Below, piece after piece: positions 1 to 64,000 of a DNA stretch of 64,000 nucleotides. The notes beneath the pieces are model-generated. The model was not told where the DNA came from, did not search any database, and saw only the letters and a list, made by a program, of their open reading frames with translations. Origin of the DNA: Paenibacillus sp. W2I17 (lineage in GTDB: Bacteria > Bacillota > Bacilli > Paenibacillales > Paenibacillaceae); the NCBI RefSeq assembly GCF_030815985.1, contig NZ_JAUSXM010000001.1, forward strand, positions 4,960,001 through 5,024,000, written 5' to 3'. The first letter of the stretch is position 1; every line of letters starts with the position of its first letter. A program made the position numbers and the translations under genes.

Positions 1-1164
1 GATGAAGGGACATATACGGTCGCGCGGCGTACAGAGTCCATTCGCCTGCTCGCCAAGGAATTTGCACTGCTGCATTTTCTGTATGAAAACAAGGAAAAAG
101 CCTTCACCCGCAGCCAACTGCTGGATCGGGTCTGGCCGCTTGAATATCCGGTTGAACGCACCGTGGACGATCATATCTATCGCCTGCGCAAGAAGCTGAA
201 ACGCTGGGATGAGATCCGTCTGGATACAGTACGGGGCTACGGTTATCGGCTTGCTGTACAAGAGAACAAGTCCGTTCTACCTTCTAGCCCTTCTGCTCAG
301 GACCCAGAAATGCAGGAGGTCATTCACGGATTACTTCGTAAATATCATGTGTTTGGGCAGGGAAACGCCATACAGACCCTGGTTCAACAACAGGAAGCAC
401 TCGGTATTCAGATTGCCCCTTATTATCAGTTGTATATCCGTTTTATAGAGGGAGATCTGGAATGGCTGATTACAACGAAAGAAATTGCTTTTGAAGAGCG
501 ACTATATTGGCTACTGATTTTCGTGCACCCGCTGATCGAGCCAGCGGATAGTATTCAGTTGTATGAACAGGCGCTGAATTCAGCTGCATTGTCTGCCGAT
601 CAGCTTCGCGAACTCCGCATTCTGAATATCGTTGAAGTCTATGTAGAGGTGGGCCAATATCAACGGGCGAAAGAGCAGCTGGAAGAAACATATCGTGTAA
701 TAGACACAGATGAGCTCAAGAATTTCAGACTGCCTGTAGCACTTGCAGCGTTGTATGTGGAACTGTGGGGTGGCAGCGGTGAAGCTGTTGAGGCCCAGAT
801 GGCAGTTCTGCGGTTAGGATTGAAGGATGCCCCGTATCTGCGGGAGATCGGACGTTTTCAGGTGATGGAAGGATTATGGTTACTTCGGCAGGGACGGATT
901 CGTGAGGCAGAGTTAAGAATGGATGACGGTCTGGATGTATTGAAAATGTCGCTGAACGTACCGCTATATCTGAATGCTGCATATCAGATTCTCCTATTCC
1001 TGGGTCATCATCGAATTGAAGGTAGAATTCGCAGTAAGTATCGTCAAGTGTATGTAGAGATCGGCAAAAGTTACGGTGTACCCGCATATGGACAACAAAT
1101 TGTAGATGAAATACGTAACTTTTTATCTCCTACCTCCCCATCCTCTGATCTTCCTCTGATATAA
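1..1164 (+). CDS. Winged-helix transcriptional regulator with C-terminal helical repeat (BTAD/TPR-like) domain, 5' truncated
   Basis: The frame is open from base 1, so the N-terminus lies outside the window and 387 residues are visible. The first ~75 visible residues form an OmpR/SARP-type winged-helix DNA-binding domain: LLAKEFALLHFL, then a recognition-helix stretch ERTVDDHIYRLRKKL, ending in the typical wing VRGYGYRL. The remaining ~290 residues are helical with alternating Leu/Glu patterns, like the bacterial transcriptional activator or TPR domain of AfsR/SARP-type regulators. A receiver domain may precede the visible part, but this cannot be seen. An internal ATG at 163 would cut the DNA-binding domain, so it is not the start. 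The target is unknown; the MFS gene 69 bases downstream is a candidate. Confidence 0.75.
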   Translation, partial: DEGTYTVARRTESIRLLAKEFALLHFLYENKEKAFTRSQLLDRVWPLEYPVERTVDDHIYRLRKKLKRWDEIRLDTVRGYGYRLAVQENKSVLPSSPSAQDPEMQEVIHGLLRKYHVFGQGNAIQTLVQQQEALGIQIAPYYQLYIRFIEGDLEWLITTKEIAFEERLYWLLIFVHPLIEPADSIQLYEQALNSAALSADQLRELRILNIVEVYVEVGQYQRAKEQLEETYRVIDTDELKNFRLPVALAALYVELWGGSGEAVEAQMAVLRLGLKDAPYLREIGRFQVMEGLWLLRQGRIREAELRMDDGLDVLKMSLNVPLYLNAAYQILLFLGHHRIEGRIRSKYRQVYVEIGKSYGVPAYGQQIVDEIRNFLSPTSPSSDLPLI

Positions 1165-1233
1165 CTCCTTTATGATTACAGCCAAGGAACATACAGGCCA
1201 CAAGCGGCTGTAATCAAGGGAGGAAGTACATGT

Positions 1234-2580
1234 ATGACCGTCATTTCAAATGAACCCACATCCAATGAATCCACCGAATCACCCGCCTCATCTGCGGAAT
1301 CTTCCAAAAGCTTATGGACCAACCTCCGGTTTGTCCGCATGTTTATCGCATACTCTCTGGCTACGTTTGGAGATTGGTTCGATGCACTCGCCATCCAGGT
1401 GATGGTGGCCTACCGCTGGGGCGCCGATCCGCTGATCATTGCACTTATTCCTGTATGTATGGCTGTCCCGGGCATACTGCTGGGCTCCTTTGCAGGTGCC
1501 CTGGCTGATCGACTGCACAAAGTAAAGATCATGATCCTTTGTGATGTGATCACCGTGGGATTAACCGTTGCTATTTTATTCGCACCAAGCCCGGCATGGT
1601 TGCTTCCACTGCTCGCTCTGCGTGCCATGATGGGAGTGTTCCATGTTCCGGCCCAGCAGGCGTTAACCCGTCAGGTGGTGGCAGAGGAGCATCTGTTTCA
1701 GGCATCGTCCCTAAACGGTTTTGTGAGCCAGTATTCTAAAGTGGCGGGACCACTTCTGGGTGCAGTCATTTTGGCCTTCTTTTCACCACAAATCTGTATT
1801 GTCATTAATGCCTGTACCCGCCTGTTGTCGGGTGCGGTATTATGGCCCTTGCGGCGTTTGATAGAAAAGTCGGAGTCCGTTGAATCAGACGGAAGTGCTG
1901 CAAGTGAAAAGGATGGATCGGAATCTTTGTTCTCCCAGTGGAAGCAAGGCTGGCGTTTTATACAGAGCAGTCGCACCGTGCTGAGTACGATTTTGTTCGG
2001 CTGTTTTGGACTCATGGCCATTCTGATGATTGATTATCAGTTTACGACCCTGTTTCGGGAGATCAAGCCAGGTAATGAATCACTGCTCGGATGGTTGGGG
2101 TCTTCGGCAGGAGCTGGGGCAGTCGTCACCATTTTGTTGTTAAATCGCTTGCCGAGAATTGGGTATGGGTGGGGACTGGGTGGAGGATATCTGTTCGTGG
2201 GTGCCGGAATCGCTGCGCTGGGGTGGATCGGCCCACAAACACCCGAAATTTGGGTTATTATCTGGGGCCTCTGCATTGGGCTGGGTAATGGGCTCTTTAT
2301 GGTAACTCTGAATTATTTGCTGCAAAAGGAGACCCCTCCTGCCTATGTAGGGCGCGTCTTTGGCATTCAAAACTCGTTATCCAGTGTGGTGCTTGTTATT
2401 GCACCGATTGCCGGTGGTGCCCTGATTCGTGCCACAGGGGCGAGTCCTACTTTTCAGTATATTGGTCTCACTACGTTAGTCATTGGCTTGGCAGGCATAA
2501 TGCTGCAGCGTATCTTGTGGGGAGTGAAGCAACCCTCCATGTCTGAAGCCAAAGAGATCATTCCGCAGGAATCGGCCTGA
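1234..2580 (+). CDS. MFS transporter (EntS/MFS_3-like exporter)
   Basis: This 448-residue integral membrane protein belongs to the major facilitator superfamily. After a Ser/Glu-rich hydrophilic N-terminus of ~27 residues come about 12 hydrophobic segments. The loop-2/3 signature GALADRLHKVK sits near residue 90, as expected for MFS motif A. A hydrophilic acidic stretch around residues 211-235 is the central cytoplasmic loop. The overall pattern (FGDWFDALAIQVMVAYRW, PAQQALTRQVV) resembles the MFS_3/enterobactin-exporter branch of proton-driven efflux pumps. The start at 1234 has a GGGAGGA ribosome site about 10 bases upstream. The substrate cannot be read from sequence. It follows the regulator at 1-1164 in the same direction. 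Confidence 0.85.
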   Translation: MTVISNEPTSNESTESPASSAESSKSLWTNLRFVRMFIAYSLATFGDWFDALAIQVMVAYRWGADPLIIALIPVCMAVPGILLGSFAGALADRLHKVKIMILCDVITVGLTVAILFAPSPAWLLPLLALRAMMGVFHVPAQQALTRQVVAEEHLFQASSLNGFVSQYSKVAGPLLGAVILAFFSPQICIVINACTRLLSGAVLWPLRRLIEKSESVESDGSAASEKDGSESLFSQWKQGWRFIQSSRTVLSTILFGCFGLMAILMIDYQFTTLFREIKPGNESLLGWLGSSAGAGAVVTILLLNRLPRIGYGWGLGGGYLFVGAGIAALGWIGPQTPEIWVIIWGLCIGLGNGLFMVTLNYLLQKETPPAYVGRVFGIQNSLSSVVLVIAPIAGGALIRATGASPTFQYIGLTTLVIGLAGIMLQRILWGVKQPSMSEAKEIIPQESA

Positions 2581-2623
2581 CTGCTTTGACCCGATTCCTA
2601 ACATCATTGTATCTACAGTCAGA

Positions 2624-2663
2624 CAAACAGCGGCTTCCGGTAGTTACCGAAGGCGGCTGTTTG
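2624..2663 (+). terminator. Stem-loop downstream of the MFS gene
   Basis: CAAACAGC and GGCTGTTTG pair, with further pairing of GGCTTCCGGTA with TACCGAAGGC apart from one or two mismatches. It lies 44 bases after the MFS stop codon. No long T run follows, so termination is likely but not textbook. Confidence 0.5.
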
Positions 2664-2681
2664 CTGTGCTGGAATGTTGGA

Positions 2682-2880
2682 TATTGAGCAATCACACTTC
2701 CGCCTGCGGCACGCTCGCGCTGCTCGCCGGGCGGCAGAACCTGGCGGGTGAATGGGCCGAATCGGCCCAGCGGCAACCTACCGCCACAGGTCGCCCGGCG
2801 ACGACAATCCCGCCGGGCCTGCAAACCCTGCTGCGCCTGACAGCACCCGGCGCAGCCTTTGCTGATGAATACACCAACCA
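2682..2880. other. GC-rich non-coding stem-loop cluster
   Basis: This ~200-base block is visibly far richer in G and C than its surroundings. It contains several self-complementary stretches: GGGCCGAATCGGCCC near 2755 is a perfect palindrome, and CGCCCGGCG near 2791 pairs with CGCCGGGC near 2811. Short open frames run through it but show no family resemblance and no ribosome site. It sits between the end of the MFS gene and the convergent end of the methyltransferase gene. No function is assigned. Confidence 0.5.
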
Positions 2881-2883
2881 GTG

Positions 2884-2960
2884 TAATCTTTAATCTTTAA
2901 TCACTAATCACTAATCTCTGATTGCTAGTCTCTAGTCTCTAGTCCCCAACCCCCAATCCC
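2884..2960. repeat. Degenerate heptanucleotide tandem array (11 units)
   Basis: Eleven consecutive 7-base units drift stepwise: TAATCTT x2, TAATCAC x2, TAATCTC, TGATTGC, TAGTCTC x2, TAGTCCC, CAACCCC, CAATCCC. Adjacent identical pairs suggest recent slippage duplications. It lies directly after the GC-rich block in a non-coding gap. Bases 2961-3130 hold a further short repeat (AGCCCTCA twice near 3075-3092) and nothing else recognisable. Confidence 0.8.
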
Positions 2961-3130
2961 TTTAATCCCGAACTGTTTCTCAATTGGTCTCCGATTGAAA
3001 TTGCAAAAGCAACGGAGCTACCGGTAATCGGAGCATTGCCCGAACCGTGTATTGTTCCGTTGCTAATGGGTCGAGCCCTCAAGCCCTCAATTTTCCACTC
3101 TGCACTTAACTCAACGTAACCCAATTCGTC

Positions 3131-3802
3131 TCAACCTTTGCATATCACCGCTCGAAAACAGCGGATCGGCGTGCCGTACATGTCAGACCAGATGGCATCG
3201 TCTGGCTCTTTCACATTCAGCTTATCTTCAATGGTTAATCCGGTGACAGCCATGATTGTCTCCAGCAGATCAGGCCGCATCTCGGGCACATCGAAGGTAG
3301 CGATTAACTGTCCGTTTGGTTTCAGCACCCGAGCGAATTCACGAAACGCTCGCAGCATCGTGCCTGTATCCAGATGCTCCAGTACAGAGATACAGAACAC
3401 CCGATCAAACTTACCCGACTCGTACGGAAGCTGGGCCAGATTAGCCTGTGCACGGTGCAATCGGACGAGAGTTGATTCCGGCAGATCCTGAGCGGCTTGC
3501 TCTCCAAAATCAGAAACAATATCCAGTCTTATCGCCTCTTCAGACAAAATACGTTCATCCCAGTCACAAGCGTGAACCTCGCGGCAGTGTTCTGCAAGCC
3601 AGAATTTGAACGGATGGGAGATGCCGCAGGCTGCATCAAGGACGACATCATCTGGACGTGCAAACCGCCGGGCCCATTCATATTCGTAGGGACGGCTCCA
3701 CCATGCCGGATGCAGCGGGAAGACCAATGTGTCCGTTTTAGGATCACTTTGCCGAATGTATCTTGATTCCATGAATTCCGTTGCCTTGGGCATATCCATC
3801 AT
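3131..3802 (-). CDS. SAM-dependent class I methyltransferase (Methyltransf_11 type)
   Basis: This 223-residue protein has a Rossmann-type methyltransferase core. Motif I VVLDAACG is at about residues 53-60, an acidic ACDWDE sits at the end of beta-2 near 78-83, and the VFCISVLEHLD motif lies near 134. The post-motif FARVLKPNGQLIATFDV is characteristic. The start is placed at 3802, where ATG overlaps the TGA of the upstream glycosyltransferase (ATGA) and GGAGG lies 10 bases upstream. A longer in-frame start at 3874 would bury the N-terminus in the previous gene. It is the last gene of a four-gene minus-strand cassette, so it probably methylates the glycan (or its carrier) made by the two glycosyltransferases. 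This role is inferred from context only. Confidence 0.8.
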   Translation of the reverse strand: MMDMPKATEFMESRYIRQSDPKTDTLVFPLHPAWWSRPYEYEWARRFARPDDVVLDAACGISHPFKFWLAEHCREVHACDWDERILSEEAIRLDIVSDFGEQAAQDLPESTLVRLHRAQANLAQLPYESGKFDRVFCISVLEHLDTGTMLRAFREFARVLKPNGQLIATFDVPEMRPDLLETIMAVTGLTIEDKLNVKEPDDAIWSDMYGTPIRCFRAVICKG

Positions 3803-5340
3803 CCCCGAATTCCCTCCTTCAATCCTGTCTCTGCCAAAAAAGATTCCAACACCGTGCTCCAACGGCTCCGCCACCTGGCAAGATCATAGGACAGTGCGGT
3901 CTCGCGCGCATAGATTCCCAGTCGTTCTCGCTCGGCCCGATCCTGTACAAGACGTACCAGTGCGGCGGTTAGTTCCTGCTCGCCAGGAGGTACCAGTAGC
4001 CCATTAAAACCATCCTGAATCAGATCATTCAATCCGCCAACATTGGAGGCAATTACCGGAAGTCCACAGCTCATCGCTTCCAGACAGGCATAGGAGGTGC
4101 CTTCCGAGAACACAGTTGGAATCACAGCGATATCTGCCTGATGGTAGGCCTCCCGAATATCCCGGAAATCATACGTGCGCTGGTTAATTCGTTCCGCATG
4201 TGGATGAGTACGATGCCAGTAACGAAAGACTCTCCCGACCGTACTGCCTTCGACCAGTTCCCCGGCAAATTCAATCTCCAGATCCGGAAAGGCTCCAAGT
4301 AGTTTATCCGCCGCCAACATCATTGGAATAATACCCCGCTCCATGCTGATGCGGCGCGGATAGATAATGCGAATTGGGTGGGGAGAGGACACAAGGGCAT
4401 CCACAGTTTTCTTTTCAACCTGTCCCTGAATCGGACCTTTAACCTGATACTCAGCATCTGCTTCTACTAGAATCTCCTTAGCCCAATCCGTTGAATTCCG
4501 GTGGTTATGAGCAAACCTATACGTTTCGCCATCTGCCTCGACTTCTTCCAGTTTCGATAAATTCAAATGGAAATCTACCGTTCCTTTCCCCTCTCGTTCT
4601 GGATCGCTATCTGTATCCCCACCTCCATCTCTGTTAGCCTTACCACTGTTCGCTCCAGCACCACTCGTTCCATCCTTGCCTTCTACAGCTTGCACTCCTG
4701 ATATAACAGCACCAACATTTTCTTCATGACTTGCCAGATCATTCTTCCATGCGACAAGCCATTCGTCTTCCTGTTCTTGCTCAAAGGTTCGCGTTGGTGG
4801 GGCAGGTGTGAAATAGGACGTATCCACCGCATTGGGAATCAGGACAACCTGCCTTGGATCGGTATAGGTGCACGCAGCCCGGCAAAAGGTCTGGAAATGG
4901 GAATCCACGGATACAATGCACACGAGTCCATCCAGAGCCAGTTGAATATGTTCCGCGACTTGTTGTTTGGTCTCCAGTGGCAGTCCGGGACGATCCCAGT
5001 TAATGCCGTGACAGATGCCAAGACTGCCGGGTTTGTAGGTGATGGGTTGCCACAGACAGCTGGCATAAATCACTGGGCCGCGCGCTGCTGCTGCCATCCG
5101 GTCAAAGGCTTCCGGTACATTATCCATGTCGTACGAATAACCAAATACGTCAATCTGCTCCGTCCGAGTCTGGAATGCTTCAAAATAAGAGAGCTGATGA
5201 ACTTCGGGAATATGCCCGAGTCCACGGATGACACTGCACAGATCCAGAATGTAGCGTTCCAGTCCACCCCCAAATACACGACCGAATTCCCGGTTGTACC
5301 CGTCGGTGAAACTATGCGTCAGAATACTCACCACGCCCAT
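3799..5340 (-). CDS. GT4-family (GT-B fold) glycosyltransferase with a low-complexity insertion
   Basis: This 513-residue retaining glycosyltransferase has the N-terminal signature GGLERYILDLC and a C-terminal nucleotide-sugar domain. The E-x7-E motif (EGTSYACLE) is followed by AMSCGLPVIASNVGG at about residues 420-445. Between the two Rossmann domains (~residues 185-300) lies a hydrophilic insert rich in Gly, Asp, Glu and Ser, longer than is usual in the family. The upstream glycosyltransferase stops one base before this ATG, and its own stop overlaps the methyltransferase start, so the genes look translationally coupled. It probably extends a glycan on a protein or surface polymer. Donor and acceptor cannot be told from sequence. 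Confidence 0.85.
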   Translation of the reverse strand: MGVVSILTHSFTDGYNREFGRVFGGGLERYILDLCSVIRGLGHIPEVHQLSYFEAFQTRTEQIDVFGYSYDMDNVPEAFDRMAAAARGPVIYASCLWQPITYKPGSLGICHGINWDRPGLPLETKQQVAEHIQLALDGLVCIVSVDSHFQTFCRAACTYTDPRQVVLIPNAVDTSYFTPAPPTRTFEQEQEDEWLVAWKNDLASHEENVGAVISGVQAVEGKDGTSGAGANSGKANRDGGGDTDSDPEREGKGTVDFHLNLSKLEEVEADGETYRFAHNHRNSTDWAKEILVEADAEYQVKGPIQGQVEKKTVDALVSSPHPIRIIYPRRISMERGIIPMMLAADKLLGAFPDLEIEFAGELVEGSTVGRVFRYWHRTHPHAERINQRTYDFRDIREAYHQADIAVIPTVFSEGTSYACLEAMSCGLPVIASNVGGLNDLIQDGFNGLLVPPGEQELTAALVRLVQDRAERERLGIYARETALSYDLARWRSRWSTVLESFLAETGLKEGIRG

Positions 5341-5341
5341 C

Positions 5342-6337
5342 TCACGGTCCCTCCTTCCAGGGGATCAGCCGAGGTTCCGGATCGAGAATAGACTCGTAAT
5401 GTGCAAGATTGCCCCACTCACCGCTCGGATCAATACGTTTGTAGCGCAAATATTTACGAACCCGGTCCTCCAGACTGCCTGCCCAGCCGAGATGCTGAAC
5501 CTTCAGTTCCGTGCTGACTCCAGGCAACACGGTGCAGGACAAGGGGAGGCGGGGAACATGATGATTCTGTTGTGGATAAAAATAAGGATATCCAGGCATA
5601 TACCGTACAAGTGAAGCGGTATGCCGTTTGTGCAGACACCAGAGATCATCTTCCCGGTAGTGGGTCCGGCCACCCCACATATCGTAGAATCGAAATGCAA
5701 ACCAGTCCGCATACTCCTGATTAATCAGAGTACGTATGGCTTTCTTGGCCTCTGTGCTGTACAGCTCATCCGCATCAACTGAGAGCAACCAGTCGGGACA
5801 TGTTCCCGCCGCCGCTTGCCATAAGGTGTTGCGAAGCCGCCATTCCTCGGCGAACAGCGGTTTCTCCAATACCTCCAGACGGACCACCTTTGGATAGGCT
5901 TTGCATATGTCCGGGGTTCCGTCTGTGCTGGCATCGTCCACAATCACGATCTCATCTACGAACTCACTCAGATCATGCAATACTTCTTCAAGGTATCGGC
6001 CACGTTCATTGCGAACCTGGAGCATAGCTGTCAGCTTGTTGCCTTTGCTTTTGCGAACCCGACGAATGGAGAAGGGCTCTTTGAATACGCTCGTTTCCTC
6101 CTCTATGGAAGTAGTGTCCTGTTCGAATTGACCATGTGCGTCAGTCCAGAGATGCACTTGGCTTCGGGAGTCATGTGATGGTTGTGCATGATCCGGCGTG
6201 TGATCGCCATTTTCCAATAAGTTTATATGTGTCCTATCCACTGTTTCCGTTGGCGTGAAAGTGGTTTCGGTTCGGATATCCCTGTGCACCATTGGCCCAT
6301 TCAACTGTTGTCTACGCTTCTTCGGGTCCAGCATCAT
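5342..6337 (-). CDS. GT2-family (GT-A fold) glycosyltransferase
   Basis: This 331-residue protein has a ~95-residue polar, apparently disordered N-terminal extension before the catalytic domain. The domain opens with KLTAMLQVRNE, has the nucleotide-sugar motif IVIVDDASTDGT (~131-143), and the metal-binding motif LLSVDADE (~183-190). It resembles the small GT2 enzymes that add sugars in flagellin or surface glycan cassettes. ATG overlaps the stop of the upstream gene by four bases (6334-6337), and its stop abuts the next glycosyltransferase. It acts in the cytoplasm by family precedent. The acceptor is unknown. Confidence 0.85.
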   Translation of the reverse strand: MMLDPKKRRQQLNGPMVHRDIRTETTFTPTETVDRTHINLLENGDHTPDHAQPSHDSRSQVHLWTDAHGQFEQDTTSIEEETSVFKEPFSIRRVRKSKGNKLTAMLQVRNERGRYLEEVLHDLSEFVDEIVIVDDASTDGTPDICKAYPKVVRLEVLEKPLFAEEWRLRNTLWQAAAGTCPDWLLSVDADELYSTEAKKAIRTLINQEYADWFAFRFYDMWGGRTHYREDDLWCLHKRHTASLVRYMPGYPYFYPQQNHHVPRLPLSCTVLPGVSTELKVQHLGWAGSLEDRVRKYLRYKRIDPSGEWGNLAHYESILDPEPRLIPWKEGP

Positions 6338-7626
6338 GGCACCTCCCCAAGCAATTGCTGTACAGCATGATCCAACAGCTCCAGCTCGACAATCCGGGCT
6401 AGCGCATCTTCATCCTCCAGTGCTGTCTCAAGGAAATGTCGGACTGCCCCGTGTCGTTCCCCTCGCAGTGCCAGCGCACTGCCGGATAATTGCTGGTAAT
6501 CCCGGCGACTGGCATCATCCTGAATATCGACTGCATGCACCAGAGCCAGTGCTTCTTCCACACGTCCAGTCTCCTGGTAAATGCGGAATTTCCAATGTCT
6601 CGCCGTTTCTCCGCCAAGTTCGTCCAGGATACGCAGGGCGTTTCCGTAATCATCATTCATACGCAGTAGTTCCGCTCGTACAAGTTGATCTTCTCCTGCC
6701 TCAAGCCAGCGACAGAGCTGTTCATAATGATGCCGTTCCTGTTCGTCGGCTGCACTGATTCCATACACCAGCAGGGCGTCCTCCAACTTGCCGGTCCGGG
6801 CATGAATGGCAGACAGGAATCTATAGTGTGAGACTACACAGTCACTGCGACCATTCAAGACCGCATGGGAGAATGCCTCTTGAAGTGAATTGATAGCCCG
6901 AGGATCTTCAAGCAAGTACTCATAGGCTGCCAGCAAAAAGGATATCGTCTCATGTGCACCTGCTTTGGCACGGAGCTGTTGGTAGAAGTCGGCACGTACA
7001 CTGCATTGAAGCAGTGTGACGCTATCTGGAGTGCCTGACAGGATCTGCCGCAGCGCATGCAGGAAGAGCAGTTCGTAGTCCCGGAGGGGGACTTCGAGAT
7101 CATCCTTTTGCATCGTCCCCGCAGGTGCAGGGTCTTCGCCGCCCAGCCAGATGGCACGTACGCCTTGGAATAACAGCTTCATATAACGTGTTTCGGAGGA
7201 TGTGCCGACCAGATCGGCGATGCCGACGAGTTTGGAAATACTGCTCTCCCATAACGGAGATTCTGCTTCGTTTCCAGCAGGCTCAGGGAGCAGGGCAATA
7301 CATAGCTCAGGCTCCAGCGAAGCTGTAGCCATTAGCCAGTAGGGATGGGCGACTACGGCTACGGTGCGAGGTTCCAGCAATAGCTGCTCGGCTTCAGGGA
7401 GGGAGATGACGGTAATGACCGGAGGTACATCTTCTGTTTGCGTCAGGCTGCTGACATAGTAGACCTCTCCCTCGATCGACAGCAGTGCAGCAATATCGGG
7501 ATAGGGAAAGGATGACCAGCCTCCTTTGCGAGGGAAGAGAACATACCGGACAGGGGGCTGTGTTGTACTGGCCTTATCCAGGCTGACTTCGGAGTCTTCA
7601 CCTGGTAGTGGTGCAGGTTTTTCCAT
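6334..7626 (-). CDS. Repeat-containing protein of a glycosylation cassette, function unknown
   Basis: I do not recognise a defined family for this 430-residue protein. Residues ~25-180 look like an alpha/beta domain (RYVLFPRKGGWSSFPYPD, VAVVAHPYWLMATASL), possibly a degenerate glycosyltransferase fold. Residues ~190-430 are entirely helical with TPR-like spacing (HYRFLSAIHARTGKLEDALLVYGI; FRIYQETGRVEEALALV). It is the first gene of the minus-strand cassette, with a GGTGAGGTG ribosome site before ATG. It shares an ATGA overlap with the downstream GT2 gene. A scaffold or acceptor-recognition role for the glycosyltransferases is an inference from operon position. Confidence 0.6.
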   Translation of the reverse strand: MEKPAPLPGEDSEVSLDKASTTQPPVRYVLFPRKGGWSSFPYPDIAALLSIEGEVYYVSSLTQTEDVPPVITVISLPEAEQLLLEPRTVAVVAHPYWLMATASLEPELCIALLPEPAGNEAESPLWESSISKLVGIADLVGTSSETRYMKLLFQGVRAIWLGGEDPAPAGTMQKDDLEVPLRDYELLFLHALRQILSGTPDSVTLLQCSVRADFYQQLRAKAGAHETISFLLAAYEYLLEDPRAINSLQEAFSHAVLNGRSDCVVSHYRFLSAIHARTGKLEDALLVYGISAADEQERHHYEQLCRWLEAGEDQLVRAELLRMNDDYGNALRILDELGGETARHWKFRIYQETGRVEEALALVHAVDIQDDASRRDYQQLSGSALALRGERHGAVRHFLETALEDEDALARIVELELLDHAVQQLLGEVP

Positions 7627-7831
7627 AAATAGTTCACCTCACCTTGACTGTAATATGGTGCGTCATTCACTCTGCATGTACTTCATGCTTTCACTTCATA
7701 TGTAAAGCCCTCACGGTACTTCGCATGATATGCCTGAGACTAACATATGGGCATTCCGTCCCAAACATGAGTATCTTCCATGAATAGATGCAGTTGGCAA
7801 GCTGTGATAATAGGCTGAATTTTATCTTTTA

Positions 7832-7847
7832 TGTGACCAGGATCACT
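7832..7847 (+). promoter_or_regulatory. FNR/CRP-type palindrome upstream of cydA (distal)
   Basis: TGTGA-N6-TCACT lies about 170 bases upstream of the cydA start. The half-sites and 6-base spacing match the Fnr consensus known from Bacillus. The spacing is two bases too short for a Rex site. Confidence 0.5.
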
Positions 7848-7871
7848 TTTTTTTGCGCTAGAGACGAAGAT

Positions 7872-7887
7872 TGTGATAATTCTCACA
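7872..7887 (+). promoter_or_regulatory. FNR/CRP-type palindrome upstream of cydA (proximal)
   Basis: TGTGA-TAATTC-TCACA is a perfect palindrome in its arms, centred 40 bases downstream of the distal site. If the element acts from -41.5 (class II), transcription would start near 7921. A CACAAT hexamer at 7909-7914 would then be a weak -10, as expected for an activated promoter. The rest of the 7627-8009 gap shows nothing else. Confidence 0.6.
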
Positions 7888-8009
7888 TGTATAAAATAGG
7901 TAATCTGGCACAATACGTTCATCAACGTATTTGGCGGACAGACAGCGAAGGTGCAGCTTCAATGCCAAATACGCATACTGCGAAGTGAACAGAAAGAAGG
8001 GGTAACGGT

Positions 8010-9425
8010 ATGGATCCGATTATGTTATCGCGTATCCAATATGCACTTACAACGATTTTCCATTTCTTTTTTGTCCCGCTATCCATCGGTCTTGTACTGT
8101 TGGTTGCAATCATGGAGACGTTGTACGTTGTTAAGGGTAAGGAGATTTACAAAACGATGGCCAAGTTCTGGGGCAAGCTGTTCCTGATTAACTTTGCCGT
8201 CGGGGTTGTCACAGGTATTCTGCAAGAGTTCCAGTTTGGCATGAACTGGTCCGAGTACTCCCGATTTGTCGGAGATGTGTTCGGTGCGCCACTGGCTATT
8301 GAAGCGCTACTGGCGTTTTTTATGGAGTCTACATTTATTGGATTGTGGATATTCGGATGGGATCGTTTGTCCAAAAAAGTGCATCTAGCCTGCATCTGGC
8401 TGGTGTTTGTCGGCACATTCCTGTCCGCGCTGTGGATTCTGGCAGCCAATTCGTTTATGCAACATCCTGTTGGGTTTGAGATTAACAATGGCCGAGCCGA
8501 GATGAATGATTTTTTTGCACTCATCACAAATGGTCAGCTTCTCGTTGAGTTCCCACATACAATCTTTGGGGCATTGATGACAGGGGCCTTCGTTGTAACC
8601 GGGATCAGTGCCTACAAATTGATGAAAAAGCAGGATGTGGAGATCTTCCGCAAATCGTTTAATATCGCGATCATTATCGCTCTTGTTTCCTCATTTGGCG
8701 TCGCTTTCTCCGGGCACTTCCAGGCGCAATATCTGGTGGAGACACAGCCGATGAAGATGGCAGCCAGTGAGGGCACATGGACAACGACAGAAGATCCGGC
8801 ACCATGGACGGTGGTCGCTTTTATTGATCCGGATAAACAGGAGAGTACGGGTGAGATCAAAATCCCTGGATTGCTCAGTTATCTGTCCTACAGCAAGTTC
8901 TCCGGTAGTGTCAAAGGCATGAAGGAGCTTCAAGCTGAGTATGAACAGATGTATGGACCGGGGGACTATATCCCGCCGGTACGGACAACATTCTGGAGTT
9001 TCCGCATCATGATCGCAGCGGGTGGTTTAATGATTGCACTGGCGCTATACGGTACGTTCCTAGCCATGCGTAAGAAGCTGGAGGTCGCTGGAAAGTGGTT
9101 TATGCGTCTGATGGTGTTCGCCATATCTTTGCCGTTTATCGCCAATACGTCAGGTTGGATTATGACCGAGGTAGGAAGACAGCCATGGACAGTATTTGGC
9201 TATATGACAACCGAAGCCGGGGTCTCGCCGAACGTATCCGCAGGAATGATCCTGTTCTCGACCATCGCTTTTACCGCTGCGTATACGGTTCTCGGAATCG
9301 TGATGGTATACCTGTTCGTACGTGAGATCAAAGCAGGACCGTTTGCGGTCGAGAACCCAGAAGATCACGATGAATCGGCCGATCCGTTCGGCGTGGATGG
9401 AGGTTATTCCGTTGTCACTAAGTGA
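8010..9425 (+). CDS. cydA: Cytochrome bd ubiquinol oxidase subunit I
   Basis: This 471-residue multi-pass membrane protein carries the quinol-oxidation site and the haems of cytochrome bd, the high-affinity terminal oxidase. The N-terminus MDPIMLSRIQYALTTIFHF places the haem b595 ligand His at residue 18. FAVGVVTGILQEFQFGMNW and the segment GRQPWTVFGYMTT are family signatures. The length and short Q-loop fit the Bacillus type. A GAAGGGG-like ribosome site precedes ATG. It is the first gene of cydABCD and probably controlled by the FNR-type sites upstream, which suits induction at low oxygen. Confidence 0.96.
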   Translation: MDPIMLSRIQYALTTIFHFFFVPLSIGLVLLVAIMETLYVVKGKEIYKTMAKFWGKLFLINFAVGVVTGILQEFQFGMNWSEYSRFVGDVFGAPLAIEALLAFFMESTFIGLWIFGWDRLSKKVHLACIWLVFVGTFLSALWILAANSFMQHPVGFEINNGRAEMNDFFALITNGQLLVEFPHTIFGALMTGAFVVTGISAYKLMKKQDVEIFRKSFNIAIIIALVSSFGVAFSGHFQAQYLVETQPMKMAASEGTWTTTEDPAPWTVVAFIDPDKQESTGEIKIPGLLSYLSYSKFSGSVKGMKELQAEYEQMYGPGDYIPPVRTTFWSFRIMIAAGGLMIALALYGTFLAMRKKLEVAGKWFMRLMVFAISLPFIANTSGWIMTEVGRQPWTVFGYMTTEAGVSPNVSAGMILFSTIAFTAAYTVLGIVMVYLFVREIKAGPFAVENPEDHDESADPFGVDGGYSVVTK

Positions 9426-10425
9426 GTTGTGGTTTTTGCTGATTGCCGTATTGTTTGTTGGTTTCTTCTTTTTGGAAGGTTTTGATTTTGGTGTGGGGAT
9501 GTCTACAGGCATTATCGCCAAAACAGACCGTGAACGTCGGACTCTGATCAACTCGATCGGTCCGTTCTGGGATGGTAATGAAGTATGGCTGATTACGGCG
9601 GGGGGAGCAATGTTTGCTGCCTTCCCGCACTGGTATGCCACGTTGTTCAGTGGTTTTTACCTGCCACTTGTGGTGGTGTTACTCGCCTTGATTGGCCGTG
9701 GAGTTGCTTTCGAATTCCGCAGTAAAATGAAACAGCAGCGCTGGCGCAAAACATGGGACATCATCATTGTTGTCTCCAGCGCGCTCTTGCCTTTCCTGTT
9801 CGGAGTGGTCTTTGCCACGTTGATGAAAGGTCTGCCCATTGATGGGGAGATGCAATTGCGTGCAGGATTCCTCGATATTGTTAATCCGTACACCGTGATT
9901 GGCGGCTTGAGCGTAACCCTGTTATGTCTGGTGCATGGATTGCTGTTTGCCTCACTACGGACAGTAGGTGATCTCAGAGAGCGTGCCTTGAAGACAGCGC
10001 AAAAATTGATGCTGCCGCTGGCTGCACTACTCGCTGTTTACGCGTTAATGACGTATTTCATGACGGATGTGTTCGCCGTACGCGGCTGGGCTCTCTGGAT
10101 CATGGTTGTACTTGGTGCAGTTTCGCTTGCACTTGCGGCATACTTTGTTCGTCAGAAGCGTGAAGGCTGGGCTTTTGGTATGACTGGAGCAGTTATTGCA
10201 ATTGCCTTTGCCTCGGTCTTTATCGGACTTTTCCCAAGAGTGATGGTGAGTTCCTTTGGGGCGGCGTATGACCTGACTGTATACAATGCCGCATCGGGTG
10301 CGTATTCATTGAAAGTAATGACCATTGTAGCTTGCACATTGCTGCCGTTTGTTCTTGGCTATCAGATCTGGAGTTATTATATCTTCCGCAAACGTCTGAA
10401 CGAGCAGCACCACCTGGAGTACTGA
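9412..10425 (+). CDS. cydB: Cytochrome bd ubiquinol oxidase subunit II
   Basis: The second membrane subunit of cytochrome bd has 337 residues from the start chosen here. The reading frame is open further upstream, but GGAGG at 9399-9403 lies eight bases before TTG at 9412. This gives MSLSELWFLLIAVLFVGFFF, matching the conserved CydB N-terminus and the family length of ~338. The start therefore overlaps the cydA stop by 14 bases, implying translational coupling. FLEGFDFGVGM and GPFWDGNEVWLITAGGAMFAAFP are diagnostic. It stops one base before cydD. Confidence 0.95.
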   Translation: MSLSELWFLLIAVLFVGFFFLEGFDFGVGMSTGIIAKTDRERRTLINSIGPFWDGNEVWLITAGGAMFAAFPHWYATLFSGFYLPLVVVLLALIGRGVAFEFRSKMKQQRWRKTWDIIIVVSSALLPFLFGVVFATLMKGLPIDGEMQLRAGFLDIVNPYTVIGGLSVTLLCLVHGLLFASLRTVGDLRERALKTAQKLMLPLAALLAVYALMTYFMTDVFAVRGWALWIMVVLGAVSLALAAYFVRQKREGWAFGMTGAVIAIAFASVFIGLFPRVMVSSFGAAYDLTVYNAASGAYSLKVMTIVACTLLPFVLGYQIWSYYIFRKRLNEQHHLEY

Positions 10426-10426
10426 T

Positions 10427-12346
10427 ATGGGACGGGGGCTGCTGAAGCTGCCGGGCATCCGGCCTGTACTTGCGCTGGCATCAGCGCTGGTGTTGCTACA
10501 GGCGATGACGATCATTATGCAAGCCAAATGGCTGGCACAGGCCATCACGGCATTGTTTGAAGGTTCATCCGTAACGGAGCAGTACCCGGTACTGCTGCTG
10601 TTCCTGGCTGCTTTTGCCGCCCGCTACGCCCTATCCTTCTGGTTACAACTCGTGACTTCACGATATGCGGAGAAGACAGGGACTGATCTGCGCAGACAGA
10701 TGGTGGAGCAGTGGTTCAGACTTGGACCGCGTTATGCCAAGACGGAGGGCACAGGACATCTGGTTACACTGGCACGTGAGGGAACAGCCCAATACAAGAC
10801 GTATCTCGAACTATTCATTCCTCGCATGCTGGGCATAGCATTCACACCCATCGTCATTCTGCTGTATGTGTTCAAGCTGGATCTGATGTCCGGGGTTATT
10901 CTGATGCTGACACTCCCAATCCTGATCGTGTTCATGATTCTGATTGGCCTCGCTGCGCAGCGCAAGATAGACGGACAATTCAGATCCTACAAAGCACTCG
11001 CCAACCATTTTGTTGATACCCTGCGTGGGCTGGAGACGCTGAAAACATTGGGACAGAGCAAAACACACGAAGGGTCCATTCTGCGGGTCAGTCAGCGGTA
11101 TCGGAAGGCAACGATGTCTACCCTGCGCATGGCTTTTCTTTCTTCGTTTGCACTCGATTTCTTCACCATGCTGTCCGTTGCTTCCGTAGCAGTTGGTCTG
11201 GGATTACGTCTGACGGAAGGGCATATGCTGCTTGGCCCTGCGCTGACAGTACTGATTCTGGCACCGGAATATTTCCTGCCTGTACGTATGCTCGGCGCTG
11301 ATTATCATGCCACATTGGACGGTAAGGAAGCCGGAGCGGCCATTAATCAGGTGATTGAACGGGGGAAAGTCGCCGAACAGAAACAGAAAGAAGCCTATGC
11401 AAATGTTGTTGCACATCCGGTTACGTTAGAGGACGAAGTTGGATCTGTTGGATCTACATCATCATTATCTTCGGGTAAAAAGAAAGCTACTACTTCAGCC
11501 ATACGCGTCGTGTTGAATGATAAAACGGCTGCGGGGCATCTTGCTCCTGATCCTGTTTCTACTACTCCTGAGCTTGTTTCTTCCTCTTCCTCAGTGTTCT
11601 CTTGGAATGAGAATAGTAGATTGGCTCTAACGGATGTACAGGTACGACACGATGATGAAGGTCCTTATTCGCTAAAGGATGTCACATTTCAGATCACAGG
11701 TCTTGGCAAAATCGGTATTATTGGCGCCAGCGGAGCAGGCAAGTCCACGTTGATTGACGTATTGGCTGGATTTCAGCTTCCTACTTCAGGCCAAGTATTA
11801 GCCAACGGACAGCCTGTGACACAGGATATGCTTGAATCCTGGCGAAGACAGATGGCAGCTATCCCGCAGCATCCGTATATTTTCAGTGGAAGCCTGGCCG
11901 ATAACGTTCGTTTCTATATGCCGGAGGCTTCGGATGCGGAAGTGACCAAGGCCATTAGCGCAGCTGGATTAACCAAGCTACTGTCTTCATTATCCGGTGG
12001 GCTGCATGAGCTCATTGGGGCTGGTGGCAGACAGCTCAGTGGTGGGCAGGAGCAACGGGTGGCTCTGGCAAGAGCTTTGCTTAGTAAACGAAACATCCTG
12101 TTGCTTGATGAACCGACAGCTCATCTGGATGTGGAAACAGAGTATGAACTGAAACAGACGATGCTGCCACTGTTTGAAGGCAAACTTGTATTTTTGGCTA
12201 CCCATCGTCTGCACTGGATGCCACATATGGATCAGATCATTGTCATGGATGGCGGCACGGTGGCAGAGACGGGAACACATCAGGAATTACTGGCACGACA
12301 AGGTGTATATTATCAGATGATTCAGGCCCAGATGGAGGCGATATAA
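10427..12346 (+). CDS. cydD: ABC transporter CydD, required for cytochrome bd assembly
   Basis: This 639-residue half-transporter has six predicted membrane segments (residues ~10-290), then an ATPase domain. The Walker A is GASGAGKST (~433), the signature LSGGQEQR (~536), and Walker B ILLLDEPT (~557). With CydC it forms the heterodimer known in other bacteria to export glutathione/cysteine and needed for bd-oxidase assembly. An unusual hydrophilic Ser/Thr-rich linker of ~80 residues (about 320-400) separates the membrane and ATPase domains. ATG begins one base after the cydB stop. Confidence 0.92.
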   Translation: MGRGLLKLPGIRPVLALASALVLLQAMTIIMQAKWLAQAITALFEGSSVTEQYPVLLLFLAAFAARYALSFWLQLVTSRYAEKTGTDLRRQMVEQWFRLGPRYAKTEGTGHLVTLAREGTAQYKTYLELFIPRMLGIAFTPIVILLYVFKLDLMSGVILMLTLPILIVFMILIGLAAQRKIDGQFRSYKALANHFVDTLRGLETLKTLGQSKTHEGSILRVSQRYRKATMSTLRMAFLSSFALDFFTMLSVASVAVGLGLRLTEGHMLLGPALTVLILAPEYFLPVRMLGADYHATLDGKEAGAAINQVIERGKVAEQKQKEAYANVVAHPVTLEDEVGSVGSTSSLSSGKKKATTSAIRVVLNDKTAAGHLAPDPVSTTPELVSSSSSVFSWNENSRLALTDVQVRHDDEGPYSLKDVTFQITGLGKIGIIGASGAGKSTLIDVLAGFQLPTSGQVLANGQPVTQDMLESWRRQMAAIPQHPYIFSGSLADNVRFYMPEASDAEVTKAISAAGLTKLLSSLSGGLHELIGAGGRQLSGGQEQRVALARALLSKRNILLLDEPTAHLDVETEYELKQTMLPLFEGKLVFLATHRLHWMPHMDQIIVMDGGTVAETGTHQELLARQGVYYQMIQAQMEAI

Positions 12347-12347
12347 A

Positions 12348-14285
12348 ATGAAGTCCGGATATGAGCATATGGAGACCGTCCGTAACGGAAAAGAAAAAAA
12401 TAGCTGGATTGCTCCGTATGTGGCACAGTACCGGTGGAGATTCATTGCAGTCATTGCGCTAGGTACATGCGCTGCCTTGTGTGCGGTACTGCTGTTGTTC
12501 ACCTCCGGATTTCTGATCTCCAAGTCTGCGCTGCGTCCTGAAAATATTTTGATGGTGTATGTACCTATTGTTGGGGTACGTGCATTTGGGATATTCCGCG
12601 CCGTGTTTCGATATATCGAGCGATTGGCAGGACATGATGCCGTATTGCGGGTGTTGGCCGATCAACGGGTGAAGCTGTATCACATTCTGGAGCCACAGGC
12701 CCTGTTCCTGCGTTCTCGCATGCAGACCGGAGATGTGCTCGGAGCACTGGCCGATGATGTGGAGCGGCTGCAGGATATTTATCTGCGTACAGTCTTCCCC
12801 GCCGTTACCGCGCTTGTTATGTACGGTGGGGCTGTGATTGCCTTTGGCAGTGTTGATCTGGGATTTGCGGTGTGGATGGGCTTGTATATGTTATTTCTCG
12901 CTGCCGTGTTACCTGTAATCTCTCTGAAAGTGACGTGGAAATGGCGTGTGCGGCTGAAAAAGGAAAACAGCAGGTTGTATACCCGTCTGACCGACGGTGT
13001 ACTTGGACTGGGAGATTGGCTTGCAAGTGGACGAGCAGCAGAATTTGTTCAGCAGCAGGAAGAAGCGGAGGAACAGGTCGACGCAGTTCGTCGCAAGTTG
13101 CGGCGTTGGACACGCTGGCGTGATCTGATGGCCCAGTGCGTCATTGGCCTGCTGGTGGTATCGGTTACGTTATGGGCCGGAAATGCCGCTTCTGTCGGAC
13201 AATTGCCTGCCGTGATGATTGCTGCTTTTGTGCTGGTACTATTTCCGCTCACGGAAACACTCCTGCCTGTAGGGGATGCTGTGGAGCATCTTCCACAATA
13301 CCGGGAATCGCTGGACCGCTTGAAACAGCTCGAAGAGAAAGAGCATCTTCCGTTGCAGAATGGAGCCGGTGATGCTGACGGAACGGGCGAATCGATCTCT
13401 GTAGTAAAAAACGGCAACGGATTGGCTGGACAGCCATCGGAGTCCTTGCCAGCTGCGAATGCTATTCTGGACAGACGAATTCGTCTTCGCATTCCACCCA
13501 AACTCAGAGCAGACATCGAGATTAATCGCGTAAGTTACCGTTATGCAGCGGATGATGCTTATGCCGTACAGGACGTCTCCCTTCATCTGCCACAAGGTAA
13601 ACGATTAGCCATCCTTGGACGAAGTGGCGGCGGCAAATCGACCTTGTTGAAGCTGATACAGGGGGCTTTGCTGCCGTCTGCGGGGAAAGTTTTAATCAAT
13701 AATATGTCTGTGCAGACCTTGGGTGAGAGTGTCACTGATGTCATTGCGGTGTTGAATCAGAGCCCACACCTGTTCGACACCACGGTAGCCAATAATTTGC
13801 GGATTGGTCGTCCACATGCAACAGATGAGCAGATTCGTCAGGTGGCCGCGCAAGTAGGGTTATCCGGTCTGATCGAATCCTTGCCGCAGGGATATGATAC
13901 ACCGATGCTGGAGACGGGGCTGCGTTTCTCCGGTGGGGAAAGGCAACGGATCGCTCTGGCCCGGGTACTGCTTCGGGAGACACCTGTTATTATATTGGAT
14001 GAACCAACCGTAGGGCTTGATCCGGTGACGGAACGAGAGTTGATGCGCACCATTCTGGACAGCTTGCAAGGCAAAACGATGATCTGGGTCACCCATCACC
14101 TGATTGGTGCGGAACAGATGGACGAACTTATTTTTATGGAAAATGGAAAGATTGTCATGCAGGGTTCTCACGAACAATTGCTGGCTGGGGAAGAGCGATA
14201 CCGCCGTCTCATTGAACTTGATCGGCCGGGGTGGTCTGACTTGCAGACAGTAGAGGGCAAGCTGCCTACTGCCGCTTCCAGATAG
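12348..14285 (+). CDS. cydC: ABC transporter CydC, required for cytochrome bd assembly
   Basis: This 645-residue partner of CydD has the same organisation: a membrane domain in residues ~20-320, then an ATPase with Walker A GRSGGGKST (~424), signature FSGGERQR (~527) and Walker B VIILDEPTVG (~547). As in CydD, a polar Gly/Asn/Ser-rich linker of ~45 residues (about 340-385) is inserted before the ATPase. It begins one base after the cydD stop and ends the cydABCD operon. A strong stem-loop follows. CydC from Bacillus and E. coli lacks such a long linker as far as I recall. Confidence 0.92.
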   Translation: MKSGYEHMETVRNGKEKNSWIAPYVAQYRWRFIAVIALGTCAALCAVLLLFTSGFLISKSALRPENILMVYVPIVGVRAFGIFRAVFRYIERLAGHDAVLRVLADQRVKLYHILEPQALFLRSRMQTGDVLGALADDVERLQDIYLRTVFPAVTALVMYGGAVIAFGSVDLGFAVWMGLYMLFLAAVLPVISLKVTWKWRVRLKKENSRLYTRLTDGVLGLGDWLASGRAAEFVQQQEEAEEQVDAVRRKLRRWTRWRDLMAQCVIGLLVVSVTLWAGNAASVGQLPAVMIAAFVLVLFPLTETLLPVGDAVEHLPQYRESLDRLKQLEEKEHLPLQNGAGDADGTGESISVVKNGNGLAGQPSESLPAANAILDRRIRLRIPPKLRADIEINRVSYRYAADDAYAVQDVSLHLPQGKRLAILGRSGGGKSTLLKLIQGALLPSAGKVLINNMSVQTLGESVTDVIAVLNQSPHLFDTTVANNLRIGRPHATDEQIRQVAAQVGLSGLIESLPQGYDTPMLETGLRFSGGERQRIALARVLLRETPVIILDEPTVGLDPVTERELMRTILDSLQGKTMIWVTHHLIGAEQMDELIFMENGKIVMQGSHEQLLAGEERYRRLIELDRPGWSDLQTVEGKLPTAASR

Positions 14286-14353
14286 CAGGAACTTTCTCGG
14301 CAAATGGAAGCGAATAACGTGTCTCAGGTTCATTAAAACAAAATAAAACGAAC

Positions 14354-14407
14354 AAGGGATGTCCCCTGTCATATTCATGACTTATGGGACATCCCCTTTT
14401 TGCTTTT
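14354..14407 (+). terminator. Rho-independent terminator of cydABCD
   Basis: AGGGATGTCCC pairs with GGGACATCCCCT across a ~20-base loop, and a TTTTT run follows at 14397-14401. It lies ~70 bases after the cydC stop and before the convergent LacI gene. Confidence 0.85.
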
Positions 14408-14485
14408 TGGTGTGGAGTTTTATGAGAAATCGCTATGTCTATGATGTGAATTGATCTGCAGCAGCCAGTCCCAAAGACTTAACGC

Positions 14486-15517
14486 TCAGATCTCCTTTGC
14501 CAGCAGCATGGCTGTGCCACAGGATTGACGCACAACCAGTTCCGGCTCTACTTTAATGCAACGATTATCCATTTGTTTGTTCATCAGATCGAACAGAATC
14601 ATGGCAGCAAGGCGTCCAATTTTATCCGTATCCTGCTTGACGGTTGTTAGCGGAGGATCGGTATAACGGCAGGCTTCGATGTCGTCACAACCTGCCACAG
14701 CTATATCTTCTGGAATGCGTAACCCCACTTCCTTAAAGGCGCGAATAGCTCCAAAGGCAAGTAGATCTGTGGCTGCAAACACGGCACGTGGCAGAGTTTT
14801 GCAGGCGAGCATTTTCTTGGCCGCTTCGTATCCATCCGCTGCGGCATAATCTTTGCTGTATACAACCCACGCGGGCTTTTCATCAAGACTAAACTGATTT
14901 AGTGAACGTTTGAAAGCCATCTCTCTCTGTTGCATCACAAGAGAGGCGCGCTCCAGCCCGATAAAACCAACATCTCGATAACCGTTCATATAAAATTGTT
15001 CTACAACTTTGGTTGAGATCTTATCGTTATCGGACATGATGTAACAGGAGCTTTGTCCTGTTAGCTCGATATCTATTCCGATACAAGGAATCGGGCTGGC
15101 ATCCAGGTCGAATATGCTGCTCTCGACCTCATCCCCCGCAATAATAATACAGCCATCCACTTGAAAATACTTGGATCTCGCCAAGTAGTCCTCACCCTGA
15201 TCCAGAAACTTCTCATTCGAGAAGAAGAGTAGGTCGTATCCAAGCAAGCCAATTTGTTTTTTAAACGCATTGATAACCTGTACGAAGAAAGGGTGGCTGA
15301 AATCCACGTTCAGCTTCCCTGCAAACACGACGCCAACGAGGCTGGATTTTTTGGTTGCCAGTGTTTTGGCTGAAGAAGATGGACGATAGCCTGTCTCTTC
15401 CATAATTTTAAGCACGCGCTGGCGCGTTTCCTCGCTAATATCTGGATAGTTATTGATAATCTTGGACACCGTGGCTACAGACACGCCGGCTAAACTTGCT
15501 ATCGTTTTGATATTCAT
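14486..15517 (-). CDS. LacI-family transcriptional regulator
   Basis: This 343-residue regulator has an N-terminal helix-turn-helix MNIKTIASLAGVSVATVSKI and hinge ETGYRPSSSAKTLATKK, followed by a periplasmic-binding-protein-like effector domain ending with TVKQDTDKIGRLAAMILFDLM. The start is set at 15517, where ATG begins the canonical LacI helix-turn-helix and GAGGGA lies ~5 bases upstream. An extension to 15586 has no such support. It is divergent from the sugar ABC importer at 16000-19193 and probably represses it in the absence of the sugar. TTTCGTAA-type repeats in the shared gap are candidate operators. Confidence 0.9.
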   Translation of the reverse strand: MNIKTIASLAGVSVATVSKIINNYPDISEETRQRVLKIMEETGYRPSSSAKTLATKKSSLVGVVFAGKLNVDFSHPFFVQVINAFKKQIGLLGYDLLFFSNEKFLDQGEDYLARSKYFQVDGCIIIAGDEVESSIFDLDASPIPCIGIDIELTGQSSCYIMSDNDKISTKVVEQFYMNGYRDVGFIGLERASLVMQQREMAFKRSLNQFSLDEKPAWVVYSKDYAAADGYEAAKKMLACKTLPRAVFAATDLLAFGAIRAFKEVGLRIPEDIAVAGCDDIEACRYTDPPLTTVKQDTDKIGRLAAMILFDLMNKQMDNRCIKVEPELVVRQSCGTAMLLAKEI

Positions 15518-15543
15518 AAATATCCCTCGGATTCCTAAACTGG

Positions 15544-15820
15544 TTTCGTAAACTGGGGCTGTATCGGTTTTTTCGCTTTCTTGCAAGTATTCTATGCTAC
15601 ATAGACCGGAGAGTCAACAGAAGAAGGGGGGGATCACACTTGAAATAATATGCATCCATAGGTTTGAAGCGATCAAGGAGGTTTGTTGCGAAAATAAAGA
15701 CTAATTTTAGCTCGTAATCTTAATTGTTTTACAGATTTTGAATCCATTTAAAGGGAATACCGGGTTATCTGGGGTTGTACATGAATTTATGTAATGTGCT
15801 GTGTTTCGTAACTTTCGTAA
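15544..15820. promoter_or_regulatory. Scattered TTTCGTA half-sites, candidate LacI-family operators
   Basis: TTTCGTA occurs at 15544-15550, 15804-15810 and 15813-15819, the last two spaced 9 bases apart. The first overlaps the LacI gene's own leader, consistent with autoregulation. The gap 15518-15999 between the divergent genes holds no other recognisable feature apart from the palindrome listed next. Confidence 0.4.
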
Positions 15821-15950
15821 AGGTTACCTTGATTTCAACGTATACAGCAATAAATAAAGCTTTTATCAAGCGGGTTGGAGCATGGAAATCAAAAAAACAA
15901 AATGACTATTTACAAAATAAAGATCTGAAGTCATAATAAGGGTGGAATTA

Positions 15951-15966
15951 ACGAAACTAATTTCGT
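15951..15966. promoter_or_regulatory. Palindromic operator candidate upstream of the sugar-binding protein gene
   Basis: ACGAAA-CTAA-TTTCGT is a perfect 6+4+6 inverted repeat 34 bases upstream of the binding-protein ATG. Its arms are the same TTTCGT motif found near the divergent lacI-type gene. Confidence 0.55.
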
Positions 15967-15999
15967 AGATTTAATTCAAAAATATGGGGGACAACGAAA

Positions 16000-17343
16000 A
16001 TGAAGAAAATGACTTTAGCCATTGTACTTGTAACCGCTTTATTATGTGTGCTCGCCGCTTGTAGTAGCAGCTCTTCGGAATCAGAAGGAACTCAGGCTAC
16101 AGACAGCAGCAAAAAAGTTACCTTGAAGATCATTCACTGGCAGCAAGAGAATATTAACAACTACATCAAAGAGTTTAATACGAAATTTGAAGCGAAATAT
16201 CCGGACGTAAAGGTGGAATATACTACGGTTCCGGCAGACGCGACTTACGATCAGTTGATGCAAACACGGATGAACGCCGGAAGTAATGGGGACGTAGATA
16301 TCATTCCACTCAAATCAAGCTTTGTAGGCGCTCCGCAGGAATGGTCCAGTGGTGCTGCTGATCCGATGTGGAAGCAATGGATCGATGCCGGGTTAATCAG
16401 TGATCTGTCTGATCAATCTTTTATCAAAAACTACAATGAAGCGGATGTACAGAACGCAATGACGTATAACGATAAGGTGTACGGTGTAAACATGGGCAAG
16501 GTGGCATTCACAGGACTGTTCTACAATAAGGAACTCTTCGCAAAATATAATCTGGAGATCCCTACAACCTGGGATGAATTGCAACATGTTATCAAAGTGT
16601 TCAAAGACAATGGTGTCGAAGCGCTGGGTCTGGCGGGTAAAGATGTATGGCCAATAGGTCTTGCGGTGCAAGGGCTTCAGGCCTCTATTCATGATGATCA
16701 GCTTGCTTATATCAAAGGTCTATGGACTGGTGAAACCAAGCTGACTGATCCGGTTCAACTTGAAGTCTTGCAGAAATCTCAGGATCTGATGAACAATGCA
16801 ATGCCTGGTTTCATGGGTATTGACTACGGAACATTGCCCAGTTTGTTCGCTACAGGCAAGGTGGCTATGATTGCTGACGGCACTTGGGATGCAACAACAA
16901 TTCAAACGGCCAACCCTGATTTGAAGTTTGGATATTTCCCAATTCCAGGTAGCAATGATGCAGCCAAGAACAAAAATCTGGCGGGTAAATACGATATGAC
17001 CTGGATGGTGGTGGATAACTCACCTAACAAGGATTACGCAATGAAATGGCTTGATATGTTATCGGAGAAAGAGAACTACACGGAATTTGTGAATGCAGCC
17101 GGATTCCTGCCAACACAGCCTGATGTGGAGATGACAAGTGAGTTTATCCAAGGCATTCAGCCTTACCTGGAGGACTTTAAACTTTCTTGGGATCAGTTGT
17201 TCATTAACCGTCAGAATGTAGGACAGTACATTTCTGAGGCCAGCGTTCACGCAGAGATGCTGAAGCCAGCCGGACCGATTGCAACACCGGAAGAGCTTGC
17301 AGGTAAATCCCAAGCGGACTGGGATGCTGCTGCTCCAAAGTAA
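16000..17343 (+). CDS. Sugar ABC transporter substrate-binding lipoprotein (CUT1 family)
   Basis: This 447-residue protein has a lipoprotein signal peptide: MKKM, a hydrophobic core, lipobox VLAAC with the lipid-modified Cys at 21, then a Ser-rich tether. The rest is a family-1 extracellular solute-binding fold (LKIIHWQQEN, FNTKFEAKYPDVKVEYTTV, LPSLFATGKVAMIADGTWD). It captures an oligosaccharide or sugar outside the membrane and delivers it to the two permeases downstream. GGGGGA precedes ATG. No ATPase is encoded nearby, so a shared MsmX-type ATPase is likely, as in other Bacilli. The substrate is unknown. Confidence 0.92.
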   Translation: MKKMTLAIVLVTALLCVLAACSSSSSESEGTQATDSSKKVTLKIIHWQQENINNYIKEFNTKFEAKYPDVKVEYTTVPADATYDQLMQTRMNAGSNGDVDIIPLKSSFVGAPQEWSSGAADPMWKQWIDAGLISDLSDQSFIKNYNEADVQNAMTYNDKVYGVNMGKVAFTGLFYNKELFAKYNLEIPTTWDELQHVIKVFKDNGVEALGLAGKDVWPIGLAVQGLQASIHDDQLAYIKGLWTGETKLTDPVQLEVLQKSQDLMNNAMPGFMGIDYGTLPSLFATGKVAMIADGTWDATTIQTANPDLKFGYFPIPGSNDAAKNKNLAGKYDMTWMVVDNSPNKDYAMKWLDMLSEKENYTEFVNAAGFLPTQPDVEMTSEFIQGIQPYLEDFKLSWDQLFINRQNVGQYISEASVHAEMLKPAGPIATPEELAGKSQADWDAAAPK

Positions 17344-17385
17344 TTCATAATCATTCATATTCATGGCACAAGTTGGCCGCATGCG

Positions 17386-17445
17386 CCGGAATAGCGCTCG
17401 GGTCTGAGCCTTCAGGCCAGACAAGGCTGTTATTCCGGTTTTCTT
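17386..17445 (+). terminator. Intra-operon attenuator between binding protein and permeases
   Basis: CCGGAATA pairs with TATTCCGG around an inner hairpin (GTCTG-AGCC / GGC-CAGAC), followed by TTTTCTT. Partial termination here would give more binding protein than permease, a common arrangement in sugar ABC operons. The operon reading is inference. Confidence 0.6.
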
Positions 17446-17481
17446 ATGTCTTAGTTTTACCCCATGAAAGGTGTGAGGACG

Positions 17482-18375
17482 ATGTATCCGTTTGGGAAAG
17501 GTAAGGCAAGACTTATTCCTTATCTGTATTTGAGCATTCCGTTGTTACTTTATGTCGTGTTTGGCTTCGGTCCATCACTTGTGACGATACTGTTTTCGTT
17601 TACAGATGCTACTGGTGTTCGGGGCCAGGAATGGAGCTTTATCGGCTTTGAAAACTATAAAACATTTTTTGGTGCATCCAATGCTGGAGACCGAATGGAT
17701 GCTATTGGGCGATCCTTATACTTTGCGTTTGCTGTTGTGATCATACAAAATGCAGTGGGTTTGTTTATAGCGATTTTGATCAATAAAAAGCTTAGAGGCG
17801 ATAAATTATATCGCGCGGTATTCTTTTTGCCAGTGGTGCTGGGGGTTACTGTGTCTGGACTCATTTGGCAACTCGTTGCAAATCCGCTGGGCGGACCGGC
17901 CCAGTCCTTTCTGAATTTCTTTGGTACCAGTTCCAACTTTTTTGGCGATTATAATATCGCTTTTGAACTGATTATTTTTGTTCAGATCTGGATGTACATG
18001 GGTTACTCCATGACGATTTTTCTTGCAGGTCTGCAGTCCATTCCGAGCGATCTGTATGAGGCGGGTTACATGGATGGTGCTTCGGGGTGGAAAGCATTTA
18101 CGAACATTACATTCCCCATGATTGCTCCTGCATTCACGGTTAACATGCTCTTGTCTATCATAGGGGCATTGCAAACCTTTGATATTATCTATGTACTTAC
18201 AGGCGGCAAGTTCAATACAACGACGCTTGCGTTTGATGTTTATGCTACGGCATTTGGCACAGGAACGGCTGATTACGGTTTGGCTTCTGCTGTCGCGATG
18301 ATTCAGTTCCTCTTTGTATTTACCATATCGATGGTCGCTTTATTTTACCTTCGCAGAAGAGAGGTGGAAGCGTAA
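17482..18375 (+). CDS. Sugar ABC transporter permease (MalF-like)
   Basis: This 297-residue inner-membrane permease has six predicted membrane segments. The cytoplasmic EAA loop is YEAGYMDGASGWKAFTNITFPM (about residues 192-213), which docks the ATPase. The start is placed at 17482 because AAAGGTG lies eight bases upstream. The in-frame ATG at 17464 has no ribosome site. It forms the translocation channel with the next permease. Its stop TAA shares its last base with the ATG of the next gene (TAATG), indicating coupling. Confidence 0.88.
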   Translation: MYPFGKGKARLIPYLYLSIPLLLYVVFGFGPSLVTILFSFTDATGVRGQEWSFIGFENYKTFFGASNAGDRMDAIGRSLYFAFAVVIIQNAVGLFIAILINKKLRGDKLYRAVFFLPVVLGVTVSGLIWQLVANPLGGPAQSFLNFFGTSSNFFGDYNIAFELIIFVQIWMYMGYSMTIFLAGLQSIPSDLYEAGYMDGASGWKAFTNITFPMIAPAFTVNMLLSIIGALQTFDIIYVLTGGKFNTTTLAFDVYATAFGTGTADYGLASAVAMIQFLFVFTISMVALFYLRRREVEA

Positions 18376-19193
18376 TGAAACAGAGCCAAACGTCCAGAAT
18401 GGTCAGCTACGTTATCGTTCTGCTCATGCTTGCGTTGTACGTTTTCCCTCTATTCTATCTGTTCAATGTATCCATGAAGACACAGACAGAGTATCTGCTC
18501 GATCCTGTAGCTCTTACTGAAGGGATCCGGCTTGAGAACTTTTCCGAAGCATGGAACAAAGGGAACTTCTCTCAGTATATGTGGAACAGTGTGCTCTATA
18601 CAGGGATGTCCACCCTGCTGACGTTGATTTTATCTATATTTGCTGCATTCCCGCTCGCACGCAGATATGTTAAATTCAGCACACTCATTTATATTTTCTT
18701 TCTGATTTCCATGTACCTTCCCAACCCGCTCATTCCGCAGTTTTCCCTGATCAATAATCTGGGTCTTTACAACACCCAAATCGGGTACATCTTATTGAAG
18801 ACGACAGGTACGGGCATTGCCTTTCTCATGTTTGTGGGTTATATCAAATCAATATCGCGTGAACTGGATGAGGCCTCTGCCATGGACGGGTGCGGGTATA
18901 CAAGGTATCTGTTCACCATCCTTGTTCCGTTAATGAAACCAATCCTGGCAACAGGTATTATTCTTACCGCGATTGGTGTATGGAACGATATTATCGGGCC
19001 GACCATTTATTTATCTGATCCGAATTATCAGCCGGTAACCAAAGGACTCTTTACATTTTATGGACAGTACATGAACAACTGGCCGCTGCTCGCCTGTGGC
19101 ATTCTGATTGTTACCTTGCCACTGGTTGTCCTGTATGTTGCTTTGCAACGTTTCATTGTTGGAGGTGCTATGGCAGGGGCTGTTAAATCGTAA
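18375..19193 (+). CDS. Sugar ABC transporter permease (MalG-like)
   Basis: This 272-residue permease with six membrane segments carries an EAA-type loop in LDEASAMDGCGYTRYLFTIL (~residues 162-181) and a C-terminus RFIVGGAMAGAVKS typical of the MalG/CUT1 class. It partners the preceding permease. Its start overlaps the previous stop by one base. It is the last gene of the operon and is followed by a stem-loop. The transported sugar cannot be inferred from the permeases. Confidence 0.9.
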   Translation: MKQSQTSRMVSYVIVLLMLALYVFPLFYLFNVSMKTQTEYLLDPVALTEGIRLENFSEAWNKGNFSQYMWNSVLYTGMSTLLTLILSIFAAFPLARRYVKFSTLIYIFFLISMYLPNPLIPQFSLINNLGLYNTQIGYILLKTTGTGIAFLMFVGYIKSISRELDEASAMDGCGYTRYLFTILVPLMKPILATGIILTAIGVWNDIIGPTIYLSDPNYQPVTKGLFTFYGQYMNNWPLLACGILIVTLPLVVLYVALQRFIVGGAMAGAVKS

Positions 19194-19256
19194 GTTAGAA
19201 TCACTCCGCTTTAACTGAAACGAAAAAAAGTAAGCGATCCAAAAAAACATCATAAG

Positions 19257-19295
19257 AAAGCCACCCTCAACGCTATGAAGGTGGCTTCTATTATT
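19257..19295 (+). terminator. Terminator after the sugar importer operon
   Basis: AAGCCACC pairs with GGTGGCTT around a short loop, with a T-rich tail (CTATTATTTT). It sits between the importer operon and the convergent transferase gene and may serve both. Confidence 0.7.
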
Positions 19296-19313
19296 TTCAT
19301 CGTTATTTTGGTT

Positions 19314-20273
19314 TTATAACTCCACTAACATCAGAATAATGGAGGATAGACACAGACATGTGCTGACTAGATACAGCACACCCACCACCTGATTTTGATT
19401 CAATCCGGCACGCAGCAGTCGATAATGGGCTTGACTTGCATCGGCCTGATAGATCGCTTTACCTTGAATGAAACGTTTGATAACGACAAAGATGTTGTCG
19501 AAGATTGGCACACCCAGCGCCAGAATCGGAATGAAGATGGACAACATGGTTGCTTGTTTGAATGCACCATCCAGAGCGATAACCGCCAGAATGAAGCCAA
19601 GGAACGTAGCGCCTGCATCACCCATGAACACTTTGGCAGGAGCTTTGTTGTACTTCAGATAACCAATCGTTACACCGACCAGAATGATCGACATGAGTGC
19701 GGAATCACTTTGACCTTTGGCAAGTGCCACGATGAACAGGGTGATCGCCGAGATGGCCGATAATCCGCCAGCCAGTCCGTCCATGCCGTCCGAGAAGTTG
19801 ATGACTGTTGTCACCCCGAAGATCCACAGGATCGTGAGAATGAATTGCAGCCAGATTGGAAGCATGACATATTCCGCGTTGAAGGGATTCACGAATCCGG
19901 TGAACGCAATGCCAGAAGCAAATACGAGTACTGCCGCAGAGACCTGTACGAGCATTTTGGGCAGGGCAGGAAAATCTTTGCCTTTTGTTTTGTACCAGTC
20001 GTCGACGGTACCAATCGTTAGCAGAAGCATACCACCAGCTACCAGAGCCGCTGTTTCCCATGTGATTTCTTTGGTCAGAGCAATGTATGTCAGGAAAAAT
20101 CCAGTAAATATCGCGTAACTCGCCGTGAGCGGGATAGGTTGCCTGTGTAGCTTACGCTCCACATCTTCCCGAGGCTTGTCCACAAAATCGAGCCGGTGAG
20201 CCAATCGACCAAGCGGCGGAATAAGCAGAACCACGACAGCAAATGACACTATAAAAGCCAGTATGTATACCAT
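19314..20273 (-). CDS. tagO: Undecaprenyl-phosphate N-acetylglucosaminyl 1-phosphate transferase (TagO/WecA family)
   Basis: This polytopic membrane enzyme of ~319 residues would transfer GlcNAc-1-phosphate from UDP-GlcNAc to undecaprenyl phosphate, the first step of wall teichoic acid or other lipid-linked surface polymers. Family motifs are visible: VDKP near the first loop, TVDDWYKTKGKDFPALPK, NFSDGMDGLAGG with the catalytic Asp pair, and KVFMGDAGATFLG. The frame extends upstream to 20348, but a promoter (TCGACA/TATAAT) lies within that extension, so ATG at 20273 is preferred. No clear ribosome site is seen, and the exact start is uncertain. B. subtilis TagO is somewhat longer. Confidence 0.82.
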   Translation of the reverse strand: MVYILAFIVSFAVVVLLIPPLGRLAHRLDFVDKPREDVERKLHRQPIPLTASYAIFTGFFLTYIALTKEITWETAALVAGGMLLLTIGTVDDWYKTKGKDFPALPKMLVQVSAAVLVFASGIAFTGFVNPFNAEYVMLPIWLQFILTILWIFGVTTVINFSDGMDGLAGGLSAISAITLFIVALAKGQSDSALMSIILVGVTIGYLKYNKAPAKVFMGDAGATFLGFILAVIALDGAFKQATMLSIFIPILALGVPIFDNIFVVIKRFIQGKAIYQADASQAHYRLLRAGLNQNQVVGVLYLVSTCLCLSSIILMLVEL

Positions 20274-20312
20274 AAACTCGCTTGTTTCACTCCCATCTAC
20301 CAATTTCCCCTT

Positions 20313-20342
20313 ATTATACGAGTTAAACAGGAAATCTGTCGA
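20313..20342 (-). promoter_or_regulatory. SigA-type promoter of the tagO-like gene
   Basis: On the minus strand, TCGACA (-35) and TATAAT (-10) are separated by 18 bases, 40 bases upstream of the chosen ATG. This overlaps the upstream in-frame extension and argues against a longer protein. Confidence 0.6.
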
Positions 20343-20391
20343 TGTCATTATTGTAACCAGACGTACGCAAAGGTGAGCAAAAGTTCAGGTT

Positions 20392-21207
20392 TTATTGTAT
20401 TTGAGGAAGATAGGAGCAGAAATAATGTTTTACGGCTTCTGCATGATATCCATCATCACCTTGCCAGGTTGCTGCAAAGACAAAATCACTGGAACCACCT
20501 TTGCGTTTTCTCGGTTTATCTCCAGGAGTCAGTATGCCGGCTGCCGCCCAGATTTCCAGCAGGGCATCTCGCTCCTGTTTGCTGGAAGGGAAGAGATCCT
20601 TCCACTTTTTCTCAAGTGAGCGAGCACTGTCTTTGGGGTCTTCCGTCTGAGCTGCTTCAAGCAGGTTGACCAGGATGGCTTGGTCTTCAGGAGTTACTTC
20701 ATAGTTTGCATCGTTGTCCTGAAGCAGTAATTCCAGATCCATCAGGCAATAGAGAAGCCAGCCGTGACGCACGCCGCCCCACTTGATCCGTTCAAAATTA
20801 AGGACGTTTAAGTCGACGTTGAAATATTCCTTGTCTGACTGCAAACGCAGGAAGTTACAATCCCCACAGGCACTGGTGTTAGGGTGAAGGGCAGGGCGTT
20901 CCGCATAGGCGTGTAAAGGCATGTTCGATGTTAAAGCCCAGCTGGATAATGCGCTGCGTAGATAGACTTTTTTGGTGGACAGACTATGTAAAAAGGCCGA
21001 AATCACCCGTTCCTTAAACGAGTCATCCTGATGCATGTCGTATAGACGCTGGACAATCTCGTCATGCGTGATCGTGAGTGGATCGAACATGACACCTTTG
21101 CTTTTGGCATATTCAAATTCATCTCCGGAGAAGGGTAGAGAGGTTGTTTTCCAGCCACCACCTCCCCAGAAGGTGCTCAGCAGTATCTTTGCCGCTTTTT
21201 TGTCCAT
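20392..21207 (-). CDS. Conserved hypothetical cytosolic protein
   Basis: I do not recognise this 271-residue protein. It is soluble, with a GGGGW segment near the N-terminus, a CGDC pair in SACGDCNFLR (about residue 115) that could bind metal or form a disulfide, and a Lys/Arg-rich patch near the C-terminus (DKPRKRKGGSSDFVF). The start at 21207 has GGAGG eight bases upstream. The ATG at 21243 lacks this. It lies downstream of, and co-oriented with, the ArsR-type regulator gene. No membrane segment or signal peptide is evident. Confidence 0.6.
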   Translation of the reverse strand: MDKKAAKILLSTFWGGGGWKTTSLPFSGDEFEYAKSKGVMFDPLTITHDEIVQRLYDMHQDDSFKERVISAFLHSLSTKKVYLRSALSSWALTSNMPLHAYAERPALHPNTSACGDCNFLRLQSDKEYFNVDLNVLNFERIKWGGVRHGWLLYCLMDLELLLQDNDANYEVTPEDQAILVNLLEAAQTEDPKDSARSLEKKWKDLFPSSKQERDALLEIWAAAGILTPGDKPRKRKGGSSDFVFAATWQGDDGYHAEAVKHYFCSYLPQIQ

Positions 21208-21276
21208 ATGGTTAGCCTCCTTTATGGGAATTGCGATCATCATGAAAGTAGTTCTTCAATCTCAAACCTGCTTACT

Positions 21277-21594
21277 TTAATATACGTATTCCTCGGTTGA
21301 ATTCAGAATCATCTCGACGAGGCCTGGAAAACGTGCGTTTAATTCTTCCTTTCGTAGGGAGTAAAAGTGCTGTTTACCTTCAATGCGTGGCTGGATCACG
21401 CCAGCTTCACGTAAAATTTTGATGTGATGGGACAACGTGGATTTGGAAATATGGTCTACTTCGAAGGCGGAACAGTTTTTCTCGCCAGAGCTGGCCAGAC
21501 AGTGTGCAATTTTCATGCGGATCGGATCGCCCAATGCATTGCAGACCGTGGTCAGCTTCAATTCCGAAGCCATAGGTATCGTTGGAGTTCTCAT
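21277..21594 (-). CDS. ArsR/SmtB-family winged-helix regulator
   Basis: This small repressor is 105 residues from ATG at 21594. The recognition helix is in HISKSTLSHHIKILREAGV and the wing is IQPRIEGKQHFYSLRKEEL, characteristic of ArsR proteins. There is no CxCxxC metal-binding motif, although single Cys residues occur (CNALGDP, HCLAS, KNCSAF), so the signal may not be a metal. The start is uncertain: a TTG at 21630 is in frame, and no clear ribosome site is seen for either. It is divergent from the SnoaL-like gene, with two similar palindromes between them that probably are its operators. Confidence 0.82.
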   Translation of the reverse strand: MRTPTIPMASELKLTTVCNALGDPIRMKIAHCLASSGEKNCSAFEVDHISKSTLSHHIKILREAGVIQPRIEGKQHFYSLRKEELNARFPGLVEMILNSTEEYVY

Positions 21595-21630
21595 ATCTAT
21601 GACGTTAGCATATTCGGCTGTACCTTTCAA

Positions 21631-21650
21631 TGTTTGAAAAATTTCGAACT
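21631..21650. promoter_or_regulatory. ArsR-type operator candidate 1
   Basis: TGTTTGAA-AAAT-TTCGAACT is an imperfect 8+4+8 inverted repeat (6 of 8 arm positions complementary). It has the same architecture as the perfect palindrome 65 bases downstream. Confidence 0.55.
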
Positions 21651-21695
21651 ATCTCTTGCAGGCAGTATAAGAAGTATGATACATTTCTTTTCAAT

Positions 21696-21715
21696 AGTTC
21701 GAAAATATTCGAACT
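21696..21715. promoter_or_regulatory. ArsR-type operator candidate 2
   Basis: AGTTCGAA-AATA-TTCGAACT is a perfect 8+4+8 palindrome 42 bases before the SnoaL-like gene's ATG, in the divergent gap with the ArsR gene. Confidence 0.7.
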
Positions 21716-21756
21716 GAAAGATTGGAAAACGGCTTTTTATTTTAGGAGGAATATAA

Positions 21757-22146
21757 ATGAGTACTATGAGTACCACTACACTGTTGAACAACTATTTCCG
21801 TTTATTTGATGCTTCACGTACAGACGAGCGCGCCATGCAGGACTTATTGTCCCTGTTTACACCTGACGCAGAGATTGTGCTTAACGGCACCAGCCGAACA
21901 GGATTCGATGGTTTTATGAAAGCTTTCTACGAATACAATAAGGATGTTAAACATATGTGGGACGCGTGGGTGCAACAGCCTGACGGCAGCTACCAAACTA
22001 ACTGGGCGGTGTGCGGACAAGCGGCAGACGGAACGGTATATGCCAAAGCAGGCATTGATATCGCGCGAGTAAATGATGCGGGGCAGATTGTGTATCTGGA
22101 GAATGTACAGGCCGATCAGAATGCGTTCAGCAAGTATAATCAGTAA
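21757..22146 (+). CDS. SnoaL-like / NTF2-like domain protein
   Basis: This 129-residue single-domain protein has the cone-shaped NTF2/SnoaL pattern: an N-terminal helix LLNNYFRLFDASRT, then SLFTPDAEIVLNGTSRTGFDGFMKAFYEY and a closing beta sheet DIARVNDAGQIVYLENVQ. Such proteins bind or isomerise small molecules. Many are of unknown substrate. AGGAGGA lies eight bases before ATG. It is divergent from the ArsR-type gene and sits behind its putative operators, so it is probably the regulated target. Confidence 0.75.
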   Translation: MSTMSTTTLLNNYFRLFDASRTDERAMQDLLSLFTPDAEIVLNGTSRTGFDGFMKAFYEYNKDVKHMWDAWVQQPDGSYQTNWAVCGQAADGTVYAKAGIDIARVNDAGQIVYLENVQADQNAFSKYNQ

Positions 22147-22209
22147 TTAAAATCTAGGATTTCAGTTCTATAGTTGTTAGAAATCTGAATCCATAAAAGA
22201 TAGGAAACC

Positions 22210-22246
22210 TTAACTCCACCGTTTTTTCAAGCTGTGGGGTTTTGTT
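22210..22246 (+). terminator. Terminator after the SnoaL-like gene
   Basis: AACTCCAC pairs with GTGGGGTT (one G-T pair) around a ~16-base loop, followed by TTTGTT. Confidence 0.6.
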
Positions 22247-22334
22247 ATGCTCAATCATTCTTTTTAGGGTAGGATTAGAGTATAGGGATGAACGTTATAA
22301 TTCTTATTTGTTGGAATAAAGAGGAGTGAACTAC

Positions 22335-22856
22335 ATGAACGAAGTTGGGAAACGAAACGTCATGGAACCTTTAGAGGTCATACCCATGGTCGGCATTGGA
22401 CCATTTAAGTTGGGAATGAGTAAACCAGAGGTAGAAGAGATCATCGAGCGCATCACCCCGGAGATTAGTCAGCTCTATAACCGATTGGAGTATAATTTGG
22501 AACATAAACTCTATTTCATTGAAGTAAGTAATCCACACGATTATCCACCTGATGAATCTGATGTTGTCCTTACATATGATAATATTGATGTTTTTCGAAC
22601 AAAGGCTGATGATCTCGTTAAGCTAATAGATAGTAAGACACCATATACTCGAGACATCGATGCGGAGTTGGGATTTTCTTTTATTTTCAAAGACATCCAA
22701 TTGGCTTTGTGGAGACCTAGCGTGATGACCGAAGAAATGTTGAATTCAGTTGAGTTTCTGACCGAGTTTTCGCCAGAGAATCAGGAACTGGAAAAGAGAT
22801 TTTTCTATTTTAGGACGGTTGCTGTGGCGTCCCCTGGATACTTTAATAGAACATAA
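22335..22856 (+). CDS. Hypothetical protein with GxFKLGM motif
   Basis: This 173-residue soluble protein of unknown function has an N-terminal GIGPFKLGMSKPEVEEII segment. Similar G-x-x-x-L-G-M-s-x-x-E/D-V stretches occur in several uncharacterised Bacillota proteins. The rest is mixed alpha/beta with a central VVLTYDNIDVFRTKADDL. ATG at 22335 is chosen because GAGGAG lies eight bases upstream. The GTG at 22326 would overlap that site. No signal peptide. It is monocistronic, followed by a stem-loop. Confidence 0.6.
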   Translation: MNEVGKRNVMEPLEVIPMVGIGPFKLGMSKPEVEEIIERITPEISQLYNRLEYNLEHKLYFIEVSNPHDYPPDESDVVLTYDNIDVFRTKADDLVKLIDSKTPYTRDIDAELGFSFIFKDIQLALWRPSVMTEEMLNSVEFLTEFSPENQELEKRFFYFRTVAVASPGYFNRT

Positions 22857-22927
22857 AAGGAAGCTCCAAGTATGCTGAGAGATATATTGATCCAATCTAA
22901 ATAGAGTTTATATAGTCTGTGCATGAA

Positions 22928-22976
22928 AAAAAGCCCATCCCATATGGACATAACCATGGCGGGGTGGGCCTCTTTA
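22928..22976 (+). terminator. Stem-loop terminator after the GxFKLGM gene
   Basis: GCCCATCCC pairs with GGGTGGGC (near-perfect), followed by CTCTTT, with an A run upstream that could serve as a T run on the minus strand. It directly precedes the first 195-bp palindromic element. Confidence 0.65.
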
Positions 22977-23158
22977 ACTTACGGCATCTCGTATTAATTC
23001 TAACGAACTGTACACACGCTATTGGAGGGTATTTGGAGAAAATAATTTTCTAACGAACCAGAAACACGTTATTAGGCTCCATTTTCAGTTCTTGTGCAGG
23101 TTTTTACCCTTGTAAGCTATATAAGGTGGCCCATGGACCTATGTCAAAAAAGTAGACA

Positions 23159-24023
23159 CTACGCTGCGGATTTGTCCGTAAATTTCATCGCAAAACGAGC
23201 AGGGGAAAGATACCCTAGCGCGCCATGCATTCGCTTGCGGTTGTAATAGAACTCAATGTACTGGTAGATGGCAGTATAAGCCTCTTCCGGTGTCTTAAAA
23301 CGAGGGTTGCAGTAAATGAGTTCCTTCTTTAAAATACTGTGCCACGACTCAATACAGGCGTTATCATAACAGTTTCCTCGTCGGCTCATGCTTGATTCCA
23401 TTCCGTATGATTTTAGTTGCTCCACATATTCTTTTGACGTGTATTGAGAGCCCGCGATCCGAGTGATGGAGTAATCCCGGAGCAGGGCGTTTGGCCTTGT
23501 AAGCTTCCTCCAGTGCACCCATCACCAAACTGGTTTCCATATGGTTATATAGACGCCAGCCTACAATTTCACGTGTGCACAAATCCAGAACGCTGGCGAG
23601 ATATAGGCGACCTCCTCGGCAAGGAATGTAGGTGATGTCGGTAACCCATACCGTATTCGGTTTGGACGTTTTAAATTGCTGATTCAGCGTATTTGGTGCA
23701 AGGGGATGGTCGTGTTTGGAATCCGTAGTCTGAACGCGATATTTGGGCATGACCACAGAACGTAGATTCATTTGACGCATGTATATACTGACGGTACGGG
23801 AAGAGATTCGCAACCCTTCTAAATGGAGCAGATACGTAATTTTAGGGCTTCCACACCGCATCTGGTGGTCGTAAAAATGATACCGAATACGCTTCATGAC
23901 CTCGTCTTTGCGGTTCTGTCGCATGCTGGTTCGGTCCATTCGCCATTTGTAATATCCGCTCCGTGATACTTGAAAGGTACTGCACATCTTCTCCAAAGAA
24001 AACTCGGAGCGATGGTCTTCCAC
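23159..24023 (-). pseudogene. IS3-family transposase OrfB, frameshifted
   Basis: Two overlapping reading frames together make a complete DDE transposase of ~288 residues. The N-terminal part has FQVSRSGYYKW, the first Asp in VWVTDITYIP and the second in HHSDRG. One extra base near 23450-23453 then shifts the frame. The other frame continues with SQYTSKEYVEQL and the catalytic Glu in NACIESWHS, to the end. The break separates the second Asp from the Glu, so no functional catalytic core is made unless the shift is a sequencing error. In an intact copy it would be made as a fusion with OrfA by -1 frameshifting. Confidence 0.85.
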
Positions 24024-24034
24024 AAACTGAAATC

Positions 24035-24352
24035 TTAGCTCTTTGGTTTGCTGAAGATGTGCACTGCTTTTTTTACAATCGCCAGTTCTTCTTGTGTATC
24101 CGCAAGCGTGTGCTCTTTCTCTTGAAGCAACCGGCGCATCTCTTGGAGCTCTGCTTCCAGTTCCTTCACTCGATCTACACTGGCAACAGGCTCATGTTTT
24201 AGTTCGCGGTACTTACTCATCCATTGGTGCAACGTACTTTTTGGAATGTTGAGTTCTTCTGTCAAATCTCCAAGTGTCTTCGTCTGCTCTTGAATGAATT
24301 TGACCGTTTGTTTCTTGAATTCTTCGTTATATCGTTGCCGCTGTTCTCCCAT
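24035..24352 (-). CDS. IS3-family transposase OrfA
   Basis: This 105-residue protein has an N-terminal helix-turn-helix (YNEEFKKQTVKFIQEQTKTLGDLTEELNIPKSTLHQWMSKYRE) followed by a leucine-zipper coiled coil (about residues 60-95), the standard OrfA plan. GGAGG lies seven bases before ATG. Near its 3' end an A7G slippery run (minus strand, ~24068-24075) would allow a -1 shift into the orfB frame. The shifted frame does read directly into OrfB (SAHLQQTKELRFQFVEDHRSE). Confidence 0.88.
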   Translation of the reverse strand: MGEQRQRYNEEFKKQTVKFIQEQTKTLGDLTEELNIPKSTLHQWMSKYRELKHEPVASVDRVKELEAELQEMRRLLQEKEHTLADTQEELAIVKKAVHIFSKPKS

Positions 24353-24537
24353 GTGGACACCTCCGTTAGTCTTATTATCCTTCCGTCCGTTAACGGGTGT
24401 CCACTTTTTATTCTAGCTCCACCAGGTTCGTTAGATTTTGAAAACATGCTAAAAGCTTCAAATAAGACGTCTACGATTCGTTAGCCTATTCCGGTTCGAC
24501 TTTTTGAATCTCCGACGTGAAACATCCCACGCCTTCC

Positions 24538-26088
24538 CTACCCCTGCATCGTCTTATTCTGAAAAGCAGCGATATCCGCATACTCCTCTTCAAACTTACG
24601 GGAGATGCGGATGAAGATCGGTAGCAGTTCTCGGTAGACGCGGACACTCTCCGGGTCAGGCTGGTGACGATGTGTTGATCCGATCATGCCGGAGACGGCG
24701 CTCAGGGAATCGATGCGGCCAAGGGCGTACAAGCCCAGTACGGCTGCGCCGAGACAGGAGCTTTCGATACTTTCAGGAATGATAACATCCTGATCGAAAA
24801 TATCGGCCATCATCTGACGCCACAACTCAGAGCGGGCGAAGCCGCCTGTGGCTTGGATTTTTTTCGGCCGACCAATCTTTTCTTCAATCGCCAGCATGAC
24901 CGTGTACAGGTTAAACAACACACCCTCAAGTGCAGCGCGAATCATATGTTCCTTCTTATGGTGCAGCGTCAGGCCGAAGAACGAGCCGCGTGCGTTCGGA
25001 TTCCAGAGCGGAGCCCGCTCACCTGTCATGTACGGATGGAACAAGAGACCTTCCGAACCGGGAGGTACATTTTCGGCAACACGAGTGAGCACTTCATATG
25101 GATCGATGCCAAGTCGCTTGGCCGTTTCCACCTCGGAAGCCGCAAACTCGTCCCGAATCCAGCGGAAAATAACACCGCCGTTGTTCACTGGTCCACCAAT
25201 CACCCAGGCATCCTCCGTGAGCGCATAACAGAAGAAACGTCCTTTTGGATCGGTCACCGGTTTGTCTACGACTGTACGAATTGCTCCACTGGTACCAATG
25301 GTTACGGCCACGACGCCTGGATCAATGGCGTTCACGCCCAGATTGGAGAGCACACCATCACTGGCCCCGATGACAAACGGTGTGGTGACCGCAATGCCCA
25401 TCTCCTTGGCGTACTCCGGGTGCAATCCATGTTTCAGCACATGTGTGGTCGGTACCAATCGGGACAGATGTTCCGGGGTAATGCCCGCCACATGGAGCGC
25501 TTCTGCATCCCAGTCGAGTTTTTCCAGATTCATGAGTCCGGTGGCTGAGGCCATCGAGTGATCAATGACGTATTCAGAAAATAATTTGTAGAAGACATAT
25601 TCTTTCATGGATATGAATTTGTATGTCTGTCTGAAAAGTTCTGGTTGATCCCGGGTGAGCCACATGATCTTGGTGAGTGGGGACATCGGATGAATCGGCG
25701 TACCTGTTCTCAGATAGATTTCGTGACCATTCATCTCCGATTTGAGTGATTCGGTCCACTCGGCACTACGATTATCTGCCCAAGTCATGGCCCGCATCAG
25801 CGGTTTGCCGCGTTGATCGACAGGCAGAATACTGTGCATGGCCGAACTGAACGATACAAACAGGATATCCTCTGGCTTCACTCCCGCTTTGGAAGTGGCC
25901 TGTTTAACTGACTCGATGACTGCTTTGAAAATATCTTCCGCATCCTGCTCCGCAATCGCAGGTGTGGGGGTGTGTAGCGGATAATCGGCACTGCCTTGAG
26001 CCACAATGGTTCCGTTCTGTTCGAACAAGACGGCCTTGGTGGAGGTCGTGCCGATATCTACGCCGATCATATAGGGTGAAGAAGCCAT
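24538..26088 (-). CDS. gntK: FGGY-family carbohydrate kinase, gluconokinase type
   Basis: This 516-residue cytosolic kinase has the FGGY N-terminal phosphate motif MIGVDIGTTSTKAVLFE, the substrate-region AMTWADNRSAEW, IGASDGVLSNLGVNAIDPG, and the C-terminal ATP-binding ATGGFARSELWRQMMADIF. The segment DYPLHTPTPAIAEQDAEDIF strongly recalls B. subtilis GntK, so phosphorylation of D-gluconate to 6-phosphogluconate is the best guess. A related sugar acid or pentulose cannot be excluded. It lies downstream of, and co-oriented with, a sugar ABC importer, separated by a 266-base structured gap. No gntR, gntP or gntZ is adjacent, unlike the B. subtilis operon. Confidence 0.82.
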   Translation of the reverse strand: MASSPYMIGVDIGTTSTKAVLFEQNGTIVAQGSADYPLHTPTPAIAEQDAEDIFKAVIESVKQATSKAGVKPEDILFVSFSSAMHSILPVDQRGKPLMRAMTWADNRSAEWTESLKSEMNGHEIYLRTGTPIHPMSPLTKIMWLTRDQPELFRQTYKFISMKEYVFYKLFSEYVIDHSMASATGLMNLEKLDWDAEALHVAGITPEHLSRLVPTTHVLKHGLHPEYAKEMGIAVTTPFVIGASDGVLSNLGVNAIDPGVVAVTIGTSGAIRTVVDKPVTDPKGRFFCYALTEDAWVIGGPVNNGGVIFRWIRDEFAASEVETAKRLGIDPYEVLTRVAENVPPGSEGLLFHPYMTGERAPLWNPNARGSFFGLTLHHKKEHMIRAALEGVLFNLYTVMLAIEEKIGRPKKIQATGGFARSELWRQMMADIFDQDVIIPESIESSCLGAAVLGLYALGRIDSLSAVSGMIGSTHRHQPDPESVRVYRELLPIFIRISRKFEEEYADIAAFQNKTMQG

Positions 26089-26130
26089 TTTGTCATCCCT
26101 CTTTCTTGAATATATAAGTGAAATGAATGC

Positions 26131-26145
26131 TGTTACACGTTAACA
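26131..26145. promoter_or_regulatory. Palindrome upstream of the gluconokinase gene
   Basis: TGTTA-CACGT-TAACA is a perfect 5+5+5 inverted repeat 43 bases upstream of the kinase ATG, in a position suited to an operator. The cognate regulator is unknown. Confidence 0.4.
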
Positions 26146-26149
26146 CTTC

Positions 26150-26254
26150 GGGTACAGAAAGCCTTCCGATCGCGTAAATGCGAAGCATATGCTTTCGAAG
26201 TAGCTTTCCTCTGGAAAGCTTTTAACTCCATTTCTTCAGGCCCTTTCTGTCCCC
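26150..26254. ncRNA. Multi-stem-loop structured intergenic element
   Basis: An outer stem (GGGTACAGAAAG at 26150-26161 with CTTTCTGTCCCC at 26243-26254, 11 of 12 paired) encloses a GCATATGC-centred hairpin at 26181-26197 and a perfect hairpin AGCTTTCC-TCT-GGAAAGCT at 26202-26220. It lies between the importer operon and the kinase gene, both on the minus strand. Whether it acts as RNA (processing site, attenuator) or as DNA is unknown. Confidence 0.45.
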
Positions 26255-26354
26255 TCCGCGCACGTGGCGCTATTCATCCAACTTATATGGCATCTGTTAT
26301 TTCATATATAGATAAGAATATCAGACTTAAGGGATGGATCAAAATGCCACAATC

Positions 26355-27182
26355 TTAGTCCTTCACTGCCCCTGCCGCGATATCCGAGATAAACTGTCGG
26401 CTGATGAACAGGAACATAACGATGAGCGGAATGACGGCAAGCAACGTACCCGCGATAACCATGGCATAGTCTGTGTTATACAGTCCGTTTAATTGAGACA
26501 ACGCAATCTGCAACGTATATTTGCGTTCATCCGTCAGGACGATCAAAGGCCACAGATAATCATTCCATACGCCGATGAAGGTGAACGCGCCGAGGAAAGC
26601 AAAGGCAGGTCGCAGAATAGGCAGCGCTACGTTCCAATAGAGTCGGAAGAAATTACAGCCGTCGATGCGGCCCGCATCCAGCAGATCGTTCGGAATTGAC
26701 TCCGTGGCATATTGGCGAATCCAGAAGATACCGAAGGCGTTCACCATGCCGGGAATAATAAGGGCTTTGAAGGAACCGACCCAGCCGAACGTAGCCATCA
26801 GTACGAAGGAAGGCACCAGCGACAGCTGCGAAGGTACCATCATGGTGGCGAGCAGCAGGATGAAGAGCCACTTTTTGCCGGGAAATTCAAACTTCGCAAA
26901 CGCAAACCCCGCCAGTGAGTCAAAAAACAGCACAAGAATCGTTACGAGGCCTGACACAAACAACGTATTTAGAAAAGCTCCCCAGAAATCAATCTGCTGC
27001 AACACCCGCGTGATGTTATTCCACAGTTCACCCCCGAACCAGAGCTGGGGCGGAAACTTGTAGATATCAGACGTTGTCCGGGTGGACATTACAATCAGCC
27101 AATAGAACGGGAACATGGATATGAGCATGCCCCCGATAAGACCGGTATACAACACCAGCGATTTGAGGTGTTTGGTCGCCAT
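26355..27182 (-). CDS. Sugar ABC transporter permease (MalG-like)
   Basis: This 275-residue inner-membrane permease has six predicted membrane segments. The EAA loop is in LLDAGRIDGCNFFRLYWNVALP (~residues 170-191), and the C-terminus ISRQFISDIAAGAVKD is typical of the MalG class. It starts 20 bases after the stop of the MalF-like permease. It belongs to a binding protein - permease - permease operon that lacks an ATPase gene, implying a shared MsmX-type ATPase. The kinase gene downstream may process the imported substrate. Confidence 0.92.
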   Translation of the reverse strand: MATKHLKSLVLYTGLIGGMLISMFPFYWLIVMSTRTTSDIYKFPPQLWFGGELWNNITRVLQQIDFWGAFLNTLFVSGLVTILVLFFDSLAGFAFAKFEFPGKKWLFILLLATMMVPSQLSLVPSFVLMATFGWVGSFKALIIPGMVNAFGIFWIRQYATESIPNDLLDAGRIDGCNFFRLYWNVALPILRPAFAFLGAFTFIGVWNDYLWPLIVLTDERKYTLQIALSQLNGLYNTDYAMVIAGTLLAVIPLIVMFLFISRQFISDIAAGAVKD

Positions 27183-27202
27183 GTGCGCTCCCCCTTATCA
27201 CA

Positions 27203-28153
27203 TCAGGATGATTTGCCTTGAACAAGCTTCCAGTTCACAATCGAGAACAGGGCGATAATAAGGAACATGCCCCAACCAACGGCAGCGCCATATCCGAAGT
27301 AATTGTTAATGAAGGATTCACGGTAGAGGTACAATACAATCGTCATGCCTGCTGCACCTGCGCCACCATCATTACCTACCAATACTTGTGGCTCAGTGAA
27401 CAGCTGCATACCGCCAATCGTTGATGTAATGACCGTAAACAGGATCACAGGACGCAGCATCGGAATTGTAATTCGGAAAAACGACTGTATCGCTGATGCG
27501 CCGTCAATCTTGGCTGCTTCGTATAATGTCTGCGGGATACTCTGTAATCCGGCCAGATAGATGACGGCGTTATATCCGGTCCAGCGCCAGACTACCATGG
27601 AGGAGATTGCGACTTTAATGCCCCATGGTGCATTAAGCCACTCCACAACCGGTAGCCCGACCGACTGTAACAGATAATTGAGAAATCCATAATTGTTGGC
27701 AAATAAGGCACCGAAGATAATGGCTACCGCCACGATGGACGTAACGTTTGGCAGGAAATAACCGACCCGAAATAATGTACGGAACTTCACAAATGGTGCA
27801 TGCAGCAGAAATGCAATAATCAGGGCGAAGAAGAGCATCGGAATCGTCGAATAGATCCAGATCATGAACGTGTTACCTACGGCTTGCCAGAACTCGGCAT
27901 CGGTCAGCATGTATTTGAAATTGTTGAGTCCGTTGTACGTCATGACACCGATGCCATCCCATTTATGAAAAGCCAGATAGAGTGAGAATCCGATCGGGAA
28001 CAGGCCAAATACCGCAAACAGAATATAAAACGGCGATATCGCAACATAAAGTGCACGATGCTCCCACATTCTCGCCCATAGTGACTTCTGCCGATCCAGA
28101 TCAGGTCTTGCATTTCCGGGATCGGGAGTAAGACGAGGTTCAGTTACAGCCAT
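27203..28153 (-). CDS. Sugar ABC transporter permease (MalF-like)
   Basis: This 316-residue permease has a ~30-residue polar N-terminus, then six membrane segments. The EAA loop lies in LYEAAKIDGASAIQSFFRITIPML (~residues 211-234). The family pattern NFKYMLTDAEFWQAVGNTF is clear. AGGAGG lies upstream of its ATG. It sits 44 bases downstream of the binding-protein gene and pairs with the next permease to form the channel. Substrate unknown. Confidence 0.92.
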   Translation of the reverse strand: MAVTEPRLTPDPGNARPDLDRQKSLWARMWEHRALYVAISPFYILFAVFGLFPIGFSLYLAFHKWDGIGVMTYNGLNNFKYMLTDAEFWQAVGNTFMIWIYSTIPMLFFALIIAFLLHAPFVKFRTLFRVGYFLPNVTSIVAVAIIFGALFANNYGFLNYLLQSVGLPVVEWLNAPWGIKVAISSMVVWRWTGYNAVIYLAGLQSIPQTLYEAAKIDGASAIQSFFRITIPMLRPVILFTVITSTIGGMQLFTEPQVLVGNDGGAGAAGMTIVLYLYRESFINNYFGYGAAVGWGMFLIIALFSIVNWKLVQGKSS

Positions 28154-28197
28154 ATGAATTCCTCCTTTGCGGATAACGAAACCACACGTTCTTCAGG

Positions 28198-29472
28198 TTA
28201 ACGCTGCAATTCCCGCTCGACGCGGTGTACCGTATCCGTCCAGACCTGCTGTGGATCGGCATTTTGCTTCGCGACATCATTCAGCCGCCGGGTGATAATG
28301 TTGTGTACGGAGGGGTATCTTTCTCCAAAAAAAGCATCCGGCACTTGCTGTGCCGATTCGGCAAATACTGGTCCTGTCGCCTGTCCACCGAAGAAAGGTT
28401 CTTTTTCTTTCATGGCAGGATCATCAAACACACCTGGTGCAGAAGGGAACAGGTTCAATGTCTGATATTGCTCCAGTTGATTTTCGGGACTTTGCAGCCA
28501 GCGAACCAGTTCGAAGGCTTCCTGAGGATGTTCACTCGACTTCAGGATGGACAGGAATGATCCTCCGTTATTGCCATCTCCCCCCGGTGCCCGAGCGACC
28601 CGCCACTTCCCGGATGTATCCGGAGCGGCTTCCTGAAGAACTTGTTTCATCCAGACAGCACCTACAAAAGAGGCGATTTCACCATTATTCATCGCGGCGT
28701 TCCAGCCCGGAGTCCAGCCATCTGCATTGGCAAGTAGTCCCTTCTCTTTGAAAGCAACGGCCGTATCCCAGCTCTTGCCCACAATAGGGGAATCCATGCC
28801 GATAAAGGACCCGTCCGGCCGGAAATAACGCTCCGCAGACTGCGATATGACTTGGTTGTAAACGGTTGCAATATTGTCGGTTAGAAAAACCTTGCCTCCG
28901 AATTTTTCCTTGAGCTGTTCTCCGGCAGCAGCATATGCATCCCAGCTGTTGATCTGGCGTGTAACGTCCTCGGGATCAGATGGCAATCCGGCTTCCTTGA
29001 ACAGATCTTCTCGGTAGAAGAGGGCTGTTGGCCCTGTATCCATCGGGAAACCGATCATCTGTCCGCTTGGCGTAACGCCTTGCTTCCATTTCCACGGCAG
29101 ATACTGGTCTTCAATATCTCCAGCACCGAGATCATACAGATTATAGAAACGGTCCTCACTGGGGAATAGCTCCATGATCCAGTCGTTCAATGCCACAATG
29201 TCTGGTTCACCTGAGCGTGCAGCGAGTGTTGTTTTGAGCTTTGCTTTGAAATCACCGCCGATTTTCTGAGCTGTCAGTTCGATATTGGGGAACTTTTCCT
29301 TAGCCCTGGCAATCAACTTATCGTCGATGGAACGATTCCAGTACCATAATGTAAGCGCTACCTTTTTATTGCTCGCTGAATCGTCCTGTCCGGGCCAGAT
29401 GGAGCATCCGCTTATGAGCAGGACGCAGACCATCAGTATGGCTGTCCAGCATGTTCTTTTCCGGCGGATCAT
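28198..29472 (-). CDS. Sugar ABC transporter substrate-binding lipoprotein (CUT1 family)
   Basis: This 424-residue lipoprotein starts MIRRKRTCW, with a hydrophobic core and lipobox LISGC. The mature part has the family-1 binding-protein signatures LTLWYWNRSIDDK, ALFYREDLFKEAGLP and WLQSPENQL. ATG at 29472 is chosen because GAGGGGG lies eight bases upstream and the signal peptide begins there. The frame is open for 58 more codons upstream without such support. It is the first gene of the minus-strand importer operon, behind a palindrome at 29533-29557. Confidence 0.92.
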   Translation of the reverse strand: MIRRKRTCWTAILMVCVLLISGCSIWPGQDDSASNKKVALTLWYWNRSIDDKLIARAKEKFPNIELTAQKIGGDFKAKLKTTLAARSGEPDIVALNDWIMELFPSEDRFYNLYDLGAGDIEDQYLPWKWKQGVTPSGQMIGFPMDTGPTALFYREDLFKEAGLPSDPEDVTRQINSWDAYAAAGEQLKEKFGGKVFLTDNIATVYNQVISQSAERYFRPDGSFIGMDSPIVGKSWDTAVAFKEKGLLANADGWTPGWNAAMNNGEIASFVGAVWMKQVLQEAAPDTSGKWRVARAPGGDGNNGGSFLSILKSSEHPQEAFELVRWLQSPENQLEQYQTLNLFPSAPGVFDDPAMKEKEPFFGGQATGPVFAESAQQVPDAFFGERYPSVHNIITRRLNDVAKQNADPQQVWTDTVHRVERELQR

Positions 29473-29532
29473 GTGTATTACCCCCTCATCATTAAGTTCG
29501 AGGCATGAAGTGCTTTGGACTACAACATTAGT

Positions 29533-29557
29533 GTATGAGCAGTTTATAAACTCATAC
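29533..29557. promoter_or_regulatory. Operator-like palindrome upstream of the second sugar importer
   Basis: GTATGAG at 29533-29539 is exactly complementary to CTCATAC at 29551-29557, and the interior contains the palindrome GTTTATAAAC (29542-29551). It is ~60 bases before the binding-protein ATG on the minus strand, so it may regulate the importer. The regulator is not in the window or is not recognised. Confidence 0.45.
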
Positions 29558-29613
29558 CCAATATTCCTGAAATGAAACACATATTTGTGTCGATTGCGTA
29601 ACATAAATTGGGT

Positions 29614-29684
29614 AGTTACTTTAAAAATAAAAGTTACTTGACACATTATAATTTTTATTCTAAACTAACTTACATAAAGTAACT
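29614..29684 (+). promoter_or_regulatory. Promoter and HxlR-type operator module of the GTP cyclohydrolase II gene
   Basis: TTGACA at 29638-29643 and TAAACT at 29661-29666 are 17 bases apart. The half-site AGTTACTT occurs at 29614-29621 and 29632-29639, and its exact complement AAGTAACT at 29677-29684. ACTAACTT overlaps the -10. The 51 bases 29634-29684 align without gaps to 36688-36738 upstream of the DoxX gene (35 identities by my count). Confidence 0.65.
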
Positions 29685-29795
29685 AATGATGATGAGAATA
29701 ATATAGATACGTACTATATAACATCCAAGTGATCCAATTTCATGCTGGATGCGAATCAATCAACAGACAAGTTGGCCTAAACAGGAGGAACGACA

Positions 29796-30563
29796 ATGAT
29801 CAATTCACATATTATTCAACTGCTTGCCCCCAAAATTCAGACTTTTCCGAGTGGAAAAGAGTTCATATACCTGGTGGGGCCAATCAAACTCCCGGTTAAC
29901 CTCGATGGGGAGACCAAGACATTCCAGTGGTATAGCTGGATGAAGTCAGACAAAGCAATGGAGAGCGGCGAGTTAATTGAATCTCTTGCTGAAGCTGAAC
30001 TGGCAGAGCGTCAACAATCCAGTGTTCTGGTGTATGGTGACTTTGCCGACGCACAAGAAGCGCTGATTCGGATGCATAGCATCTGTCATACAGGCGACAT
30101 CTTTGGCAGTAAACGCTGTGATTGCGGCTTCCAATTGGAGCAATCCATGAAAATGATCGCCGCTCATGGAGCGGGTGCACTGTTCTATCTTGCGAACCAT
30201 GAGGGACGTGGCATTGGTCTGTTCAGCAAAGCCATGGCGTACATTTTGCAAGAAGAAGGTCTGGATACGGTAGATGCAAACTTGCAACTCGGATTCACAG
30301 ACGATGCCCGCAATTATGACGATGCGATTGCCGTATTGCGTGCGCTTCGCTCCGCACCGGTTACATTGATCACCAACAATCCACGGAAGCTCGCTGCTTT
30401 GCAGGAAGCGGGATTGAATGTGGGCGGACGTGTGCCACTATGGGGAGATCGCTCTGCTTTCAACGAGAAATATCTGCAAACGAAAGTGAACCGTTCCGGT
30501 CATTTGGCAGAAAGTGATGGTTGGGCCGGGGCAGAGACGCTGCTTCCGCATGCGCAGGCTTAA
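29796..30563 (+). CDS. ribA: GTP cyclohydrolase II (stand-alone RibA type)
   Basis: This 255-residue cytosolic enzyme would convert GTP to the diaminopyrimidine precursor of riboflavin. Zinc ligands C97, C108 and C110 have the exact C-x10-C-x-C spacing of E. coli RibA (CHTGDIFGSKRCDC). The GTP-binding NHEGRGIGL, VDANLQLGF and ITNNPRKLAALQEAGL follow. It is the cyclohydrolase alone, without the DHBP-synthase domain usual in Bacillus RibA, and it is not next to other rib genes. AGGAGG lies before ATG. Its promoter shares a module with the DoxX gene at 36.9 kb, suggesting stress-responsive flavin supply rather than the housekeeping pathway (inference). Confidence 0.9.
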   Translation: MINSHIIQLLAPKIQTFPSGKEFIYLVGPIKLPVNLDGETKTFQWYSWMKSDKAMESGELIESLAEAELAERQQSSVLVYGDFADAQEALIRMHSICHTGDIFGSKRCDCGFQLEQSMKMIAAHGAGALFYLANHEGRGIGLFSKAMAYILQEEGLDTVDANLQLGFTDDARNYDDAIAVLRALRSAPVTLITNNPRKLAALQEAGLNVGGRVPLWGDRSAFNEKYLQTKVNRSGHLAESDGWAGAETLLPHAQA

Positions 30564-30596
30564 TCATTATTTATAGACGTATACGAATAGATGGCT

Positions 30597-30644
30597 AGCC
30601 GTTGATGTACTCTCTGTTATGGAGAAGTACAACAGCGGCTTTTT
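30597..30644 (+). terminator. Rho-independent terminator after the GTP cyclohydrolase II gene
   Basis: AGCCGTTGATGTACT pairs with AGTACAACAGCGGCT (13 of 15 positions), followed by TTTTT. It separates the cyclohydrolase gene from glpP. Confidence 0.85.
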
Positions 30645-30755
30645 GCTATGGATGATAGGGTAGCGATCAGGTTTTCCTGATTCACGGAATGGCTTGCCGT
30701 TCCCGCAGTGCGGATTATACAATATAGTCATCTGATGAATGCGGGAGGAACCAAG

Positions 30756-32841
<2,086 letters not shown>

Positions 32842-32878
32842 GCATTTTGCATAAATCACCTGAGCGTCTTCCAATCAG

Positions 32879-32919
32879 CAAAATATAGATCGAAATGATT
32901 TTGTTCGTCTATATTTTGT
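32879..32919 (+). terminator. Terminator after glpK
   Basis: AAAATATAGA pairs with TCTATATTTT, with further CGAA/TTCG pairing apart from a bulged T. The T-rich end serves as the tail. The remaining gap 32920-33262 before the glpD leader contains AT-rich sequence and a possible promoter, with no gene. Confidence 0.7.
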
Positions 32920-33201
32920 ACCCGTGAGCGGAATGATTCGAATTATGAAAAATGCTAAATAAAAGAAATGAATATTTCTTGGTGTGGGTATTTGTACTTT
33001 TTAACTAAACATATGTTATAAATGATATTTACTGGTGGAAAATGATGCATGATTTACAGGGTTATTCTTCCTGGAGGGGGCAAAATATATACCCACTATA
33101 AGGAAAAAAACAAGGTTAGTGGATTCATTTGAAATTCCATCCTTTGGCAGAACAACTTTTTGAATTTTTTTTGAATAATGTGTCATTTCAGGACTTCACG
33201 C

Positions 33202-33230
33202 CGTCAAAAATCTGTGATAGGATAAAGGCA
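33202..33230 (+). promoter_or_regulatory. Candidate glpD promoter
   Basis: TTCACG and TAGGAT are separated by 17 bases, upstream of the leader terminator. Both hexamers are only fair matches to the SigA consensus. Confidence 0.35.
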
Positions 33231-33262
33231 CAAGTTAAAAAATGATGTCTGGAGATCGGGAG

Positions 33263-33314
33263 GGACCACGTGCCGCTCAGCAATTGCTGAGCGAATGACG
33301 TGGTCCTTTTTTTG
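33263..33314 (+). terminator. glpD leader terminator, presumed GlpP antitermination target
   Basis: GGACCACGT pairs with ACGTGGTCC, enclosing CGCTCAGCAATTGCTGAGCG, itself a perfect palindrome, followed by seven Ts. It lies 43 bases before the glpD ATG, exactly where B. subtilis glpD has its GlpP-controlled leader terminator. Confidence 0.88.
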
Positions 33315-33356
33315 TTTTTTACGGAAATATTAAGGGGATAAATGGGAGGTTCAAGA

Positions 33357-35015
33357 ATGACAGAAACGTTCTCGTCAGCACACCGGACCGAATATTTGCA
33401 AAATATGGCGAATGCACATTTTGACGTATTAATTATTGGCGGCGGGATTACAGGCGCAGGGATTGCATTGGACGCGGCTTCCCGTGGATTGAAGACAGCG
33501 CTTGTAGAAATGCAGGATTTTGCAGCAGGTACATCCAGTCGTTCGACCAAGCTTGTCCATGGCGGATTACGTTATTTGAAGCAATATGAAGTGAAGATGG
33601 TTGCTGAGGTAGGACGGGAGCGGGCTGTAGTTTATGAGAATGGGCCACATGTGACCACACCGGAACCGATGTTGTTACCGATCTATACGGCTGGCACGTT
33701 CGGCCGCTTCAGCACATCCATTGGACTGATGGTGTATGACCGGCTCGCCGGGGTGAAGCGCAGTGAACGGCGCCAAATGTTGAATGCTGGAGCGGTGTCA
33801 GACAGTGAACCTTTATTACGCAAACAGGGGTTGTTGGGTGGTGGACTCTATGTGGAGTACCGGACTGATGATGCCAGGCTCACCATAGAAGTTATGAAAG
33901 AAGCTGTCAAACGTGGGGCACAGGCAGTGAACTACGTTAAGGCGAAAGGTTTCCTGAAGGAAAATGGCAAGATCACAGGTATTGAAGCTATGGATCAGAT
34001 CGGTGGTCAGACCTATACGCTGAAAGCAAGCAAGGTGATCAACGCTTCCGGTCCATGGGTGGACGGTCTGCGGGAATTGGACGGTTCGCGCCAGGGGAAA
34101 ACGCTGCAGATGACCAAAGGCATTCATTTGGTCTTTGATGGTGAACGATTCCCATTAAGACAGGCCGTCTATTTTGATACACCAGATGGTCGAATGGTGT
34201 TTGCTGTCCCGCGTGATGGCAAAACCTATGTGGGGACAACCGACACCGTATATCAGGACGATCCTGCACACCCCCAAATTTCCGACTCCGACCGTGATTA
34301 TGTCATTAATGCAGTCAATGGCATGTTTCCAGATGTACGGATTGGTACCGAGGATGTGGAATCTGGATGGGCGGGTGTACGACCACTAATTCATGAGGAA
34401 GGTAAGAATCCTTCCGAAATTTCACGTAAAGATGAAGTCTGGGTATCCGATTCCAACCTGATTACGATTGCCGGGGGCAAATTAACCGGATACCGTAAAA
34501 TGGCCGAGATGGTCGTTGATCTCGTCGCACGCCAGATGGAGCAGGAGAGTGGGCATTCCATAGGCCCTTGTGTAACGAAAAAGATGCCCATCTCCGGCGG
34601 TGATGTAGGGGGATCGGCTGGATTTGTATCGTATGCGGAGCGCAAGATCAAGGACGGTGTTGCCCTCGGGCTTGCCCGACCTGCTGCGGAGCGGCTGGTT
34701 CGCACGTATGGTTCCAATGTGGAGGCACTGTATGAGCGAATGCCCGATCCACGAACCAAGTCCGAGCTTCATGGCATGCCACAGGAGCTATTGCTGATGC
34801 TGCGTTACGCGATTGATGAAGAGATGGCTGTAACCCCGTCTGACTTTTTGGTACGAAGGACAGGTGATTTATTCTTCCGTATTGATGAAGTTCGTCGCTA
34901 TAAAGCAGCGGTTATCTCATACATGGCAGGTTGTTTGAACTGGTCTGAAGAGCAAGAGGTTAAACATACACAGGAACTGGATCAGCTGCTGCTGGAAGCA
35001 TCCGGCAAAATCTGA
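33357..35015 (+). CDS. glpD: Aerobic glycerol-3-phosphate dehydrogenase
   Basis: This 552-residue FAD-dependent, membrane-associated enzyme oxidises glycerol-3-phosphate to dihydroxyacetone phosphate and feeds electrons to menaquinone. The FAD dinucleotide motif IIGGGITGAGIALDAASRG begins near residue 26. FAAGTSSRSTKLVHGGLRYL, MTKGIHLVFDGERFPL and WVSDSNLITIAGGKLTGYRKMAE are GlpD signatures. ATG at 33357 follows GGGAGG by seven bases. An ATG at 33342 lies before that site. Expression is probably GlpP-dependent via the leader terminator. Confidence 0.97.
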   Translation: MTETFSSAHRTEYLQNMANAHFDVLIIGGGITGAGIALDAASRGLKTALVEMQDFAAGTSSRSTKLVHGGLRYLKQYEVKMVAEVGRERAVVYENGPHVTTPEPMLLPIYTAGTFGRFSTSIGLMVYDRLAGVKRSERRQMLNAGAVSDSEPLLRKQGLLGGGLYVEYRTDDARLTIEVMKEAVKRGAQAVNYVKAKGFLKENGKITGIEAMDQIGGQTYTLKASKVINASGPWVDGLRELDGSRQGKTLQMTKGIHLVFDGERFPLRQAVYFDTPDGRMVFAVPRDGKTYVGTTDTVYQDDPAHPQISDSDRDYVINAVNGMFPDVRIGTEDVESGWAGVRPLIHEEGKNPSEISRKDEVWVSDSNLITIAGGKLTGYRKMAEMVVDLVARQMEQESGHSIGPCVTKKMPISGGDVGGSAGFVSYAERKIKDGVALGLARPAAERLVRTYGSNVEALYERMPDPRTKSELHGMPQELLLMLRYAIDEEMAVTPSDFLVRRTGDLFFRIDEVRRYKAAVISYMAGCLNWSEEQEVKHTQELDQLLLEASGKI

Positions 35016-35083
35016 GGCAGGATTTCAAGATCGAGAGTCGAATGGAACATGTAAGCGTGTAACATAGAGAGGGGATTACATCC

Positions 35084-36088
35084 ATGACATTACAGATCGG
35101 AATCATTGGAACAGGCTGGTTCAGTAAGGTACACGCGGATATTCTCGCACGGATGGAAGGTGTTCGTGTTGCGAGTGTCTGTGGAACATCGCTCGAAAAG
35201 GCAGAGGCTATGGCCTCCGTTTATGATGCTGTTGGTTACGGGGAACTTGAACATATGCTGGATGGTGAGAAGCTGGATGCGGTGTATATCTGTGTGCCTC
35301 CGATGTCTCACGGGTCGATTGAGTCCGAATTAATCCGACGCGATATTCCATTCCTGGTGGAGAAACCGCTGAGTACCGGAATGGATGTTCCGCGTCAGGT
35401 GTTGGATCAGGTACAAAAGAGCGGATTGTTAACCTCTGTAGGATACCATTTCCGTTATCAGGAGGCCGCGCAGGTCCTGCAGCAAGCGATGAAAGAACAG
35501 ACGGTCGGCATGGCTCTTGGTCGCTGGATGGGCGGAATGCCAGGGGTCGCCTGGTGGCGGCGTCAGGACGGTTCAGGAGGACAATTCGTAGAGCAGACTA
35601 CACATATTGTAGACTTGCTTCGGTATTGTGCAGGAGAAGTTACGGAGGTATATGCTGTAGCAGCTCAGCGAAGCATGCATGAGAAGCATGAGCATGTGAC
35701 CGTTGCCGATGTGGCAAATGTGACGCTCAAGTTGGAAAGTGGAGCGATTGCCAGTATCGCCAATACATGTCTGTTGCCAGACGGAGAGGGCGGCGCAGGA
35801 CTCCAGTTCTACACGGATGCAGGTGTGTGGGATTGGACGCCAGAACGTTTGCTTCTGCCAAGTGCCGCAAAACATGCGATGGCAGGTCTGGAGATTCCGG
35901 CAGGACATAATCCATACGAGCGTGAGAATGAAGCGTTCATTCACGCCCTGCGTACGGGGGACCGTTCACGAATTCTGTCCGATTATGCGGATGCCTGCCG
36001 TACACAGGAGATTACGACGGCGGCGCTGGCATCAGCAGATTCCGGTCTGCCTGTACAGCTTCAGCCTTCTAAACATCTCTCTCATTAA
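35084..36088 (+). CDS. Gfo/Idh/MocA-family NAD(P)-dependent oxidoreductase
   Basis: This 334-residue two-domain dehydrogenase has an N-terminal Rossmann fold IGIIGTGWFSKVHADIL, the family motif FLVEKPLSTG near residue 90, and the C-terminal alpha/beta domain with GGQFVEQTTHIVDLLRY containing the catalytic-region His. Members oxidise or reduce sugars, inositols and related compounds. The substrate here is unknown. GAGAGGGG lies upstream of ATG. It follows glpD by 68 bases and could be cotranscribed with it. A long perfect terminator follows. Confidence 0.88.
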   Translation: MTLQIGIIGTGWFSKVHADILARMEGVRVASVCGTSLEKAEAMASVYDAVGYGELEHMLDGEKLDAVYICVPPMSHGSIESELIRRDIPFLVEKPLSTGMDVPRQVLDQVQKSGLLTSVGYHFRYQEAAQVLQQAMKEQTVGMALGRWMGGMPGVAWWRRQDGSGGQFVEQTTHIVDLLRYCAGEVTEVYAVAAQRSMHEKHEHVTVADVANVTLKLESGAIASIANTCLLPDGEGGAGLQFYTDAGVWDWTPERLLLPSAAKHAMAGLEIPAGHNPYERENEAFIHALRTGDRSRILSDYADACRTQEITTAALASADSGLPVQLQPSKHLSH

Positions 36089-36105
36089 AAGGTTGAAGGT
36101 AATAT

Positions 36106-36162
36106 AAATACGCCTGAATCAGGGAATGATCCGCAGATCAGCCTGATTCAGGCGTATTTGTG
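36106..36162 (+). terminator. Strong terminator after the Gfo/Idh/MocA gene
   Basis: An 18-base perfect stem (AAATACGCCTGAATCAGG at 36106-36123 with its complement at 36142-36159) ends in ATTTGTG. It lies between convergent genes and may act in both directions. Confidence 0.85.
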
Positions 36163-36192
36163 TTGAGTAGAGATTATTGAGCAGCAATTCAA

Positions 36193-36537
36193 CTACTCGG
36201 ATTTCTGCTGTTTCAACCAGTCAGATGACCAACTGTAGATCTGATCAATGACAGGTTCAATGGCTCTGCCTTTCGGTGTCAATTCATACTCTACACGGGG
36301 AGGTATCTCGGGAAACATGTGTCGGGTTACGATACCTTCCGTCTCCATTTCCTTCAATCGCTCCGATAAAAGTCGTCCACTGATCGCCATCTCTGCTTCA
36401 AGCTCCGTAAACCGCTTGGGTCCAGACAACAGTTGGTACATGATTAACAGTACCCACTTCTTGCCTATGATGTCTATGGCTTGAGTGATCATACAGGGAC
36501 TTGGTGATTTTACTTTTTTCAGCTTCAACGTGTTCAC
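36193..36537 (-). CDS. HxlR/DUF24-family regulator with one conserved N-terminal cysteine
   Basis: This 114-residue winged-helix repressor has the DUF24 signature KWVLLIMYQLLSGPKRFTELE, ISGRLLSERLKEMETEGIV and PRVEYELTPKGRAIEPVI. A cysteine at position 15 (SPSPCMITQAID) occupies the place of the redox-sensing Cys of HypR/YodB/CatR-type sensors of quinones, aldehydes and disulfide stress. It is divergent from the DoxX gene, whose promoter carries a module also found before the GTP cyclohydrolase II gene. Regulation of both is inferred. Confidence 0.88.
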   Translation of the reverse strand: MNTLKLKKVKSPSPCMITQAIDIIGKKWVLLIMYQLLSGPKRFTELEAEMAISGRLLSERLKEMETEGIVTRHMFPEIPPRVEYELTPKGRAIEPVIDQIYSWSSDWLKQQKSE

Positions 36538-36626
36538 CTCGATTCATAATTATTTTCTTCAAAGTTGTATATGAAAGGACATGTTTTCTGCCGCTTTAAG
36601 AATATAGGACATCCAAGTAAATGAGG

Positions 36627-36649
36627 GTTACTACAAAATATACTGTAAC
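36627..36649. promoter_or_regulatory. GTTAC-N13-GTAAC inverted repeat near the HxlR gene
   Basis: GTTAC at 36627-36631 and GTAAC at 36645-36649 are exact complements, with the related half-site AAGTAA at 36616-36621. This may be the regulator's autoregulatory site. Confidence 0.35.
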
Positions 36650-36687
36650 ATACCTTTTGTATGTATTATACATCATACAGTGAAAAA

Positions 36688-36738
36688 TTACTTGTAGAAA
36701 TTATATTATTATTATATACTAACTTCACAAAAGTAAGT
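36688..36738 (+). promoter_or_regulatory. Promoter and HxlR-type operator module of the DoxX gene
   Basis: TTGTAG at 36692-36697 and TATACT at 36715-36720 are 17 bases apart. TTACTT lies at 36688-36693, and ACTAACTT-N5-AAAGTAAGT starts three bases into the -10. All these offsets are identical to those in the module at 29634-29684. Confidence 0.65.
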
Positions 36739-36916
36739 TGGTGATAAATAATACGTATAATATGAACGCGTACTATTCTGAAAATTGAACTGGGCTGGAC
36801 GGTTGAAAACAGAGTTACCTTCGGGGGACTTTTACATAGATTCTTTTTTTACTATTTATCGCAAAAATAATCATTACATAGTGGGAACATTCAATTCGCT
36901 TTAGGAGGATCTACAT

Positions 36917-37297
36917 ATGAACAAGATTTTGGGTTACGTTTTTTTGGTTGTGTTAGCAGGTGTCTTCGTCATGACGGGGTTTAATAAGATTAGTGGAGCA
37001 GACATGATGATTCAGACCTTCGAGAGTTTCTCTTATCCGACATGGACCATGTATCTGCTGGGTGCCGTGGAGTTGCTTAGTGCTGTAGGACTGCTGATTC
37101 CACGTACTCGCATCTTGGCTTCTGGCATACTGACATTCATTTTGATTGGGGCCGTGGGAAGTCATCTGATCTATGCACAATACGCTGCTGTTCCGTTCCC
37201 GGCTGTGTTGTTGGTAGCTAACATCATTGTCCTGGTTGTGGGCATGCGCAGATTGGAAGCGGAAGAAGAAGGCCAGATGGACGCGGTTCAGGCGTAA
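36917..37297 (+). CDS. DoxX-family membrane protein
   Basis: This 126-residue protein has four predicted membrane segments, opening VFLVVLAGVFVMTGFNKISG and with MYLLGAVELLSAVGLLIPRTR in the middle, the DoxX/DoxD pattern. Members such as CatD and MhqP of B. subtilis belong to quinone/thiol-stress regulons controlled by HxlR- or MarR-type sensors. The divergent HxlR regulator with a conserved Cys fits that role. AGGAGG precedes ATG. The gene is monocistronic, with a terminator downstream. Confidence 0.88.
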   Translation: MNKILGYVFLVVLAGVFVMTGFNKISGADMMIQTFESFSYPTWTMYLLGAVELLSAVGLLIPRTRILASGILTFILIGAVGSHLIYAQYAAVPFPAVLLVANIIVLVVGMRRLEAEEEGQMDAVQA

Positions 37298-37385
37298 GTT
37301 AAAGATAAGAGGGAACGTTATTGGGCTGTTCATCGTGGAAAAGGTATTCCTGTCAAAAGGAATGTAAACGCGGATGCCTATGCAG

Positions 37386-37424
37386 AAGATGACCACTGCC
37401 AGTGAGCGGTGGTCATCTTTTTTT
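37386..37424 (+). terminator. Terminator between convergent DoxX and HEAT-repeat genes
   Basis: AAGATGACCAC pairs perfectly with GTGGTCATCTT, followed by seven Ts. The T run reaches the stop codon of the convergent minus-strand gene. Confidence 0.88.
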
Positions 37425-38262
37425 ATGTAAGACTTCGCGTGGCACGTGTAACGATTCGCCGCGTATGTTTGGTATCCGACTGCTGAGTCCAAGTGGCACA
37501 GACCTGCCGCACCCACTCTGGATTGGTCTTGCTGGCGTCGTTCAGCCAGTTACTTACCGAATCCTGCACATACTTATGGGCATCGGATTTCACCGCGTCG
37601 AGCAAGGGAAGGGCCATGGCGGGGTTTTCTTTTAACTCCTGAATATGCTTGGCCCAGACGCCACGAGGTCTGATTGATTCTATGGCAAAGCGGCGGATCA
37701 GTGGATCAGGGTCAACGCTCCATGTGATTAACTGCTGCAGGGCTAAGGATAATTCGGCAGAAATGGACTCCCGTACAGCCATCCAGGCGATTTCTCTTAC
37801 ACCAAAGTGATGATCTGTTGCAAAGGGCCGAATATGCTCCAACTTTTCAGTCAGGTTCAGACCGGAATCCAGCCCAATGATATAAGCCGCCCAGCAGCGA
37901 ACACTGTCTGAACGATGCTCTGCAATGGAACGAAAGAGATTCGTTTGTTCATTGACTGATGGACGTTTCAACAGATCAAGCCATTGCATGGCTATGGCCG
38001 GGATGATTTTCATGATCCGCTGCTCATCCATCTGTGTTAACTGCTCTGTAATTGCTCTGGTTTCGGCATCCATTCCCCATTCATGGGTAACCTTCTGAAA
38101 AAGAGAAACGTGATCTACAGCCAGCCATTCGGTCAGATTGACCGATTCGATATGTCCTGCTTGTAGCCAATTGCGGATATGCTCAGGGATTTCCGTTGCT
38201 TTACGGGCACCTTTGCGAAGAAAAATGTCTTCAGGGATAAATAGATCTGGCTTAGTATTCAA
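37423..38262 (-). CDS. HEAT-repeat protein, DNA alkylation repair (AlkC/AlkD) family
   Basis: This 279-residue all-helical protein is built of HEAT-like repeats. The stretch DPDPLIRRFAIESIRPRGVWAKHI is typical of the DNA alkylation repair glycosylase family (AlkC/AlkD), which excises alkylated bases without base flipping. SVRCWAAYIIGL and FGVREIAWMAVRE are the preceding repeats. The start is placed at TTG 38262, with AAGGAGG nine bases upstream. The longer ATG start at 38310 overlaps that ribosome site. It lies downstream of the Crp/Fnr gene. Substrate range is not inferable. Confidence 0.78.
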   Translation of the reverse strand: MNTKPDLFIPEDIFLRKGARKATEIPEHIRNWLQAGHIESVNLTEWLAVDHVSLFQKVTHEWGMDAETRAITEQLTQMDEQRIMKIIPAIAMQWLDLLKRPSVNEQTNLFRSIAEHRSDSVRCWAAYIIGLDSGLNLTEKLEHIRPFATDHHFGVREIAWMAVRESISAELSLALQQLITWSVDPDPLIRRFAIESIRPRGVWAKHIQELKENPAMALPLLDAVKSDAHKYVQDSVSNWLNDASKTNPEWVRQVCATWTQQSDTKHTRRIVTRATRSLT

Positions 38263-38280
38263 CAGTATATGCCTCCTTGG

Positions 38281-38305
38281 TTGTATAGCGTCATGCGTTA
38301 TACAA
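38281..38305. promoter_or_regulatory. Inverted repeat upstream of the HEAT-repeat gene
   Basis: TTGTATA at 38281-38287 is exactly complementary to TATACAA at 38299-38305, spacer 11. It lies 19 bases before the TTG start, so it could be an operator or a promoter-overlapping hairpin. Confidence 0.35.
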
Positions 38306-38339
38306 TACAACTGGCTGGAGAACAGGGATGTAAGGCATC

Positions 38340-39035
38340 TTACAAGTGGGCCGTGATTTTCCGGAGGTTAGCGATTTCGTCACGATGAAGGGAGACTGAT
38401 TTGAATCCGGTACGAATACGGCCTGCTCTTGCTAACTCTTGCATGACAATCGTAACCGATTCCCGTGTGGCTCCCGCCATCCAGGCAATCTCCTGATGGG
38501 TAAGCCCGAGTTGAATCCGGCAGTACTCATCTTCTTCGATCCATCCCATCTGTTCAGCCAGGCGGAAGAGATTATGTATCACCTTTTCATGCAGGTTTCC
38601 GAGTGCGAGCGTCTGTGTCAACTCGCTCATTCGTTTGATTCGCTCGCTTAGTACGTTCATCAGTCTCATCATAAATTCCGGATGTTCAATCAGAAACTGT
38701 TCAAAACGTTGTTTGTCCATCAGGCAAATATCACACTCCTCCATCGTTTCGATATAAACGGCACGTGTTCCGAGTGAGATTCCGTTCATTTCTCCAAACA
38801 CGTTACCTTCCGTCAAAATATCGAGAGTGAACTGCTTGCCCTCCGGATTTAATGTATATAAACGAACCTTTCCCCGTTTTACAAAATAGAAACCTTCAGT
38901 AAACGTATCGGGTGTCTGGATCTGTCTGTTTTTGGGTATGGTCGTAATAGAAGTCATCCCATCCATTTCAATCAGGTCTGCCTCGGATAAGGAGGACATG
39001 AGGTCGAATTGTGATAAATACAGAATTTTATCCAT
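38340..39035 (-). CDS. Crp/Fnr-family transcriptional regulator
   Basis: This 231-residue regulator has an N-terminal cyclic-nucleotide-binding-like beta barrel (FTEGFYFVKRGKVRLYTLNPEGKQFTLDILTEGNVFGEMNGISLG), a dimerisation helix (MNVLSERIKRMSELTQTLALG) and a C-terminal helix-turn-helix (GLTHQEIAWMAGATRESVTIVMQELARAGRI). No N- or C-terminal Cys cluster is visible, so it is probably not an Fe-S oxygen sensor like Fnr. ATG at 39035 has AAAGGAG a few bases upstream. Whether it binds the TGTGA-N6-TCACA sites before cydA is open. Confidence 0.9.
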   Translation of the reverse strand: MDKILYLSQFDLMSSLSEADLIEMDGMTSITTIPKNRQIQTPDTFTEGFYFVKRGKVRLYTLNPEGKQFTLDILTEGNVFGEMNGISLGTRAVYIETMEECDICLMDKQRFEQFLIEHPEFMMRLMNVLSERIKRMSELTQTLALGNLHEKVIHNLFRLAEQMGWIEEDEYCRIQLGLTHQEIAWMAGATRESVTIVMQELARAGRIRTGFKSVSLHRDEIANLRKITAHL

Positions 39036-39061
39036 AGAACTCCTTTCCATTACAATATGAA

Positions 39062-39105
39062 TATAAAAAAAAGAAGAACCCACGAAAAACAACGGGTTCT
39101 CTTGC
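39062..39105 (-). terminator. Terminator of the AbrB-like gene
   Basis: Read on the minus strand, AGAACCC pairs with GGGTTCT around a 12-base loop and is followed by TCTTTTTTTT. A second small hairpin (GACTTCC/GGAAGGTC, ~39112-39130) lies between it and the gene end. Confidence 0.75.
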
Positions 39106-39162
39106 AGCGGGACTTCCTGATCGGAAGGTCTTCTGACTATAAATGATCAAATGCCATTTTGA

Positions 39163-39681
39163 TTATAGTAACTTTTTTAATTGAGAGACGCGTCCTTGGC
39201 TGATGCCAAGCTTTTCCGCAATTTGCTGTTGAGCCAAACCGGGATTCTGTTCAACAATTTCTTTCATCTGTTGCAGCATGCGTGCCGTCTTCGGCCGCAG
39301 ATCCGGGTATTCTTGGTTGTCAGCTGTGGTCCCTTCTTCCCTAGCGGGAGATGAGACTGGGGCGGATTTGGAAGCAGGACGCTCCACGGGTGCAGGAGCC
39401 TGTTTGTTCTGAGGTACGAACCAGTCGGGAGAGTCATCCGGGTGTTTTAATTGAATTGCACAAGTCCGGCAGATGAATTGTTCTTTGAAATACATTTCCG
39501 TATCTACATCACCGCAAAAAATACATAATGTTGATTTGTACTTTCTTAAAATCAACTCTTTCCCTTCAATGAAAAACTCAAGCGGATCGCCGATATGGAT
39601 TTCCATCGTATCCCGCATTTCTTTGGGAAGGACAATTCGTCCAAGACGGTCCAGAGATCTCTTCATTCCGGTTCTTTTCAT
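39163..39681 (-). CDS. AbrB-type regulator with zinc-ribbon-like CxxC pairs and a C-terminal helix-turn-helix
   Basis: This 172-residue protein opens with an AbrB/SpoVT swapped-hairpin DNA-binding domain (GMKRSLDRLGRIVLPKEMRDTMEI, residues 5-45). Two CxxC pairs follow, C53/C56 and C71/C74, spaced like a zinc ribbon. A Pro/Ala-rich linker (~88-125) leads to a C-terminal helix-turn-helix, QQQIAEKLGISQGRVSQLKKLL. AbrB proteins are transition-state regulators of ~95 residues, so this is nearly twice as long, with two extra modules. GGGGGAG precedes ATG. Targets are unknown. Confidence 0.82.
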   Translation of the reverse strand: MKRTGMKRSLDRLGRIVLPKEMRDTMEIHIGDPLEFFIEGKELILRKYKSTLCIFCGDVDTEMYFKEQFICRTCAIQLKHPDDSPDWFVPQNKQAPAPVERPASKSAPVSSPAREEGTTADNQEYPDLRPKTARMLQQMKEIVEQNPGLAQQQIAEKLGISQGRVSQLKKLL

Positions 39682-39787
39682 CGCATCTCCCCCGCAATAT
39701 TCACAATTAAAAACCTGTCCTTATTGTAAGGAAGAAAGGGCTTTAATACAACAATAATATTTCAAAAAAGTGGGATAATGCCATCTA

Positions 39788-40468
39788 TTATGGAAAAATA
39801 AGTTTGGAAAGGACGGGTGCAACCGCTAAAGTGAACAATGCAGCGAGCACCATGGAGATGCTGGAGATGGTACCGGTCAGGGAACTCAGTTCAAACGCCT
39901 TGGATGTCCCTGTGCCATGGGCACCGGTTCCAAACAGGGTGCCTCGTGCAATCTCCCCATCGATGCGCAGCATTTTGACAATCGAAGGTCCCATAATCAC
40001 CCCTAGCAAACCGGTCATAATAACAAAAACAGCTGTCACTGCGGGTATGCCACCGATTGTGGCGGATACGTTCATGGCAATGGGTGTTGTAATGGATCTT
40101 GGGATCAGACTATGAATGAGACCGGAATCCAGGCGCAACCATTTGGCGAGCAGGGCAGAAGAGAGTACTGCAACGACCGAGCCGGTCATGACACTGAAGA
40201 CAATCTCGGAAATATGTTTTTTGAGTACATGGAAAAAGGTATAGAGCGGTACAGCAAAAGCCACGGTGGCCGGTTGAAGAAGCAAACTCAGCCATTTGCC
40301 GCCACTGCTATAAGTGGCATAATCCGTTCCTGTTGCAAGCAATATGCCAACAACAAGCAGCGGCGTAATGAGCAGTGGAGACAGATATACTTTTGGCAGA
40401 TTACGATACATTCGTTTGGCGACCCCATAGATACCGACGGTTAACAGCAGGCAGAGAAATCCAATCAT
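39788..40468 (-). CDS. cidB: CidB/LrgB-family membrane protein
   Basis: This 226-residue polytopic membrane protein of the LrgB/CidB family acts with the small CidA/LrgA partner in holin/antiholin-like control of autolysis or pyruvate/overflow-metabolite transport. Signatures are SLIPRSITTPIAMNVSATIGGIPAVTAVFVI and GTGAHGTGTSKAFE. Its start overlaps the cidA stop by four bases. A divergent LysR gene next door matches the ywbI-ywbH-ywbG arrangement of B. subtilis, so cid rather than lrg is chosen. That choice is tentative. Confidence 0.85.
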   Translation of the reverse strand: MIGFLCLLLTVGIYGVAKRMYRNLPKVYLSPLLITPLLVVGILLATGTDYATYSSGGKWLSLLLQPATVAFAVPLYTFFHVLKKHISEIVFSVMTGSVVAVLSSALLAKWLRLDSGLIHSLIPRSITTPIAMNVSATIGGIPAVTAVFVIMTGLLGVIMGPSIVKMLRIDGEIARGTLFGTGAHGTGTSKAFELSSLTGTISSISMVLAALFTLAVAPVLSKLIFP

Positions 40469-40836
40469 CCGGTGTGACGCTCCTTTCGTTTGGCGATTCG
40501 TGTAGCCACCAGGCCTGTGCAGGACATGACCAGGAAAGTACTAAGTAGTACGATGAATAAAATCTGCAATCCGTCATGCTCCAGCATGGGCATATAGTTC
40601 ATAATGCCAACGGCTGACGGGATAAAAAATAACAATAGTTCACCGAGCAACCAGGCAGCTCCAACTTCAATCCAGCGCAGCTTCACGACACGAGTCTGAA
40701 GCAGAATGAATAACACAACCATACCGAGTATGGAACCCGGTACAGGAAGATGGAGAGTACGGGCCAACAGGTCCATGAGCAGTGAAAAAACCATTAAGAG
40801 CGCAACCTGTGCAATACCAAGGCCCCATTTTTTCAC
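40465..40836 (-). CDS. cidA: CidA/LrgA-family holin-like protein
   Basis: This 123-residue protein has four predicted membrane segments. The family motif LPVPGSILGMVVLFILLQTRVVKLRWIE and the C-terminal half LLGELLLFFIPSAVGIMNY are clear. It forms a coupled pair with the CidB-like gene (four-base overlap). AGGGA lies upstream of ATG. Expression is probably controlled by the divergent LysR-type regulator across the 163-base gap. That gap contains a loose ATTCTT/AAGAAT inverted pair (~40929-40960) but no firm site. Confidence 0.88.
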   Translation of the reverse strand: MKKWGLGIAQVALLMVFSLLMDLLARTLHLPVPGSILGMVVLFILLQTRVVKLRWIEVGAAWLLGELLLFFIPSAVGIMNYMPMLEHDGLQILFIVLLSTFLVMSCTGLVATRIAKRKERHTG

Positions 40837-40999
40837 TTCAATCCCTCCTTATATAATCAACGTAATCGTTTGAGTTATTATGAAAATGAATGGAAACGTT
40901 GCTTGATATCACAAATTTTACATGGCATTCTTTCATGAGTAAAATGCATATTAAGAATGTTTACTATTCCATTTATCTATGAGAGGTGGGGATCAACCG

Positions 41000-41884
41000 A
41001 TGGATATCCGCCATTTGCAATATTTTCTGGAAGTTGCCCGGCAGCAGAGCTTCACAAAAGCCGCCGAAGTACTGTATATCACCCAGCCTACGATCAGCAA
41101 GACGGTCAAGAGTCTTGAAGAGGAATTGGGTATCACGTTGTTGGACCGTTATGGCAAAAAAGTGGAATTAACCGATGCAGGTCATGTGTTTTTTCGGCAG
41201 GCACTGGAGATTGAAAAATCATTCCGCAGTCTGTCGTCCGAATTGGACGATCTGATGAACTTGAAGAAAGGCCATCTGCGGATCGGCTTGCCGCCAATGG
41301 TAGGATCAAGCTTTTTCCCCATGATCATTGGTGAATTTCACAAAGCCTACCCGCAGGTGACCATTCAGCTGTTTGAGGATGGAGCCAAAAAAGTGGAGGC
41401 CGATGTGATCAGTGGTGCACTGGATATTGGCGTTGCCGTACTGCCAACCGTGGATGAGCTGTTGGATCATTTTGTGTTTGTGAAAGAGAAGCTGAACCTG
41501 CTTGTACACCCTTCACATCCACTTGCGGGGAAAGAGTCAGTTGCGCTGCATGAACTGGAAAACGACGCCTTTGTGCTGTTTCGGGAGGATTTTGCGCTGC
41601 ATGACCGGATTATTGTGGCCTGTCAGCATGCTGGCTTCCAGCCCCGGGTGGTATATGAGAGCTCTCAGTGGGATCTGCTCAGCGCGATGGTTGCCGCCAA
41701 TCTGGGGGTGGCCTTACTACCGGAGACGATCTGTCGTGAGGTGGACCATATGCGTGTACGCATTATACCCGTGGTGGAACCGGTGATTCCATGGCAGCTC
41801 GGCATGATCTGGCGGAAGGACCGCTATCTGTCTTTTGCCACGAGAGAGTGGATCGGATTCACACAGTCAATGCTGGGTGAGTAA
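41000..41884 (+). CDS. LysR-family regulator (CidR/YwbI-like)
   Basis: This 294-residue LysR regulator has an N-terminal helix-turn-helix (MDIRHLQYFLEVARQQSFTKAAEVLYITQPTISKTVKSLEEELG) and a C-terminal inducer-binding domain (LRIGLPPMVGSSFFPMIIGEF and later). The start at 41000 has GAGGTGGGG upstream and begins with the canonical MDIRHLQYF. The ATG at 40979 adds seven non-conserved residues. It is divergent from cidAB-type genes, matching known CidR/YwbI regulators that respond to acetate and overflow metabolism. The effector is inferred. Confidence 0.88.
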   Translation: MDIRHLQYFLEVARQQSFTKAAEVLYITQPTISKTVKSLEEELGITLLDRYGKKVELTDAGHVFFRQALEIEKSFRSLSSELDDLMNLKKGHLRIGLPPMVGSSFFPMIIGEFHKAYPQVTIQLFEDGAKKVEADVISGALDIGVAVLPTVDELLDHFVFVKEKLNLLVHPSHPLAGKESVALHELENDAFVLFREDFALHDRIIVACQHAGFQPRVVYESSQWDLLSAMVAANLGVALLPETICREVDHMRVRIIPVVEPVIPWQLGMIWRKDRYLSFATREWIGFTQSMLGE

Positions 41885-41996
41885 GGGAAGCGATCGGAAG
41901 GTCGTTCTGACATTGTAATGCTCCGTGTAAATACTCTTTTGTTGACCCCGGATCGTTGTTACAATGGAAGCATAATCATGATGGAGGTGTACGAAC

Positions 41997-42854
41997 ATGA
42001 AACTGCGGGTATCCGCTGTACAATACCAATTGCACACAATCAGCTCGTTTGAGCAGTTCGCCGCTCAGGCTGAGCATTACATACGGACAGCGAGCGAATA
42101 TGGAACCGAATTTGTGCTGTTCCCGGAATTTTTCACAACGCAATTAATGTCCATTGGGGACAAACAAGGCAATGCTCTGACAATTGAGGATTTGCCAAAC
42201 TTTACGGAACAATATGAACAACTGTTCACTTCACTCGCTGCCAAGTACGGCATGCACGTCATCGGGGGAACCCACGTCATTCGCCGTGAAGGGAAGTTGT
42301 ATAATACAGCCCACATGTTCTACCCAGATGGTCGCATCGCTCGCCAGGACAAGATTCACATTACACCAACCGAAGTCCAGGAATGGAACATGGCTCCCGG
42401 AGAGGGACTTGAGGTGTTCGACACCGATAAAGGCCGCATTGCCATGCTGACCTGTTACGATATTGAATTCCCGGAAATTGTACGGATGGCCAAAGCCAAA
42501 GGCGCAGACGTAATTTTCTGTCCTTCCTGCACGGACGATCGTCATGGATTCTACCGTGTGCGTTATACGAGTCATGCCCGTGCGGTAGAGAATCAGGTGT
42601 ATGTTGTGTTAACCGGAACAGTGGGTAACCTGCCGACCTTTGATTTCATGCGTGCCAACTACGGACAGGCTGCAATTATTACGCCGAATGATATCCCGTT
42701 CCCGCCACGTGGCATTCTGGCCGAGGGTGAGATTAACAACGATATGATCGTGACCGCCGATCTGGATCTGGACTTGCTGTATGAGGTACGTGAACGTGGA
42801 TCGGTAACGACCTGGCGTGACCGCCGTACTGATCTGTATACCGATTGGGAGTAG
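41997..42854 (+). CDS. Carbon-nitrogen hydrolase (nitrilase superfamily)
   Basis: This 285-residue cytosolic amidase/nitrilase-fold enzyme has the catalytic triad Glu44 (VLFPEFF), Lys ~119 (RQDKIHITP) and Cys ~153 (LTCYDIEFPE). GGAGG precedes ATG. Similar sequences form the C-terminal half of B. subtilis YhcX, where a GNAT acetyltransferase is fused at the N-terminus. Here the matching GNAT is the next, separate gene. The substrate, probably a small amide, is unknown. Confidence 0.88.
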   Translation: MKLRVSAVQYQLHTISSFEQFAAQAEHYIRTASEYGTEFVLFPEFFTTQLMSIGDKQGNALTIEDLPNFTEQYEQLFTSLAAKYGMHVIGGTHVIRREGKLYNTAHMFYPDGRIARQDKIHITPTEVQEWNMAPGEGLEVFDTDKGRIAMLTCYDIEFPEIVRMAKAKGADVIFCPSCTDDRHGFYRVRYTSHARAVENQVYVVLTGTVGNLPTFDFMRANYGQAAIITPNDIPFPPRGILAEGEINNDMIVTADLDLDLLYEVRERGSVTTWRDRRTDLYTDWE

Positions 42855-42927
42855 GCAACTACGTTTAAAACCGAAGCAAAACAGAGTTTTGAGTTCATTT
42901 GTCAGTGGAAAGGGGTGAACCGGCAAC

Positions 42928-43602
42928 ATGTATACCAAAGAAATGCTGATCACCGACCCGGAGCGAAGTGGCAAATGGGTAAAGGCTGTCGTCCGCAATT
43001 ATGTCGCAGCCGACTTTGAGGAACTCATTCGTATTCAGGCGGAGAGTTTCCCTCCACCTTATCCGGAAGAGCTGCTCTGGAGTCACGAGCAGCTCACCAG
43101 TCATGTACAGCATTACCCGGAGGGTGCCATCTGTATTGAAGTGGATGGAGAATTGGCTGGCTCAATGACCTCACTGCGGATGCAGTGGGACCCCGAACAT
43201 CCAGCAAGTCATACCTGGGCCCAAGTAACGGATGACGGCTATATTCGTAACCACCAGCCGGATGGCAACACGCTGTATATTGTCGATCTCTGTGTTCGTC
43301 CAAAGTATCGCAAATGGGGACTGGCTCAGCTTATGATGCAGGCGATGTACCACCTTGTCATCGCTCAGGGGATGGATCGGTTACTAGGTGCTGGCAGAAT
43401 GCCCGGTTATCATCTGGTTGCAGACCAACTATCTGCGGAGGAATATCTGGATCAGGTAGCAGCGGGAGAGAGGCGTGACCCGGTGATATCGTTCCTGCTT
43501 CGCTGTGGCCGCATGCCTGTTGGTGTGACCGCAGACTATCTGGACGATGAGGAATCCTGCAACTATGCTGCCCTGATGGAGTGGCGGAATCCGTTCAAAT
43601 AA
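42928..43602 (+). CDS. GNAT N-acetyltransferase (YhcX N-terminal-half-like)
   Basis: This 224-residue GNAT protein has the acetyl-CoA-binding region YIVDLCVRPKYRKWGLAQLMMQAMY (~residues 112-136), containing the R/Q-x-x-G-x-G/A variant KWGLA. ESFPPPYPEELLW, EGAICIEVDGELAGS and DPVISFLLRCGRMPVGV look like the GNAT half of YhcX-type fusion proteins. AAAGGGGTGA lies before ATG. It starts 73 bases after the nitrilase gene, so the two probably act on the same substrate. Confidence 0.82.
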   Translation: MYTKEMLITDPERSGKWVKAVVRNYVAADFEELIRIQAESFPPPYPEELLWSHEQLTSHVQHYPEGAICIEVDGELAGSMTSLRMQWDPEHPASHTWAQVTDDGYIRNHQPDGNTLYIVDLCVRPKYRKWGLAQLMMQAMYHLVIAQGMDRLLGAGRMPGYHLVADQLSAEEYLDQVAAGERRDPVISFLLRCGRMPVGVTADYLDDEESCNYAALMEWRNPFK

Positions 43603-43648
43603 AAAAATATCAAATGAAATACATCATCGATCGAGGAGGCATTAATCC

Positions 43649-44320
43649 ATGGAATTCACGCGTATTACATCTATTAAAGATCCATTGTTTGCCCAAATGC
43701 ACAAGTTGATGCAGGAGATTTTCCCGCGGGAAGAAGTGCTGGACTTCCCCCTGTGGGAAGAGCCGTTGGAAGATCCGGGTATTCGGGTGTTCGTGGCTGT
43801 GCATGAGGGACAGGTTGTTGGAGCGACGGAGTACCGTTATTACGAGGATTGGAACGTGGCCATGACCGACTTTACGATTATTGGGCGTGAAGGTCTGGGG
43901 ATCGGCAGTTTCCTGGCGAATCACCGCAAGCGTGATCTGCAGAAGCTGGCTGCGGCAAACGGGAAAGAATTGTTCGGTATGTTTGCCGAAATCTATAATC
44001 CTTATCTGAGTCAGGATCACGAGTTTGGCGGCATCAAGCCGATGGACCCGTATGTACGTCGTGAAGTATTGTCCCATCTGGGGTACCAGCGTCTGGACTT
44101 CCCGTATGTTCATCCATCCTGGCAAGGTGACGGCGAAGCGGTTGGCGGATTGGATCTGTGCTTCATGCCAGGCGATGAGTCGCTTGGTGAACTACCAGCA
44201 AGCCTAGTGGCTGATTTCCTGAATCGATATTATACGGTTCTACCGAATAAACCACAAGAATGGCTTGCCATGGTAGAACAATTGACTGCTCGCAAGTCGG
44301 TTGCGCTACTGCCGTTGTAA
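43649..44320 (+). CDS. GNAT-superfamily acetyltransferase
   Basis: This 223-residue protein has a GNAT-like core: IRVFVAVHEGQVVGATEYRYYEDWNVAMTDFTIIGREGLGIGSFLANHRKRDLQ (~residues 47-100), where REGLGIG fills the acetyl-CoA pyrophosphate loop. The C-terminal half (YQRLDFPYVHPSWQ, LNRYYTVLPNKPQEW) is less typical and may bind substrate. GAGGAGG lies upstream of ATG. It is the third gene of the nitrilase/GNAT operon, 46 bases after the second, and is followed by a terminator. Substrate unknown. Confidence 0.75.
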   Translation: MEFTRITSIKDPLFAQMHKLMQEIFPREEVLDFPLWEEPLEDPGIRVFVAVHEGQVVGATEYRYYEDWNVAMTDFTIIGREGLGIGSFLANHRKRDLQKLAAANGKELFGMFAEIYNPYLSQDHEFGGIKPMDPYVRREVLSHLGYQRLDFPYVHPSWQGDGEAVGGLDLCFMPGDESLGELPASLVADFLNRYYTVLPNKPQEWLAMVEQLTARKSVALLPL

Positions 44321-44330
44321 ACATATGAAC

Positions 44331-44370
44331 GACCCGAGCCCGGACTAACAGGGTTCGGGTCATTTTTGTT
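44331..44370 (+). terminator. Terminator of the nitrilase/GNAT operon
   Basis: GACCCGAGCCC pairs with GGGTTCGGGTC (one G-T pair), followed by ATTTTTGTTATTTTT. Confidence 0.88.
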
Positions 44371-44473
44371 ATTTTTCAGAATGAACAAGATACTCTTTTC
44401 TTTTATATGGGATATGTTACCATAAATATGGAAGATATGTGTTTGTATTCATTTTTATTAAGGAGAGGATTAG

Positions 44474-45034
44474 ATGAGAAAAAGCAGAATCTTGTTGATA
44501 TGGATGCTCGCTTTATTTTTAACAGCCTGCAGTTCAAGTGACGATGCTTCACTACCAGATGTACAAGAGAGGGAACGCAAGGATGCCATAGATACCGAAC
44601 AAATTCGGAAGGAAAATGAACTGCTGAAGGAACAGGTACGGAACAACCAGAAGGAAAAAGATGCAAAAGACGCAAAAGAGCAGGAAGAAGTAGAAATTTT
44701 AAGAGAAACGCTGAACATAACGTTTAAACTGATGGCGGCGATGCAATCCAATAACTATACATATCTTGAATCGGTGTCTTCTCCGAATATAGAAATATCG
44801 CAGCAGAATAATATCATTATTTCTAAACTGGAACAGGGGGATTACGAAGTCCCTTTTCTGCATAACGTTAGCCTGAATAATTTGGAGTACCGTGGATTTA
44901 ATCCTCTGGATTCAGATCGTGTCATTTTACATATGGCTACAGTATGGTCTGATGGAAACGGTGCATTGGATTTCTATTTCATTCGTTCTGAGGAAGGCAA
45001 CTGGCTCTTTGATGGTCTGCTCACGAATGGATAG
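44474..45034 (+). CDS. Small lipoprotein with coiled coil, function unknown
   Basis: This 186-residue predicted lipoprotein has MRKSR, a hydrophobic core and lipobox LTAC (Cys19), then a Ser/Asp-rich tether. Residues ~33-80 form a charged coiled coil (QIRKENELLKEQVRNNQKEK). The C-terminal ~100 residues are a small alpha/beta domain (LMAAMQSNNYTYLESVSSPNIEI, ENNIWLFDG-like end) resembling NTF2-type domains of secreted Bacillus proteins. GGAGAGG precedes ATG. It is monocistronic. A hairpin at 45063-45096 (GCGACC/GGTCGC) follows. I do not know its function. Confidence 0.75.
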   Translation: MRKSRILLIWMLALFLTACSSSDDASLPDVQERERKDAIDTEQIRKENELLKEQVRNNQKEKDAKDAKEQEEVEILRETLNITFKLMAAMQSNNYTYLESVSSPNIEISQQNNIIISKLEQGDYEVPFLHNVSLNNLEYRGFNPLDSDRVILHMATVWSDGNGALDFYFIRSEEGNWLFDGLLTNG

Positions 45035-45062
45035 GCCCCTAGTCTGGTTCTGAAAATAAATA

Positions 45063-45096
45063 GCGACCGTTCTCTCTATGTTAAAGAGGAAGGTCG
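45063..45096. terminator. Hairpin between convergent lipoprotein and LTA synthase genes
   Basis: GCGACC pairs with GGTCGC, and TTCTCTCT pairs imperfectly with AAAGAGGAA. No strong T run is present on either strand. Confidence 0.5.
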
Positions 45097-45128
45097 CCGC
45101 ATGGATGCGTTCGAGTGAAAAGATTCAA

Positions 45129-47111
45129 TTATTTAACGTCCTTTCGGTCCGGTAACTGGCTTAAATAACTGTTGGACAAGTGTGCAAGATCCAATGCCCG
45201 ATCATATTGTTCCTTCGTTATAAACCGTGAAGAAGACTGCCCACTGTTATTGGGTGTGGCGATAGTTGGAGATTCCTCTTCTCCTGAATTCTTCGGCATC
45301 TCTTCTGAAGGAACATTCATCTGCTGTTGCTCGGCATCTTGTCTGCCCGCATCAGCTAGGGAATAATGCGTCCCATCCCCGTATCCTTTCGCCGGAATGA
45401 AGAGAGAAGCATCGTTTAGCACCGACCCAGAAGGAAGGTAATAACGTTCGGGTAGGAGATTTCCACCTTCGTGTAACAAATCCTGTCCGAAGTGTAATTG
45501 GTCCTTCAGCGATACTCCGGTGAGTCCGGCAATCGTTGGCAGAATGTCCACCTGGCCTCCGATCTGTTCCAGTTGTACACCCGGGGTAATGCCCGGGGCC
45601 GAGATAATGAGAGGGATATTAATCATATCTGCTGATGTGTATTCCCGACCATACAACTCTTTCATAAGGACTATGTCATCCCGATCCAGTGAGTAGATGG
45701 GAAGCCCCAGGTGATCCCCGTACAAGACGAACAAGCTATTTTCCCATAATCCCCGTTCTTTCAATCCAGCAATCAACTGTCCAACTGCCTCATCCGCATA
45801 ATGCTGTGATATCAGATAATCACCGGGCAACGTATCCTTGTAACGCTCTGGCAGCGTCAGCTTCACCTTGTTTTTAGGCAAAGTGTACGGGTGGTGGGCT
45901 GACATGGAGATGATATGGGCATATAAGGGCTTGCCCGAAGAATGCATGGATTCCAGCTTATCCAGTGTTTTGGAATACAGTACTTCATCCGAGGCCGAAA
46001 AGGCGATAGAGTCCTGTGTGCCGAAATAATTAATATCATAATACTGGTCAAATCCAAGTGCCTTGTATAACTGATCCCGATTCCAGAAACGAACATCATT
46101 TGTATGGAATGTGGCTGTCTGATATCCGTTTGCTGACATCAACTTGGGTAGACTCGGCAGAGCTTTATCCGCATATACGGTTGTTGCTGCCCCGTTCGGT
46201 GGGGTGTAAAACGATGTATTCACAACAAATTCTGCATCCGATGTATTTCCCTGTCCCACTTGCTGATAGAAGTTCGGAAAATACAGGCTCTGTCTAGCCA
46301 ATTGATTCAGATTAGGCGTAATCTCTTGTCCATCTACCTCTAATCCAATCAGAAAGTTCTGAAACGATTCCAACTGGAGCATAATCACATTGCGTCCGCT
46401 CGCGGCACCCTGCTCCACAATCGCAGGAAGTTCGGTCGTTTGCTTCAGTTGGTCGATGTCAGTCTGATCAATGTGAGCAATGGGTACAAGTTTATCAGGT
46501 CGATCCAGGATGGTATACGCCTCGTAACCAAGGATGCCCATCTGTTCTGCTTGTGTAAGCTCACTCATGCTGGCCCGATTGGGATAGATGTTGAGCATGC
46601 ACAGGATCATGGACAGGGTCAGTATGACCGAAGCAACCCGTCTTCTGGCACGTCGTTCAAGCGGAATGCGGTTCGGGCGTTCTGTACTCCCGAGCTTGAT
46701 CCTGCGACGAATGAGTATCCCCCCAATGATCAGAACGTCTGCAAAAATAAACAAATAATAGGGGTCAAGCAAAGAGAACATGCTGCTCTTGACCGAGGTC
46801 ACCTGATTCACCTGTGCCAACGCGTGATAGTTAACGATTACGCCATAGTATTTGTAGTACATGATGGCTGCAAAGAAAATCCCTGAGAGCAGCAAATTCA
46901 TGGCAAGGTATATCCACATTCGCCGCTTGGCAGCAAACCACTCAATTAGACAGAAGCCGATCCAGATGAGCGGCAATTCGGTCAGCAGTGGTTTCCAGAC
47001 AGGGATGTCATCGAAGATAACGATCCAGGCCAGTGAACTTTTGATCATCATAATAATGGTAAAGAATATAAACGGTCCGCTTAGAAATCGGGTGAGTGAA
47101 CTGCGTGACAA
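45129..47111 (-). CDS. Lipoteichoic acid synthase (LtaS) family membrane sulfatase-fold enzyme
   Basis: This 660-residue protein has about five membrane segments in residues 1-185, then a large extracellular sulfatase-like domain. That domain opens with NVIMLQLESFQNFLIG and has the catalytic Thr near residue 291 in QGNTSDAEF. ISMSAHHPYTLP and YGDHLGLPIYS are metal-site regions. LtaS polymerises glycerol phosphate from phosphatidylglycerol onto a lipid anchor. Several paralogues exist in Bacilli (LtaS, YfnI, YqgS, YvgJ), so the exact role is open. The last ~70 residues form a Ser/Glu/Gln-rich tail not usual for the family. GGAAGG lies before ATG. Confidence 0.9.
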   Translation of the reverse strand: MSRSSLTRFLSGPFIFFTIIMMIKSSLAWIVIFDDIPVWKPLLTELPLIWIGFCLIEWFAAKRRMWIYLAMNLLLSGIFFAAIMYYKYYGVIVNYHALAQVNQVTSVKSSMFSLLDPYYLFIFADVLIIGGILIRRRIKLGSTERPNRIPLERRARRRVASVILTLSMILCMLNIYPNRASMSELTQAEQMGILGYEAYTILDRPDKLVPIAHIDQTDIDQLKQTTELPAIVEQGAASGRNVIMLQLESFQNFLIGLEVDGQEITPNLNQLARQSLYFPNFYQQVGQGNTSDAEFVVNTSFYTPPNGAATTVYADKALPSLPKLMSANGYQTATFHTNDVRFWNRDQLYKALGFDQYYDINYFGTQDSIAFSASDEVLYSKTLDKLESMHSSGKPLYAHIISMSAHHPYTLPKNKVKLTLPERYKDTLPGDYLISQHYADEAVGQLIAGLKERGLWENSLFVLYGDHLGLPIYSLDRDDIVLMKELYGREYTSADMINIPLIISAPGITPGVQLEQIGGQVDILPTIAGLTGVSLKDQLHFGQDLLHEGGNLLPERYYLPSGSVLNDASLFIPAKGYGDGTHYSLADAGRQDAEQQQMNVPSEEMPKNSGEEESPTIATPNNSGQSSSRFITKEQYDRALDLAHLSNSYLSQLPDRKDVK

Positions 47112-47202
47112 GGTACCGCCTTCCCTTCCGAAGTTTCATTTAACAAGTATTATCCTATCTCTGCATGGCTGTGTCAAAAATGAGAGCCTTCTACAATTGA
47201 CG

Positions 47203-47237
47203 GCAAAAAAACCTCTTCCATGCAGGAAGAGGTTTGA
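47203..47237 (-). terminator. Terminator of hmoB
   Basis: On the minus strand, AAACCTCTTCC and GGAAGAGGTTT form a perfect 11-base stem with a 5-base loop, followed by TTTT. It lies ~46 bases beyond the hmoB stop. Confidence 0.88.
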
Positions 47238-47283
47238 AAAAACATGGGCTACTGCGATAAAAGCCAGATGCGACCCAATTTTG

Positions 47284-50230
<2,947 letters not shown>

Positions 50231-50434
50231 ATATGATGCATCTCCACAGCAATTTCAATGGAATCAGGCAAATGCTGAACCAAGAAGTTTAACATTTTTC
50301 TCAGATTTCTTTCCTTTATATGATTGAAGGGTAGGGTGAAAGGGTTATAACTTGGTTAGCAACGAACGAACAACGGCGAATACCCTATCCGTTCCGCGGT
50401 CCGCTTCGAAAGCAATCAAGGAGGTCGGTTTGTA

Positions 50435-51916
50435 ATGAAGAGAAATCATACCATGATGCAGTTTTTTGAATGGCACCTGGCTGCAGACGGAGATCATTGG
50501 AAGCGACTGGCTGAAATGGCCCCGGAATTGAAAGCCAAAGGCATTGATACGGTATGGGTGCCTCCTGTGACCAAAGCCGTATCAGCTGAGGATACAGGTT
50601 ATGGTGTATATGATCTGTATGATTTGGGTGAATTTGACCAAAAGGGTACCGTGCGTACCAAATATGGCACCAAGCAGGAACTGATAGAGGCCATTGCCGA
50701 GTGTCAGAAGAACGGAATCGCCGTCTATGTGGATCTGGTCATGAATCACAAGGCTGGGGCAGATGAGACGGAAGTTTTTAAAGTGATTGAGGTTGATCCG
50801 AATGATCGAACGAAGGAAATTTCTGAGCCGTTTGAGATTGAGGGATGGACCAAATTCACATTCCCGGGTCGCGGGGATCAATACTCCTCTTTTAAATGGA
50901 ACTCTGAACACTTCAATGGCACGGACTTTGATGCCAGGGAAGAACGAACAGGTGTATTCCGCATCGCAGGAGAGAATAAAAAATGGAATGAGAATGTCGA
51001 TGATGAGTTTGGCAACTATGACTATCTGATGTTCGCCAATATAGATTATAACCACCCGGATGTAAGGCGCGAGATGATTGATTGGGGGAAATGGCTGATC
51101 GATACCCTTCAGTGTGGTGGGTTCCGGCTGGATGCAATTAAACATATCAACCACGAATTCATCAAGGAATTCGCAGCAGAGATGATCCGCAAACGCGGTC
51201 AGGATTTCTACATCGTAGGCGAGTTCTGGAATTCGAACCTGGATGCATGTCGTGAATTTCTTGATACGGTAGACTATCAGATCGACCTGTTTGATGTGTC
51301 TCTTCACTACAAGCTGCATGAGGCTTCGCTTGCAGGTAGAGACTTTGATCTCTCCAAAATTTTTGATGATACCTTGGTGCAGACACATCCTACCCATGCG
51401 GTAACCTTCGTAGATAACCATGACTCCCAACCTCATGAAGCGTTGGAATCATGGATTGGTGATTGGTTTAAGCCGAGCGCTTATGCGTTGACGCTATTAC
51501 GTCGCGATGGTTATCCGGTTGTATTTTACGGGGATTATTATGGTATTGGTGGACCTGAACCTGTGGATGGCAAAAAAGAGATTTTGGACATTCTGCTGTC
51601 TGCCCGTTGCAACAAGGCATATGGAGAGCAGGAAGACTACTTCGATCACGCCAATACGATTGGCTGGGTACGTCGTGGCGTTGAGGAAATCGAAGGTTCC
51701 GGTTGTGCAGTAGTCATCTCCAACGGGGATGACGGTGAGAAGAGAATGTTCATCGGAGAGCATCGTGCTGGTGAAGTCTGGGTGGATCTGACGAACAGCT
51801 GTGAGGATCAGATTACTATTGAGAAAGACGGCTGGGCCACCTTCCATGTGTGCGGTGGAGGCGTCTCGGTATGGGCCCTTCCTGAACAGAATGAGGACTG
51901 CGCTGACGCTGAGTAA
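50435..51916 (+). CDS. Cytoplasmic alpha-amylase (GH13_5)
   Basis: This 493-residue GH13 enzyme hydrolyses internal alpha-1,4 bonds of malto-oligosaccharides or glycogen. There is no signal peptide: the protein begins MKRNHTMMQFFEWHLAADG, so it is cytoplasmic like E. coli AmyA. Catalytic residues are Asp ~232 (GFRLDAIKHIN), Glu ~263 (IVGEFWN) and the transition-state Asp ~328 (FVDNHDSQ). YVDLVMNHKAGADETE is the conserved region I and calcium site. AGGAGG lies ~8 bases before ATG. It is monocistronic with a strong terminator. The 204-base upstream gap holds the promoter but no clear catabolite site. Confidence 0.95.
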   Translation: MKRNHTMMQFFEWHLAADGDHWKRLAEMAPELKAKGIDTVWVPPVTKAVSAEDTGYGVYDLYDLGEFDQKGTVRTKYGTKQELIEAIAECQKNGIAVYVDLVMNHKAGADETEVFKVIEVDPNDRTKEISEPFEIEGWTKFTFPGRGDQYSSFKWNSEHFNGTDFDAREERTGVFRIAGENKKWNENVDDEFGNYDYLMFANIDYNHPDVRREMIDWGKWLIDTLQCGGFRLDAIKHINHEFIKEFAAEMIRKRGQDFYIVGEFWNSNLDACREFLDTVDYQIDLFDVSLHYKLHEASLAGRDFDLSKIFDDTLVQTHPTHAVTFVDNHDSQPHEALESWIGDWFKPSAYALTLLRRDGYPVVFYGDYYGIGGPEPVDGKKEILDILLSARCNKAYGEQEDYFDHANTIGWVRRGVEEIEGSGCAVVISNGDDGEKRMFIGEHRAGEVWVDLTNSCEDQITIEKDGWATFHVCGGGVSVWALPEQNEDCADAE

Positions 51917-51987
51917 CGGCATGTGCCAGGCAGGATAAGAAAAGGTACACCGATTAATATGACAACAGTATATGAATAGATCGTTAA

Positions 51988-52036
51988 ACCATCTGAACAG
52001 GAGAGCATGCATGCCTGTGTTCAGGTGGTTTTTTTG
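51988..52036 (+). terminator. Terminator after the alpha-amylase gene
   Basis: ACCATCTGAACA pairs with TGTTCAGGTGGT apart from one mismatch, followed by seven Ts. The loop contains GCATGCATGC. Confidence 0.9.
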
Positions 52037-52066
52037 CATTTTTCTTGGTGCAACTAAAACTCCATC

Positions 52067-52261
52067 CTAACGAACTCAGCACGCCTTATTTGCACTGAAT
52101 TAGCGTTATTGGAATTCTAACGAATCTCAGTAACCTTATTACTCTCAAAAACGATTGATTTAGCGCCAATAGGAGCAAGATCACCAGATTAACGCGTCTA
52201 AGATTCGTTAGAATATTGAAAACTCGGATTTCAGCCGAATAAGGCCTCTCAGATTGCTAGC
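52067..52261. repeat. Four-box palindromic intergenic element, copy 2
   Basis: CTAACGAA boxes lie at 52067-52074 and 52117-52124 (plus), a TTCGTTAG box at 52204-52211, and a degenerate fourth (TTGCTAGC) at 52254-52261. Spacings are 50, 79 and 50 as in copy 3. Boxes 1 and 2 are followed by CTTATT after ~10 bases, and box 4 by AAGGCCTTATT-type sequence on the opposite strand. It lies between the amylase terminator and the next gene. The remaining gap to 52456 shows nothing else. Confidence 0.85.
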
Positions 52262-52456
52262 TAACGTGGGTTAAGTGTCGCCGCCATAGGCAAACGAATC
52301 ACTGCTGCAAGTGAAAACATGAAATGAGAAAGAAACAGTTCGGTTCCACATCTTAATACATGGTACAATAATCCAAATATGGAGTGTTAGAAAACAAAAT
52401 GAGAGAACGTAATAAGCGATATTCTTTACAGAGGATTGGAGAAGAGGAGGGATGAC

Positions 52457-53089
52457 ATGACTCCCAAAAGAGAGATGAACCGTTTCTTCCCGTTAGTCAT
52501 GTATCTATTTGTAATAGCCGTGTGTATGGGGGCTTGCAGTTTGGTACCAAACCAGGGGCCAGCGGGTGAACCGAAGCGGAGCGATGAGTATACGTTGAAT
52601 TCGGAGCGAAGAGATTTAAATGAGCGGGTTACGAAGAACCATGAGTCTTTTCAGACGAACTCGCCAGATGATTATAATTTGACTGCAACGGTGGATGTGA
52701 GTCATGAATCCGGAGTTCACCGAATTTCTTATGAGATTTTGGTGAATGAGGCTCGGGTGCCCATGGTTAATGTCATTCAGTCCTTCACCCTCGATCCCAA
52801 CATGATAAATCGAATAGATGCCGGAGAGTTATTTCATTCCAATGTGAGCAATACACACGAGATTAGTTTAGAGTCTGACAAGGAACCGCTTGGATTGAGT
52901 CTGAGCAGAAGTTATGTCTTGAAGCCCAAGGCGGAGATCGACAGCAATATCCTCCAGCGTTATGCAGATATGTATATCAAAATTTCCTATGGCCCAAATA
53001 ATCAGCGAACGGAAGATTATTTTTATATCCATGCCGAGCCCTCTCCGAGAACGATTAAGTATATGAAGTCATGGGAGAAAGAAAAATAG
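52457..53089 (+). CDS. Predicted lipoprotein, function unknown
   Basis: This 210-residue protein has MTPKREMNRFF, a hydrophobic segment and lipobox MGAC (Cys ~27), then a hydrophilic tether. The mature part is beta-rich (YNLTATVDVSHESGVHRISYEILVNEARVPMVNVIQSFTLDP, GLSLSRSYVLKPKAEID), suggesting an immunoglobulin-like sandwich domain anchored outside the membrane. GGAGGG precedes ATG at 52457. An upstream in-frame start at 52436 lies before that site. It has no operon partners. I do not recognise the family. Confidence 0.72.
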   Translation: MTPKREMNRFFPLVMYLFVIAVCMGACSLVPNQGPAGEPKRSDEYTLNSERRDLNERVTKNHESFQTNSPDDYNLTATVDVSHESGVHRISYEILVNEARVPMVNVIQSFTLDPNMINRIDAGELFHSNVSNTHEISLESDKEPLGLSLSRSYVLKPKAEIDSNILQRYADMYIKISYGPNNQRTEDYFYIHAEPSPRTIKYMKSWEKEK

Positions 53090-53168
53090 GAAAAAGCAAC
53101 GCCCACCAGTTCCATCAGAGGAATTTGAGTAGACGTTGCCGGTTCATCTATTTGAGATAGTAAGGTTA

Positions 53169-53447
53169 TTACTTTTCAAAATATTGATTCATCGTATCCC
53201 ACATTCGATTGAACTCACTTCGTTCCATTGAAAATGCTCCAGGCTTCTCAGGTTTATGATGAGAAGTTGGCTCAAAGTTTAAGTATTCATGGTGTGTAGT
53301 ACACTCATAGTTTTTGCTGTTAATAAGGAATTCAATTCTATCCTTAAAGGGTCTTTCCAGTAATTTAACCACCATGATGTCTCCACTACTGGTGCTTCTT
53401 GCAGGAGAATATATCAGAAAGTAACCTTGTTCAATTCGATATTCCAT
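53169..53447 (-). CDS. Small hypothetical protein
   Basis: This 92-residue soluble protein of unknown function is Phe/Tyr/His-rich (ERPFKDRIEFLINSKNYECTTHHEYLNFEPTSHHKPEK) and ends MWDTMNQYFEK. The start at 53447 has GGAGG eight bases upstream. The ATG at 53462 overlaps that site. It is flanked by the convergent lipoprotein gene and the co-oriented MBL-fold gene upstream. The ribosome site supports that it is translated, but no homologue comes to mind. Confidence 0.6.
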   Translation of the reverse strand: MEYRIEQGYFLIYSPARSTSSGDIMVVKLLERPFKDRIEFLINSKNYECTTHHEYLNFEPTSHHKPEKPGAFSMERSEFNRMWDTMNQYFEK

Positions 53448-53512
53448 AGCAATGACCTCCATTAGAATATAGGTCCAAATACTATAATATCCGATGCCCT
53501 CTCTCCGTTTAC

Positions 53513-54256
53513 CTACTCCAGTTCAAATGATTCCAACGTACCAACCATCCGTAGATCATGCGCGCGGTTGAACTGTTCCCGTTTGTCCGCATCCGCGTAC
53601 TCATCATGATAATGCATCAGTACGGTTTTCTGTCTCACTTCCGCGGGTAACTGCTCCAGATCCTTCAATGAGGTATGGGATTTGATCACCAGATCGTGCA
53701 TATGACATTCATGGAAAATCAGCTGCACATCAGCGGCAACCTGCTCCACCCGTTCCTGATCGAGTGTACTGTCTGCACTGTAAAAGAAGTAAGGCTTGGC
53801 GAGTAGCCCATTGCTGACCATACCGGGAACATGCTGCGTCCGAAACGTCTCAAACGTCACGCCGCCCAGTTCGAATGTGCCTCCATCTGGCAGGGGGACG
53901 ACATCGTAGTAATCGCTCATGGTACGTTCACCATCCGTTGTGTAGCGCATGCCGGGGGATAGAATGTTCCAGAGTGGCTCTACCAATTGTTCGTGGATGA
54001 ACAGACGGGGTTTGCGGTCGCCTACGATCTGTGCGTAATAACCCAGCATCTGTACACCATTAATATGATCTTCATGCAAATGGGTAATGAACACATTGTG
54101 GATATCGGTCATGGCGAATCCATATTCCTTGAGTGCTTTAGCATTTGATTCTGGGAAATCAATGACCAGATGCGTTCCTCCAAATTCGGCCAACATACTA
54201 TTGTGGTGCTGCTCCATGCTGAACATATCTCCTGTGCCGAGAAAAGTGATTTTCAA
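53513..54256 (-). CDS. MBL-fold metallo-hydrolase
   Basis: This 247-residue metallo-beta-lactamase-fold protein begins MKITFLGTGDMF. The zinc-binding motif THLHEDHINGV lies near residue 58, with further ligands in RTQHVPG, the Asp in YFFYSADST, and His in VLMHYHDEY. The pattern with the C-terminal HYHDEY is like RNase Z/phosphodiesterase-type or ElaC-related hydrolases. The substrate cannot be told. AGGAGAT lies before ATG. It is divergent from uxaC across a 203-base gap. Confidence 0.85.
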   Translation of the reverse strand: MKITFLGTGDMFSMEQHHNSMLAEFGGTHLVIDFPESNAKALKEYGFAMTDIHNVFITHLHEDHINGVQMLGYYAQIVGDRKPRLFIHEQLVEPLWNILSPGMRYTTDGERTMSDYYDVVPLPDGGTFELGGVTFETFRTQHVPGMVSNGLLAKPYFFYSADSTLDQERVEQVAADVQLIFHECHMHDLVIKSHTSLKDLEQLPAEVRQKTVLMHYHDEYADADKREQFNRAHDLRMVGTLESFELE

Positions 54257-54459
54257 TTCATTTCATCTCCTTGTGTGATCTTCAGATCAGCATCCTTGCG
54301 TTAAATCCAGTATACCTTGTTCCCGAATATATGCCTAAATCAACCTTTTTTGATAACGCTATCATTTTATATTGAACTTTGATGATAAACAGTGTAGCGT
54401 AAAGATGGGAAGTGAACCCATATGAACGTAAACTCACCTAAAGGGAGCGTGCGAGGCGA

Positions 54460-55902
54460 ATGAAATCTTTTCTGGATGAACAATTTTTACTGCACAATGA
54501 AACGGCGATCAAGTTATATGAGGATTATGCCAAAGACATGCCGATTATTGATTATCATTGCCACCTCAGTCCTCAGGAGATCTACGAGAACAAAACCTTT
54601 GGCAATCTTACAGAGGCTTGGTTATACGGTGATCACTATAAGTGGCGGCTCATGCGCGCAAACGGAATTGAAGAGCAATATGTGACCGGCGGCGAAGGAG
54701 TGACCGATTACGATCGTTTCCTGGCTTATGCCAAAACGGTCCCTATGATGATTGGTAATCCGCTGTATGCCTGGTCTCATCTGGAATTACAGCGATATTT
54801 CGGCGTCTACGAAGTATTGAATGAGACAAGCGCACCGGCCATCTGGGACAAAGTAAATGCCAAACTGAACAGTGACGGATTCGGTGCACGTGATCTGATT
54901 ACCAAATCCAATGTCACTGTTGTGTGCACAACCGATGATCCAACGGATTCTCTGGAGTATCATCTGAAAATTCAGGAAATCGAAGGTTTTGATACGGCGG
55001 TATTACCTTCTTTCCGCCCGGATAAAGGTTTGGAATTGAACCGGGATACCTTCGTGGAATGGGTGGGCAAGCTGTCGCAGGCATCTGGCACTGCCATTTC
55101 AGATTATGAATCCTTCCTTGCTGCGCTGGAGTCACGTGTGGAATTTTTCCATTCCGTCGGCGGCAGAGTCTCTGACCATGCACTTGATTATGTTCCTTAC
55201 GGCGTGGCTACACGCGAAGAAGCAGCTGCCATCTTTGCAAAGGTACTTGCGGGTCAGAAGGTAACTCGTGAGGAAGAGGACAAGTACAAGACGGTAACGC
55301 TGACGTTCCTTGGCAAACTGTATGCAGATCGGGGCTGGGTGATGCAGTTCCACATTAATGCAGCCCGTAACAACAACACACGGATGTTTGCCAAGCTTGG
55401 GCCGGATACTGGTTACGATGCCGTGAATGATACGCCGCTTTCCGCAGCGATGATTGGATTGCTCGACGCGTTGGAGCAGCAACAAGCACTGCCCAAAACG
55501 ATTCTGTATTCTCTGAATCCAAGGGACAACGAGGTGCTCGCGGCGATCATCGGCAGCTTCCAAGGCGGAGGTATTCCAGGCAAAATCCAGCTTGGCGCAG
55601 CATGGTGGTTCAATGATACGAAGGACGGCATGCTTGCTCAGATGAAGGCACTGGCGAATGTTGGTTTGCTCAGCCGTTTTGTCGGCATGCTGACCGATTC
55701 ACGCAGCTTCCTGTCCTACACCCGGCATGAGTATTTCCGTCGTCTGGTCTGCAACCTCATCGGTGAATGGGCCGAACAAGGGGAGGCACCGCAGGATCTG
55801 GAGCTGCTTGGTCAGATCGTACAGGGCATTGCCTACAACAATGCAAAAGAATATTTCCCGTTTGCCTCAGTGCCTAAAACAGTCTCTGCTTCACAGTCTT
55901 AA
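54460..55902 (+). CDS. uxaC: Glucuronate isomerase (uronate isomerase)
   Basis: This 480-residue amidohydrolase-fold enzyme isomerises D-glucuronate to D-fructuronate and D-galacturonate to D-tagaturonate. The N-terminus FLDEQFLLHNETAIKLYEDYAKDMPIIDYHCHLSP carries the HCH metal ligands; MQFHINAARNNNTRMF, GGGIPGKIQLGAAWWFNDTKDGM and GMLTDSRSFLSYTRHEYFRR are UxaC signatures. The length fits the family. The other hexuronate genes (uxuA, uxuB, kdgK) are not in the window, so it stands alone here. A good terminator follows. Confidence 0.96.
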   Translation: MKSFLDEQFLLHNETAIKLYEDYAKDMPIIDYHCHLSPQEIYENKTFGNLTEAWLYGDHYKWRLMRANGIEEQYVTGGEGVTDYDRFLAYAKTVPMMIGNPLYAWSHLELQRYFGVYEVLNETSAPAIWDKVNAKLNSDGFGARDLITKSNVTVVCTTDDPTDSLEYHLKIQEIEGFDTAVLPSFRPDKGLELNRDTFVEWVGKLSQASGTAISDYESFLAALESRVEFFHSVGGRVSDHALDYVPYGVATREEAAAIFAKVLAGQKVTREEEDKYKTVTLTFLGKLYADRGWVMQFHINAARNNNTRMFAKLGPDTGYDAVNDTPLSAAMIGLLDALEQQQALPKTILYSLNPRDNEVLAAIIGSFQGGGIPGKIQLGAAWWFNDTKDGMLAQMKALANVGLLSRFVGMLTDSRSFLSYTRHEYFRRLVCNLIGEWAEQGEAPQDLELLGQIVQGIAYNNAKEYFPFASVPKTVSASQS

Positions 55903-55982
55903 TGAGTAACAAACGCATTTAATCATGCAAGTTATGCAACTTAGGAGATTCTCTAGTTTCTAATTTTCAATCGTAATAAAAT

Positions 55983-56040
55983 GCTCCCATTTCTTACCCA
56001 CGGGTCATCATCCACCGGAGTAAGGAATGGGAGCTTCTTT
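55983..56040 (+). terminator. Terminator after uxaC
   Basis: GCTCCCATTTCTTAC pairs with GTAAGGAATGGGAGC (14 of 15), followed by TTCTTTG. Confidence 0.85.
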
Positions 56041-56166
56041 GTAAGTTGAATTTATGGAATGGCACATAATAAGTATAGCGGGCTCCAATGAATGCCAAAT
56101 GACAAAACCCTAATCAAGCGCGTATAGGCTTTTGGTTATGGGTTTATATTGGTTATTTTTAGATGT

Positions 56167-56195
56167 TTGACATTCGTTTCTTACGATAATATACT
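56167..56195 (+). promoter_or_regulatory. SigA-type promoter of the MarR-ABC exporter operon
   Basis: A perfect TTGACA (56167-56172) and TATACT (56190-56195) are separated by 17 bases, ~107 bases before the MarR gene start. Confidence 0.8.
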
Positions 56196-56216
56196 TAGTA
56201 CACCTAATTAATTGTG

Positions 56217-56249
56217 CATCTATTTAATTGTACTGCTATTTAATAGATG
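56217..56249. promoter_or_regulatory. Operator candidate in the MarR leader
   Basis: CATCTATT at 56217-56224 is exactly complementary to AATAGATG at 56242-56249, with TATTTAAT-type sequence repeated inside each arm. It lies just downstream of the promoter, suited to autorepression by the MarR protein. Confidence 0.55.
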
Positions 56250-56302
56250 TCCTATGATGTTGGATGTCTATGGATTGATAAAGAAAGAAGGAGGGACCCA
56301 TT

Positions 56303-56845
56303 ATGACTGGCATAGATCCGGTCGCTCAGAAGCTTTTGTACTCCATTATGCAGTTTAATAAAGGCAAATGGAGGCAGCATAAACCTCATGGGCGCAATCA
56401 CAATGAAATTATGGTGCTGGGTTGTTTACTCCACGGGATGCATCCGGGAGAACAATTGAACTGGCAGGACAATCCGCCTGATTTCAATGACACGATCGAA
56501 TCCAATCATCCCGGGATGAAAGTCTCGGAAATCAGCGCATTGCTACGAGTGAAGTCACCGACCATTACACCTGTTATTCGTGGCCTTGAAGATGAGGGGC
56601 TGGTCAAACGGACGATGGACCCGGAAGATCGCCGTGCTGTCCGCATCACGATTACTGAAGCAGGTCGTGAAATTATTCGGGCTGCTCACCAAGAGCGCAT
56701 GGAAATATTCAATAAGTTAGTTGAGCATTTGGGTGAACAAGACAGTACTCAGCTGGCTGAGTTGTTGACAAAGGTATACACCTTTTTTGATACATTAACT
56801 TCCTTGCAAAAGGATGATTCGACAAGAGGAGATGATACGCCATGA
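56303..56845 (+). CDS. MarR-family transcriptional regulator
   Basis: This 180-residue winged-helix regulator has the helix-turn-helix in GMKVSEISALLRVKSPTITPVIRGLEDEGLVKR (~residues 73-105) and the wing MDPEDRRAVRITITEAG. An unusual ~30-residue polar insert (HGMHPGEQLNWQDNPPDFNDTIESNHP) sits between the first helices. AAGGAGGG lies upstream of ATG. It shares a four-base overlap with the ABC exporter gene and probably represses its own operon via the palindrome at 56217-56249 until an exporter substrate binds. Confidence 0.9.
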   Translation: MTGIDPVAQKLLYSIMQFNKGKWRQHKPHGRNHNEIMVLGCLLHGMHPGEQLNWQDNPPDFNDTIESNHPGMKVSEISALLRVKSPTITPVIRGLEDEGLVKRTMDPEDRRAVRITITEAGREIIRAAHQERMEIFNKLVEHLGEQDSTQLAELLTKVYTFFDTLTSLQKDDSTRGDDTP

Positions 56846-58569
56846 TGAAACTGTTTCGCATGCTGAAGCCATACCGAATTCCGATTATTTTCATTCTGGT
56901 TTTGGTACTGTTTCAGTCGCTTGCTGAATTGTACCTGCCTACGTTAATGGCAGATATTGTGAATGACGGCATCATTAAAGGGGATATCCCGTATATCTGG
57001 CAGATTGGTGGATGGATGTTGGTCATTGCGATTGGCGGAACAGCGTGTTCGGTGATTGCAAGTTATCTCTCATCTCGAACAGCGGGTGGATTTGCCAAAC
57101 AACTGCGGAGCAGAGTATTTCGCCATGTGGAGAACTTTTCTCTCCAGGAGTTCGATAAGATGGGTACTGCTTCACTGATTACGCGTACGACGAATGACAT
57201 CACACAGGTACAGAATGTACTTACGATGATGCTGCGCATGATGATTATGGCTCCGCTCATGTGTATCGGGGGTATCTTCATGGCGGTATCTCAGGACGCC
57301 AAATTATCTACGATTTTCCTGGTCGTGCTTCCGGTACTGGGTGGAGCTATTGCGCTGATTGGTGCCAAGGGTTTACCTTTGTTCAAAACCATTCAGAAAA
57401 AGCTGGACCGACTCAATCTGGTGCTGCGTGAGCAGTTAACAGGGATTCGGGTTGTTCGTTCCTTTAACCGTGGGGAGCATGAGAAAGTGCGCTTTAACGG
57501 GGCCAATACAGAACTGAGAGATTCATCGATCAAAGTTAATGTGCTCATGGCGACCATCATGCCTGTGATGATGCTGGTTATGAACTTTTCGATGATTGCC
57601 ATCCTTTATTTTGGTGGAATGCGGATCGACAGCGGCAATATGAACATCGGTGCGTTGATTGCCTTCATCCAATATGCAATGCAGATCATGTTCTCACTGA
57701 TTATGGTTTCGATGATCTTTGTCATGATTCCTAGAGCTTCAGCATCGGCAGAACGGATCAACGAAGTGCTTGATATGCAGCCGGATCTTAGCAATCCCGA
57801 GCTGCCTCGTGGTATGAAATCCATGCAGGGTATGATTGAGTTTGATAATGTAACTTTCCGTTATCCGGGCGCAGAGAATCCAGCTTTGTCCGATATCTCC
57901 TTCACAGCTCGCTCAGGTGAGACGACAGCCATTATCGGCGGTACGGGTTCCGGGAAATCGACATTGCTGAGTCTTATTCCACGATTTTATGATGTGACCG
58001 AAGGCAGTGTCCGGGTAAATGGTACGGATGTGCGTGAAATTCGGCAGGAAGATCTGCGTGCCAAAATTGGCTTTGTACCACAAAAGGCAGTCCTCTTTAC
58101 GGGTACGATTACGGAGAATATCCGTCACGGGAAAGACGATGCCACAATGGATGAAGTTGTTCATGCGGCCCGCACGGCTCAGGCGGAGAACTTCATTACC
58201 GAGATGAAAGAGGGATATGACAGCCTTATCGCTCAAGGTGGTAACAACGTATCTGGTGGACAAAAGCAACGTCTGTCCATCGCTCGCGCACTTGTTCGCC
58301 GGCCGGAAGTTTATATCTTTGATGACAGTTTCTCTGCTCTCGATTTCAAAACGGATGCTAAACTTCGTGCTGCACTGAAGTCCGAAACGACAGAAGCGGC
58401 TGTGCTGATTGTTGCGCAACGCGTAAGTACAGTAATGGATGCCGATCGCATTCTGGTTATGGATGAGGGCCGAATTGTCGGTTCAGGAACACATAAAGAG
58501 CTGCTGGAGCACAATGAAGTGTATCGGGAGATTGTATCCTCCCAGCTGACAGAGGAGGAGATCGCATGA
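56842..58569 (+). CDS. ABC exporter half-transporter with degenerate catalytic site (subunit 1)
   Basis: This 575-residue protein has six membrane segments (residues ~15-300) and an ATPase domain with Walker A GGTGSGKST (~366), signature VSGGQKQR (~470) and Walker B VYIFDDSFSALD (~490). The position after Walker B is Asp instead of the catalytic Glu, the hallmark of the degenerate site in heterodimeric exporters such as TM287/288 and BmrCD. Its canonical VSGGQ motif complements the intact site of the partner. It overlaps both neighbours by four bases (ATGA). It is probably a multidrug or peptide/lipid exporter. Confidence 0.9.
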   Translation: MMKLFRMLKPYRIPIIFILVLVLFQSLAELYLPTLMADIVNDGIIKGDIPYIWQIGGWMLVIAIGGTACSVIASYLSSRTAGGFAKQLRSRVFRHVENFSLQEFDKMGTASLITRTTNDITQVQNVLTMMLRMMIMAPLMCIGGIFMAVSQDAKLSTIFLVVLPVLGGAIALIGAKGLPLFKTIQKKLDRLNLVLREQLTGIRVVRSFNRGEHEKVRFNGANTELRDSSIKVNVLMATIMPVMMLVMNFSMIAILYFGGMRIDSGNMNIGALIAFIQYAMQIMFSLIMVSMIFVMIPRASASAERINEVLDMQPDLSNPELPRGMKSMQGMIEFDNVTFRYPGAENPALSDISFTARSGETTAIIGGTGSGKSTLLSLIPRFYDVTEGSVRVNGTDVREIRQEDLRAKIGFVPQKAVLFTGTITENIRHGKDDATMDEVVHAARTAQAENFITEMKEGYDSLIAQGGNNVSGGQKQRLSIARALVRRPEVYIFDDSFSALDFKTDAKLRAALKSETTEAAVLIVAQRVSTVMDADRILVMDEGRIVGSGTHKELLEHNEVYREIVSSQLTEEEIA

Positions 58570-60443
58570 GTGAACGTACAGAACGTAAGTCGCCTCGTCC
58601 CCATGGTGGGCCGGGTCCAGGTCCCGGAATGGGCATGCGACCTCCCGCTGAGAAAGCAAAAGATTTTAAAGGCACACTGCGTCGCTTGATTCGTTATCTC
58701 CAGCCCCATAGTTCTCGTCTGTTAGGTGTGCTGGTTGCAGCCATTTTGAGTACCGTATTCAGCATCATCAGTCCAAAAATCATGGCCGAAGGAACGGATA
58801 TTCTCAGTAAAGGCGCCATTGCCATCCTTCAGGGTGTACAGGGAGCGGGGATTGATTTTCCTGCATTGATGAAAGTATTATACCTGCTGGGCGGACTCTA
58901 TCTGTTCAGTGCTGCATTTATGTATGTTCAGCAATACCTGATGGCCGGTGTGGCCCAGCGTGTTGTATATGACATGCGTGAGCAGATCAGTGCGAAGGTT
59001 GGACGTCTTCCTTTGAAATATTTTGACTCCCGCACAACTGGGGAGACACTTAGCCGTGCAACGAATGACGTGGACAATATCAGTAACACACTTCAGCAAA
59101 GTTTGGCACAGTTCATTACTTCCATCGTCACAATTGTCGGCGTAATTATCATGATGTTGACGATTAGTCCATGGATGACGCTGATCACGATTTTGACGCT
59201 GCCACTCAGTGTGGTTGTTGTCATGCTGGTCGCATCCCGTTCGCAAAAACACTTTGCGGGTCAACAGAAATCCCTTGGGGAACTGAATGGTCATGTTGAA
59301 GAGATGTACACGGGACACAAGGTTGTCAAAGCCTTTGGACGTGAAGAACAATCCGTACAGCAATTTGAGAAGGTCAATGAAGAACTGTATGAATCTGGCT
59401 GGAAAGCCCAGTTTATCTCTGGTATTATTATGCCGCTCATGAGTTTCGTTGGTAACTTGGGTTATGTGCTGATCTGTGTGGTTGGTGGGATTTTTGTTAC
59501 ACGCGGATCTATCTCTATCGGGGATATTCTGGCCTTCACACAGTACTCCCGTCAATTCACACAACCGATTAACCAGATTGCAAATATCTCCAATATCATT
59601 CAATCAACGATTGCTTCGGCAGAACGGGTATTTGAGTTGCTGGATGAAGAGGAAGAAGTTCCGGAGTCCAAACAACCCGTGCAATTACAGCAGCCTAAAG
59701 GTGCGGTTGCATTCCAAGGTGTTAATTTTGGATATAAAGAAAATGAACTGCTCATTCATAACATGAATATTGATGTAAAACCGGGACAGACGGTAGCCAT
59801 TGTTGGACCAACGGGAGCCGGTAAAACAACCCTGATCAACCTGTTAATGCGTTTCTACGAAATTCAGGATGGTCGGATTACGATTGACGGTGCCGACATT
59901 AAGGACATGGAGCGTGGCAAGCTGCGCAGTCTGTTCGGCATGGTGCTTCAGGATACCTGGTTGTTCAACGGAACGATTCGGGACAACATCGCCTATGGTC
60001 GAGAAGGTTCTACGGAAGAGGATGTAATCAAGGCAGCCGTTGCGGCACATGCGGATCACTTTATCCGTACACTGCCTGATGGTTATGATACGGTGCTGAA
60101 TGAAGAGGCGTCGAACATCTCTCAAGGGCAGAAACAGTTGCTGACCATTGCACGAGCGATTCTGGCGAACCCGGCCATCCTCATTCTGGATGAAGCGACG
60201 AGTAGCGTGGATACACGGACTGAAGTATTTATCCAGAAAGCAATGAATGATCTTATGAAAGATCGCACAAGCTTTGTCATTGCACACCGTTTATCTACCA
60301 TTCGCGGCGCCGATCTGATCCTGGTTATGGATCATGGTAACGTGATTGAACAGGGTAATCATGATGAATTGATGGCAAGTCAGGGCTTCTACGCGGATCT
60401 CTACAATAGTCAGTTTGCGGAGCAGCAACCGCAGGCGATCTGA
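58566..60443 (+). CDS. ABC exporter half-transporter with intact catalytic site (subunit 2)
   Basis: This 625-residue partner has a Pro/Gly-rich N-terminal extension of ~35 residues (GGPGPGPGMGMRPP), six membrane segments, then an ATPase with Walker A GPTGAGKTT (~414), the variant signature ISQGQKQ (~517) and a canonical Walker B LILDEATSSVD (~538) with the catalytic Glu. The unusual signature and the partner's Asp would build the degenerate site. Its own Glu and the partner's VSGGQ build the active one. It is the last gene of the MarR-controlled operon. Confidence 0.92.
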   Translation: MSERTERKSPRPHGGPGPGPGMGMRPPAEKAKDFKGTLRRLIRYLQPHSSRLLGVLVAAILSTVFSIISPKIMAEGTDILSKGAIAILQGVQGAGIDFPALMKVLYLLGGLYLFSAAFMYVQQYLMAGVAQRVVYDMREQISAKVGRLPLKYFDSRTTGETLSRATNDVDNISNTLQQSLAQFITSIVTIVGVIIMMLTISPWMTLITILTLPLSVVVVMLVASRSQKHFAGQQKSLGELNGHVEEMYTGHKVVKAFGREEQSVQQFEKVNEELYESGWKAQFISGIIMPLMSFVGNLGYVLICVVGGIFVTRGSISIGDILAFTQYSRQFTQPINQIANISNIIQSTIASAERVFELLDEEEEVPESKQPVQLQQPKGAVAFQGVNFGYKENELLIHNMNIDVKPGQTVAIVGPTGAGKTTLINLLMRFYEIQDGRITIDGADIKDMERGKLRSLFGMVLQDTWLFNGTIRDNIAYGREGSTEEDVIKAAVAAHADHFIRTLPDGYDTVLNEEASNISQGQKQLLTIARAILANPAILILDEATSSVDTRTEVFIQKAMNDLMKDRTSFVIAHRLSTIRGADLILVMDHGNVIEQGNHDELMASQGFYADLYNSQFAEQQPQAI

Positions 60444-60461
60444 TTACAGATGTAACTAACA

Positions 60462-60504
60462 AGAATAGCCAGGAGTACCCCTAGGGATGCTCCCGGCTAT
60501 TTGT
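60462..60504 (+). terminator. Stem-loop after the ABC exporter operon
   Basis: AATAGCC-A-GGAG pairs with CTCC-C-GGCTATT around CCCTAGGG, giving a long stem. A short TTTG follows. Confidence 0.65.
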
Positions 60505-60678
60505 CGTGTATCCAGAGGAGTCGATTCCAATGTGAAACTGATTGGATTCGTTTGGATACGATGGATCTATAAGATGTGATGGAACGTTGCATGGTAACTG
60601 GGTTAAGGTGCTCGTCAGCCTTTCAGTTGTTTGCGTGAGGTGGAGACAGACCAGGGGAGTCTTCAACTTTCGTCCATG

Positions 60679-60873
60679 CTAACGAATCGTAGACACCTTG
60701 TATGGAGGATTATCAAGCACTCCCAATTCTAACGAACTTGAGACATGTTATTTCTCGGTTAAGCAGCACAAAGCGGTAAAAGAAACCGCAGAATGAGGAA
60801 ATAAAGTGTCTACGATTCGTTAGAATGCCGGAATTGTGGAATTGGGCCTATTAGAGTGTGCTGAGTTCGTTAA
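60679..60873. repeat. Four-box palindromic intergenic element, copy 3
   Basis: CTAACGAA boxes lie at 60679-60686 and 60729-60736 (plus); reverse-complement boxes TTCGTTAG at 60816-60823 and TTCGTTAA at 60866-60873. Spacings are 50, 79 and 50, making a 195-base dyad centred near 60776. Boxes continue into AGACAC-(C/T)TT-type sequence, for example ATCGTAGACAC after box 1 and on the opposite strand after box 3. It lies between convergent gene ends. Confidence 0.88.
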
Positions 60874-60930
60874 AATATTCTAGTAAACCTTAGTCATAAT
60901 TGTCTTACATATGCCATACGTACAAAAGTA

Positions 60931-60974
60931 AAAACGGGACTAAGCGGTGTAACTACACTGCTTTGTCCCGTTTG
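60931..60974. terminator. Hairpin in the gap before the minus-strand DUF697-like gene
   Basis: AAACGGGAC pairs perfectly with GTCCCGTTT, with an inner AGC/GCT and GTGTA/TACAC stem. It is T-rich on the plus side (TTTGTTTATATTTT). Bases 60975-61103 hold no clear gene, only a short minus-strand frame ending near 61000. Confidence 0.6.
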
Positions 60975-61103
60975 TTTATATTTTGAATTCGTTGTACATC
61001 AATCTAGATACAAGCATACGAGCATAAGCTCACCGAGTGGGACATCCAGCTTGGTCATGAGATACTTTGTAAGCCTCTGTTTGAACAGGGCATGACCCGC
61101 ATT

Positions 61104-61697
61104 TTACTGTTCCTTAGAATCGTTCGCAGGTTCATCAATGTCATTGCTAGAGACCGACTTTACTTCTGCCTTCACGTCGTCGCTGTTAGCTTCCTCCAGC
61201 GCAGACGGAGCGGGTTCACCCGGGATTAATTCGCGCTGCTCAATCATACGTTTGACGACTTCATAGCAGTCATCGACATGTTTGTTACCCACATAGCGCA
61301 TGGCTGTGAAGCTGAGTGCGGCAGCCAATCCCTGTCCTGCAAAGGGAACAAATTTGGCGACGGATTTGGTGGCTACGCGTACGCCGACTCTTTTCAGAAC
61401 CTGTACCACCAATTCCTTGGTGATCATACGACCGATGACTTTGCTTCCAATGGACATGACGAATCCATAGATCATGGACTTGGTCTCGGGGTCCATGCCG
61501 TCCAGCTGTTTTTGTGATAATCCGAATTTATTGTTAATGGCAGGCAACAACTGCATCAGCATCCCCACATCAGCCAGTACATCTGTACCGGGCAGCGGAA
61601 CGAGTGTTGTACCGGCGGAAGCGGTAGCTCTTTTGCGAACCATGGTACGGCATTCCTTGCGAACTTGCTCCAATTGTTCCAACGTTGCCGGAATCAT
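61104..61697 (-). CDS. Hypothetical membrane-associated protein, DUF697-like
   Basis: This 197-residue protein has a core (ATASAGTTLVPLPGTDVLADVGMLMQLLPAINNKFGLS, residues ~25-65) with the VP-x-PGTD pattern seen in DUF697/YcjF-type proteins. A hydrophobic Gly/Ala stretch follows (VRVATKSVAKFVPFAGQGLAAALSFTAMRYVG, ~105-140), probably membrane-inserting. The C-terminal 45 residues are acidic and probably disordered. ATG at 61697 has GGAGGG upstream. A frame start at 61712 overlaps that site. Function is unknown. DUF697 proteins often accompany GTPases, but none is adjacent. Confidence 0.65.
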   Translation of the reverse strand: MIPATLEQLEQVRKECRTMVRKRATASAGTTLVPLPGTDVLADVGMLMQLLPAINNKFGLSQKQLDGMDPETKSMIYGFVMSIGSKVIGRMITKELVVQVLKRVGVRVATKSVAKFVPFAGQGLAAALSFTAMRYVGNKHVDDCYEVVKRMIEQRELIPGEPAPSALEEANSDDVKAEVKSVSSNDIDEPANDSKEQ

Positions 61698-62014
61698 AGG
61701 GAATCCCTCCATTCGTATATGGTATAGATATAACCGTTTTGACTCGATTTGAATGGGTTCTCACCAGCAAAATTTACAGCCTTATGACATTAAAGTGCGG
61801 AGAAACCCTTTTTCTCATGCATACATCTGGTTAAACAAGGAAATGGTTTTATAAGATAAACGGGCCATCTAGTTATTACGAATGAATGAGGATTAGGATG
61901 CATACCTGATTGGGAAACCTATTTGGAATCATGATGAGTGCTTAACGAAGGGCTTGTTTACAGCTTCAACCTTTGTGGGTAAAGGGTAACAAGCATTGGA
62001 ATGGAGGAAGAGGG

Positions 62015-62911
62015 ATGGAGTTTAACAAAGCGTTGTTAATTCATCATCATCATTCGGGCAAGGCCAATCGTGAGAATACAGTGGGTCTTGTGGCTGGTGT
62101 GCTGGCTCCTGCTGTTCATGAACTCGTCATTGTACGCACAGATGAACCGGGTGAGGGAGAGAAGCTGTGTCGTGAGCGCGGGGAACAATTCGATGTGGTG
62201 TTTATCCTGGGTGGGGATGGCACGGTGCATGAATGCGTGAATGGACTGGCCGATCTGCACCATCCTCCGTTGATTGGTATATTGCCTGGAGGCACATGTA
62301 ATGACTTTGCGCGTTCGCTCGGGATTTCACCGGATGCAGAGACTGCGGCACAAGAAATGCTGGCAGGTCGGGTGGCATCCATTGATGTTGGACGGGCTAA
62401 TGATCGGGTGTTCACGAACTTTTTCGGTATTGGCTTGATCAGTGATGCTTCGCAGAATATCAACGAGAATCTGAAAGGCGCGCTGGGTAAGCTCAGTTAT
62501 TTTATCAGCACCTTACAGACAATTAGTCATACAGAGCCGTTTCGATACCAACTGGAGGCGGATGGGAAAGAGATGGAAGGCGAAGCGGTGATGATCTACG
62601 CAGCCAATGGCCGTTTTCTGGGAACGAATGCCCTGCCCTTTGCACCGGATGCGTTGCAGGATGGCGAACTGGACGTGCTCATTATTCATGAGACAGGCAT
62701 TCCGCTGCTGCGAGAGATTCTGTCACACAAGCCGGAGGGCGATTGGCAACCTCAGAGTGAGAGCATTTCATACTTCAAGGCATCTACGTTAAAAGTGAAG
62801 AACGATGCTCCGATGTCAGCTGACACGGACGGCGAATTGTATATGAAAACACCCGCCGAGCTTTCGGTGCTGACGGGTCATCTGAAGTTTCTAACCGGGG
62901 AGGGTTATTAG
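62015..62911 (+). CDS. Diacylglycerol kinase-type lipid kinase (DagK/YegS family)
   Basis: This 298-residue cytosolic or peripheral membrane kinase has the nucleotide motif FILGGDGTVHECVNGL (~residues 64-79), GILPGGTCNDFARSLGIS, FFGIGLISDASQNI, and the C-terminal MSADTDGELYMKTP. Members phosphorylate diacylglycerol, related lipids, or undecaprenol. Bacillus DgkB recycles diacylglycerol made by LTA synthesis, so a link to the LtaS-family gene in this window is possible. ATG at 62015 has GGAGGAAGAGGG upstream. The frame start at 61973 precedes that site. The 317-base gap upstream contains only promoter-type sequence. Confidence 0.88.
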   Translation: MEFNKALLIHHHHSGKANRENTVGLVAGVLAPAVHELVIVRTDEPGEGEKLCRERGEQFDVVFILGGDGTVHECVNGLADLHHPPLIGILPGGTCNDFARSLGISPDAETAAQEMLAGRVASIDVGRANDRVFTNFFGIGLISDASQNINENLKGALGKLSYFISTLQTISHTEPFRYQLEADGKEMEGEAVMIYAANGRFLGTNALPFAPDALQDGELDVLIIHETGIPLLREILSHKPEGDWQPQSESISYFKASTLKVKNDAPMSADTDGELYMKTPAELSVLTGHLKFLTGEGY

Positions 62912-62926
62912 ATCCCCCGGTTTTTT
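62893..62926 (+). terminator. Terminator of the lipid kinase gene
   Basis: AACCGGGG pairs with CCCCGGTT, followed by TTTTTT. The upstream arm lies inside the last codons of the gene. Confidence 0.88.
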
Positions 62927-62951
62927 AGTTTGATTTTGACTGATCGAAAAA

Positions 62952-63542
62952 TCAAACATTCCCTGCTTGATCTTTCATATGACGTTGTCTGAACTCATCC
63001 TCCAGCATGCTCATCTGAATCGCATCATGATATTGATGATTGTAGAACAAGACATCCCGCTTCACACCCTCGCGCTGGAATCCAAGCTTCTCATACGTGC
63101 GAATGGCTCGCTCGTTGAAGGCGTACACCTCAAGCTCGATTCGATGCAAGTTACAGATGCCGAAGCCGTAGTCCAGCATAAGTAGCAACGCCTCGCTACC
63201 GTAGCCTTTTCCTTGATGCTCGGCCTGATCGATGGCAACCCGAATATGTGCACTGCGATTCTTGGCATGCATGTCCATCAGGACGACATCTCCGATGATC
63301 TGGTCATTTTCCTGTAAAGCAATAAGTAGCATGAGTCTGGTGTCATCTTGTGCAGCGCTCTCAACATAACGTTCAACCTGAGCGCGTGTGAAACTGTTCT
63401 GTGTTCCCGTCAGCCTGCGCATCTCGGCGTCAAACAGGCCAGGGAAATAAGCATCCACATCTGTAATCTCGAAAGGGCGCAGGTATATGCGCGACGTTTC
63501 TAGCAGACGTGGGATACGTGGGGATGGTTTTGAATGTGACAT
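62952..63542 (-). CDS. GNAT N-acetyltransferase (RimJ/RimL-like)
   Basis: This 196-residue protein of the RimJ/RimL subgroup has an opening RIYLRPFEITDVDAYFPGLFD, then IIGDVVLMDMHAKNRSAHIRVAI. The acetyl-CoA loop is QGKGYGSEALLLMLDYGFGICNLHRIELEVYAFNERAIRTYEKLGFQREG (~residues 110-160). Such enzymes acetylate protein N-termini or small molecules. AGGAGG lies ~8 bases before ATG. Its 3' end faces the lipid kinase terminator. The 328-base gap to the next gene (63543-63870) holds AT-rich promoter-type sequence only. Confidence 0.9.
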   Translation of the reverse strand: MSHSKPSPRIPRLLETSRIYLRPFEITDVDAYFPGLFDAEMRRLTGTQNSFTRAQVERYVESAAQDDTRLMLLIALQENDQIIGDVVLMDMHAKNRSAHIRVAIDQAEHQGKGYGSEALLLMLDYGFGICNLHRIELEVYAFNERAIRTYEKLGFQREGVKRDVLFYNHQYHDAIQMSMLEDEFRQRHMKDQAGNV

Positions 63543-63870
63543 GGTTATTTCCTCCTATAGGTTCCAGGCTAGTATTATTCATGTCATGTATCGTATTAAT
63601 CAACGGGAAATAGATAATTAACAACACTTTACCATATTTTCTCATGCTTGTAGCTATAATGGTCGATATAAGTATTGTCGTGCTTGCTAAGTCGAAGAGA
63701 AACTTATTTTTGAGATTCGTATTACTCTGCTCGAATTACATATTTTGATTTGCTGTACTGTATACATAGCTGCGTTGTAGTAAACCAGACATTCATAGTC
63801 TTAAAGAGACGTATCAGTTTACCTTAGCAGGCCGATAGATTTTATATAATAGAAATGGGGATTTAACGAA

Positions 63871-64000
63871 ATGCGAAAGTTAGAGAATTATTTGAAGTGG
63901 TTTACTGTTTTTTTAATTTTGGCTACACCGCTGTTTACTTCACCTGGACAGGTCTTAGCAGCGAAAAAAGAAATCTATATTACTCTTTCTGGTGAGAAAC
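63871..64000 (+). CDS. Secreted protein, 3' truncated by the window edge
   Basis: Only 43 residues are visible. MRKLENYLKWFTVFLILATP is a charged N-terminus followed by a hydrophobic core, and GQVLAAKKEI contains a probable signal-peptidase I site after VLA-A. The first mature residues (KKEIYITLSGEK) recall copper-amine-oxidase-N-type or stalk domains of secreted Paenibacillus proteins, but too little is seen to assign a family. TATAAT at 63845-63850 is a possible -10. A weak GGGGA ribosome site lies upstream of ATG. Confidence 0.65.
   Translation, partial: MRKLENYLKWFTVFLILATPLFTSPGQVLAAKKEIYITLSGEK

Follow-up and report, generated by a model that had tools for sequence, protein, structure and literature searches.

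Between an ABC transporter gene on the plus strand and a convergent ORF on the minus strand of Paenibacillus sp. W2I17 lies a 195-bp element made of four boxes, two on the plus and two on the minus strand (++--), at spacings of 50, 79 and 50 bp. It is the third of three copies in the window, by which we mean the whole 64,000-nucleotide stretch that was analysed (positions 4,960,001 to 5,024,000 of C1, the one contig of 7.01 Mb that makes up this genome). The box word CTAACGAA occurs ten times in the window, against a mean of 1.34 and a maximum of 4 in 100 shuffles. In window coordinates, the copies and their boxes are as follows.

14297..14338, minus: lone half-element relic, a weak model match (E 0.0076)
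23000..24484 (C1:4983000-4984484): copy 1, 1485 bp, inner minus box split by an insertion sequence (IS)
23000..23023, plus: copy 1 box 1, outer
23050..23073, plus: copy 1 box 2, inner
23134..24421, minus: IS in copy 1, 1288 bp, IS3 type, with rve/HTH_21 and HTH_Tnp_1 domains
24422..24434, minus: copy 1 box 3, core side; the remaining side lies immediately left of the IS
24461..24484, minus: copy 1 box 4, outer
52067..52261 (C1:5012067-5012261): copy 2, ++--, spacings 50/79/50
52067..52090, plus: copy 2 box 1, outer
52117..52140, plus: copy 2 box 2, inner
52188..52211, minus: copy 2 box 3, inner
52238..52261, minus: copy 2 box 4, outer, degenerate core GCTAGCAA
60679..60873 (C1:5020679-5020873): copy 3, span 195, ++--, spacings 50/79/50
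60679..60702, plus: copy 3 box 1, outer, 24 bp
60729..60752, plus: copy 3 box 2, inner
60800..60823, minus: copy 3 box 3, inner
60850..60873, minus: copy 3 box 4, outer, core TTAACGAA with one change

A sequence-only reading of this DNA had described the order and spacing of copies 2 and 3, and both were re-found exactly. It had also put the inner gap of copy 1 at 78 once the IS is removed. The IS is foreign to the element itself and interrupts box 3 at its centre. Subtracting it, with a 3-bp target duplication allowed for, leaves 194 bp (by subtraction only, no sequence being joined), which is compatible with that gap.

The box is 24 bp long and asymmetric. Its consensus in this genome is CTAACGAAYCNNAGACACSTTATT, with slight differences between the outer and inner versions, and it can be read as an imperfect inverted repeat, TAACG-N11-CGTTA. 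The four boxes of an element have dyad symmetry and lie 50 bp apart within each arm. Genome-wide, the pattern CTAACGAA-42-CTAACGAA has 27 matches and the reversed pattern none. A half-element model based on sequence recovered at least 106 halves (150 of 1,251 first-look candidates were scored), which pair into at least 50 elements and leave 6 halves single. Spans are 193-196 bp in 46 of the 50, 178 bp in one and 1485-1486 bp, with an IS, in three. Thus, a genome-wide search finds the spacing of the boxes to be fixed and not random, and the earlier proposal of selection on geometry was right. The accompanying claim that every copy follows a terminator at the 3' end of a gene does not hold in general. 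With ORFs of at least 90 aa from a mechanical caller, 29 of the 50 elements have a convergent context, 16 lie between ORFs on the same strand and 5 are divergent (29 versus 5, p 4e-5); terminators of the ordinary kind are recognisable beside some copies.

We found no cognate gene beside the elements, whose neighbours look ordinary and mostly differ from lineage to lineage. In the element regions of the relative G036 (L056-L065), a few neighbours recur in other lineages, the best at 52-66% identity. At C1:2002251 and in G036 (L056), elements of two families adjoin homologous genes for a small stress-like protein (52% identity), which may be a coincidence or the trace of an ancient common locus.

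Spread, dialects and purifying selection on the boxes

The family extends well beyond this genome. The pair CTAACG-44-CTAACG occurs at least once in 125 of 246 genomes of the order (the present one included), as expected if the layout is not peculiar to one locus, and many of these genomes have dozens. The highest counts are 226 (G140), 124 (G071), 116 (G158) and 114 (G119), and a reversed control over the 246 genomes gives mostly 0-4 matches, with a maximum of 13 (G239). The half-element model has matches in at least 29 of 59 relatives, again including the present genome, and in none of many congeners; counts for relatives are lower bounds, with up to 68 candidates scored per genome. Given that about half of the sampled genomes lack the box pair, the function of the element must be dispensable. 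A search of open PMC papers found no description of this four-box family.

Outside the order, a class-wide sample of 398 genomes contains one with 31 pair matches (G298). Its elements (L438-L444) have the box CTAACGGACAT..CACCTTAG and, by coordinate arithmetic, an inner gap of 68-69, and they are a candidate for horizontal transfer. Every other genome of that sample from outside the order has 5 pair matches or fewer, and those examined look unrelated. Two genomes, G514 and G522, carry a different dispersed repeat, CTAACGGGTGCTTTACTTC, with no facing partner among the matches listed.

Lineages write the box in different dialects. The word that follows CTAACG is AATC or AACC in the present genome, G036 and G225, ATC or ATT in G020, GAAC in G046 and G039, GACG in G044, GTTC or GTTT in G209, and ATTG in G239. 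Two genomes of genus g20 (G104 and G117; L445-L447) each hold two dialects, CTAACGGAC/GAAC and CTAACGCTT, which suggests two readers within one cell. Elsewhere, tandem repeats of about 290-350 bp contain one element each (L057 and L059 in G036, L124 in G041).

Purifying selection keeps the boxes conserved where they stand. We collected 40 orthologous copies from six congeners and used 38 of them, leaving out one that was badly aligned (L207) and one in which the element is mostly lost (L210); flanking identities are 78-97%, mostly at least 88%. In the halves that had not been used for finding the loci, mismatches amount to 15 of 425 positions in the box core (3.5%) versus 151 of 1,239 in the linkers (12.2%; Fisher p 3e-8). 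The most conserved stretches among the orthologous copies are TAACGAA and TTAT.

Comparison with the congener G020, which has 33 paired elements (30 of them spanning 193-196 bp), reveals a change of dialect at a defined base. Base 8 of the box is A in 150 of 153 boxes of the present genome (153 of 188 were counted, with at most one change in CTAACG) versus T in 93 of 94 boxes of G020 (94 of 96 counted, from 24 of the 33 elements). Five of the 24 G020 elements whose flanks were examined have both flanking genes orthologous to those of an element in the present genome, and a few more have an ortholog of the neighbour on one side. At window copy 2, one of these five loci, the orthologous genes of G020 flank an element of the other dialect. 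Among six pairs, linker identities of 0.59, 0.52 and 0.50 are clearly above the chance level of 0.35, and those of 0.42, 0.41 and 0.37 are not clearly so; the linkers give no support to orthology for pair 1239006 (matched by one flank only) or pair 3505970 (matched by both). Retention of the first box base between orthologs is not significant (p 0.08). The three ortholog pairs establish, at the level of sequence, that at least three physical elements switched base 8 of their boxes in place. Concerted change at scattered sites, seen at these loci and in box composition across the genome, implies a trans-acting reader.

Concerted lineage dialects have a precedent in DNA uptake. Uptake words are short single motifs. 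Those of Neisseriaceae show dialects that likewise change in concert by lineage, as described in the work cited (PMC3630211), and the boxes could be such words. However, some 50 elements are a small number in 7 Mb for a bias in uptake, and this role would leave both the dyad and the linker phase described below unexplained. We give this explanation hardly any weight.

Linker phase, proposed DNA wrapping and the putative reader

The sequence-only reading held that only sequence close to the boxes is conserved. This is correct for the letters of the linkers and centres, which diverge, but not for linker composition, which is shared. Once the boxes are masked, A/T content along the linkers oscillates every 10.1 bp, with an amplitude about six times that of shuffled sequence: 0.108 in 22 elements of the present genome (maximum of 300 shuffles, 0.030) and 0.125 in 20 elements of G020 (shuffle maximum 0.033). 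These sets are the 195-bp elements outside a 14-member subfamily discussed below, 20 of 25 in the case of G020, and the correlation with the phase is positive in 22 of 22 and 20 of 20 elements. The phase is repeated in G046, G038, G225, G209, G239, G039 and G036 taken singly, each above all 2,000 shuffles; the elements of G044 and G114 were analysed only together with the others. In the flanks, periodicity is at the level of shuffles. In other words, the pattern ends at the outer boxes.

Stretches rich in A/T and in G/C alternate in register with the boxes and run unbroken through the centre, and the dyad falls on the same lattice. The main A/T peaks are at lattice positions 3, 22, 33, 42, 53, 72, 82 and 93; smaller extra peaks at 8, 16, 48, 58 and 66 are mostly box letters, and position 12-13, inside the first box, has no clear peak. 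In other lineages the inner gap is 68-70, versus 78-80, in 36 of the 39 elements that could be placed (of 40), and it is 68-69 in a further 6 of 6 elements of G036; gaps of 71, 74 and 90 are poor fits that were retained in the phase counts. This short-gap class has one helical turn less at the centre, and its phase is continuous. Because G225 joins the core word of the present genome with the short gap, gap and word evolve apart. Together, the 10.1-bp phase and the one-turn spacing step are the signature expected of rotationally positioned, wrapped DNA.

Three options had been put forward for the element: a multi-site protein-binding element, a large RNA or DNA hairpin, and a non-autonomous mobile unit, to which we return below. 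The dyad of boxes, the phase and the base-8 switch support the first. As for the second, a palindromic box order is the same on both strands, and the preference for convergent gene ends would suit a transcribed element that forms a large RNA hairpin or a bidirectional terminator. Yet arms compared within an element are no closer to each other than arms compared across elements, and the would-be pairing arms lack covariation and are, if anything, less alike than chance. Ordinary terminators are already visible beside some copies, Rfam 15 has no match in the window at the gathering threshold, and neither the A/T phase nor spacing classes one turn apart have an RNA rationale. A role in RNA is thus very hard to credit.

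We know of no gyrase that reads lineage-specific 24-bp boxes. Loading sites for gyrase or topoisomerase IV, relieving supercoils between convergent genes, would nevertheless be long, symmetric and periodic in composition, and convergent gene ends are where the elements are preferentially found. The E. coli gyrase motif is long, symmetric and degenerate and has periodic GC arms whose composition reflects DNA wrapping; gyrase also prefers BIME-2 repeats (PMC6379681). The same account gives the motif a period of 10.75 bp and two arms with a central cleavage part in 130 bp, whereas the elements have four strict boxes, a period of 10.1 bp and a phase that continues across the centre. These differences make topoisomerase loading sites a very improbable explanation.

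We consider it probable, judging from sequence composition, that a lineage-specific protein wraps the element, a dyad-symmetric four-site DNA about 185-195 bp long. This reader would bind the boxes, probably as dimers, and would wrap the DNA between them into a single compact particle in the manner of histones or gyrase. In the present genome, it would have to tell CTAACGAA from CTAACGAT. Patchy occurrence, and a reader that is known only as a putative protein, are the weakest points of the wrapping model. The two dialects side by side in G104 and G117, the spread of some copies by duplication and the missing phase peak at 12-13 also count against it.

The ~10-bp A/T phase around a dyad is also a property of the DNA that positions eukaryotic nucleosomes. 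The elements differ in that strict boxes fix the position, the setting is bacterial, and the wrapping protein is a putative one. To our knowledge, positioned nucleosomes are held to be absent from bacteria, whose dispersed architectural sites consist of short single motifs. Somewhat more tentatively, and a little short of even confidence, we suggest that Paenibacillales may own a dedicated, sequence-programmed counterpart of the nucleosome, with fixed addresses of 185-195 bp and one fast-evolving wrapping protein. If true, long, symmetric, rotationally phased sites with dialects, found genome-wide, would constitute a new bacterial chromosome architecture. They would also be a clear example from nature of a DNA reader co-evolving with all of its sites: the loci can be matched as orthologs, the switched base is defined, and the two spacing classes differ by one turn of the helix. 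The elements make it testable whether sequence alone programmes DNA wrapping in bacteria, and they are a strong bait for the reader protein.

Two candidates for this protein were considered, of which one was rejected and the other found no support. The word TAACGG resembles a Myb site, and hence the Myb-like RsfA was examined and rejected; it is absent from 14 of 14 sampled genomes of g19, several of which carry elements (88 half-matches in G176 and 36 in G236). The RemA family (PF04025) occurs in 245 of 246 genomes, usually in two copies and irrespective of elements, which does not support it as the specific reader; it could at most be a partner. RemA is proposed to wrap DNA round a ring (PMC8481266). 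Wrapping proteins of the RemA/LrpC type are alike in one respect, as the 7-bp protections of RemA, 3 bp apart on AT-rich repeats, amount to a 10-bp step; no strict box or dispersed element family is described for them in the portion of the literature used here.

Elements are concentrated in the half of the chromosome nearest the origin, which is marked by dnaA. This half holds 41 of 55 elements in the present genome, 35 of 40 in G020, 22 of 24 in G036, 18 of 20 in G025 and 15 of 15 in G011. These counts are unmatched to intergenic space or synteny, are of exact-core matches only for G036, G025 and G011, and are not independent for the present genome, G025 and G011, which share elements. When neighbours within 20 kb are merged, the bias remains, with 30 of 43 in the present genome (p 0.014), 29 of 34 in G020 and 13 of 15 in G036. 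The dnaA gene of the present genome (C1:4604056-4605364; L066, L067) is itself in two frames, matching 1-139 and 134-437 of the family model, perhaps through a sequencing error.

Sites of the nucleoid occlusion proteins Noc and SlmA are short single motifs. The box consensus bears no resemblance to the Noc consensus, a short GC-centred palindrome. The likeness lies in dozens of dispersed sites, a sequence-specific protein and an origin-proximal concentration, since 40 of the 41 Noc loci of S. aureus are found in the half around the origin (PMC5540599). Unlike those sites, the elements put four boxes into 185-195 bp of phased DNA, have lineage dialects and are patchy. Based on the origin bias, the convergent preference and the analogy with Noc, the elements probably form a platform that organises the origin-proximal chromosome.

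Mobility, IS targeting and loss

The third of the earlier options, a non-autonomous mobile unit, survives in part. Fourteen of the 50 elements of the present genome share longer flanks (for example C1:2002251 and C1:4583142), and pairs of recent copies are 86-89% identical over about 300 bp. The outer ends of this 14-member subfamily, read by eye, repeat GTGTCTTCAAAC and its complement; apparently, a four-box element was caught inside a small transposon. Mobility thus accounts for part of the copy history. The stronger alternative is that the whole family consists of REPIN- or MITE-like elements without host function, in which the boxes are the ends bound by a transposase of each lineage. This would fit the range of 0 to 226 half-matches among relatives, the lineage dialects (even two within one genome) and the sporadic occurrence outside the order, in G298.

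Counter to this, the edges of the 50 pooled elements give no signal of target duplication at any offset (maximum excess identity 0.08), and a search of roughly 2 kb around the six single halves, one of them a further copy of the IS insertion, found no autonomous version. Transposon ends need neither a centre of fixed length nor an unbroken phase. Purifying selection on boxes in place and the concerted switch of one base at orthologous loci also speak against it. We therefore consider this alternative unlikely, and continue to favour a wrapped, protein-bound element.

The manner of loss also bears on mobility. We followed one locus, spoIID-spoIIQ, where the four-box layout scores in 8 of 78 loci. 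Four of these have at most 1-3 mismatches and three have 4-5; among the latter, the layout of JJ-223 stands at the start of a gene and is probably spurious. Close relatives without the element show truncated or deleted remains and no precise empty site, with two close relatives cut by contig ends. At this one locus the element appears to have been lost by ragged deletion, which would count against mobility as the whole story.

REP units are short, fold into single-strand hairpins and are associated with RAYT (TnpA-REP) proteins. The elements resemble REP, BIME and REPIN repeats in being dispersed, intergenic, palindromic and lineage-specific, and differ in lacking support for a hairpin, as the identity of arms within elements is not above that between elements. 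A further likeness is dedicated targeting by IS. The genome carries six copies of the IS3-type IS, including one split into two pieces; all six lie in the centre of a box, and in four both sides are readable as box. This is a site-targeting IS, and in G036 an IS110-like ORF (recognised by eye) lies beside elements. REP repeats are reported to serve as targets of both IS3 and IS110 elements (PMC1525189).

At C1:1201823-1224379, two half-elements 21 kb apart are each terminated by a copy of the same IS3-type IS, an arrangement that suggests an IS-mediated rearrangement. An ORF adjoining this region resembles, by eye, a second DNA polymerase sliding clamp.
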